Positions 1 through 37,906 of a stretch of DNA of 37,906 nt are shown here, in pieces. Numbering within the stretch: the stretch's first letter is position 1; each line of letters starts with the position of its first letter. Source of the DNA: Paucilactobacillus suebicus DSM 5007 = KCTC 3549 (GTDB lineage: Bacteria; Bacillota; Bacilli; Lactobacillales; Lactobacillaceae); the NCBI RefSeq assembly GCF_001434475.1, contig NZ_AZGF01000021.1, positions 1-37,906 of the forward strand, written 5' to 3'. Made by a program: the position numbers and the translations under genes. The notes under the pieces are model-generated. The model was not told where the DNA came from, did no database searches, and was given only the letters and a program-made list of their open reading frames with translations.

Positions 1-20
1 CTAATTGGTCTAGTTATCAA

Positions 21-47
21 GTGTTGCACTTGATTTGACAATTGAGG
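21..47. repeat. 27-bp direct repeat, copy 1
   Basis: The 27 bases here are repeated exactly at 3046-3072 in the same orientation. The hsdS reading frame begins immediately after this copy. It resembles a terminal fragment of an insertion sequence left after truncation; an IS30-type end is my guess from memory and is not proven here. Confidence 0.5.
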
Positions 48-78
48 AACTAAAACTTTAGAAAAAGATACACTAGTT

Positions 79-1062
79 ATGATTTTAAGCGAACAAGCTC
101 CTGGATTATTAGGAATGACAGCTAAAATACCAGAAAACAATAGGTATGTTCTCAATCAACGTGTCGCAGAAATAAAACCAAATACAAATATAGGCAGCTA
201 TTTTTTATCTATGTCTATAAATAGATCACAAGCATATTTTAGCAAAAGAGGAGCCGGAACTAAGGTTCAAAATATTTCAAAACCAAACGTTGAAAATTTT
301 GAATTCTATTGTCCTTCTGAAAGAGAGCAACAAAAAATCGGTTCATTCTTCAAACATTTAGATGACACTATCGCTCTTCATCAGCGTAAGTTAACTAAGC
401 TTAAGGAACTTAAACAGGGCTATTTGCAAAAATTGTTCCCCAAAAATGGCAGCAAGTTCCCGCAATTAAGATTTTCAGGGTTTGCTGACGCTTGGGAAGA
501 GCGTAAGTTGGGTGATATAGCTCCCTTACGTGGCGGTTTTGCATTCAAAAGCTCTAAATTCAGGAACACTGGTGTGCCAATTGTTAGAATTTCAAATATT
601 CTTTCCAGCGGGGAGGTAGGTGGAGATTTTGCATATTATGATGAACAGGATAAGGATGACAAATATATTCTTCCAGATAAATCAGCAGTCCTAGCCATGT
701 CAGGTGCAACAACAGGTAAGGTATCTATACTATCTCAAACTGATTATGACAAGGTCTATCAAAACCAGCGAGTTGGTTATTTTCAGTCTGTAGACTATAT
801 TGACTACGGGTTTATTTCCACAATCGTCCGTTCAGAATTATTCATGATGCAACTTGAGTCTGTTCTAGTTTCAGGCGCTCAGCCAAATGTATCGTCAAAA
901 GAAATTGATTCGTTTAATTTTATGATTCCCATATTAGTTCAGGAGCAACAAAAAATCGGTTCATTCTTCAAACAACTAGATGAGACTATCGCTCTTCATC
1001 AGCGTAAGCTTGAAAAACTCCAAGAACTTAAAAAGGGGTATCTACAAAAGATGTTTTGCTGA
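79..1062 (+). CDS. hsdS: Type I restriction-modification specificity subunit HsdS, 5'-truncated
   Basis: HsdS directs the HsdM/HsdR complex to its target DNA through two target-recognition domains (TRDs) joined by helical conserved regions. Residues 1-80 are the end of TRD1. Residues ~83-115 (EQQKIGSFFKHLDDTIALHQ) are the central conserved helix. TRD2 starts at DAWEERKLGDIAPL, and a second copy of the conserved helix closes the protein at 289-327. A full HsdS is about 400 residues, so roughly the first half of TRD1 is missing. The frame stays open from 79 back to base 46 and ends at a stop next to the 27-bp repeat, so the ATG at 79 is an internal Met rather than a native start. No hsdM or hsdR is in the window. 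It may be inert, or may supply alternative specificity to a chromosomal HsdMR. Confidence 0.85.
   Translation: MILSEQAPGLLGMTAKIPENNRYVLNQRVAEIKPNTNIGSYFLSMSINRSQAYFSKRGAGTKVQNISKPNVENFEFYCPSEREQQKIGSFFKHLDDTIALHQRKLTKLKELKQGYLQKLFPKNGSKFPQLRFSGFADAWEERKLGDIAPLRGGFAFKSSKFRNTGVPIVRISNILSSGEVGGDFAYYDEQDKDDKYILPDKSAVLAMSGATTGKVSILSQTDYDKVYQNQRVGYFQSVDYIDYGFISTIVRSELFMMQLESVLVSGAQPNVSSKEIDSFNFMIPILVQEQQKIGSFFKQLDETIALHQRKLEKLQELKKGYLQKMFC
325..390 (+). repeat. hsdS internal direct repeat, copy 1 (copy 2 at 943-1008)
   Basis: Sixty-six bases coding for the central conserved helix are repeated at 943-1008, coding for the C-terminal helix, with about three mismatches. Such repeats are known recombination points for exchanging TRDs between hsdS genes. 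Confidence 0.85.
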
Positions 1063-1121
1063 TTCTTAATTTGATCAAATTTAGGATCCTATGAAACCCC
1101 ATGACTTAATTTTTATTGTGC

Positions 1122-1150
1122 TTGGTCAACACTTAATTCACCTGTATAAT
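1122..1150 (+). promoter_or_regulatory. Promoter of holin-like toxin module 1
   Basis: TTGGTC (1122-1127) and TATAAT (1145-1150) are separated by 17 bp. Transcription would start near 1157 and give a leader of about 90 nt before the toxin start. Confidence 0.7.
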
Positions 1151-1248
1151 GGATTACGCAGGAAGTTTTAAGGGCGGTGGCTGTCTTTTCCCTTGCGAGG
1201 TGGGGCCCATGGGAACATGGAATAATCTTCAGGAAGGTTTCACAGTCA

Positions 1249-1338
1249 ATGAGCGTCTTCCAGACACTCTCGTTGATGTTGCTGTTTGCAATGTTTATTT
1301 TAGCGTTGCTAACATACATCGACCAAAGGAACAAATAA
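1249..1338 (+). CDS. Holin-like toxin of a type I toxin-antitoxin system (module 1, 29 aa)
   Basis: A 29-residue hydrophobic peptide beginning MSVFQTLSLMLLFAMFILAL and ending in a short polar tail (TYIDQRNK). This is the pattern of the Lactobacillus 'putative holin-like toxin' (Hol_Tox) and Fst-like families: one membrane helix with a charged C-terminus, acting at the cell membrane. The Shine-Dalgarno AGGAAGG (1231-1237) sits 11 bases before the ATG. A good promoter lies upstream and a convergent small RNA overlaps the 3' side. CATGGGAA occurs in direct orientation in the toxin leader (1208-1215) and in the antitoxin region (1426-1433), so the two convergent RNAs are complementary there, as in Fst/RNAII systems. 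Its usual role is plasmid stabilization. The gene is too short for ordinary gene callers. Confidence 0.75.
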   Translation: MSVFQTLSLMLLFAMFILALLTYIDQRNK

Positions 1339-1461
1339 AAAAGCCGCCCTGCGTAACTTTGGCTAGGTTACAGGGTGACTCAACTATCATTTCTTAACTA
1401 ATGCCACCGCCTTTGAAGCGGCTTGCATGGGAAGTCTTGTTAGCGCAAGGCTTCCCTTTTC
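1339..1461 (-). ncRNA. Antitoxin RNA of module 1
   Basis: On the minus strand a TATAAT lies at 1473-1468, preceded by GGTCATGC. The RNA would run from about 1461 to a GC-rich hairpin (about 1343-1376) followed by a T-run on the minus strand. The arrangement and sequence match module 2 at 11519-11638. The -35 element is not clear. Confidence 0.6.
1429..1460 (+). terminator. Terminator of the toxin mRNA, module 1
   Basis: GGGAAGTCTT pairs with AAGGCTTCCC across a short loop and is followed by TTTT on the plus strand. The same sequence lies at the 5' end of the antitoxin RNA, where it would form a stem-loop. Confidence 0.6.
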
Positions 1462-1493
1462 TATTACATTATAGCATGACCTTTAAAAACTGG

Positions 1494-2150
1494 CTAACGT
1501 TTCATGCTTCGATCAGATTCAGGATCAGGTTGTTTGATTTCCGGATTCTGTTCAGCAAATGCTTGTAGCTGTTTTTGCGTTCGCTTACTGATTTCTTGGT
1601 GCACATCATTTAATTTATTTTTTAGTTCTGATTTTTGTTGTGGGTTCCTTGCTTGCTGAACTTGTTGTTGCAAGCCTTGATAGGACTTATTAAGATCATG
1701 GGCTGATAGCTTTTTTAGATCATGCGCAGGCTCTTTTGGGGCTTCTTGTAAGCCTAATTGTTTGGTTAAGCCATCGCTAAGTTCAATCACTTTGTTGCTC
1801 ACTTACTGAATCTCACTTAAAGCGCTATGGATTACGGCTTTATCTTTGGCCCAGGTGGCCACGTAACCGAGTGAGTAGTTGCTGGTATCAACGCCAATAT
1901 TTTGCATGGCAACATACGCAACCGCTTCGGCTTGGGTTTCCTGATAGGCTCGTGGCCGATCTTTAAAGGCTGATTTTAATCCATGTAACTGACTATGTGC
2001 ATATTCATGATATAACGTCTTCAATTTTAAAGCATTATCGGATTCATCACCACCAATAACAATTTCATTAGTGCTGGGTTGAAAATACCCTTTAGCCCCA
2101 TTTAGCGTTGCTAAGGGTACTTCACTGACTTTAAGGTCGATTTGCTGGTT
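1494..2150 (-). pseudogene. LtrC/ArdC-like zincin metallopeptidase gene, truncated, with in-frame stop
   Basis: Reading from 2150 down, the frame contains EIVIGGDESDNALKLKTLYH, then the zinc-protease motif HEYAHSQLHG and AEAVAYVAMQNIGVD, matching the metallopeptidase domain of LtrC/ArdC-like proteins of lactobacillar conjugative plasmids. A TAA at 1805-1803 interrupts the frame. The next codon starts an open frame in the same phase that gives a 102-residue helical tail ending QLQAFAEQNPEIK. This therefore looks like one gene broken by a nonsense change, not two genes. The N-terminal half (the ArdC-type DNA-binding region in full-length relatives) has been removed by the IS element at 2151. 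In the family such proteins protect or assist incoming single-stranded plasmid DNA. The tail resembles the C-terminus of the toxin at 24601-25107. Confidence 0.7.
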
Positions 2151-3031
2151 TAGAAGCTGTCTAGCATCTTTTAAGAAGTAACCTGATAAAAGCTAACGAA
2201 ACCATCATGAGACTAGTGTTGAGCTTACGCTCACAGTTACGCCATAAACGGTGATAATTTTCCAACCAACTAAATGAACGTTCAATGAGCCACCGTTGGG
2301 GGATAACCGAAAATTGGTGTAACTCATTTCTTTTAACGACGATTACCTTGGCTGACGTTAAACTGCTAATCTCATTAGCAAAATTTTGGCCGGTATAACC
2401 ACTATCAACCACCATGGTTCGAACCAATTTAAACTGCTCTAAATTAAGGGTAACGAGTGCAATCGCCCCGTCACGATCAGTGATGTTAGCCCGGGTAATA
2501 TGGATCGCTTGCGGGAATCCATTGACGTCGACGGCTAAGTGCCGTTTAATCCCCGAGATCTTCTTACCACCATCGTAACCCTTATTTTCAGCGGTAGCGG
2601 TGTTCTTGATACTTTGGGCATCTAAAATGACGAACGAAGTTCGTGCTGATCGCCCTTGCCTTAATCTTCGATCAGCGACAATTTTTTAAAACCTGAGTTA
2701 ATAAAGCTGGTTTATCAGGGGTGGGGGCTTTCGACCAATTCATCCAATAGTAGTAAACAGTGGACCACTTTGGAAAATCAGCCGGCAAATCACGCCAAGT
2801 ACAACCATTTTTAAGGACATAGAGCATGGCACAGAAGATATCATAAGGATCAATGTGTTTTGGATGAGTTCGTTTTCTTGAAGCTTCCAGATCCTGGCGG
2901 ATCAAATCGAATTGTTGCCGAGAAATATCGCTTTGGTAATGATGACTAAAATGTTGCATATGATCACCAACTTTTTTGACAGTAGTTTATCAAATTATTT
3001 GGTCAAAATCAAAGATACTAAACAGCTTCTA
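2151..3031 (-). mobile_element. IS5-family (IS427-group-like) insertion sequence
   Basis: Imperfect terminal inverted repeats of about 20 bp (AGAAGCTGTCTAGCATCTTT at the left; AGAAGCTGTTTAGTATCTTT at the right when reversed) bound an 881-bp element with two overlapping transposase frames. The flanking bases suggest a TA target duplication. It truncates the LtrC-like gene, and no continuation of that gene is found on the other side. Confidence 0.8.
2161..2959 (-). CDS. IS5-family transposase, two frames joined by frameshift
   Basis: The first frame (2959-2672) gives a 95-residue N-terminal domain with CTWRDLPADFPKWSTVYYYW, typical of IS427-group OrfA. It ends after LLTQVLKNCR. An A-run at the overlap (TTTTAAAAAATT) allows a shift into the second frame, which continues KIVADRRLRQGRSART, then the DDE-region blocks VILDAQSIKNT, VDVNGFPQAI and VVDSGYTG, and finally the conserved RWLIERSFSWLENYHRL. 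Split frames at a slippery run are normal in this IS group, so the transposase may be functional. Confidence 0.8.
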
Positions 3032-3045
3032 AGAATATATTCATA

Positions 3046-3072
3046 GTGTTGCACTTGATTTGACAATTGAGG
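3046..3072. repeat. 27-bp direct repeat, copy 2
   Basis: Identical to bases 21-47 and in the same orientation. It lies 14 bp beyond the right end of the IS5-family element. Confidence 0.5.
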
Positions 3073-3201
3073 TAAAATTAAAAAGTAATAAATTAATGAT
3101 TGATTGGATTTGAAATTATGTAATCTTGGGAGAAGATTGAATATATCAGAACAATTATCTTGATCACAAAATGTAAGATATAATACTGATGGAGTTAATT
3201 G

Positions 3202-3370
3202 TTATGGATCGATATCTTTTACTTTGAGAACTTTGTATATCATGTAGACAATCAAAATAATATAAATTCCTATTAGGTATAGGTAGAACGGTAGGCCACA
3301 TAAAAATCAACAAGATTAGAATGAGTTTGATACTGTCTTGCCAATCAGGAATTGGTTCATGCTTATTCAT
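3202..3370 (-). pseudogene. Small two-helix membrane protein, frameshifted
   Basis: From the ATG at 3370 the frame reads MNKHEPIPDWQDSIKLILIL and then loses sense. Near base 3300, at a T-run, a one-base shift restores a convincing hydrophobic continuation (CGLPFYLYLIGIYIILIVYM) ending in IYKVLKVKDIDP and a stop at 3204-3202. The repaired product is about 56 residues with two membrane segments. I do not recognise a named family. It lies upstream of rpiA on the opposite strand. A single missing base in a homopolymer is the simplest explanation, either mutation or sequencing error. Confidence 0.45.
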
Positions 3371-3534
3371 AAAAAATCATCAGTTCATCGGTTGAACCTG
3401 TCCATAAACAGAAAATAAACTTATTTTACTGTTAGCTCATTAATTAAGTAATACAAGGAATTGCGTGACTTTTTAGACAGTTGCTAAGTAGAGAAACGCT
3501 AAGTTGGCTTTAAAATTAAGGAGATGGGAGATTC

Positions 3535-4257
3535 ATGAGTACGATCAATACAGAGCTTCAGAACAAGTTAAAAAAGACCGCGGCGGTTAAAGCTGCAGAT
3601 TATGTTAAAGACGATATGATTGTTGGCCTTGGAAGTGGCTCAACGGTTACAATGCTGGTCGATGAGCTGGGACGACAGGTTCAGGAAGAAGGCTTGAAAT
3701 TTACGGGCGTTTCCACGTCAATTTCAACAGCGAAGCAGGCTAAATCATTGGGAATAAAAATTGTTGATTTGGATTCGATTGACACAATTGATTTAACCAT
3801 TGATGGTGCCGACCAGGTTGACAGTGATTTCAACGGTATTAAAGGCGGTGGTGGAAACCTGCTTTGGGAAAAAATTGTGGCTGCCAATTCTAAAAAGCTT
3901 GTTTGGATCGTAGACAAATCCAAAGTTGTTGACCGAATTGGTGCCTTTCCACTAGCTGTTGACGTAGAGCCTTTCGGCAGTCATCATGTTTTGAAAAAAT
4001 TTTCCGATGCCGGGTTCAATCCGGTTGTCAGGACTGATAAGGACGGCAAGGTCTTTAAAACGGATTCAAATAACATCATTTTGGATCTTCACCTGCATGA
4101 AATTAACAATCCCGATAAACTGGCCGATACATTAATTAATACCGTTGGCGTGGTTGAACATGGCTTGTTTTTAAATGCGGTTAATGAAGTTGTTGTAGGC
4201 AAAGAAGGAGCGCCTCAAATTCTGATTAATTCTAAAGTCCATCCATCTTATCAATAA
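3535..4257 (+). CDS. rpiA: Ribose-5-phosphate isomerase A
   Basis: RpiA interconverts ribulose 5-phosphate and ribose 5-phosphate in the cytosol, feeding nucleotide synthesis or the pentose phosphate/phosphoketolase route. At 240 residues it is slightly longer than the usual ~220-230. Visible family blocks are GLGSGST (phosphate loop, ~31-37), DLTIDGADQV (~86-95, with the catalytic Asp), GIKGGGGNLLWEK (~100-113) and VDKSKVVDRIG (~125-136). The start is supported by AAGGAGATGGG about 8 bases upstream. It is monocistronic and followed by a clear terminator at 4337-4382. Housekeeping rpiA is normally chromosomal, so this looks like an accessory copy carried between mobile elements. Confidence 0.95.
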   Translation: MSTINTELQNKLKKTAAVKAADYVKDDMIVGLGSGSTVTMLVDELGRQVQEEGLKFTGVSTSISTAKQAKSLGIKIVDLDSIDTIDLTIDGADQVDSDFNGIKGGGGNLLWEKIVAANSKKLVWIVDKSKVVDRIGAFPLAVDVEPFGSHHVLKKFSDAGFNPVVRTDKDGKVFKTDSNNIILDLHLHEINNPDKLADTLINTVGVVEHGLFLNAVNEVVVGKEGAPQILINSKVHPSYQ

Positions 4258-4336
4258 AATGTCACGTCTTGATTACTCATATTAAATTAGTCGGTTAGAG
4301 GAGCCATATAACTGTGGTTCTTGACCGTTCAATCAT

Positions 4337-4382
4337 AAAATCCTATTAAACTAATCTTTAAGACTGGTTCAATAGGATTTTT
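4337..4382 (+). terminator. rpiA terminator
   Basis: AAAATCCTATT at 4337-4347 pairs with AATAGGATTTTT at 4371-4382, ending in a T-run on the plus strand. Confidence 0.75.
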
Positions 4383-4443
4383 GGGTGCAATAAATCACAT
4401 AATAAAATGTGTTATAAGATACAATTATTTGAGTTTAGCCATA

Positions 4444-4590
4444 TTATTCGATGACGGGACTTGAATTATCCGGGCAACCTCGATCGTTATGATAAAAGTC
4501 GAAATAATTAAAAATGAGATTGACGACAACTCCGCAAATGAGCAGAATGAATCCATAAATCAGTGATCCCATTAATTTTTTATGACTCAA
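4444..4590 (-). CDS. Small membrane protein, possibly a fragment
   Basis: A 48-residue frame with a possible TTG start reads LSHKKLMGSLIYGFILLICG and continues with VVVNLIFNYFDFYHND and a polar end. It has one strong membrane helix. Upstream, the same frame continues as GTLLCKKAN, which could be the end of a zinc ribbon, so the true gene may be longer and broken. There is no good ribosome binding site. I do not recognise the family. Confidence 0.3.
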   Translation of the reverse strand: MSHKKLMGSLIYGFILLICGVVVNLIFNYFDFYHNDRGCPDNSSPVIE

Positions 4591-4632
4591 ATTCGCTTTT
4601 TTACATAGAAGTGTGCCCTGTCAAAGGAGATC

Positions 4633-4736
4633 TTAGTCGTTTTCAAGATTACTAATGGCATTACTATTGTCAAGCAAAGCTTGCTTTACTTTTTCACTTA
4701 TAGTGTTTTTTGTTTATCTTGTTTTTCAGATTCCAT
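4633..4736 (-). pseudogene. Small charged protein, frameshifted
   Basis: From the ATG at 4736 the frame reads MESEKQDKQK and soon stops. Adding one base at the A-run near 4705 gives a continuous product ending TISEKVKQALLDNSNAISNL, with a stop at 4635-4633. The repaired length is about 34 residues, mostly charged and helical. It lies directly upstream of the small membrane frame at 4590-4444 on the same strand, so the two may be pieces of one decayed gene. Function unknown. Confidence 0.35.
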
Positions 4737-4865
4737 GTAAATCAACTCCTGTATTGTTACATAATAAGCCTAATTTAACACAAAAACATTGCGCCTCGTT
4801 ATCAATTTAGTTGTTATTACATTAAAAAGCCAAACTCTTTTCACACTAACAACATAAATGAGTTC

Positions 4866-5495
4866 TTAGCTTTCTTCGGCACGATACTTTTCAATCCGAT
4901 ATAAAGTTACCGGTGCAATTCCCAACATCCGCGCAATCTGCCGTTTGGTTAATTTCTCTCCCTGTTCCCGTCGCGTTAGCAAACGACAGGCTTCTTTATA
5001 AATAAAGCGTTTCTGACGATTCGGTGAATGTGGTCCATATTCACGAACTTTACCATGATATTTTCCCTGCCGTTTAGCAATTTCAATCCCTTGTCGCTGT
5101 CTTACCTTGATTGTCTCACGTTCTTCTTGGGCCATATATTTATAAAGCTCAATAATGATATTGGTAATCAAGTTACGTAAGTTAGGGTTTTCAATACTAT
5201 TAAAGCTCGGTAAATTTAAAATGTTTAAGGTGGCCCCCTTATGGCGAATGGCTTCCATAATTTCTGTTAAATCGGCTGAATTTCTACCTAACCGATCTAA
5301 ACTTAAGACAATTACCTCATCATCGTCACGAAGATAATTCAGCATGGCTTGAAGTTGTGGGCGGGCAGCATTTTTTCCAGAAAGTTTCTCTTGAAAAATT
5401 TTTGTTACTCCAGCTGCTTGTAGTTGTTCAATTTGCCGGGCTAGATTTTGCTCACGAGTACTAACACGTGCGTAACCAATTTTTGTCGTTTTCAG
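4866..5495 (-). CDS. Serine recombinase (resolvase/invertase family)
   Basis: Serine recombinases cut and rejoin DNA through a covalent serine intermediate; plasmid copies resolve multimers or move elements. The frame contains the N-terminal catalytic motif KIGYARVSTREQ, then LSGKNAARPQLQAML, the conserved SLDRLGRNSADL, and the helical E-region RETIKVRQRQGIEIAKRQGK. It ends in a C-terminal helix-turn-helix (KLTKRQIARMLGIAPVTLYR). The catalytic serine lies upstream of the first in-frame ATG (5345), so the native start must be further upstream. The only well-placed candidate is a CTG at 5495-5493, four bases after GGAGG. Product: 209 residues. The CTG may be a mutated ATG or TTG; if it is not used, the ATG product would lack the active site. 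Confidence 0.8.
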   Translation of the reverse strand: MKTTKIGYARVSTREQNLARQIEQLQAAGVTKIFQEKLSGKNAARPQLQAMLNYLRDDDEVIVLSLDRLGRNSADLTEIMEAIRHKGATLNILNLPSFNSIENPNLRNLITNIIIELYKYMAQEERETIKVRQRQGIEIAKRQGKYHGKVREYGPHSPNRQKRFIYKEACRLLTRREQGEKLTKRQIARMLGIAPVTLYRIEKYRAEES

Positions 5496-5701
5496 AACGC
5501 CTCCGGAACACTTATATGTAACTAATAATAATCCAACTTTCGATTGAATACAATAGGGTAGATCGTAACGTAACGGATTGGGGGATTCGAGATAACTTCT
5601 TAACTGGACGGGTTCAATATTGGTATAACCAGCATCATCAAAGTATTGGTAGTACCAAAATATTATCTAATCTCAGAAAAGACCCGGCCGTCACCGAACA
5701 G

Positions 5702-6331
5702 GTGACGTTAAAGCAAGTTAAGCGGATTATGAGCAAGCTAGGCATTCGTTGCCAGGTTCATCAGAAAAAGCATTCACGAATCAAACAACAGGAGCAATAC
5801 TTACAAGATAATGTTTTAAATCAGCGTTTTGGCGTTAACCAACCAAACCAGGTTTGGTTAGCTGATTCAACGGAATTGACCTATGGTGTTAACGGTCAGT
5901 ATAAAGTGCGTTTGAGTGGCGCGCTGGATCTTTACGGTCGCCATCTAATTGCCCATAAATTAAGTGAAACTGAAACTTCGAAGGCAAAAGTTCAGGTTTT
6001 TCAACGGGCCTTTAATTTTGCGGGTGACGTCCACCCTGTAGTGCATACTGACCGAGGTTCGGCATGCACATCAGGAACATTCAATAACTTTTTGGCGCAA
6101 CATGAAGTCACCCGTAGTATGTCACGACCAGGGACGCCGTATGATAACGCACCAATGGAACGTTGGTGGAACGAGTTCAAATTGCGCTGGATTGATCGAC
6201 ACGCTAAACCAGTTACCTATAAAGAATTAGTGGCCTTGGTCGAAGAAGGCATCAACTATTTTAATCAACTAGATCGTTCACCAGCAAGAAACGACCTCAC
6301 CCCAGCGGAACACTGGAATGAGGCCGTTTAA
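5702..6331 (+). pseudogene. IS3-family OrfB transposase, 5'-truncated
   Basis: The frame encodes the DDE integrase core: VWLADSTELTYG (first Asp), VVHTDRGSACTSG (second Asp) and the E-region RPGTPYDNAPMERWWNEFKL, followed by the usual C-terminal NDLTPAEHWNEA. OrfB-like homology seems to begin a little upstream, in the same open frame at about 5640 (SIGSTKILSNLRKD). The OrfB N-terminus and all of OrfA are missing, and the sequence joins the promoter side of the serine recombinase. The GTG at 5702 is not a native start. The right end of the element probably lies near 6372, where CTTGACAGGGACTAG appears. Immobile remnant. Confidence 0.75.
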
Positions 6332-6459
6332 GCAAAGCAAAACTTATATTATTTCAAATGACAACTTGACAGGGACTAGTACAACTCAGGGGGCTTTACT
6401 TTAATATTTCCTGTAGATATTAGCCTTTTTTAAATTTTAATTATGCCTAGAAGCCTATG

Positions 6460-7410
6460 TTAGAAGTTATAGTCGCCGCTACTCATAGCTTCAGCATTAC
6501 CCATTAGATAGCCAGCACCAACTTGTGAGAAGAAATCATGATTGGCCGTTTCGGTTGAAATTCCGTTCATTACGATTGGGTTGATATCTTTAATCTCAGC
6601 ATTAGGGAAGCGGGATTCAAAGCCCATATTTTGGAGTGCCTTGTTGGCGTTGTAGTGAACGAATTGTTTAACGTCTTCCGCTAACCCAATCGGCGCGTAA
6701 ACTTCTTCGGTGAACGCAAACTCGTTCTCAAGGAGATCGTCGAGCAACTCATCCATCCACTTTTTGAATGTTTTTTGTTCAGTCGCCGATAGCTCGTTAT
6801 ATCCCAATTGAAATTTGTAGCCGAGGTAGGTACCATGAACAGATTCATCGCGGATCACCAGTTTGATAACTTCAGAAAGATTTGCCAGCTTATTGTTACC
6901 ACGGTACCAAAGTGGGGTAAAAAAGTTGGTATAGTACAAAATTCCTTCAAGAAAGACGCTTGCAACTTTCTTTTCAAGGTTGTTTCCCGTTTGATAAATA
7001 TCATTGATCCGTTTGGCTTTGTATTGCATTCTGGGATTATTGTTCATCCATTTGAATACTTCGTCAACAGTGGCTTGATCGTTCAAAGATGTCAAAATAG
7101 TGCCGTAGCTTTTGGCATGAATTGACTCCATCATCAAAAAGTCATTGAGGACTGCTGCTTCTTTTCGTGTCCGAACGTCGGGCCGCATCACGTCGACTCC
7201 TTCTTCAGATTGGAGTGTGTCCAGCAAGGCTAATCCACCCACAACCCGATTGATAACCGATTTTTCGGTGCCAGAGAGTGTCCGCCAGTCCCGTAAATCA
7301 TTAGAAACAGGTACTCGCGTATCCAGCCAGTATTGTGCCGTTGCTTTATCCCATACATATTCGTCAAGTTCGTCTTCGATGATGTCCCAATTAATTGTTT
7401 TATAGCTCAT
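6460..7410 (-). CDS. nrdF: Class Ib ribonucleotide reductase beta subunit NrdF (catalytic)
   Basis: NrdF holds the dimetal-tyrosyl radical cofactor that starts ribonucleotide reduction in NrdE. The protein is 316 residues, normal for NrdF. All expected ligands are present: Asp64 (ALLDTLQ), Glu95 and His98 (MMESIHAKSY), Glu155 (FLEGILYY), and Glu189 and His192 (IRDESVHGTY), with the radical Tyr102. The C-terminus SSGDYNF is the R1-docking tail. It is the last gene of nrdI-nrdE-nrdF2-nrdF, 14 bp after nrdF2, with AAGGAG before its ATG. Activation would use the flavodoxin NrdI of the same operon. Confidence 0.95.
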   Translation of the reverse strand: MSYKTINWDIIEDELDEYVWDKATAQYWLDTRVPVSNDLRDWRTLSGTEKSVINRVVGGLALLDTLQSEEGVDVMRPDVRTRKEAAVLNDFLMMESIHAKSYGTILTSLNDQATVDEVFKWMNNNPRMQYKAKRINDIYQTGNNLEKKVASVFLEGILYYTNFFTPLWYRGNNKLANLSEVIKLVIRDESVHGTYLGYKFQLGYNELSATEQKTFKKWMDELLDDLLENEFAFTEEVYAPIGLAEDVKQFVHYNANKALQNMGFESRFPNAEIKDINPIVMNGISTETANHDFFSQVGAGYLMGNAEAMSSGDYNF

Positions 7411-7424
7411 TAGTTGAATACTCC

Positions 7425-8351
7425 TTAAAAGTCGTAGTCGTCATCGGTCATTTTTTCAGTGTCCGATTCATTGTTTGCAGCCGTTACCTGTTGCAAAAAT
7501 TGATTTTGATCAATCATCAGTTCTTTGAGTTGCGCCACTAGTGAAGACGGTTGAACTTCGTAGACAGCGTTAAAGCCAAGTGACATTAATGCATGATTGG
7601 CACCATAGGAGGCCAGATTGATGGCTTCGGTGGCATCGTCAAGGTTAGCTTCTAAGAAGTCTTTTTCAGTTTGCATGAGTTGATCAAACTGTGTATTAAT
7701 CCAATACTGCAGTTCGGTTTGATCACTTACAGTGAGTTCTTCAAATCTGAGGCGAAATTTGTAACCAATATAAGCACTAAAAAGAGCGCTACCGCGGAGA
7801 ATATTAGCCAACATTTGGTAAGTATTGACGAGAGCCTGTGTTTGAAGTATTGTCCAGTATTTACCAAACGAGAGCCCAGTTTCAGTCAGAATAAAAAGGG
7901 CTTTTTTCTGTAAGGCCATATCGCTAGTGCTCATTTGGGCTAGTTGGTCAATTTCAGCTTGCAGATTGGCATTATCATCTGCCCAAGTAAAACTTTCACC
8001 GCCGTTACCCGGAATCAGAGCCCGGAAAATGGTCGTACAGCTTTTGGCATGGACTGATTTCATAAAGGTAATGGTGTTTAATACGGATTCTTCTTGTTGA
8101 GTTCGCCGATCGTGGCGAATAGCAGGGGTGCCAACTTCTGATTGGTAGACGGCTAACATTGATGTACCTGCCAACATACGAGTAATGGCCTGTTGTTGAG
8201 TATCTGATAGCTGTTGCCAAGCCGTTTGATCATTCGTGATGGGAATCCGAATGTCCAACCAAAAGTTAGTGGTGAGTCGTTCCCACATGTATTTATCGAA
8301 ATTATCTTTAATATCATCCCAGTTAATTGCTTTGTAGTATAAGTAGTCCAT
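7425..8351 (-). CDS. NrdF paralogue lacking metal ligands and radical tyrosine (pseudo-R2)
   Basis: At 308 residues it aligns along its length with the neighbouring NrdF: shared INWDD, WLDIRIPITND, RRTQQEESVLN, SVHAKS and AYIGYKFRL. By that alignment most cofactor positions are changed: Asp to Ala67 (MLAVYQ), Glu to Lys98, Glu to Ser188 and His to Phe191 (LRGSALFSAY), and the radical Tyr to Cys105 (HAKSCTT). Only His101 and Glu157 remain. It therefore should not bind a normal dimetal centre or form the tyrosyl radical. The frame is intact, and the end DDDYDF keeps the acidic-aromatic R1-docking tail, which argues against a decaying pseudogene. Inference: a structural or regulatory partner of NrdF, as Rnr4 is for Rnr2 in yeast. 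It also differs from metal-free class Ie R2 proteins, which keep the tyrosine. Confidence 0.85.
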   Translation of the reverse strand: MDYLYYKAINWDDIKDNFDKYMWERLTTNFWLDIRIPITNDQTAWQQLSDTQQQAITRMLAGTSMLAVYQSEVGTPAIRHDRRTQQEESVLNTITFMKSVHAKSCTTIFRALIPGNGGESFTWADDNANLQAEIDQLAQMSTSDMALQKKALFILTETGLSFGKYWTILQTQALVNTYQMLANILRGSALFSAYIGYKFRLRFEELTVSDQTELQYWINTQFDQLMQTEKDFLEANLDDATEAINLASYGANHALMSLGFNAVYEVQPSSLVAQLKELMIDQNQFLQQVTAANNESDTEKMTDDDYDF

Positions 8352-8392
8352 CGTTATTTGTTCGTCTCCTTAATTAGGATTCATGGGTATAT

Positions 8393-8406
8393 GGGTCTTG
8401 TGACCC
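8393..8406 (-). other. Small hairpin between nrdE and nrdF2
   Basis: GGGTC-TTGT-GACCC forms a five-pair stem in the 106-bp gap between nrdE and nrdF2. It has no T-run, so it is more likely an RNA-processing or stability element than a terminator, if it is functional at all. Confidence 0.3.
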
Positions 8407-8457
8407 AATAACGTATGCCGGTGTGTTAAACGGACGGTAAGACCCCAAGTGAATTTC

Positions 8458-10626
8458 CTAGATCATGCATGATTCACATTCATTTGCCGTTTTAATTTCA
8501 TCGTCTTCTGTAAACGTTCGAATGTAATAAAGTGACTTAATGCCTTTTGTCCAGGCGTAATTCCGTAACCGGTTAAGGTCTCGGGTTGTCATCTTTAAAT
8601 TGTTATTGTCCTTCCACTCGTAAAGGTCAGGTTTCAAAACTGAACGCATAAATAGTGTCAGACTCATGCCTTGATCAATGTGCTTTTGAGCTACGGCATA
8701 GGTGTCAATAATTTTTCGTTGATCAATATCATATGCGGGTGTGTAGTAAGGCAAAGTTTCGTTAGACAGGTAAGGTGCTGGATAGAAGATTGAGCCTACC
8801 TTATTTTCCTGACGTTGTTCTACTAATTGTGTGATTGGATGAAGTGATGCACTTGTTTCATTGACGTACGAAATTGACCCGTTCGGTGCCACAGCGAGTC
8901 TATTACGATGATAAAGGCCGCCAGTAATCACAGCTTGCTTAAGTGCCTTCCAATCTGTAACAGATGGTAATTTAATATTTTTGAAGATTTTTGCAACTTT
9001 GGTACTCTTAAATTTAAAGTCTGCGTTCAAGTATTGATCGAAGTAACTGCCATCAGCGTACTTTGATTGGTCAAATTTAGCGAAGGTTTCGTGGCGTTCA
9101 CGGGCAATTCGATTGCTCGTAACGAGTGAATAGTAGTTTAAAGCTAGGAAGTAGGCATCAGTAAATTCAAGGGCCTCTGGTGAGCCATACTCAATTTGGT
9201 GGCGTGCAAGGGCAGTATGCAGACCCATAGCCCCTAATCCAATCGTGTGGTAAAGTTCGTTACCATGTTTAACAGTCGGTACTTCCTTAACGTCGGTTGT
9301 GTCAGTTACGAGGGTGAGCGCACGAACAGCAACCTCAACTGAGTGACCGAAGTCCGGCGAGTCAATCATATTCATGATATTAGTTGATCCGAGATTACAT
9401 GAAATATCGGTGCCAATTGTCTTGTACGATAGGTCATCATCAAGTTTTGACGGTTCTTGAGGCTGTAAGATCTCACTACAAAGGTTACTCATAATAATTT
9501 TGCCATCGACAGGGTTAGTTTGGTTGGCCGTATCAATGTTCAAGATGTAAGGATAACCAGATTCTTGTTGGAGTTGAGAAATCTTTTGTTCTAGTTTCCG
9601 CGCGTTAAAAACTGACTTCTTAATATTGGGGTTAGCGACCATGTTGTTATATTCTTTGGTGATATCGATGTAAGCAAATGGCGTACGATATTCACGTTCG
9701 ACATCATAGGGGCTAAAAAGATACATTGGTTCGTTAGTCTTGAGTAATTCATAATATTTATCAGGAACAATCAAACCGAGGGACAAGGTCTTCACCCGAA
9801 TTTTTTCGTCTGCATTTTCCTTTTTGGTATCCAGAAAATGTAAGATGTCAGGATGGAAGACGTTGAGATAAACCACTCCGGCGCCGTTCCGTTGCCCAAG
9901 TTGGTTACTGTAGCTAAATGAGTCTTCAAGTAACTTCATCACTGGTACAACGCCAGACGAGGCGTTGGAAATCTGCTTAATAGGATCACCTGAGGCGCGC
10001 AAGTTTGACAGGTTAACGCCGACGCCCCCACCGATTCGAGATAGTTGAAGGGCAGAATTAACGCCGCGTCCAATTGAGAGCATGGAGTCGGCCACATCGA
10101 TTAAAAAACATGATACCATTTCACCGCGCCGTTTTTTACCCGCGTTGAGAAACGTGGGGGTGGCAGGCTGATAACGTTGTGAAATCAATTCATCGGCAAC
10201 GTCATTGGCAAGTTGTTCATCACCATTAGCGAGATAGAGGGCATTGAAGACGACGCGATCGACAAAGTCTTCCAAAAATTGCTGGCCATCATTAGTTTTC
10301 ATGGCATATTGTGTGTAGAACTTGTAGGCACCGAGAAAGCTGCGAAAACGAAAGTGATGGTCTCTCATTTGGTCGAACAAGGACTGCACAAACTTGTGTG
10401 AGTATTGTTCCAGGATACTTGGATCGATATAATCTTCGTCAACCAAGTAATTTAACTTGGCATTTAACGAATCAAATTGCTTGGTCTTCGGTTTAACTGT
10501 CTCTTCGAAATAAGCCTTTAGGGCTTCTTGATCATAATGTAGCGGAATTTCTCCGTTGCTTGGGATATTTACGAGGTTATTTAAGTAAAAATAGGTATTT
10601 TCCATTTCTGGGGTGCTAGTTACCAT
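8458..10626 (-). CDS. nrdE: Class Ib ribonucleotide reductase alpha subunit NrdE
   Basis: NrdE reduces ribonucleoside diphosphates to deoxyribonucleotides using a thiyl radical and a redox cysteine pair. The 722 residues include PATPTFLNAGKKRRGEMVSC (first active-site Cys), the glycine-rich RIGGGVGVNLSNLRASGD, IIMSNLCSEILQP with the N-x-C-x-E catalytic motif, ISCNLGSTNIMN (second redox Cys) and the C-terminal shuttle cysteines ECESCMI. It starts 7 bp after nrdI stops, with GAAGGAG upstream of the ATG, so the two are co-transcribed. No nrdH glutaredoxin-like gene is in the operon, so the reductant must come from elsewhere in the cell. Confidence 0.95.
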   Translation of the reverse strand: MVTSTPEMENTYFYLNNLVNIPSNGEIPLHYDQEALKAYFEETVKPKTKQFDSLNAKLNYLVDEDYIDPSILEQYSHKFVQSLFDQMRDHHFRFRSFLGAYKFYTQYAMKTNDGQQFLEDFVDRVVFNALYLANGDEQLANDVADELISQRYQPATPTFLNAGKKRRGEMVSCFLIDVADSMLSIGRGVNSALQLSRIGGGVGVNLSNLRASGDPIKQISNASSGVVPVMKLLEDSFSYSNQLGQRNGAGVVYLNVFHPDILHFLDTKKENADEKIRVKTLSLGLIVPDKYYELLKTNEPMYLFSPYDVEREYRTPFAYIDITKEYNNMVANPNIKKSVFNARKLEQKISQLQQESGYPYILNIDTANQTNPVDGKIIMSNLCSEILQPQEPSKLDDDLSYKTIGTDISCNLGSTNIMNMIDSPDFGHSVEVAVRALTLVTDTTDVKEVPTVKHGNELYHTIGLGAMGLHTALARHQIEYGSPEALEFTDAYFLALNYYSLVTSNRIARERHETFAKFDQSKYADGSYFDQYLNADFKFKSTKVAKIFKNIKLPSVTDWKALKQAVITGGLYHRNRLAVAPNGSISYVNETSASLHPITQLVEQRQENKVGSIFYPAPYLSNETLPYYTPAYDIDQRKIIDTYAVAQKHIDQGMSLTLFMRSVLKPDLYEWKDNNNLKMTTRDLNRLRNYAWTKGIKSLYYIRTFTEDDEIKTANECESCMI

Positions 10627-10632
10627 TAGGGA

Positions 10633-11070
10633 TTACTCCTTCGTTGTTTGAAAACAAAATTGATTGCGATAGGTTAAGATGGCATCGGCAATGCGAGGAA
10701 TGTCGTGTGCAGTGCCACGTAGCTCAAAATCGGTAATGTAAGGAAAATCGAAGCGTTTAGCATATTGTTTAGCCGTGAGTGCAAACTGCTTATTAAAATT
10801 ACGATTACCGCTACCGATAATACCGTAGCAATGCTGGTAATTGCCTTCGTACGCGAGGTAATCTCCCAAAATAGTGGTTAATATTTCAGTATAACCGTTA
10901 TTAACCCCATTACCACCTTTAAGAAAGGCTGGTAGGAAGGTAACAAACGGCTGGTCAAGAGTGGTGAATTCAGGGTGTTCTTTAACATTAATTGAACTAA
11001 CCCGAACATGACGTTCTTTCTCAAAGTATGTTGTCAGTCTGCTAATAAAACATTTCGTGTTGCCACTCAA
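10633..11070 (-). CDS. nrdI: NrdI flavodoxin, start uncertain
   Basis: NrdI is a small FMN protein that delivers oxidant to assemble the manganese cofactor of NrdF. Visible features are the phosphate-binding SLSGNT, PFVTFLPAFLKGGNGVN, YGIIGSGNRNFNKQF and DFELRGTAHDIPRI. The TTG at 11070 falls inside the SLSGNT loop, so it would remove the first strand and cannot be the true start. The same frame continues upstream as INILYISLSGNT to an ATA at 11091-11089, and reaches a stop at 11109-11107 without ATG, GTG or TTG. An ATG preceded by AAGGA lies at 11110-11108 but is one base out of frame. A single-base indel, mutation or sequencing error, between 11091 and 11108 would reconcile them. Confidence 0.85.
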   Translation of the reverse strand: MSGNTKCFISRLTTYFEKERHVRVSSINVKEHPEFTTLDQPFVTFLPAFLKGGNGVNNGYTEILTTILGDYLAYEGNYQHCYGIIGSGNRNFNKQFALTAKQYAKRFDFPYITDFELRGTAHDIPRIADAILTYRNQFCFQTTKE

Positions 11071-11117
11071 ACTGATGTAGAGAATATTTATGGTTTCCGT
11101 AACTAATCATCGTCCTT

Positions 11118-11173
11118 TTTCTATATATAGTGGTTAGGCGATCATCATAGCACTATATGTAGTATCTGTGCAA
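11118..11173 (-). promoter_or_regulatory. nrd operon promoter with two NrdR boxes
   Basis: Two AT-rich 16-bp sites, TTTCTATATATAGTGG (11118-11133) and AGCACTATATGTAGTA (11149-11164), match the NrdR box style. Their centres are 31 bp apart, the spacing expected for NrdR. A promoter on the minus strand, TTGCAC (11173-11168) and TATGAT (11149-11144) with an 18-bp spacer, overlaps the distal box. NrdR is not encoded here, so a chromosomal NrdR would repress the plasmid operon when dATP is high. Confidence 0.8.
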
Positions 11174-11506
11174 ATTGGTGGACGATCTGATTGATCTACA
11201 AATTGTGTTGAATATAAAGATTCATGCGAGGTGGCTAAAATGGGCCCACCGTTGGTATTTTAAGCTGCACTAAGAGACGATAAACGGGACTTTTAATGAA
11301 TGGAAGCAAGCTCCCAGGACCCAGCTCACAGTTTGCACCAAAGGCCTTATTATCAATTGAGAAGAGCACACTGTACGGTTCATGATCAAAAAATATTTTG
11401 ATTATGTCTACTAGTTTTTACCTTTGTTTTAGTACAAAAAAACGTGCGTCCCCTAGAACTATTAGAAAGTTAATTTAAAATAGTCGAAGGATAATTAAAG
11501 GCATGC
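11174..11506. other. Intergenic region without recognizable gene
   Basis: I see no credible open frame, RNA gene or large repeat between the nrd promoter and the promoter of antitoxin RNA 2. The base composition is mixed and short stops occur in all frames. Confidence 0.4.
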
Positions 11507-11518
11507 TATAATGCGGGG

Positions 11519-11638
11519 AAGAAAAAGAAGCCCTGCGTGAACGGAGCTTCTCAGACAAGCCGCTTTAAAGGCGGTGGTCTAGATTACAAAATACATTGTC
11601 GCCTTGTAACCGACCAAAGTTACGCAGGGCGGGTTTTT
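11519..11638 (+). ncRNA. Antitoxin RNA of module 2
   Basis: TATAAT at 11507-11512, preceded by GGCATGC, matches the module 1 antitoxin promoter. The RNA contains a CCGC-tttaaa-GGCGG hairpin and ends at CTTGTAAC...GTTACGCAGGGC followed by TTTTT (11634-11638). The shared terminator-like hairpin and promoter identify it as the counterpart of 1461-1339. Confidence 0.6.
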
Positions 11639-11726
11639 ATTTGTGGTGCTTGTCGATATAGCTGAGGAGCGCGATTAAAAACGGGCCAAACAGCAATATC
11701 AACGAGCGTGTCTGGAAGGCGCTCAT
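11637..11726 (-). CDS. Holin-like toxin, module 2 (29 aa, probably degenerate)
   Basis: This reading frame is collinear with the module 1 toxin: MSAFQTRSLILLFGPFLIAL followed by LSYIDKHHK, against MSVFQTLSLMLLFAMFILAL and TYIDQRNK. The leader is conserved back to about GAGGCCATGTGAACATGG, including AGGAAGG, but upstream of 11780 the homology and the promoter are lost, and the 3' end of an HD-hydrolase pseudogene follows. Arg7 and Pro15 within the membrane helix should weaken insertion. The facing antitoxin RNA still has its promoter. Most likely a silenced duplicate of module 1 whose antitoxin might still cross-neutralize. Confidence 0.65.
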   Translation of the reverse strand: MSAFQTRSLILLFGPFLIALLSYIDKHHK

Positions 11727-11851
11727 TGGCTGTGAAACCTTCCTGAAGATTATTCCATGTTCACATGGCCTCACCTAGCAGGGGATCAGACTGTCCTTTA
11801 TTAAAAAGTGCAGCGACTTTTTCGAAATACGATTTATCTAATAGATGCTCA

Positions 11852-12474
11852 TTATGTTTCATCTTTTATACCTGTTTCCATTTGGAATTCAGATAAGAAA
11901 TCACGCATATACTTTGTTCGACGACTGGCTTCTTGCTTTCCCGTTCTGGTATTCATTGAACTTGCTAATTTCAGCAGCTTTTCATAAAAGTGATTGATGG
12001 TTGTACTTTTGTGATGGCGATAATCATCGTGTGTTTTGATTTTCTTCACTGATATTTTGGAATCATATATTTCCTGTCCAGCGTGCCCGCCGTAAGCAAA
12101 TGCACGTGCTATGCCGATTGCACCTAGTGCATCAAGTCTATCAGCGTCCTGAACACATTTACCTTCGTTAGAAAGCTGATAATGGTGTTCAATGTTGTCA
12201 GCATATGACATATGTTGGATAATATCTAAAATGTCTTCTCTAGCCGGAGTTGTAATATTCTCATGGCTAAGTATAATTCGTACTCCTCTCAGTCTATTCT
12301 TTTTATCTGCAGTGACTTTTTAGTCTATGGTGTCATGCAAATAGCTAGCTGCTTTCACAACATACAGACCAATATCAGTTTCATTTTTTTAAAATCTTCT
12401 ATATATTTTTTTTGAGCTAGCTTAGCCACTCTTTGGGCATGAAGAAAATCATGCCCAGTTGGATCAAAGGCCAT
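11852..12474 (-). pseudogene. HD-domain phosphohydrolase (YedJ-like), frameshift and stop
   Basis: The start at 12474 gives MAFDPTGHDFLHAQRVAKLA, typical of HD phosphohydrolases of about 210 residues. A one-base shift in an A-run near 12390 is needed to continue with VVKAASYLHDTID, which carries the His-Asp metal pair. The codon after DTID is TAA where relatives have an acidic residue. The frame then runs intact from RIILSHENITTPAREDILDI through the second motif DADRLDALGAIGIARAFAYG to the stop at 11852. The 119-residue open part begins at an internal Met (12211) and would lack the HD metal centre. Non-functional unless the defects are sequencing errors. Confidence 0.75.
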
Positions 12475-12639
12475 ATTTTCTTTAGAAAATGATTTTATAT
12501 ACTATATTTAATCTATTTCGTTTAGTATCCTTTACTATATATAATAAGGAGGCCTCTAATGCTAGTTTTTCTGTCAACATCATTCATACCATCCAATGAT
12601 AAGATGTGGTCACGAGTTGGCATAAATAAAAATCAACAA

Positions 12640-12772
12640 TTCCCGCCATTGGCAATAGATTTAGGATGACGTTCCCTTAATTTTGAATGGTGTCCATGGT
12701 CTTAGTTAAATTTTTCTTGTTTCTGCCCAATTGATTCAATTCAGTAACTATGACAACACCACCTTAACAAAT
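12640..12772 (-). pseudogene. Serine recombinase remnant
   Basis: The minus strand reads VVIVTELNQLGRNKKNLTKT followed by MDTIQNKGT, then after a shift LNLLPMAGI. This corresponds to the catalytic-domain block (IVxxLDRLGRNxxDLxxxM...NLP) of serine recombinases such as 4866-5495. Stops and a frameshift interrupt it. Confidence 0.6.
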
Positions 12773-12854
12773 CATAATTTGGATAATAGTATGTTCCATT
12801 TGAAAGCTAAGCCTTATAATTAGCATAGGGTTAATAGCTCTAATCAAAATACCC

Positions 12855-12894
12855 ACAAAAGGCCTGCTCAACTAACAATTGAGTAGGCCTTTTG
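12855..12894. terminator. Bidirectional terminator
   Basis: CAAAAGGCCTGCTCAA pairs with TTGAGTAGGCCTTTTG, with T-runs available on both strands. Confidence 0.7.
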
Positions 12895-13052
12895 TAGTAC
12901 AAATTAATCCTTATCACAACTAACCTCAATAGCACAACAGGTATAAATAATGCTTAAAATCCCTAAATAAATTTCTCTCACAACTGTTTAATAAAGCGGC
13001 AATCCCCGTCGTACGTGATTAATTAAACATTCAATTCTTAAAACACCTATTT

Positions 13053-13607
13053 TTAAATCGACTTAAACCTTCGCTGTTGCGTGCGTTTACTAATCCCCGT
13101 ATTTCGTTCAATCATCTTATAAGTCATGCCTTGTTTTCGCAACTCATAAGCAAATCTGATCTGTTCATCAGAATACGTTTTCGGTCGCCCTTCCCGAAAC
13201 AACGGATCATGTTGCTTGGCATACAATTTACCTTCTTGTGTGCGCGTGACAATCATATCGCGTTCAAACTGCGCAAAGGCGCTAAATATTGTAAAGACTA
13301 ATTGGCCAGTCGGCGTATTGTCAATTAAGCCCATATTCAAAATGTTGACTTTGACATTTTCTTTAAACAACTCTTGGATAATGGCTAAGGCCTCGCGCGT
13401 GTTCCGTGCAAACCGATCCAACTTAGTAACAATCAAAGTATCGCCTGTTTTTAGAACGCGCAACAGTTTTTGAAACTCCGGTCGTTCGGTAGTTGTGCCG
13501 GTAAACTTTTCCTGAAAGATTTTTTCTGCTCCTGCCAATTTTAGTAACTCAATTTGATTTGCTAATTTTTGATCAGTGGTACTGACCCGCGCATAGCCAT
13601 ATTTCAT
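13053..13607 (-). CDS. Serine recombinase (Pin/resolvase type), intact
   Basis: A 184-residue resolvase/invertase. The N-terminal [13 protein letters not shown] carries the nucleophilic serine. Then come [27 protein letters not shown] with catalytic arginines, the dimer helix [17 protein letters not shown], and a C-terminal helix-turn-helix ([19 protein letters not shown]). Length and motifs are complete. The ATG at 13607 is preceded by AAGGAGATAAAAAG. A two-armed palindrome just upstream probably binds the protein. On plasmids such enzymes resolve multimers, or belong to Tn3-like elements; no Tn3 transposase is present here. Confidence 0.9.
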
Positions 13608-13627
13608 CTTTTTATCTCCTTACTTAT

Positions 13628-13643
13628 GTCATTAAGTAATGAC
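13628..13643. promoter_or_regulatory. Palindrome upstream of resolvase (candidate operator/res subsite)
   Basis: GTCATTA-AG-TAATGAC is a perfect 7-bp inverted repeat around a 2-bp centre, between the resolvase promoter region and its ribosome binding site. This is the geometry of a serine recombinase dimer site. Confidence 0.5.
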
Positions 13644-13902
13644 ACGGTTCTAACCCTTTAATTATACAGCATCAAAAAGCAGGCCACAACTGTTGAGTTT
13701 TGTCGCTTAAAGCATAGCACTAGGGAGGCTTAGATGCCTTTTTTGTTATCAAAAAGGGCCTAGTACTTTTGGAATGGAAATACTTTCCAACACCAAAAAT
13801 TCTAGACCCAAAAATACTGACAGTAAAATTAATCATTACGGTTTAAACCGCCGACAAATTAGCACTTTATTGCACAATTAAGGGACTTTTACCCAAAAAC
13901 GA

Positions 13903-13931
13903 TTGCAAACTGTAAACTTATTAGTTATAAT
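13903..13931 (+). promoter_or_regulatory. Promoter of alcohol dehydrogenase
   Basis: TTGCAA (13903-13908) and TATAAT (13926-13931) with a 17-bp spacer lie 58 bp before the likely start codon. Confidence 0.75.
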
Positions 13932-13989
13932 CGCTTTGTGAAATTGGTACTAATTGTTTTCAAAACTTCCGAAAGAAGGCATTTGTATA

Positions 13990-15162
13990 ATGGCTGAACG
14001 TAGTTATGACTTTCTGATGCCCAGCGTCAATTTCTTTGGCCCTGGTGTCATTAGTAAGATTGGTGATCGAGCAAAGATGTTAGGGATGAAAAAGCCCGTT
14101 ATCGTCACGGATAAGTTCCTTGAAGGTTTAAAGGACGGCGCCGTGGAACAGACTTTGGATTCTTTAAAGGCTGCTGGTGTGGACTACGTTGTTTACAACA
14201 ACGTTGAACCCAACCCTAAGATTCGTAACATCAAAGAAGTTAAGAAACTTTACGAAGAATCCGGTGCGGACTCCATCATCACTGTTGGTGGGGGTTCTGC
14301 TCACGATACTGGTAAAGGTGCCGGCATTATTTTGACTAATGGCGACGACATTACCAAGTTGGCTGGGATTGAAACACTCGACAAGGCTTTGCCACCATTA
14401 ATCGCCGTTAACACGACGGCCGGTACTGGTTCTGAATTAACCCGTCACGCGGTTATCACGAATGAAGAAACCCACTTGAAGTTCGTGGTTGTTTCATGGC
14501 GGAACATTCCGTTGGTTTCATTCAACGACCCAACTCTGATGCTCGATGTGCCTAAGGGCTTAACCGCAGCTACTGGGATGGATGCCTTCGTTCAAGCCGT
14601 TGAACCTTACGTTTCCGTTGACCACAACCCTATCACCGACTCACAATGTGTGGAAGCTATCAAGTTGATTGAAACTTCCCTTCGTGAAGCCGTTGCTAAC
14701 GGCCACAACTTGGACGCTCGGACTAAGATGGTCGAAGCTGAAATGTTAGCCGGGATGGCCTTCAACAACGCCAACTTGGGTTACGTTCATGCCATGGCTC
14801 ACCAACTCGGTGGTCAATACAACGCACCTCATGGTGTTTGCTGTGCCTTACTTCTACCTTACGTTGAAGAATATAACATCATTGCTTGCCCAGATCGTTT
14901 CGCCCAATTGGCTGAAATTATGGGTGAAAACACTGAAGGCCTATCAACGCGGGATGCTGCCGAATTAGCCATCAAGGCCATGAAGCAATTATCCGAAGAC
15001 GTTGGTATTCCTCACTCAATCAAAGAAATTGGTGCTAAGCCAGAAGACTTTGAATTGATGGCTGAAAATGCCTTGAAGGATGGGAATGCTTTCTCTAACC
15101 CTCGTAAGGGGACAAAGGAAGATATCATCAAGATTTTCCAAGCTGCCTACGACGCTGAATAA
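13990..15162 (+). CDS. Iron-containing alcohol dehydrogenase, 1,3-propanediol dehydrogenase-like
   Basis: Group III alcohol dehydrogenases reduce aldehydes with NADH; the closest match I recognise is the lactobacillar 1,3-propanediol dehydrogenase, which reduces 3-hydroxypropionaldehyde and recycles NAD. The best start is MAERSYDF at 13990; the upstream ATG at 13954 is longer but lacks a good ribosome binding site. The 390 residues include the nucleotide-binding GGGSAHDTGKG, the TTAGTGSE loop and the metal region GMDAFVQAVEPYVS, then YVHAMAHQLGG and NAPHGVC. The usual ligands are Asp-x-x-x-His and two later His; here the first His position is Gln (DAFVQ). The gene has its own promoter and terminator. 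Codon use is richer in GC than its neighbours, suggesting a highly expressed gene of separate origin. Confidence 0.85.
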   Translation: MAERSYDFLMPSVNFFGPGVISKIGDRAKMLGMKKPVIVTDKFLEGLKDGAVEQTLDSLKAAGVDYVVYNNVEPNPKIRNIKEVKKLYEESGADSIITVGGGSAHDTGKGAGIILTNGDDITKLAGIETLDKALPPLIAVNTTAGTGSELTRHAVITNEETHLKFVVVSWRNIPLVSFNDPTLMLDVPKGLTAATGMDAFVQAVEPYVSVDHNPITDSQCVEAIKLIETSLREAVANGHNLDARTKMVEAEMLAGMAFNNANLGYVHAMAHQLGGQYNAPHGVCCALLLPYVEEYNIIACPDRFAQLAEIMGENTEGLSTRDAAELAIKAMKQLSEDVGIPHSIKEIGAKPEDFELMAENALKDGNAFSNPRKGTKEDIIKIFQAAYDAE

Positions 15163-15179
15163 TTTAACGTAATATGATG

Positions 15180-15208
15180 AAAAGCCGCCGAATTTCGACG
15201 GCTTTTTT
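15180..15208 (+). terminator. Alcohol dehydrogenase terminator
   Basis: AAAGCCGCCG and CGACGGCTTT form a GC-rich stem followed by T6. Confidence 0.85.
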
Positions 15209-15253
15209 AGTGTTTGTGCGTATACCCTAGTGGCCTTTTTTGGCTTAGTGCTA

Positions 15254-16120
15254 TTAATTCAGCTTTTCTATATTCAATGACCTTAGTTCCTCTTTTTTGA
15301 AGTATTGTGTCGCAAAGCAAAAAGAAGGTTGTATGCCTAAGTTTGTACCAGCTTCATTACCATAATTTGATTTTTTGTATGGAAACACAATGCCCAATCT
15401 GAATTCGTTTTGTATTGAGTACTTCATTGACTTCGTTCCTAGCATGCCTCGGCCAACTTGCTCCACAGACTTTTTACCTTCAAAATAGTCTTTTTCAAGT
15501 TTGTCCATTCTATTTACATAATCCGTGATATACCAAACTTTTCGAGCAAATATTGTTGTTTCTTTTAGGATACCTTCTCGCTTACCTGCTTGGCACTCCT
15601 TAATTACACTCAATAAGTGAATCATATTTTGATAAGGAATAAAAATAAAGTCACGATTCTTGCCTAATTTTTCTTCGCATTTTATTAATGAGCATGATAT
15701 TTCTTCCTTTACAAAACCGTTTTTGTCAAAGGAGTTTATATCTAGTTCTGTAAAACTAGTTATAAAAGCTGGCATGTCTAACGCTAGCTTTTCAAGTTTT
15801 CCCTCAAATTTATCATCAATTAAGTTATCAGCAGCTTCTTCACTATTTTTTGTAAAAGTATCAATATTTGATAACCATATAGATTTGAGATTAAAAAAGT
15901 TTTTCATATACTTTCTGTCTACAAATTTGATATAACCAACAGTGTTTTTTAATCTCAGCAATGCAATTTGAACATTTATTTTGTAGCTGTTTATAGTTTC
16001 CGATTTTAAATATAGGTTTAATGAATTTTCTAATTCTTTGATTCTTAAATATTGGCTTAATACATCTTTTGACTCTTTGTTACCATTGCATATCTTTTTA
16101 ACTTTAATACTCTTTGACAT
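15254..16120 (-). CDS. Unrecognised AT-rich protein (288 aa)
   Basis: I do not recognise a family. The likely start is the ATG at 16120 (MSKSIKVKKICNG), preceded by AAGAAGAAG; the frame is open further upstream to 16177 without a better start. The protein is soluble-looking, Lys-, Glu- and Asn-rich and helical, with no signal peptide or membrane segment. Segments that stand out are LRIKELENSLNLYL, LIKCEEKLGKNRDFIFIPYQ, IFARKVWYITDYVNRMDKLE and a C-terminal RLGIVFPYKKSNYGNEAG. Base composition is clearly more AT-rich than the alcohol dehydrogenase upstream, indicating a different origin. It is a single gene, with a holin-like toxin module on its far side. A defence or phage-related role is possible, but nothing in the sequence shows it. 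Confidence 0.6.
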   Translation of the reverse strand: MSKSIKVKKICNGNKESKDVLSQYLRIKELENSLNLYLKSETINSYKINVQIALLRLKNTVGYIKFVDRKYMKNFFNLKSIWLSNIDTFTKNSEEAADNLIDDKFEGKLEKLALDMPAFITSFTELDINSFDKNGFVKEEISCSLIKCEEKLGKNRDFIFIPYQNMIHLLSVIKECQAGKREGILKETTIFARKVWYITDYVNRMDKLEKDYFEGKKSVEQVGRGMLGTKSMKYSIQNEFRLGIVFPYKKSNYGNEAGTNLGIQPSFCFATQYFKKEELRSLNIEKLN

Positions 16121-16237
16121 CTTAGCTTCTTCTTTCTTATTTGTTTTCAGTTGCATTATTATTTTTAAAATTATCAAGAATCTTACTGTTTTACGTCACC
16201 AACTCTTTAAACCTTCTTCCAAATTTCATCGTGTTCT

Positions 16238-16300
16238 ACTAGTAATATAAGGATTAAACTTAAAATTAATCTTTCTAAATTGGTTCTCACTAGTAATATA
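16238..16300. repeat. 12-bp direct repeat pair
   Basis: ACTAGTAATATA occurs at 16238-16249 and 16289-16300, 51 bp apart, upstream of the toxin promoter. Confidence 0.5.
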
Positions 16301-16326
16301 GCGATCCAACGAATTTGTTCTAAAGC

Positions 16327-16356
16327 TTGGATAGTAATACAGATTCCCTGTATAAT
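16327..16356 (+). promoter_or_regulatory. Promoter of holin-like toxin module 3
   Basis: TTGGAT (16327-16332) and TATAAT (16351-16356) with an 18-bp spacer. The leader would be about 100 nt and contains GGCGGTGGC, also found in the module 1 leader. Confidence 0.6.
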
Positions 16357-16460
16357 AAATCAAGTAGAGAAGTTAAGGCGGTGGCTATTTCCAATCGGAG
16401 GTGGTGCTTATGGTGTTAAACCTTTAAAGCCCATAAATCCTAACGAAAGGAGTAGCCTAA

Positions 16461-16610
16461 GTGTCCGTTGCGGACGCTTTACAATTAATGCTGGCTTTCG
16501 GTATGTTTATCGTAGCCTTAATCGCATTAATTGTTGATCTGATCAAAAGTCAGCAAAAAAATAACCGCCTTAGCTCTGGCGAGCTAGCGGTTATTAAATA
16601 TCGCAATTAA
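16461..16610 (+). CDS. Holin-like toxin, module 3 (49 aa)
   Basis: GTG start after AACGAAAGGAG; the peptide begins VSVADALQLMLAFGMFIVAL and continues IALIVDLIKSQQKN, a close match to the Lactobacillus 'putative holin-like toxin' family. One membrane helix is followed by a basic end. The frame reads on for another 15 residues (RLSSGELAVIKYRN) through the hairpin at 16561-16594, longer than the usual ~33-40. It differs in sequence from modules 1 and 2, so it is an independent module. An antitoxin RNA is expected on the minus strand, ending at the same hairpin, but I could not place its promoter. Confidence 0.75.
   Translation: MSVADALQLMLAFGMFIVALIALIVDLIKSQQKNNRLSSGELAVIKYRN
16561..16594 (-). 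terminator. Hairpin terminator at the toxin 3 end
   Basis: ATAACCGC and TAGCTC pair with GAGCTA and GCGGTTAT around TGGC. On the minus strand T7 follows, so it would terminate an RNA coming from the right (a presumed antitoxin). Confidence 0.65.
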
Positions 16611-16628
16611 TTCAAAAATAGTCACTCT

Positions 16629-16667
16629 AAAAGATTTCGAGTAACCCCTGCCCCGGAATCTTTTTTT
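16629..16667 (+). terminator. Terminator downstream of toxin 3
   Basis: AAAGATT and AATCTTT pair across a GC-rich loop and end in T7 on the plus strand. Confidence 0.6.
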
Positions 16668-16847
16668 GGCAACTAAATGGTTGACCTGTAGCCAACTTCA
16701 GCTTGTAGACTGAATGGCGTGTTAGTGAAAAAGAAAGGATGATTTATGAATGCTCAATATAAACTGAAATTGAGTGCGCGTGGCTGACTTAGTTGTTTTA
16801 TCACTCGATATTTCCCGGATTTTTTTATTAATTGACGTAAATAATTA

Positions 16848-16877
16848 TTGACAGCCAGACCACTTTGTTGTTACATA
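16848..16877 (+). promoter_or_regulatory. Candidate promoter of the PnuC-like/glycosidase operon
   Basis: TTGACA at 16848-16853 and TACATA at 16872-16877 with an 18-bp spacer. The -10 element lies inside the left arm of the 62-bp palindrome, so any protein binding the palindrome would control it. Confidence 0.5.
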
Positions 16878-16931
16878 ATATTCAATCGCATAGGGTGTCA
16901 AGACACCCTATGCGATTGAATATTATGTAAC
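16870..16931. repeat. 62-bp perfect palindrome upstream of the PnuC-like gene
   Basis: Thirty bases from 16870 (GTTACATAATATTCAATCGC...) are exactly repeated in inverse on 16902-16931, with only AA between the arms. The right arm ends 2-3 bases before AAAAGGAG, the ribosome binding site of the next gene. It has no T-run, so it is not an ordinary terminator. Confidence 0.9.
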
Positions 16932-16949
16932 CAAAAGGAGATTCTGGCT

Positions 16950-17756
16950 TTGAGGAGAAAAGAGATCTGGCAGTCTGCCATTGTAAGAACATTTAGCCCT
17001 AAGTACTTATTCAGTGATTTATTTCAAGTAAGTGATTTCAAAAGAATATACCTATTTTTTTTGTTACTTATTCAACTAGTATCGTTTTTTTTAATATTCA
17101 TTAATGGTAAAATTCAATTTCAGTTTTCACCAACAATCATCAATAATATAAGTCTATTAGCAGCCATTACTGGAGTATTAAGCGTCGTCTTAGTCGCTAA
17201 TGGAAAAATAACGAACTATTTTTGGGGAATTGTTGAGAGCATTGCCTATATTTACGTTTCATTTGAAAGCCATTTGTATGGCGAGGTTTATTTAAACCTT
17301 TTCTTTATTTTGATGGATTTCATCGGCATTTATCAATGGACTAAAACTGAAAAACCTCAGCAGGAACAAAGCAAAAAGAAGGTAACTGCAAGGTCAATGT
17401 CAATTCGTGGCTGGTTTTTCCTGGCAATAACATTAGTATTGTCTTGGTGGTTATTATCCCTATTTTTATCTAGAGTACCCTTTATTACTCCACAGTTAGA
17501 TCCACATCCTTATATAGACTCAATGAGTACGGTGCTGCAAGTCTTTGCTATGATATTAATGGCGTTTAGATTTGGTGCAAGTCAATGGTTGTTATGGAAT
17601 ATTTCGCATATCGCAGAACTAATATTATGGACTGTCAATTTTAATCCCGTTATGTTGGCCTTGTGGATTGCATTTTCAATCAATTCAATTTACGGATTTT
17701 ATGTATGGACGTTCAAACTAAAGGATGGTGCACAGGAGCGTGACGCGATAGTATGA
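16950..17756 (+). CDS. PnuC/PnuN-family nucleoside-type transporter
   Basis: PnuC proteins are membrane channels that let unphosphorylated pyridine ribosides or related nucleosides into the cell, where they are trapped by metabolism. The TTG start follows AAAAGGAG by 9 bases. The 268 residues contain about seven membrane segments and the core signature WGIVESIAYIYVSF then LYGEVYLNLFFILMDFIGIY (residues ~92-126), followed by QW. A cytosolic linker (KTEKPQQEQSKKKV) and further helices end in YGFYVWT. The stop overlaps the next start by 4 bp, so it is translationally coupled to a GH78-like glycosidase. That context suggests a substrate that is a glycoside, and not necessarily nicotinamide riboside. 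Confidence 0.8.
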   Translation: MRRKEIWQSAIVRTFSPKYLFSDLFQVSDFKRIYLFFLLLIQLVSFFLIFINGKIQFQFSPTIINNISLLAAITGVLSVVLVANGKITNYFWGIVESIAYIYVSFESHLYGEVYLNLFFILMDFIGIYQWTKTEKPQQEQSKKKVTARSMSIRGWFFLAITLVLSWWLLSLFLSRVPFITPQLDPHPYIDSMSTVLQVFAMILMAFRFGASQWLLWNISHIAELILWTVNFNPVMLALWIAFSINSIYGFYVWTFKLKDGAQERDAIV

Positions 17757-19315
17757 CGTATTCTTTTAACAATTCCAGTTCAGAAAAATTCCAGCAAATT
17801 TCTGGTAGTCAATTCCAGGAAGATTCCAAATTGCTTTCCAATGCACCTAACATTACACTGCAAACACAACTAATAAAACCCGCTGCCATCATGATAATTA
17901 CTAACTCTGGCAAGAAGAGAATTGTCAGTGACGAGTCAGTAGAAATAAAACCAGGTCAAAAATTAGTTTATGATTTGGGGTCCCTTTACGTCGGTTACTT
18001 TACTGTAAAGTGTCAATCTGTAGGTTCTCCGATGGATGCGCCTTTACTCTTAAAAACACGCTTCGCTGAAATTCAAACAGAACTAAATATTGATGCCAGC
18101 CAAATTAAGAGTTGGTTACCTTTATCTTGGATACAAGATGATATACAAACCATTGAGGTGTTGCCAAACCAATTAAGTTACCGTAGACGGTTCAGCTGTC
18201 GATATATTTGTTTAGAACCTATCGGACAATCCCTTAAATGGCAACCGGAATTTAAAGAGCCTATTTTTAAAGCGGAAAGTGCGGTATTGAATGACACTGT
18301 AAAGCCCTTGAAGCATGTATCTCAATGGATTCAAGATATTGATCAGGCTTGCATTAAAACACTTCGTAATACAATGCAGGAGGTCTTCGAAGATGGCACA
18401 AAGAGAGATCAGCGATTATGGGTCAGTGATTTTGAAATACAGGCAAAAGTAAACTATGCAACGTTTAATAATCATGAGTTGCCCAAACGGTGCCTTTATT
18501 TACTTGGCAGTTATATAGATGACAAAGGACGACTTCCAGCTGATGTCTTGACAAGGTTGGAAGAACCCGTTGCTGATGATTTGTTTTGGTTCGATTATGA
18601 ACTACTCTTTATTGTTGCACTTAAAGAATATATGTGTGCCACATCAGATGAGTCTCTGCTATCAAATTTATATCCAGTAGCCAAACGCGCATTCAAATTT
18701 ATCCAAGATCAATTAACAAACACGTCAACAGTTGGAAATCGCAAGGATATTTTTATTGATTGGTCCACCCATTTTAACAAAGAAACGGCTGTTCAGGCCG
18801 AACTCTTGATGGCAATTTCGAGTTTTATAGAATTGGCCCAACTTTCTAATGATAAAGATGTTAAACTTTATACCCAATTTTTTGTGCAAGTAAAGAAACA
18901 ATCTTTGACAGAGTGCTATAACTACAATGAACATCAATTTACTAGCGGTTCACAAAAAGAAATTAATCCATTAAGTCAAATTTTTATGCTGCTGACTGAT
19001 CTTCTGCCTGAAAAAGAAACGCAATTAGTTATTGATCGTTTGCAATCACAATTTGACCTTGAAAAGATTCTCACTACTCCAAGTACACAGGGGCTTCTAG
19101 CAGAAGCGCTTTTCAAACACAATCGCAGTGATGAAGCATTGACTGTTATCAAAAATTATTGGGGAGGAATGTTGAGACAGGGTTCCGATACATTTTGGGA
19201 AGTTTTTGACAAAGATAATTTGTCCTATTCACCGTACGGATCGCCTTTGCTTAATGGATACTGTTTCGGTTGGAGTAGTTACCCATCCTATTTATTTAGA
19301 AAATACTTGCAATAA
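17753..19315 (+). CDS. GH78-like six-hairpin glycosidase (alpha-L-rhamnosidase family)
   Basis: GH78 enzymes remove terminal rhamnose from glycosides by inversion. The 520 residues lack a signal peptide, so the enzyme is cytosolic. The N-terminal ~170 residues are beta-rich. The catalytic (alpha/alpha)6 region begins near residue 190 and shows FEDGTKRDQRLWVSDFEIQA (~212-231), the family block with the Asp/Arg-rich acid motif, and the C-terminal SDTFWEVFDKDNLSYSPYGS with the conserved Glu. Some canonical positions are altered (usually RRLWLGD, here QRLWVSD), so substrate or activity may differ. It overlaps the transporter gene by ATGA. It is shorter than secreted GH78 enzymes. Rhamnosidase activity is inferred from the family only. 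Confidence 0.75.
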   Translation: MTYSFNNSSSEKFQQISGSQFQEDSKLLSNAPNITLQTQLIKPAAIMIITNSGKKRIVSDESVEIKPGQKLVYDLGSLYVGYFTVKCQSVGSPMDAPLLLKTRFAEIQTELNIDASQIKSWLPLSWIQDDIQTIEVLPNQLSYRRRFSCRYICLEPIGQSLKWQPEFKEPIFKAESAVLNDTVKPLKHVSQWIQDIDQACIKTLRNTMQEVFEDGTKRDQRLWVSDFEIQAKVNYATFNNHELPKRCLYLLGSYIDDKGRLPADVLTRLEEPVADDLFWFDYELLFIVALKEYMCATSDESLLSNLYPVAKRAFKFIQDQLTNTSTVGNRKDIFIDWSTHFNKETAVQAELLMAISSFIELAQLSNDKDVKLYTQFFVQVKKQSLTECYNYNEHQFTSGSQKEINPLSQIFMLLTDLLPEKETQLVIDRLQSQFDLEKILTTPSTQGLLAEALFKHNRSDEALTVIKNYWGGMLRQGSDTFWEVFDKDNLSYSPYGSPLLNGYCFGWSSYPSYLFRKYLQ

Positions 19316-19538
19316 CAACAATCAACATTAACTCTGATTAGCTGCTGATTTTGACAAATAATCTTAAAAATCAACTAAACCCTATTTTGAAAAAATTTTG
19401 TGGCGCCATTCGATAACTTTTCAATCAATATCAACCGCGCGTTGACTATTTTCTTGCTCGATAGCAATCAACAGATCTTAATGGCATTTTAAAACGACAT
19501 GCTAGACCTCTCTGAACATTTTAACCACTTACTATCAC

Positions 19539-20526
19539 GTACGCGTGGTGCTAGTTTGTAATAATACAAAAAAATTAACAAAAAAGTCCAACACAGTTAG
19601 ACTCATAAGTGACTAAACTTAAAAGGAGTCCTAACGATGTTGAACCATCCTAAGTTTAAACAAATTCGTCACGATTACAAGGTAACTATCATTATTTTTA
19701 TCAGCTGTGCCAGTCGCTTTACCAGCGCTATTGCCCACGTTATGTGACGCAACGGCGTAATGTGGCGCACGTTAAAATCGATGACTGTCGATTGTTGGCG
19801 CTACTGTGTTTACAAACAACGCTTGGTATCCAATCACAACGCCGTTTTTGGCGCTTGATGACCGCCTTTATGCCGCAAAAAATCACCATTAGTCGGTCAC
19901 GGTTCAACCGTCGCGCACTACAATTATTACCCGTGGTCAATGCGATCCGTACTGGTTTGACGCGTGAAGCAGCCCAACCTGGACAGATCGCAATCATTGA
20001 TAGTTTGCCGAATCCATTGTGTGAACCAGTACATAAATTTAGAGCACGTATTTTTGCTGAGCAAGCTAATATTGGCTACAATGCCACTAAGCAAATGTCG
20101 TTCTATGGGTTTAAAACCCACATGCTAGTAACCACTGATGGCTACATTCTGAATTATGTGGTGACTGCCGCTTCGGTCCATGATACAAAAGTTGCCGTTA
20201 GCTTGATTGATGATTGTCCTTGTCCAATTGTTTTGGCCGATGTCGGTTATGTAGGCAAGCGACTTGGCGCTGGATTTAAGCAATTAGGCTACACGTTATG
20301 GACACCATACCGTTCGAATATGAAGGGGGCCAAGGAACATAATAAGCGCGCGCTCAAGGCGTTACGTCGCACAATTGAATCGCGTTTTTCTACCTTAGTT
20401 AGTGATTTTGGAATTGAAACTAACTTAACGCGGAGTGCCTTTGGCTTTCAACTAAAAATTGAACTGGCAATTTTAGTCTATAATTTAGGATTTTTTAATT
20501 TTGTGACGAACTAGCACCACGCGTAC
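19539..20526 (+). mobile_element. IS982-family insertion sequence
   Basis: Terminal inverted repeats of 20 bp with one mismatch (GTACGCGTGGTGCTAGTTTG at the left; GTACGCGTGGTGCTAGTTCG at the right, reversed) bound 988 bp, the usual IS982 size. I see no clear target duplication. The 223 bp between the glycosidase gene and the element hold nothing recognizable. Confidence 0.85.
19637..20514 (+). pseudogene. IS982 transposase, frameshifted
   Basis: From the ATG at 19637 (after AAAAGGAG) the frame reads MLNHPKFKQIRHDYKV, but loses phase at a T-run near 19700. One added base restores YQLCQSLYQRYCPRYVTQRR and the whole remaining transposase, including IAIIDSLPNPLC (first Asp), VLADVGYVGKRL (second Asp) and RRTIESRFSTLV (Glu). 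The open 256-residue part alone lacks the N-terminal domain. It may be dead, or the missing T may be a sequencing error. Confidence 0.8.
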
Positions 20527-20553
20527 CCTCTATCTTATTATTTACTGGAAAAT

Positions 20554-21345
20554 TCATTTCCGTTTGGTCGGAATAAAATTACGAATAAACTGAAATCGTT
20601 TATGTTCATGATCGATATATAAATAGCCAAAAATACTGAAAAATAACGCACCAATAAAATTAACGAATAGATCTTTCATAGTATCGATCACGCCAACATC
20701 GAGATAGCCGTTATGGATCACAGTAGTCACTTTTTTGCCATCAGCGGTTTCACTTTCAATCGTCGTTCGTTGAATATCTTTCAGCTGGACCACTTTATTG
20801 TTACGTTGGCCTAGATCCACGCTATTGATTTGGCGCACAATGCGATCCTTTTGCATATCCATATTCAACCAACGATCCGCTGAAAATTCGACAAATTTCC
20901 AAGCAACCCCGACCGTCATTGAAAAACAAAACGTGGTCACCGCAATAAATAGCGGTGTTAATTTCAGAATTGTTATATTTTCATTCAACAAATAAATCAG
21001 CGAAAAACCGACTCCAGCAGCCAAAAACCCACTTAGTGCGTGTAACGCTGTGTCCCAGACTGGAATATGACCATAAAAGTCATTTAGTTCACCTAACACT
21101 GTTGAGCTAAAAATAAAACTGATTACGATCAATTCTAGCAAACTAGGTATATTAATATGCAGATAAGTTTCAATTAAATATGGTAGCATAAACAAAATTA
21201 ATGTCAGCACTAATAAAGCGACGTGTGACCATTCTTGCATATAAATGCTATTGCCTAACATAAAAATGACAATTAACCGATAAAATATATAAATCAGCGT
21301 CACGATTTTACTTGCGGTAGTGGTGTGTGCCGTAAAAAATTTCAT
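20554..21345 (-). CDS. Membrane protein, YjdF/DUF2238-like
   Basis: The 263-residue integral membrane protein has about six helices: residues ~12-33, 40-58, 65-84, 106-122, 130-150 and 228-245. The loop before helix 4 reads HIPVWDTALHALSGFLAAGV, the W-D-x-x-L-H-x-x-S-G pattern I associate with the YjdF/DUF2238 family. A hydrophilic insert of about 65 residues (SADRWLNMDMQKDRIVRQIN...) precedes the last helix. No function is established from the sequence. It is a single gene, transcribed towards IS982, whose right end lies 28 bp past its stop. Confidence 0.55.
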   Translation of the reverse strand: MKFFTAHTTTASKIVTLIYIFYRLIVIFMLGNSIYMQEWSHVALLVLTLILFMLPYLIETYLHINIPSLLELIVISFIFSSTVLGELNDFYGHIPVWDTALHALSGFLAAGVGFSLIYLLNENITILKLTPLFIAVTTFCFSMTVGVAWKFVEFSADRWLNMDMQKDRIVRQINSVDLGQRNNKVVQLKDIQRTTIESETADGKKVTTVIHNGYLDVGVIDTMKDLFVNFIGALFFSIFGYLYIDHEHKRFQFIRNFIPTKRK

Positions 21346-21770
21346 AAAACGCCCCCAATCATCGTTGAATCCGTATAATTTCCTGATTTAAGCTTATGAT
21401 ATTAGTGATGCTAGTTCAAGTCGGGTGCAAAATAAAAAAATCACACCAATTTAAATAGTGTGCCCAGAAAATCTTTTTCTATGAAATAACTTAGTCTGAA
21501 TCGTCGTCACTACGACGTAATCATAATTCGACCGAGCTACCTTTTCACTGACAAGCTTATCAAACTACACTTTTGACTGAGCCATTGGAATTCAACAATT
21601 AGCGCAGCAACAATTCGGTGCCCTAAATATAGTTTTCTGAATGTTTTAACCATCAAAACTCATGTAGGCATTATTATCACACCTGATAATCCGCATCTAG
21701 GTTGCGTACTTTTAATGGCAAATATAGCACCCATTGAACACATATGTGTACATTTATCTTTACATTTTGA
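21346..21770. other. Intergenic region without recognizable gene
   Basis: Contains the presumed promoter of the membrane protein gene (minus-strand elements near 21380-21410) and a 12-bp perfect palindrome ACACATATGTGT near 21739-21750, just downstream of mobA. No coding sequence is seen. Confidence 0.45.
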
Positions 21771-23831
21771 TTACAAGTGCATACCCCCATCTTCATGCCG
21801 GTTTCTAGTTTGATGTTGCCGCTGCTTTTTCGTCATTGCCCACTCGGTCTCTTTTAAGCCACGTAATTGCTGCTTTCTTAGATAGTCTGTGTTCTTCGCA
21901 TATAAAATGGTTATTAAGGCTTCGTCCAAAATATTAGTCAGGTAGTTTTTCGGGCTAGTTGGGTAATAATTGATCGCTTGATAGTCCTTAATTTGAGCTT
22001 GCTTATATTGATCAAACCGCGTTGTCTGTTGTTTCAAACGGGCTTGCACAGTTTCAATTTGTTTGTGATCCAACTTAGGATCTTGGCTACATTCGCCGAT
22101 AAACAGTTGCCGAGTGCCATCATGTTTTAAGACCCGTTGTAATCGGTGGTTCTGAATATCTTTTAATTCCATTTTACCTAACAGGTAATTCAAACCAGCT
22201 TGGTGTTGCTGACTAGTAAAGACTACCGGTGGCTGCTGTTGTAATTGACTAAGATCATTGGCGCTTAATGGCTTTAATTCTGGGTCATAGTAAACCACAG
22301 CGGTATAGATTTGCTCCTTGTCAATCGTCTCTAGCTTATCCAGGTCACTGTCCGGAAAAGCAGTCGTTAGAATGCTGTCGTATTGGGTTTGCACCACGGC
22401 TTTAACTTCCCGAACGACCCGTAAATCTTTCACCGCTTTAGAAATGAATTCGAGTTCGTTAGGTTCATAAGCGGCTAGTATGCCCCGATCAGTATGCTTC
22501 AAATCGTCTAACTGGTGACCATGTTTGGCTAGCACCGTGGTTAATTGCTTCTCAATTGTTTGGGCTTGCTGATTAACTAACTGCCAACTGGTATATGGCC
22601 GCTTGGTAAACGTCAATAATTGCTGGGTTAATAAGTCGTTTCGAATATCCGCTAACCGTTCTGCCAATTCGCTACCTTTGAAAATCGTTTGTTCACTATT
22701 AGTTTCTTTAATCAGTTCCCGACGTTCAGCCGCGGTTGTCTGTTCAAAATCAAGTTCCGGATAAAGCTTTTTCGTTGCTCGTTCCACCACTTTATTTAAC
22801 AACTGATTAGCTTGTGCTAGTGATGCCGTTTGCTGGTCAATGGTCAGCAGTTGTTTGGTTACATCTTCACCAACCGCGTGTTTAATTAATAAGCTGTTTT
22901 TCCAATTAAAAAGCATGCGCTGTTTATCATCTAAATGCTCTAAATCGACATAGGTTTTCAGTTGCTGACTTAGATGACTAATTGTGTGTTTTTCAGAGAA
23001 TGATAGCTCGTCAGTTAAAGCGTCAAAGTGTTCATGATTTCTAATCTTTTCGTCAAGATTATGATATTTAGCTTGGGCGCTTCTTTGTGCGCTAACTTGT
23101 TGATTAAATGCTTTTCGTTCGTGTCGTTTGCTATTGATTCCCTCATGCTGAGTTGGGGTATCATCTATTCCTTGATCGACAAAAGATTTCTCACTAATCC
23201 GATCCGGAATATTTTTTTGTGCTAAAGACTGATTGACACTCAACGCCCAATTATGCCGCCACTCATTAATTTTTTCTTTTTTATCCCAATCAACCAACCA
23301 AATTTTTCTTTGTTTTGGAAACCCACTTTTGGTTAAAAGTTGCTTGCCATTTTCATCTTTAATGTACTGCGTCTTTGCTTTTAATCCCCAAGTACCATCA
23401 AGATTAAATGGGCGATTAGTCAACATCACATGTGCGTGCGGATTGTCCGGGTGATCGCGATGAATAGCTACATCAGCTACCATGCCTTGATCAACAAAGT
23501 TTTCTTGCACGTATTTAGTTAATAATTCTTTCTGTTCATCTGCGCTTAACTCAACTGGTAAAGCCACGTTAAACTCTTTGGCATACCGCGAGTTTGATTT
23601 ACGATCGTTCTTTTCAACTTCATTCCATAATTTTTCTCGATCACTGGCCCATTCTGGTGCATTTTTGGGGGTTAAAATAAAGCTTTCTGGAATTACCAAT
23701 CGGGCATAGAAATATCGGCGACCTTCTTTATCATCAAATAATTTTTCACCACTTCGATAAGCCGCACTGGCAATCGCACTTCGTCCTTTACCAGCACTAA
23801 TATTACTAAAACTCATGTGAAAGATTGCCAT
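21771..23831 (-). CDS. mobA: MobA/MobL-family (MOBQ) relaxase
   Basis: The relaxase nicks oriT, stays covalently bound to the 5' end and pilots the strand into the recipient. At 686 residues it is full length. The N-terminal [20 protein letters not shown] starts the MobA/MobL domain, [12 protein letters not shown] carries the likely nucleophilic tyrosine, and [20 protein letters not shown] (~122-141) is the metal-binding three-histidine motif. The C-terminal ~400 residues are charged and helical. The ATG follows AAGGAGGTAACTAAT. The gene runs away from oriT, opposite to the two accessory genes. The plasmid is thus mobilizable, but no type IV secretion genes are in the window. Confidence 0.95.
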
Positions 23832-23919
23832 ATTAGTTACCTCCTTACTTTGATCCTATGGGTTTGCTTTTGTTGTCGCCATTGGCGACTTCTAATACAG
23901 GTTTTTTGGGGTTAGCACA

Positions 23920-23975
23920 ACATAGAATTCATTCTATGTGTAAGTGCGCATTGATCTCGTTTCACTCGGCCTTCT
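23920..23975 (+). other. oriT (RSF1010/MOBQ type)
   Basis: The inverted repeat ACATAGAAT-TC-ATTCTATGT (23920-23939) directly precedes TAAGTGCGCA (23941-23950), which matches the nic core of RSF1010/pC221-type origins of transfer. It lies between mobA and divergent accessory genes. A related sequence occurs at 36451-36508. Confidence 0.85.
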
Positions 23976-24100
23976 AATTCTCTTAACTTTAACTTAGTGT
24001 ATGCCTTCCGCTTCGCTATTTCAACTTCTATCCTTTGACTTAACGTTTCTTATATGATATAGTTTCGGTGATTATTTCTAATATGATTGGAGGGATCGTT

Positions 24101-24310
24101 ATGTCTCAAAGTAACTTAGAAAAACAAGAATCTAAATTAAAAGCCCTTAATCAAAAAATTAAGGACGAAAAAAATAAGATTGAACAACGTCTAGGTAAAC
24201 AAATCATCAGTCAAGCCAATTTAGATTATGCTAATTTGTCTAACGATCATATTAAGCTTTTAGCCAAGCAATTTTCTGAATTTTTAAAGGTAAAGTCCGT
24301 AGATCATTAG
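24101..24310 (+). CDS. Small coiled-coil mobilization accessory protein, copy A
   Basis: A 69-residue protein starting MSQSNLEKQESKLKALNQKI, with the ATG at 24101 favoured by GGAGGG eight bases upstream over the in-frame ATG at 24068. The first half is a coiled coil; the second, LDYANLSNDHIKLLAKQFSE, is a short helical unit. It resembles the next gene in layout (coiled coil plus a helix ending in the E/F-L-K pattern). Position beside oriT, divergent from mobA, suggests a relaxosome accessory role as for MobC-like proteins. This is inference from context. Confidence 0.6.
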   Translation: MSQSNLEKQESKLKALNQKIKDEKNKIEQRLGKQIISQANLDYANLSNDHIKLLAKQFSEFLKVKSVDH

Positions 24311-24332
24311 CCATACGAGATGGGGAAATTTC

Positions 24333-24611
24333 ATGTCTAATCAATATGAAAAACTAGTTGAGCAACAAGCGCGTTTAAAACAAAAAATTGAGCGGGAAGA
24401 TTTTAAATTACGGCAATCTAAATACTATGAAAATCGGCAAGCCCGCAAAGCCCGTTCTCGCCGATTAATTCAAAAAGGTGCTTTATTAGAAAAGTACTTT
24501 CAAGCTAATAACCTCTCGGTCGAACAAACCGAAGAACTTTTAAAAACATTCGCTGACTATGTCAACGCCCATAAACCGGATAAATTAAAAAACGATCAAC
24601 CTAATAACTAG
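24333..24611 (+). CDS. Mobilization accessory protein, copy B (MobC-like)
   Basis: This 92-residue basic coiled-coil protein (MSNQYEKLVEQQARLKQKIE) has an Arg/Lys-rich centre, ENRQARKARSRRLIQKGALL, suited to DNA binding, and a helix LSVEQTEELLKTFADYV. Twenty-two bp separate it from copy A, so they form an operon. It ends in a tail overlapping the 3' end of the toxin gene on the other strand by 11 bp. Likely a relaxosome accessory factor for oriT at 23920-23975. Confidence 0.65.
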   Translation: MSNQYEKLVEQQARLKQKIEREDFKLRQSKYYENRQARKARSRRLIQKGALLEKYFQANNLSVEQTEELLKTFADYVNAHKPDKLKNDQPNN

Positions 24612-25107
24612 GCCGATCGTTTTTATTTTCAGGATTGTTTTTTGGCTTAATTTCTGGATTGTGTTTAGCAAAGTCTTTTAACTGTTTTTGAATTCTTTGT
24701 GTAAGCTCTGCTTTACTTTCTTTGTGCTTCCTTTTACTTGATCGCTGTTGAATTATCTTTTGACCCTTACCTCTTATTTTTGATTTTAGGTCAAGCGTAA
24801 AATCTGAAATTTTATTTTGATCTAGCTTACTTAAATGACCGATTTCTTTAAAGTTTAAACCGGCTTTGGGAAAGCGATAAATATTACCAAGATCGACCCA
24901 GGAAGGTTTCTTCAACCCAGCGGATTGCCAATCTTGAATCGGATAATATTGTTGCTTGATATAAGCCGACTTCTTTTCATACTGACTAGTAATTTTAAAA
25001 GCCTCGACCGTCTGTTCCGATACCCGACGAATTAAAACTGGCCGAGACTTGCCACCGTTAGTTTCTACAAAACTAACGTATAGGCTGACTAAGTCATTAG
25101 TCATCAT
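24601..25107 (-). CDS. PemK/MazF-like toxin with extended C-terminal tail
   Basis: The N-terminal ~110 residues resemble the MazF/PemK ribonuclease fold: DLVSLYVSFVETNGGKSRPV contains the strand-loop with G-x-S-R-P seen in MazF proteins. Toxins of this family cut mRNA. Instead of ending there, the 168-residue protein continues with a basic segment (GQKIIQQRSSKRKHKESKAE) and a tail QKQLKDFAKHNPEIK, which also closes the LtrC-like pseudogene at 1494. The start overlaps the RelB/DinJ antitoxin gene by 11 bp, confirming a toxin-antitoxin pair. A MazF-type toxin with a RelB/DinJ antitoxin is an uncommon pairing. The fold assignment is by eye. Confidence 0.65.
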   Translation of the reverse strand: MMTNDLVSLYVSFVETNGGKSRPVLIRRVSEQTVEAFKITSQYEKKSAYIKQQYYPIQDWQSAGLKKPSWVDLGNIYRFPKAGLNFKEIGHLSKLDQNKISDFTLDLKSKIRGKGQKIIQQRSSKRKHKESKAELTQRIQKQLKDFAKHNPEIKPKNNPENKNDRPSY

Positions 25108-25378
25108 CTGGATCGTTGAGCCAATCAGCGACCTCTTTAGCGTCTTTGAACTCGGTGACTGGTGTCCCTTCGGTCGCCTTTAAAAAGCGTAAATTAGCTC
25201 TTTCTTCTTCGCTTAAAGACGCATTAAAAGGTAAAGCACCATTAGCAACAATCCGCTTGTAAAACATGTTAATGGCCGTGGTTGGATTTAAGCCCAATTC
25301 GCTTAAAATTGCTTCGGTATCATCGGCCAAATCTTTATCAATCTTGACTTGGACCCGTTTCTTTTCCTTAACTGCCAT
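25097..25378 (-). CDS. RelB/DinJ-family antitoxin
   Basis: The 93-residue protein begins with a ribbon-helix-helix DNA-binding domain (RVQVKIDKDLADDTEAILSE, then LGLNPTTAINMFYKRIV), typical of DinJ/RelB, and ends in an acidic, probably toxin-binding region (FKDAKEVADWLNDPDDD). It would neutralize the adjoining toxin and repress the shared promoter at 25411-25439. The first gene of the operon; GAAAGGAGATGAGACAATC precedes the ATG. Confidence 0.85.
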   Translation of the reverse strand: MAVKEKKRVQVKIDKDLADDTEAILSELGLNPTTAINMFYKRIVANGALPFNASLSEEERANLRFLKATEGTPVTEFKDAKEVADWLNDPDDD

Positions 25379-25410
25379 GATTGTCTCATCTCCTTTCTTT
25401 TACTGCTACC

Positions 25411-25439
25411 ATTATACTACCTTTTGAGTACCTTATCAA
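25411..25439 (-). promoter_or_regulatory. Toxin-antitoxin operon promoter
   Basis: On the minus strand TTGATA (25439-25434) and TATAAT (25416-25411) are separated by 17 bp. The spacer and flanks contain repeated GGTA units that could be operator half-sites. Confidence 0.7.
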
Positions 25440-25539
25440 TAGATAAAGCCCTGGCCTCAAATCACTTGAGCTTGGCGTTGATCTAAAGGCTGAACTTTTG
25501 AGCTGGTTAGCCTGGTTAGCTCTGGCGCTCATTTAAAAG

Positions 25540-25589
25540 CCCCTATTCTTATGTTTAAGCCATTTAAATCTAGCTTAAGTATAAAGGGG
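25540..25589. repeat. Large inverted repeat downstream of repA
   Basis: CCCCTATTCTTATGTTTAAG (25540-25559) pairs imperfectly with CTTAAGTATAAAGGGG (25574-25589). It may terminate repA transcription or act as a structural element near the origin. Confidence 0.5.
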
Positions 25590-25637
25590 TTAGTAAGTCT
25601 TAAAACCGATTAGAAAGGATTTTGTAGCCTTTTAGGA

Positions 25638-26756
25638 CTAGTAGTACAACCCACTGTTATCGTTGTCGGCCGACTTTTCTTCTTCGGGGTGTTTAGCCGC
25701 ATATTCTCTAGCCGCTTGTTTATTCCACCAAATCCCAAATAGGTTTTGCATGGTGCCGTATAAGTAGTTCTCCACGTTCTTGATATGCTTCTCATTGCTT
25801 CTTAGGGCGTTAAAGTAGCGTCTTAAGGCTTTAGTCATCAAAGGTTTTAGTTCCTCGTCGTCAAGCGGGATTATGACGCCAATATCTTGATGATCCTTTT
25901 CAACTCGGTACTTAGCATTTAAGATAATGCCAATGAAGCGCCGCATTTGTTGCGGAGTGCGGCACCAGAAACTTAGTAATTGCACGGCTTCGGGTTCTAA
26001 GAAAACCGGTAAGCCACTGTCTTCATCAGTTAAGAAGTCATTAGCATGGTTCACCAAATCCTGGTTTTGCTTTTGAATTTCTGCTGGTGAAAAATGGGCT
26101 GTGGAAAAGTCCAACTTTTGAGTATCTATATTGTATCTATTAGTATCTATGTTTTTAAAGTCTTTATATAGATCGTGTCCGATTTTCGGATTTTCGCTCG
26201 TAGTAAGGGGTTGCGGGGTGTCGTCAACGAACTTTCGCGAACGTCCGATTTTCGGATTTTCGCTCGTAGCAAGGGTTTGCGCGGTCTCCCGCGAACGTCC
26301 GATTTTCGGATTTTCGCTCGTAGCAAGGGTTTGCGGCTCTTTTTGAGCATATTCACCGCGTAAATAGACGTCAGTTGACTGCATATCTAGTTCGGCCAGG
26401 TAAAGTCGATTGGGTTCGTTTTTTCCAGTTTTGGGATTGAAATGCATGGCTTTTTGATAAAGTAGTCCTGCACGTTCCAAGTCTTTTTTAACGGCTGCTA
26501 ACTTATCATTTGAGCAGTCGAATAAATCTTTAAGTTCTTGATTGGTAAAAATAAAGTAGACGTGCCCTTCCTCATCAATCCAGTGATTGCGTAAAGAATA
26601 CTCTAGCCGGGCTTTTAGTACCATGTAAGCTAGCTTAGCGGCATCACTTAAATGTTTGTATTGCTCGCCATACATTAATACCTTAGGAAACTGGAAAAAC
26701 AAGGCTCCATATACGCTATTGGCGTCATAGTAATTGAAATCTGTTGATTTTGTCAT
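25638..26756 (-). CDS. repA: RepA_N-type theta replication initiator
   Basis: The initiator of a low-copy theta plasmid of Firmicutes. The favoured start is MTKSTDFNYYDANSVYGALF at 26756, with AAAGGGAG upstream; the frame is open to 26786. The N-terminal ~110 residues (FFQFPKVLMYGEQYKHLSD, AKLAYMVLKARLEYSLRN) form the conserved winged-helix RepA_N domain. Residues ~135-200 hold three repeats of LATSENPKIGRSR type, encoded by the DNA repeats at 26177-26336. The C-terminal domain (LLSFWCRTPQQMRRFIGIIL ... YLYGTMQNLFGIWW) is host-specific in this family. The 372-residue length is normal. The origin is expected inside the gene. Confidence 0.9.
   Translation of the reverse strand: MTKSTDFNYYDANSVYGALFFQFPKVLMYGEQYKHLSDAAKLAYMVLKARLEYSLRNHWIDEEGHVYFIFTNQELKDLFDCSNDKLAAVKKDLERAGLLYQKAMHFNPKTGKNEPNRLYLAELDMQSTDVYLRGEYAQKEPQTLATSENPKIGRSRETAQTLATSENPKIGRSRKFVDDTPQPLTTSENPKIGHDLYKDFKNIDTNRYNIDTQKLDFSTAHFSPAEIQKQNQDLVNHANDFLTDEDSGLPVFLEPEAVQLLSFWCRTPQQMRRFIGIILNAKYRVEKDHQDIGVIIPLDDEELKPLMTKALRRYFNALRSNEKHIKNVENYLYGTMQNLFGIWWNKQAAREYAAKHPEEEKSADNDNSGLYY
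26177..26336. repeat. Three iteron-like repeats within repA (probable replication origin)
   Basis: A ~39-bp unit starting GTCCGATTTTCGGATTTTCG occurs at 26177-26216, 26243-26282 and 26297-26336. Copies 2 and 3 are almost identical. Spacing is 66 and 54 bp, and the intervals are GC-richer. RepA_N plasmids are known to carry their origin in the middle of rep, so these are probably RepA binding sites. Confidence 0.8.
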
Positions 26757-26918
26757 AATAAAAACTCCCTTTCTTGACTGACACACGCTGTCTCAAAAGA
26801 GAGTTGCTAAAACATTCGACTTGCATTACAATACAAATCTGATATGCTCTAACTGAATTACAAAGCGAACATTGGTCGTGATCGGCTTTGTAGTTTCACC
26901 AGCATGTGTCTATTCTTG

Positions 26919-26942
26919 GTTGCCCATTCGGCAACTTTTTTA
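26919..26942 (+). terminator. Hairpin with T-run
   Basis: GTTGCC-CATTC-GGCAAC followed by T7 on the plus strand. Confidence 0.6.
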
Positions 26943-26954
26943 ATTTCTAACAAC

Positions 26955-26995
26955 AAAAAATGGACTAAATAGCTCCAGTAGCTACTTAGTCCATT
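26955..26995 (-). terminator. Attenuator-like hairpin in repA leader
   Basis: AATGGACTAA and TTAGTCCATT pair around TAGCTCCAGTAGCTAC. On the minus strand, the direction of repA, T6 follows, so it could stop repA transcription before the gene. Confidence 0.6.
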
Positions 26996-27025
26996 GACTT
27001 CAATTTGTTTTTAACTATCCTTAAC

Positions 27026-27055
27026 TTGCCCTTTGGGACTGGTTTGCGGTATAAT
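27026..27055 (+). promoter_or_regulatory. Promoter of the repA-leader antisense RNA
   Basis: TTGCCC (27026-27031) and TATAAT (27050-27055) with an 18-bp spacer, pointing against repA. Confidence 0.6.
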
Positions 27056-27061
27056 TAACCT

Positions 27062-27186
27062 ACAAATTAAGAACAATGTTCAGTCGATTTTAACTTGCCG
27101 GTGAAAATCGACTGAATCTAAGTAGCTGGTATGAGCTACTTGCTAAACCAAAAATCCCTGATTCCTCGTGAATCGGGGATTTTTCT
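27062..27186 (+). ncRNA. Structured countertranscribed RNA, candidate copy-number regulator
   Basis: A ~125-nt RNA with two stems, TTCAGTCGATTTT/AAAATCGACTGAA (27079-27115) and AAGTAGCT/AGCTACTT (27120-27141), and a strong terminator AAAATCCC...GGGATTTTT (27150-27184). It is antisense to the repA upstream region. Antisense control is known for RepA_N plasmids; its action here is inferred. Confidence 0.55.
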
Positions 27187-27290
27187 GTTTAGCTTGATCT
27201 CTTTATTCGGTTGTTAAATTAATCTTAGTCTAGCATAGCGCTTACCTAGCGGCAACTTTATTTGGTTTTGTATATTTTGCCAGCTTTTTT

Positions 27291-27566
27291 CTAAATATCA
27301 TTGTCTGAAAAGGCATTAAATCCTCCTTGCAAGCGTTCTTTGGAATCAGATGGTGATTCTGTGCTATTTTTAGGTGCTTCTGGAGCTTTTAATTCATCTT
27401 TAACATAAGGATCACCTTGAGCCTTTAACCGTTCAATTTCGTGAATTAAAGCGGTTTTAACAAGTGTGGTTTTAGGAATTAATGATTTATCAAAGTAATC
27501 AAGGATTTCTTTGTCGACAATTTTCTCGGGATTTAGTCGGACGTTCAAGGTTTTAACTTTTCCCAT
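27291..27566 (-). CDS. ParR-like plasmid partition adaptor
   Basis: The 91-residue protein MGKVKTLNVRLNPEKIVDKE starts like a ribbon-helix-helix DNA-binding protein and has a disordered Pro/Ser-rich tail (KAPEAPKNSTESPSDSKERL). It follows the ParM-like gene with only a 2-bp gap. In type II segregation systems the ParR adaptor binds the centromere and couples it to ParM filaments. The protein is too divergent to name on sequence alone; the call rests largely on operon position and domain type. Confidence 0.65.
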   Translation of the reverse strand: MGKVKTLNVRLNPEKIVDKEILDYFDKSLIPKTTLVKTALIHEIERLKAQGDPYVKDELKAPEAPKNSTESPSDSKERLQGGFNAFSDNDI

Positions 27567-27568
27567 GA

Positions 27569-28618
27569 TTACTTGCTCCCTTCGTTTTGAGCTTGTTGAC
27601 TTAATCCGTACTTATAAAAGCCGTTAACATTAGCAACTTCTGTATTTTTAACAATAACTGCGTTAGTGAAAGTAGTATTCAAGATTTTTTGGTTAAGCAA
27701 ATTGGCTCCACCACCGGTAAAGAACAAAGTATCAATACTATTAAGGTTCTTTAACGTTGAAGTTACATTAGCAACTAAGCGCCGGGTAAACCGGTCAATT
27801 TCCTTGCAAACCAAATCAGTAATATCATCTTGACGATTTTTAGAAAATCGGTAGTTCCAATGATGTTGCTGGTTTCCCTTTCGTAAATCTTTTTCTAATT
27901 GATAAAGGCTAGTATCACCATTAATCCCGTTGGCAATGGCTTCATATAGATCATTTACGCCGGTATTAAATTGATGGCGGTTTTTGCCACTTAGCTCAAA
28001 GTTTAAAATCGTATCAATCAGTATTGTTCCACCACCTACGTCAACAATGCCGACTTTTTCGTCTAATAGATCTTTATTCTGGATAAAGCCTTCATCATCT
28101 AGTAATTCATTATATAAGGTGCCGATTGGTTGGGGCAAAATATAAACTTTACGAACTCTTACCGTCACGATTTTATCGTCAATAGTAACTTGGTGTTGGC
28201 CCTCTAAGACTTTTAATAAAGCTTTTAATTGTCCTTGTTCAGCGTAATCTCCAGTTGGAAGCCCAGCAGTGACGACTACTTCTAAAACTTGATCTTTAGC
28301 CGCTTTGAAATCACTTGCTAGTAATCCCAGCGCAAAATTGGCTAGTAATTTAAATGCTTCACTATCGTATCGAGCACCATACATGATTGTATCAGCTAAA
28401 TATTCGTCAAGGTGAAGCCGATCAATATCTCGACCCCATACGTACTTATCGTCGCTAAAAGGGACTGAATAAGTGTGTAGGTCATTATTCATTGTAGAAT
28501 TGCCAACTGACATCGGCATGTCTGCTTGGTTTAAATATCTTGAAGGCAGTACATATTCAGCTTTGCTGCTTTTTAATTTGGTCTGTTTGTTTCCTAAATC
28601 TAAGCTAAAAATATCCAT
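27569..28618 (-). CDS. ParM-like actin-family plasmid segregation protein
   Basis: Actin-like ATPases polymerize between plasmid copies to push them apart. The best start is MDIFSLDLGNKQTKLKSS at 28618, with AAGGAG upstream, not the 17-codon upstream extension. Motifs: SLDLGNKQTK (phosphate 1), VGIVDVGGGTILIDT (phosphate 2, near residue 190) and TLFFTGGGANLLNQ (adenosine loop, near 310). The 349-residue length is right for ParM/Alp proteins. It leads the operon with the ParR-like gene. The sequence upstream holds repeats that could be the centromere. Confidence 0.8.
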   Translation of the reverse strand: MDIFSLDLGNKQTKLKSSKAEYVLPSRYLNQADMPMSVGNSTMNNDLHTYSVPFSDDKYVWGRDIDRLHLDEYLADTIMYGARYDSEAFKLLANFALGLLASDFKAAKDQVLEVVVTAGLPTGDYAEQGQLKALLKVLEGQHQVTIDDKIVTVRVRKVYILPQPIGTLYNELLDDEGFIQNKDLLDEKVGIVDVGGGTILIDTILNFELSGKNRHQFNTGVNDLYEAIANGINGDTSLYQLEKDLRKGNQQHHWNYRFSKNRQDDITDLVCKEIDRFTRRLVANVTSTLKNLNSIDTLFFTGGGANLLNQKILNTTFTNAVIVKNTEVANVNGFYKYGLSQQAQNEGSK

Positions 28619-28740
28619 AAAGCATTCTCCTTGATTTGCATTATATTGTGTATATATAAAATACCGCATTACATGCTATTTGTAAATAAACAGAATCACA
28701 AAAAAAGCAACTAAATTAAGTTGCATTACAAAAAGTACCG
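28619..28740. promoter_or_regulatory. Candidate parC centromere and par promoter region
   Basis: GCATTA motifs recur at about 28639, 28667 and 28724 (TTGCATTAT, CGCATTACA, TTGCATTAC) in an AT-rich stretch directly upstream of parM, where parC sites usually lie. Weak, by position. Confidence 0.35.
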
Positions 28741-28749
28741 CTTTGTTAG

Positions 28750-29070
28750 TCATTTTCGTTTAATCTTGTATTTCTTTCGATACCTGATAAAGGTCGTTCG
28801 TTTAATGCCGGTATTACGGGCAACATCTACATCACTCATGCCCGCCTGATAAAGCTTAAAGGCATGTTGCAAGCGGGGATCGTCTTGGGTGTATTGGGGT
28901 TTGCGGCCATGATATTTACCTTGCTGAAGTAGTTTATGTTCTAATTGTATTTGTGTAAGTTTTTGGTTGGCCCTTACTTAAATAAAAATATAAACTCTGT
29001 CATAGCTTTTGTCTTCTCGTGTACGGGGGAAGAACGGGTCACTTTCAAATTGAGCAAAGGCACAATATAA
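28750..29070 (-). pseudogene. Serine recombinase remnant (C-terminal part)
   Basis: The minus strand reads FAQFESDPFFPRTRE near 29040, then stops, and resumes near 28925 as KYHGRKPQYTQDDPRLQHAF, followed by a helix-turn-helix MSDVDVARNTGIKRTTFIRY and a stop at 28750. These are the dimerization helix and DNA-binding domain of a resolvase such as 13053-13607. The catalytic half is gone and the frames are interrupted. The stretch from 29071 to 29279 holds nothing I can identify. Confidence 0.65.
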
Positions 29071-29279
29071 ATATCAATTGCCTAACGGCTGTATGATCAA
29101 TCAAGAGTAACTTTTATTTTTAGTGTGAATTGTTCTAGTAACAGTAATTAAAAAACAAAAAAGTGTGACATAACCTTAAGTTACATCACACTTGGCGATT
29201 AGATATGCAAGGACCTTTCCAGTTCAGTTAACTCTTTAGAATTTTGCGAGTTAGGAAAGCAATGTATACAGCTCCTTAT

Positions 29280-30135
29280 CTATTCTGCAGTAGCAGTGCT
29301 TAAAACCCAGTTAAGCCAGTTTTTTACAGTGCTACGTCGTCTTTTTGCAGTTGTACTACTGCGCACAGACATAGCATTGTCTAACAAGACATGATCTATA
29401 TAATCATTATCAAATTCACCGCCATTATGAAGAGTATTTACGAATATTAAATTAAAGCATTTGGTTGATAGGATTTGTTTAATAATAATTTTATTTCTAT
29501 TGTCAGAGTTAGGTAAATCGGCAACGTATTTTCCTAGTTTTGTCAACTCAAATTTTTTTCAACTTTGCTAGCAAATCCAAGATAACGAAGAGCGTTTCCA
29601 TAATAATCACCTTGTCGTTCATCAAACTGGTAGTCACTACCTAATTCAAATTTATCTTTAGGAGTCCGTAAATGCTGCAGCATATCCAAAACACGTGTAA
29701 GACTATCTGCTTGTGGAAATGTGATGGTATCTTTCAGATTAGGGCTATCCTTACTGATTTGTTTAACATTTTCAAGAGTAATAGCCAAGCTTTGATCCAC
29801 AATGAAATTTACTTGTTTAACACGTCGAATACTTGAATAGTTGCTCGGATCTGTGAATTCAAATACATGAAAAGCGTAGACATTGTCTGCATGTGTAAGA
29901 TATACCGGTAGTACTTTTTTGTCTATATTAAGATTGGTATAACCGCGAAAGGGATAATAAAGCTGTCTGATCATGAAATCTTGTGGAATTCTGTTTTTGG
30001 CTTCTATTACAAGTAAATTATTTAAATTTTCAAAGCCCGCATCGATTTCTACCTGGCTATTATGAACGCTAAACGAATAAGGACTTTTAGAATCTTTTAA
30101 ATCTATTCGGTACTTTAATTCTCCAGATTTTAGAC
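29280..30135 (-). pseudogene. Putative type II restriction endonuclease fragment, truncated and frameshifted
   Basis: Two frames, 30163-29543 and 29546-29280, overlap by 4 bases. An extra or missing A in the A-run near 29557 would fuse them as ASKVEKKFELTKLGKYVADL, a winged-helix pattern, so they were probably one gene. The first part has VEIDAGFENLNNLLVIEAKN, matching the PD-(D/E)xK nuclease core (Asp, then E-x-K), followed by DFMIRQLYYPFRGYTN. The N-terminus has been cut off by the IS30 element; the first ~10 residues of the open frame are encoded by its terminal repeat. No methyltransferase lies nearby. The endonuclease call rests on the motif only. Confidence 0.5.
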
Positions 30136-31189
30136 GGCAGATTGTAAAATTTAAGTTGAACATTTAAGTGGACAGAAAAACCCATCAAGGTCTTTAATGG
30201 TGTTACCACACAATCCATTAGAAAGAAGGGCCTTGATGAGCACCACTATTTTATCATTCCAGAACCGTGTTGTCATTGAAACGCTTCATAATGAAGCACG
30301 TTCCTTGCGATACATCGCTAACTACTTAGGCTTTAGTAAGACCACCATCTTTAACGAACTTCACCGGCTAAATAGTGAGTACCAGGCTGGGCTAGCGCAA
30401 ACTGACTTTGAACGAAAGGTTAGTCAACGGGGGCGGAAGTCTTCGCTCACTAAAAACCTTAAACACTTGATCGAGGAAAAGATTCAAGTCCAGAAGTGGT
30501 CCCCTGAACAAGTTGCCCATGTGGTGGGGATTGCCTACAAGACGGTCTATAACTGGATTGATCAAGGATGGCTTGATATACAGTTGCCCGATTTGCCTGA
30601 TCATGGAATTCGTCGTCATCGTGCTAAAGAAAAGCGTGGTACGTTCAATCACGGCCGCTCCATTGAGGAGCGGCCTCATAAAGTCGAAACTCGCCAGGAA
30701 TTCGGCCACTTTGAAGCTGATACCGTACTTTCTGGTAAACGTAAAGGTCAAGCTGTGGCTACTTTTGTGGAGCGTAAGAGTCGCCTGACAATTGTTAAAC
30801 GGCTCCATGGTCGCGACAGTCAGTCCATGACTCAAGCCGTACTTGAACTAGCTAGTCAACTTCAAGACAAGCTCAAGACGCTTACCGTAGATCATGGTAA
30901 AGAGTTCGCTAACTATCAGACAATTGAACGGCGAACTGGTACACAGGTTTATTTTGCCCATGCCTATTCACCGCATGAAAGAGGCAGTAATGAGAACCGT
31001 AACCGAGTTTTGCGGCGCTTTATTCCCAAAGGCCAAGCCATTGAAGAACTAAGTGATCACCAATTGGTTCAAATTAATTGGTATTTGAATTCACGGCCAC
31101 TTAAATGTCTTAATTGGCATACACCAATCAAGATCTTCTTGCTTAATTTACGTCATTAAATTCGTTCAAGTTATTTCTTGCAATCTGCC
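30136..31189 (+). mobile_element. IS30-family insertion sequence, complete
   Basis: The left end (GGCAGATTGTAAAATTTAAG, from 30136) and right end (GGCAGATTGCAAGAAATAAC, reversed, to 31189) are imperfect inverted repeats of about 25-35 bp around one transposase gene, 1054 bp in all. It sits between the endonuclease fragment and a second IS30 remnant. No matching target duplication is visible, as expected if a rearrangement followed. Confidence 0.75.
30236..31159 (+). CDS. IS30-family transposase
   Basis: The ATG at 30236 (MSTTILSFQNRVVIETLHNE) follows GAAAGAAGGG; the longer frame from 30197 runs through the leader. The N-terminal helix-turn-helix (RYIANYLGFSKTTIFNELHR) is followed by a second DNA-binding block (KWSPEQVAHVVGIAYKTVYN) and a DDE core: GHFEADTVLSG (Asp), TLTVDHGKEFANY (Asp) and HERGSNENRNRVLRRFIPKG (Glu). 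Its 307 residues are the expected IS30 length, so it is probably active. Confidence 0.9.
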   Translation: MSTTILSFQNRVVIETLHNEARSLRYIANYLGFSKTTIFNELHRLNSEYQAGLAQTDFERKVSQRGRKSSLTKNLKHLIEEKIQVQKWSPEQVAHVVGIAYKTVYNWIDQGWLDIQLPDLPDHGIRRHRAKEKRGTFNHGRSIEERPHKVETRQEFGHFEADTVLSGKRKGQAVATFVERKSRLTIVKRLHGRDSQSMTQAVLELASQLQDKLKTLTVDHGKEFANYQTIERRTGTQVYFAHAYSPHERGSNENRNRVLRRFIPKGQAIEELSDHQLVQINWYLNSRPLKCLNWHTPIKIFLLNLRH

Positions 31190-31830
31190 TTGGTTAAATC
31201 AAGGGAAAATTGAGTTTTCTTTAAATGATTTGCCTGAACATGGCGTGCGCCAACGGCGTAACGTTGACCAACGTTCTAAATATAATCAATCTTTGGGGCG
31301 ATCAATTGAACAGCGTCCCATGATGATTAATCAACGTAATCGCATCGGCGATTTTGAACTAGATACGGTCGTTGGTCCTCGTGGGCATAGTAAGGCAGTT
31401 TTATTAACCTTAATCGATCGCAAATCACGTTTCCTTTGGGCCTACCGATTAAAAAACCGGACGACAGCGACTGTTAATGAAGCCCTAAATAAGTTTCTAG
31501 CAACTTTTAATGGCCCGGTGCATAAGTTTTACGGTGGACCGTGGCACTGAGTTTAGCGGTCTAGTATCACTTGAAGCACAATACGGTATTAAGACCTATT
31601 ACTGCCATGCTTATACGCCAGCTGAGCGCGGCAGTAATGAACGATTTAATCGGAACTTACGCTATTTTTATCCTAAGGGGACTTATTTTGAGCACATTAG
31701 TGCTCAAGGCTTGAAAACCACCTTACTCGAAATTAATCAGAGACCACTTAAAATACTTGACTGGCAAACACCTTATCAGGTCATGCTGACCAATTTGTCA
31801 AAAAATTCGGATTAAATTTGCAATCTACCA
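31190..31830 (+). pseudogene. Second IS30-family element, 5'-truncated and frameshifted
   Basis: The frame resumes right after the first IS30 end as WLNQGKIEFSLNDLPEHGVR and includes GDFELDTVVGPRGH (first Asp). Near 31525 one extra A shifts the frame: removing it gives GPVHSFTVDRGTEFSG (second Asp), then ERGSNERFNRNLRYFYPKG (Glu). The right terminal repeat ends near 31830 (TTTGCAATCTACC). The first half is missing, so the upstream IS30 inserted into it or recombined with it. Immobile. Confidence 0.8.
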
Positions 31831-32007
31831 AGTTAATATATTTGACTATATTTTTTATTATTGTCTATGATACTCCTTAAAAGTTAGTTAAGAAAACATT
31901 ATATATAAAAAAATATATAAAAAAATATGCTAAGTTAATATTTTCTATAAATTCAATATATGAAAATTATGTTTATATATATTGATATAACAAATCATAC
32001 TTTTTGT

Positions 32008-32013
32008 TATAAT
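32008..32013 (+). promoter_or_regulatory. Extended -10 promoter of mleS
   Basis: TGTTATAAT is an extended -10 element in a very AT-rich upstream stretch (31831-32053). A -35 is not clear. No mleR regulator gene is nearby. Confidence 0.5.
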
Positions 32014-32053
32014 GTGATTATGGTTAGAAAATTAAATTAGGAGGAATCATTTT

Positions 32054-33676
32054 ATGAAATATGAGGGTTTAGATCTATTAAACAATCACTTCTTAAATAA
32101 AGGTACTGCCTTTACTAAGGAAGAAAGAAAAGAAAATCACATCGAAGGTTTGTTGCCACCATTCGTGCAAACTTTGGATCAACAAGTCGAACAAGCTTAT
32201 GAAAACTATTCTAATAAGGATACATTCTTGGCTAAGAGAATGTATTTGATGGATCTTTTCAATGAAAATGTTACTTTATTCTACAAGTTATTCAGTCAAC
32301 ATGTTAATGAATTTATGCCAGTTGTTTATGATCCAACAATCGCTGACACAATTGAAAACTACAGTCACCTCTTCTTAGATCCACAAAATGCCGCTTTCTT
32401 ATCAATCGATGATCAAGATGATATTGAAGCATCATTGAAGAATGCATCTGCTGGTCGCGATATCAAGTTAATCGTTGTTACTGATGGTGAGGGTATCCTT
32501 GGTATTGGTGACTGGGGTGTTCAAGGTGTTGACATCTCTGTTGGTAAATTAATGGTTTACACAGCTGCTGCTGGTGTTGATCCTAAATCAGTTCTTCCTG
32601 TTGTCCTTGATGTAGGTACAAACAGAAAAGAATTATTAGCTGATGATCTATACATGGGTAATCATCACGAACGTGTTACTGGCGACAAGTACTACAACTT
32701 CGTTGACAAATTTGTTGAAACTGCTGAAAACTTATTCCCTGATATGTATCTTCACTTTGAAGACTTTGGCCGTAGCAATGCTGCTAACATCTTAAATAAG
32801 TACAAAGATAATATTCTTACCTTCAATGATGACATTCAAGGTACAGGTGTTATTACTCTTGCTGGTATTCTTGGTGCTTTGAATATTTCCAAGGAAAAAC
32901 TTACAGATCAAGTTTATCTATCATTTGGTGCTGGTACTGCCGGTGCTGGTATTACTAAGAGAATCTTCGATGCAATGGTTGAAGAAGGACTTTCTGAAGA
33001 TGAAGCTAGAAAACATTTCTACCTAGTCGACAAACAAGGTCTTTTGTTCGATGATACTGAAGATTTAACACCAGAACAAAAGCCATTTACAAGAAAACGT
33101 AGTGAATTTGCTAATGCTGATGAATTAACAAACTTAGAAGCTGTTGTTAAAGCTGTCCACCCTACTATTCTTGTTGGTACTTCAACACAACCTGGTACCT
33201 TTACAGAAGCTGTTATCAAGGAAATGGCCGCTCATACAGAACGTCCAATTATCTTCCCATTGTCAAATCCTACAAAGCTTGCTGAAGCTAAGGCTGAAGA
33301 CCTTTTGAAATGGACTGATGGCAAGGCTCTTATTGCTACTGGTATTCCTGTTGAACCCGTTGAATACAATGGTGTTACATATCATATCGGTCAAGCAAAT
33401 AACGCTTTAGTTTACCCAGGTCTTGGTCTTGGTTCTATGGCTGTTAATGCTAAGATTCTTTCAGATGGCATGATCAACAAAGCTGCTCACTCATTGGGTG
33501 GTATCGTTGATCCTACACAACCTGGTGCTGCTGTTCTTCCTCCAGTTTCACAACTAGACAAGTTCAGTATGACTGTTGCCAATGGTGTTGCTCAACAAGC
33601 TATTGACGAAAAATTAACAACTGCTACAGACGCTAAAAAAGCAGTTGCTGATCTTAAGTGGGAACCTAAATATTAA
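32054..33676 (+). CDS. mleS: Malolactic enzyme
   Basis: MleS decarboxylates L-malate to L-lactate and CO2 using NAD and Mn2+; with the permease it deacidifies the medium and generates proton motive force. The 540 residues match the family length. Visible blocks: [20 protein letters not shown] (~138-157), the NAD-binding [11 protein letters not shown], metal and substrate region [13 protein letters not shown] and [14 protein letters not shown], and [22 protein letters not shown] lies 11 bases before the ATG. It is followed 34 bp later by mleP. IS elements border the pair on both sides, and codon use is AT-leaning, so the operon was probably acquired as a unit. Confidence 0.95.
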
Positions 33677-33710
33677 TTAAAATTTTTGTTAAATAAAGGG
33701 GAATTTATTC

Positions 33711-34676
33711 ATGGCTGCATTTATCACTTCACTTGAAAGTGTTGCTGAAATCGTTCTTGTCATTGCTTTGGGGTATTGGCTAAGAGGATCAGGACGTTTA
33801 GGCGACGAATTTAAAGGCAATATTTCATTTATCATTATGAAAATTGCTTTACCTGCTTCAATCTTCGTCTCTGTTCTTAAATATTTGAACAGAGATAAAT
33901 TAGCAAGTTTGTCCGGCGGACTGATCTTTACCTTCGCCAGTTTCACGATTGGTTACATCATTGCATGGATCTTAACAAAGGTCTTCCGTATTAGAAAGGG
34001 CCGTCGTGGTACTTTCATTAACATATTCGTTAATGCTAATACCATCTTTATCGGTTTACCTCTAAACATGGCTTTATTTGGAACTAAGAGTTTACCTTAC
34101 TTCCTTATCTACTATGTTATGAATACAGTTTCAACTTGGGCTGTTGGTATCTTCTTCATCTCAAGTGATGATCCAACCGTTGAAAAGGGTGCTAAGAAAG
34201 ACTTTAACTGGAAAAAATTACTTCCTGCTCCACTTGTTGGTTTCTTAGTATCACTTGTTTTCTTACTACTTGCTATCCCAGTTCCTGACTGGATCAACAA
34301 GACTTTGGACATGGTCGGTGGTATCGTTACACCAATGTCATTGATCTACATCGGTATTATCTTAGCCGATGCAGGTTTGAAATCAATCAGATTCGACCGT
34401 GATACAATCCTAGCTCTATTAGGTAGATTTGTGGTTGCTCCTGCAATCATGATTAGCATTATTCTTATTGGTGGTTCAATGATGGGTACTTCATTACCAA
34501 CTATCGAATCAAACTCATTCATCATTCAATCAGCTGCTCCTGGTTTAGCTGTCCTACCTATTCTAGTTGATCAATCACATGGTGATGTTGACTACGCTAC
34601 TAACCTTGTTACAACATCAACTGTCTTGTTCGTAATTGTTGTGCCAATCTTAATGCAAGTAGCTAACTTGATTTAA
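33711..34676 (+). CDS. mleP: Malate permease, AEC family
   Basis: An auxin-efflux-carrier family transporter that imports malate (or exchanges malate and lactate) across the membrane. The 321 residues form about ten helices: for example VAEIVLVIALGYWLRG, GNISFIIMKIALPASIFVSV, FASFTIGYIIAWIL, and the C-terminal VTTSTVLFVIVVPILMQVAN. The central hydrophilic loop holds EKGAKKDFNWKKL. AAAGGGG precedes the ATG. Operon with mleS, as in other lactic acid bacteria. I see no strong terminator downstream before the IS3 element. Confidence 0.9.
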   Translation: MAAFITSLESVAEIVLVIALGYWLRGSGRLGDEFKGNISFIIMKIALPASIFVSVLKYLNRDKLASLSGGLIFTFASFTIGYIIAWILTKVFRIRKGRRGTFINIFVNANTIFIGLPLNMALFGTKSLPYFLIYYVMNTVSTWAVGIFFISSDDPTVEKGAKKDFNWKKLLPAPLVGFLVSLVFLLLAIPVPDWINKTLDMVGGIVTPMSLIYIGIILADAGLKSIRFDRDTILALLGRFVVAPAIMISIILIGGSMMGTSLPTIESNSFIIQSAAPGLAVLPILVDQSHGDVDYATNLVTTSTVLFVIVVPILMQVANLI

Positions 34677-34796
34677 TTGATTTAAATACATTCACACATT
34701 CAAACAAATTCAGATCCTCCTCTAAAATATAAAAAAAGTCGTCAAACATTCTGCGGTTTAAAGTGCAACACAAAAGTTAGACAAAATTGAATATTT

Positions 34797-35693
34797 TTAA
34801 ACTGCTAAGGCATGTTCCCTGTATTCGCAGGGAGTCATGACTTTTGTTTTCTGTGATATTCGTCGATTGTTAAACCAATCGACGTAATTCTTTGTGATTT
34901 CCTTGAATTCTCCAATATCTTTACACTGTGGAAATCCATTAAGACATTCTGTTTTAAGAAGATGAAAGAAGCTTTCAATTGGCGCATTATCAAGACAGTT
35001 TCCCTTACGAGACATGCTTTGTATAAATTTTTTTTCAGAGAGTTTATCGGTATAGTAATTCAATTGATAATGCCAACCTTGATCTGAATGAATTATTGGT
35101 TTTATTCCTTCCGGAATATTTTCTGTGAGTTCATCGAGTGTATCCATAATTAGTTTACTGTTAGGACTATTACTTACTTGAAATGCTAAAACTTCCTTGC
35201 TTGCTTCGTCAGTAATAGCTGAAACGTAAGCCCACTTAGTATCGGCCAAGCGTACTTGTGTAACATCGGTATGTAATACTTTGAAAGGTACGGTTTCATT
35301 AAAATGCTGATGTAGAACGTTACGGGCCACTTTTCCAACTGTACCTTTATAAGATGAATATCTACCATTTCTGTGGCGGTTATAAAGGCTTACTTGAACA
35401 TTTAATTCATCCATCAAACGACGCACTACGGCGTCTGATAGATGGATATCTAATTTAATGAGCTCTTCTTGAACGCGACGATAACCGTAGGTTAGACGTC
35501 CGCGATATCTTCCGCTTTCGGCAATTTTTAGTATCTCTACTTTTACATCTTCATACTTATCTACATAATTTTTGATACGTTTACGTTCATCATGATAAGT
35601 CGCTTTCTTAAGTCCAATGGTCTTAAGAATATCGCCGACTTTATACCGGTTAGATTTCGGAAGAGACTCTTGTTCGACCCTGATCTGATCAAC
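34797..35693 (-). CDS. IS150-type OrfB transposase (DDE domain)
   Basis: The frame is open from the end of orfA; the ATG at 35426 is internal. The N-terminal part YRGRLTYGYRRVQEELIKLD is the usual HTH_21 region, and the catalytic core has KVLHTDVTQVRL (Asp), IIHSDQGWHYQL (Asp) and SRKGNCLDNAPIESFFHLLK (Glu), followed by YVDWFNNRRISQKTKVMTPC. It is produced by programmed frameshifting from orfA. All catalytic residues are present. Confidence 0.85.
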   Translation of the reverse strand, partial: VDQIRVEQESLPKSNRYKVGDILKTIGLKKATYHDERKRIKNYVDKYEDVKVEILKIAESGRYRGRLTYGYRRVQEELIKLDIHLSDAVVRRLMDELNVQVSLYNRHRNGRYSSYKGTVGKVARNVLHQHFNETVPFKVLHTDVTQVRLADTKWAYVSAITDEASKEVLAFQVSNSPNSKLIMDTLDELTENIPEGIKPIIHSDQGWHYQLNYYTDKLSEKKFIQSMSRKGNCLDNAPIESFFHLLKTECLNGFPQCKDIGEFKEITKNYVDWFNNRRISQKTKVMTPCEYREHALAV

Positions 35694-36226
35694 TATTTGT
35701 GTTTTCTTTCGTCCTTTGGGGTTCCGAACAGGGTCATTGATTTTTTTAAGATTTCGTTCTCCAATTTTGCATCATATAATTCTTGATTCTTTTTCGTCAA
35801 TTCTTCACGAAGTTGATCGATTTCGTTCTTGTTTACTAACTTACGTAATTTCTTCTTATTATGTTTCACTTTGGTTTTTCTGCCTTTCGGATGAGGCTTC
35901 AAGGCTTCTATACCATACTGATTGAAGGCTGTCCTCCAAAGACTGATTTGACAAGAATTAACATCAAATTTTGCGGATACTTCGGCTAAAGTTTCATCAT
36001 GAGTTTGATAGTAGTTTATCACATCAACTTTAAACTCAACTGAGAAACTTCGTTTAACTCTTCTTCGTTTAAGAGCGTCTGCGCCGCTCAAACGAAAGTT
36101 TTGTATCCATCTACCTACTTGTATTCGAGGCAAGTTACGTTTCTTTGAAAGAAGACTGATACTAATGTCACCTTGAAGATATTCACTAACGACTTCTGCT
36201 TTTAATTCTGAACTATATTTGACCAT
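35693..36226 (-). CDS. IS150-type OrfA
   Basis: A 177-residue protein with two helix-turn-helix units (YLQGDISISLLSKKRNLPRI and DETLAEVSAKFDVNSCQISL) and a leucine-zipper region near the C-terminus (IDQLREELTKKNQELYDAKL). It binds the IS ends and, by -1 frameshift, yields the OrfAB transposase. Confidence 0.85.
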   Translation of the reverse strand: MVKYSSELKAEVVSEYLQGDISISLLSKKRNLPRIQVGRWIQNFRLSGADALKRRRVKRSFSVEFKVDVINYYQTHDETLAEVSAKFDVNSCQISLWRTAFNQYGIEALKPHPKGRKTKVKHNKKKLRKLVNKNEIDQLREELTKKNQELYDAKLENEILKKSMTLFGTPKDERKHK

Positions 36227-36286
36227 AGAAAAAGTGCTCCATAACTGTTAGATTTCTTGTCTAACAATTATGGAGCACTTTATTGG

Positions 36287-36569
36287 GTGTGGACTTTTTG
36301 CTTTGGAAGTCGAATGAATAAAATAGGATTGTGCCTTTCCTCAGCACTTTGTAAGTATTTAAAACATAACAAACTTAGTTAAGTACAAGCATAAATTGAA
36401 TTAAAAATACATTCAATTTAACAACGACGGAAATTGATTTTGTGGTTATCAGCAGGCCAAGTGAAACTAGGTCAATGCGCATTTATACCCCACAAAAATT
36501 TAGTGGGGGTTTGCGCTTAAAATCTGTCTCAGAAGTTGCCTTCGGCAACAACTAAAAACTCAAAGAAAA
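36287..36569. other. Region between IS3 and integrase; holds oriT-like site
   Basis: AT-rich, without genes. It includes the oriT-like segment at 36451-36508 and a GTTGCC-TTC-GGCAAC hairpin near 36535-36549 resembling the one at 26919. Confidence 0.5.
36451..36508 (-). other. Second oriT-like site
   Basis: On the minus strand the hairpin CCCCAC...GTGGGG (36508-36488) precedes TAAATGCGCATTGACC (from 36485). Over 35 bases this matches the oriT at 23941-23975 with five differences, and the hairpin lies on the same side of the nic core. It is not next to a relaxase gene. Confidence 0.65.
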
Positions 36570-37143
36570 CTAACCGAAATCAATTTGATCTAACATACTT
36601 TCGGTACTTGCTTGGTCTAAGCCTAAATAAACTAAAGTCATGGCTTCACTTGAATGATTTAATAAGTGCATGACTAGGCCAATATTGTAATTTGATTGCG
36701 TGTAAACACGATAAGCCCCAGTTTTGCGCATCGTATGAGTACCTAGATAATTAATTCCTAATAGATCGCCAACCTTACTCATAATTTTGTAGAACTGTTT
36801 TTCAGTAATATGGCGTTCTGGGTGTTGAATTGAAGGAAAGAGCCATTCAGAATCCAGCTTATGATCAAGCAGCCATTGACGGTACAATAAGAGCTCTGTT
36901 TGAACAGGCTTAAGGTACAAGGTATTAGGTTTACCAGTTTTTCGGTCATGAATAAACGCATTTTGTTTAATAGAACCGTCCGGATTAAAAATATCGGCCT
37001 GTTTTAAGCCCATAACGTCACTCACTCGCAGTAGCGTCGCTTTACCAACTTGAAAAATCGTATAGTTACGTCGGCCAGCTTTAAAGTTATTGAGTAACGT
37101 ATCTTGAACCTCTTTAAGAACGTTTGGATGTAAGCTGATTCCT
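36570..37143 (-). CDS. Tyrosine recombinase/integrase, N-terminally truncated
   Basis: The frame enters from the IS3 at about 37143 (ISLHPNVLKEVQDTLLNNFK) and continues past the internal ATG at 37025. Catalytic elements: the first Arg in LLRVSDVMGLKQAD, the Lys-region HDRKTGKPNTLYL, H-x-x-R in GTHTMRKTGAYR, the second His in MHLLNHSSEAM and the nucleophile in TLVYLGL. The core is thus complete and about 190 residues long. Only a short N-terminus and the start codon seem to be lost to the IS insertion. In the plasmid family such recombinases resolve dimers or integrate elements. Confidence 0.75.
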
Positions 37144-37205
37144 GAGACAACTTTTAAGAGAGCGTATAATGAATAAATCGTCTCTCAAAAGGAAGGAATT
37201 TTTAC

Positions 37206-37469
37206 ATGCCAACTCGTTACGACAAAGAATTCAAACAAAACATCATCAACCTATATAAACAAGGCGAATCAGCCGCCCAACTGGCCAGAGAATATGGCAT
37301 TGGCTATTCAACCGTTCATAAGTGGATCCAGGGCCAAGCCAAAACTCAATCCGGTAAATCGCCAGACGAAATTAAAGCGATGGAAAAGCGGCTGGCTTCC
37401 CTGTCTGAGGAGAACGAAATCCTAAAAAAGCCCTGGGCTTCCTTGCGCAGAAGTAACCAATATTTTTGA
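37206..37469 (+). CDS. IS3-family OrfA, C-terminus frameshifted
   Basis: Starts MPTRYDKEFKQNIINLYKQG with AAAGGAAGG upstream; contains a helix-turn-helix (AAQLAREYGIGYSTVHKWIQ) and a leucine-zipper start (EKRLASLSEENEILKK). At the A-run near 37424 the normal ending (KKALGFLAQK in relatives) is reached only if one A is added; here it reads KKPWASLRRSNQ. The element continues into orfB and off the window. Its left end is near 37144. Confidence 0.8.
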   Translation: MPTRYDKEFKQNIINLYKQGESAAQLAREYGIGYSTVHKWIQGQAKTQSGKSPDEIKAMEKRLASLSEENEILKKPWASLRRSNQYF

Positions 37470-37509
37470 TTACATTCACCAAGAAAGCCATAACCACCAG
37501 GTAACTAAG

Positions 37510-37893
37510 ATGTGCCGAATCCTCGGTGTTTCCAGAGCTCAGTATTATCGTTATCGATCCCCCAAACCTTCAAAACGCCGGGCCGAAGATGCGGACTTAA
37601 AACAACGGATTCTGCGGATCTTTGCGGAATTCAAGCAGCGATACGGCGTTATGAAGATCCACCATGAATTGAATCTGGAACTTCAACCACTGCAGCGTCG
37701 GTGCAGTCCAAGACGGATTTCCCGGCTCATGAAGGAACTGGATATCCACTCCGTTACCGTCAATAAATGGAAAGCGGCTTCGGCTTCCAAAACCAAGGTT
37801 GAACAGCGTCCCAACTTGCTTAAGCAGGATTTCTCGACCACTGGTTTAAATCAAAAATGGACCGCTGATATGACCTATACCCTAGTGGCCTAA
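37510..37893 (+). pseudogene. IS3-family OrfB, truncated
   Basis: Begins MCRILGVSRAQYYRYRSPKP, then QRYGVMKIHHELNLELQPLQ and a DDE-domain start GLNQKWTADMTY with the first catalytic Asp. Immediately afterwards the frame changes to TLVA and stops, so the element is broken at about 37876 where it joins unrelated AT-rich sequence. The remaining two catalytic residues are absent. Confidence 0.8.
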
Positions 37894-37906
37894 AAATAAA
37901 AAATCA

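Follow-up and report, generated by a model that had tools for sequence, protein, structure and literature searches.

The Rnr2/Rnr4 pair of yeast belongs to a eukaryotic class Ia RNR. Rnr4-type β′ is described as needed for correct folding of R2, with a ββ′ heterodimer as the active form (PMC3267527). In Plasmodium an α2ββ′ complex is reported for the apicomplexan protein R2e2 (PfR4; PMC3824934), and both yeast Rnr2/Rnr4 and Plasmodium R2/R4 are described as working as β plus β′ (PMC3267527, PMC3824934). Class Ie R2 proteins (QSK and VPK) are reported to derive from class Ib NrdF through loss of metal ligands; three Glu are lost, the Tyr is kept as DOPA, and the protein is itself the active subunit (PMC11846895). 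VPK genes are nearly always arranged nrdFIE, the order of QSK genes varies and includes nrdIEF, and the sections of this 2025 study cited here treat only these two variants (PMC11846895). For Lactococcus lactis plasmid pGdh442, NrdE, NrdF and NrdI are listed as plasmid-borne, and the cited passage mentions no second NrdF (PMC3019208). The short nrdB of Liberibacter was set aside as not comparable, being described as a truncated near-copy of the long form (PMC5154197). As far as these sources go, the plasmid operon as such is already known from pGdh442 and the bacterial β plus β′ arrangement appears to be new. Our search of an open-access library found no description of a bacterial nrdE-β′-nrdF or ββ′ arrangement.

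A ligand-poor NrdF paralogue in a class Ib operon

The window is the whole stretch of DNA analysed, 37,906 nucleotides from Paucilactobacillus suebicus. On its minus strand (11070-6460), the ORF list and a profile search place nrdI, nrdE, β′ and nrdF in that order (Table 1), separated by 6, 106 and 14 nt. NrdE scores 1093 bits against TIGR04170 (cut-off 750) and NrdF 430 bits against TIGR04171 (cut-off 355). NrdI reaches 110 bits on PF07972 (cut-off 27) and stays under the NCBIfam cut-offs, at 55.9 versus 74.65 for TIGR00333 and 182.6 versus 190 for NF002714. With NrdE and NrdF over their cut-offs and NrdI present, the operon is a predicted class Ib RNR operon. The same contig encodes RepA, MobA/MobL and ParM-like proteins and is therefore plasmid DNA, as had been supposed in the preliminary description. 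A separate contig of the same genome carries ordinary nrdEF, so the β′ operon may be dispensable. Elsewhere in the window, a 113-nt direct repeat (325-437 and 943-1055, 84% alike) lies within an ORF (79-1062) resembling a putative restriction specificity subunit, and an α-L-rhamnosidase-like gene (17753-19315) immediately follows an NMN transporter gene.

Table 1. Features of the nrd operon in the window.
Feature	Position	Strand	Basis
nrdI, flavoprotein activase	10633..11070	-	PF07972; start mechanical, pST-III annotation slightly longer
nrdE (α), class Ib catalytic subunit	8458..10626	-	TIGR04170
β′ (NrdF2), ligand-poor NrdF paralogue, 308 aa	7425..8351	-	ORF, PF00268, alignment
β′-nrdF gap, 14 nt	7411..7424	-	measured
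nrdF (β), complete class Ib radical subunit, 316 aa, β′ partner	6460..7410	-	TIGR04171
β′ Ala67 codon (lost Asp64 ligand)	8151..8153	-	alignment
β′ Lys98 codon (lost Glu95 ligand)	8058..8060	-	alignment
β′ Cys105 codon (lost radical Tyr102)	8037..8039	-	alignment
β′ Gly187 codon (lost Asp188)	7791..7793	-	alignment
β′ Ser188 codon (lost Glu189 ligand)	7788..7790	-	alignment
β′ Phe191 codon (lost His192 ligand)	7779..7781	-	alignment
NrdF Tyr159 codon, metal-capping position	6934..6936	-	alignment; Phe in ordinary NrdFs examined

The β′ frame is open throughout, and its product is 32% identical to the downstream NrdF. A score of 142.3 bits on PF00268 (gathering cut-off 33.6) places it in the R2 superfamily; at 190.8 bits it lies under the curated TIGR04171 cut-off of 355 for class Ib NrdF. 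When the two proteins are aligned, NrdF has all six metal ligands, Tyr102, Asp188, Trp28 and the tail. The β′ substitutions, with NrdF numbering first, are D64>A67, E95>K98, Y102>C105, E189>S188 and H192>F191, together with D188>G187, at the Asp immediately before a Glu ligand. Two of the six ligands remain (His98 and Glu155), plus Trp28 and the tail DDDYDF, and the full class Ib set of six ligands and radical Tyr is absent from this protein. We take NrdF Asp188 to be the radical-transfer Asp (E. coli D237) and Trp28 to be the Trp of the same pathway (E. coli W48). The alignment confirms the earlier reading of two tandem NrdF-like genes, the second with every ligand and Tyr102, the first with Ala, Lys, Ser and Phe in place of ligands and Cys in place of the radical Tyr, and this first copy with an intact, near-full-length frame and the DDDYDF tail. 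The D188>G187 change and the unusual Tyr159 of the intact NrdF come in addition to that reading.

Structure prediction of β′ gave a pLDDT of 84.9 from a 40-row alignment and 59 from a 13-row alignment. The model has a full R2 fold (TM 0.84/0.92 against S. sanguinis NrdF, 4n83), which is not independent evidence because ordinary NrdFs were in the alignment. In the model β′ thus shares the fold of class Ib NrdF (S. sanguinis 4n83, E. coli 3n37), but unlike those proteins it is missing cofactor and radical-transfer residues. The partner β is a normal class Ib NrdF except for Tyr159 and other near-fixed changes.

Like the yeast pair, the locus combines a ligand-poor R2 homologue with a complete R2, here in adjoining genes, and this juxtaposition is found at the β′-nrdF loci generally. 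Unlike yeast Rnr2/Rnr4, the system is bacterial and class Ib, with NrdI, a shared operon, Tyr159 in the partner and a heterodimer that is predicted. R2e2 and β′ are alike in being long-branched, non-canonical R2 proteins whose frames are intact, whose C-terminus is conserved and whose radical Tyr varies; R2e2 differs in being eukaryotic and in having its iron ligands listed as conserved (PMC3824934).

Distribution and gene order of the β′-nrdF pair

We found β′ in 20 of 301 Lactobacillaceae genomes (the window's own included), with nrdF immediately after it in each. Across the order, a search at 1e-60 returned at least 15 of 395 genomes, a lower bound because this threshold misses Asn-type β′ such as that of genome G539. 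In one family 6 of 18 genomes have β′, five of them on contigs longer than 1 Mb, and in another 4 of 105 match an E. faecalis plasmid β′ at E ≤ 1e-60. Phylum searches used cut-offs too strict for distant β′: at E ≤ 1e-80 only the window's own genome was returned (1/398), and at 1e-100 (2/249) it was joined by one genome of the same order, whose NrdF has Phe159. Hosts within the Lactobacillaceae include Lactiplantibacillus, Latilactobacillus, Levilactobacillus, Pediococcus and Loigolactobacillus, among others; hosts outside it include Enterococcus and Lactococcus, on plasmids. In a scan of 72,556 plasmid records, the best-matching place reached 60% identity or more to the window β′ in 165. We also sampled 60 plasmid records down the NrdF ranking. 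A second NrdF-like place occurs in all 25 with an NrdF at least 68% identical, versus 1 of the 35 below that level, the one being a record from Lactobacillus crispatus, where the match is partial and lies close to the record end. The two-NrdF arrangement is more widespread than first noted.

β′ immediately precedes nrdF at all paired loci examined, and nrdE, where found at such a locus, always sits directly upstream of β′. In all but one of 24 operons the β′-nrdF gap is -1 to 65 nt; the exception has 210 nt. The β′ of Enterococcus sp. DA9 is still full length at 31% identity to that of the window, and recurrence of the nrdE-β′-nrdF arrangement with β′ this divergent argues against chance. The preliminary description had proposed, as a check on function, a repeated order with the same missing ligands; the order does recur, and the core losses are the same. 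At locus L098 (4882-8211), nrdI-β′-nrdF stands with no nrdE within its 12 kb, and in that genome nrdE adjoins the other nrdF genes.

A divergent ORF beside the L098 operon looks by eye like a Crp/Fnr-type regulator, and a Crp/Fnr regulator is annotated beside the operons on an Enterococcus (L112) and a Lactococcus (L113) plasmid. An 82-kb IMG/VR viral contig (L117), perhaps a misfiled plasmid, carries the same β′-nrdF pair. On E. faecium plasmids NZ_CP066660, NZ_CP076478 and NZ_CP066422, the match covered roughly the first third of an NrdF-like gene and no more. The plasmid records examined label β′ merely as reductase beta subunit.

Residue loss, conservation and selection in β′

Losses were counted over 18 β′ representatives less than 85% identical to each other. 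Copies shorter than 280 aa were removed before the ligand tables and trees, which therefore cannot reveal broken copies such as the split copy L116, itself removed by this filter. All 18 have lost Asp64 and Asp188 and retain Trp28 and the tail Tyr. The other losses are Glu189 (11), His192 (11), Tyr102 (9), Glu95 (4), Glu155 (3, with Asp in two of the three) and His98 (2). Seven of the 18 keep both Glu189 and His192, which looks like an intermediate stage. One branch retains five of the six ligands and the radical Tyr, so the earlier term "cofactor-less" holds for the window's branch and does not extend to the whole group.

That branch is an argument for β′ as a redox subunit with another cofactor (a single metal, none, or a modified residue) in the manner of class Ie, whose R2 is reported to work without metals (PMC11846895). 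β′ resembles class Ie in being NrdF-derived and in having lost metal ligands. It differs in the loss of Asp64 and Asp188, in the loss of Tyr102 in half of the representatives, and in having a complete partner. The QSK and VPK patterns occur in none of the 18 (the window β′ reads K/E/S with Cys), which rules out class Ie membership by pattern. With Asp188 gone throughout and Tyr102 in half of the representatives, we consider a redox role for β′ improbable.

Conservation of β′ is graded along the chain, with means of 0.61 (residues 1-130), 0.48 (131-205), 0.37 (206-300) and 0.53 (tail). The difference between residues 1-130 and 206-300 is strong (p=3e-11), whereas the corresponding difference in the partner β at the same loci is not significant (p=0.29). 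The β homodimer interface is reported to involve the N-terminal half (PMC8463856, review), and in the B. anthracis NrdF dimer the N-termini are described as exchanged (PMC6754363). This is the pattern expected of a retained dimer partner whose active site has been freed. Alternatively, β′ could be a regulator or decoy, a cofactor-dead homodimer using its intact tail to compete for NrdE (or NrdI) and hold back the reductase. A tail Tyr that never changes while the cofactor site decays would suit such a role. However, conservation is concentrated in the dimer half rather than in the tail alone, the position just upstream of nrdF in one operon suggests matched dose, and L098 has the pair without an adjoining nrdE. 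Close nrdF spacing, L098 and the conserved dimer half lead us to lean towards β-β′ pairing and to regard a decoy as unlikely.

Of 19 pairs run for dN/dS, four had saturated dS for β′ and 15 were computable. The β′ ratio is 0.07-0.18 in 14 of these 15: 0.08-0.13 for the window β′ against eight relatives (L012-L018, L115) and 0.07-0.18 for six other pairs. The remaining pair, L015-L018, gave 1.88 at a dS of 0.005 and is uninformative. For NrdF the same 15 pairs gave 0.02-0.04 in 11 and 0.11-0.27 in four (dS <0.03). The purifying selection on β′ that had been suggested as a second check is thus seen. None of the 20 Lactobacillaceae copies has an internal stop codon, which together with the low dN/dS rules out a pseudogene or a chance frame. 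A slower decay, in which β′ is a duplicate carried along by a useful operon, draws on its faster divergence than its neighbours, the graded ligand loss and one broken copy (L. plantarum plasmid L116, 6001-6926, with β′ annotated as two 154-aa frames and nrdF intact). The absence of inner stops, the low ratios and full length kept down to 31% identity, in plasmid copies as well as in those from contigs exceeding 1 Mb, make it very improbable.

Averaged across 24 operons, protein divergence is 0.54 for β′ versus 0.21 for NrdF (about 2.6-fold). Distances of β and β′ correlate closely (Mantel r=0.95, p=0.0005). Those of NrdE and NrdI, however, track NrdF nearly as closely (0.92 and 0.94), so this co-divergence shows joint inheritance rather than contact. 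Between L016 and L018, synonymous divergence is 0.076 for β′, 0.38 for nrdE and 0.68 for nrdF; such inequality between neighbouring genes suggests recombination inside the operon (6460-10626 in the window).

In the tree of all β′, a single branch (96/97) separates these from the rest, and the partner NrdFs form one clade (100/100), with both divided into the same three main subgroups. Under midpoint rooting β′ lies outside all NrdFs, with long-branch warnings. An outgroup tree with the six slowest β′ (22 of 28 β′ rows omitted) places β′ as sister to the partner NrdFs (85/85, not starred). These six group with Lactobacillales NrdFs; no eukaryotic R2 was included in the trees. The NrdF rows L004 and L026 counted as unpaired in the all-β′ tree, their β′ having been removed as duplicates, and as paired in the NrdF comparison; L004 was paired in the outgroup tree as well. 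β′ probably arose through a duplication at the stem of the partner NrdF lineage.

The partner NrdF and a predicted ββ′ small subunit

Position 159 of NrdF, four residues past the Glu155 ligand, is Tyr in 31 of 31 partner NrdFs versus Phe in 42 of 42 unpaired ones, and further loci agree. Among 69 distinct NrdF-like sequences from viral contigs, residue 159 is Phe in 67, Tyr in one and Ser in one. The Tyr and Ser belong to NrdF and β′ of the L117 operon; outside it, all 67 have Phe. Altogether, 24 near-fixed differences separate the 31 distinct partner NrdFs from the 42 unpaired, 15 of them in residues 1-130, a weak excess (p=0.03). The partners form one clade, so Tyr159 and the other changes count as one event, retained since then, not 31. 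Position 159 corresponds to Phe165 in B. anthracis numbering and, we presume, to F208 in E. coli. An engineered E. coli protein with F208Y is reported to form iron-bound DOPA. The invariant Tyr159 suggests that the metal-site chemistry of the partner may have changed when the β/β′ pair arose.

We favour, at a probability of about 0.7, a class Ib RNR whose small subunit would be ββ′ and would work like yeast Rnr2/Rnr4; the decoy, redox and decay readings are weaker. In this ββ′ enzyme, β would carry the dimetal site and tyrosyl radical and be activated by NrdI. β′ would be a retired copy with neither the normal dimetal-Tyr cofactor nor a passage for the radical, and would be retained for two contacts, its N-terminal half pairing with β and its C-terminal tail docking on NrdE. 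It may stabilise or activate β, setting up a one-sided complex. We infer the heterodimer, the stabilisation and the one-sided catalysis from sequence comparison. More tentatively, and on balance doubtfully, the system could be a new RNR subclass with an obligate bacterial ββ′, in which a single β would do the chemistry, β′ would be a dedicated assembly partner, Tyr159 would be modified (as in the F208Y protein) or redox-active, and the cofactor would be unlike those of class Ia-Ie.

With just one possible radical site in the small subunit, the half-of-sites behaviour of RNR would become directly testable. The graded β′ series, in which between one and four of the six ligands are missing, illustrates how an enzyme subunit can turn into a structural partner, and the label of reductase beta subunit hides that β′ probably cannot work alone. 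Tyr159 leads us to expect unusual chemistry at the metal site of a natural enzyme of food bacteria. If the ββ′ reading is true, β′ would be a bacterial counterpart of the eukaryotic pseudo-subunits, retained for assembly.
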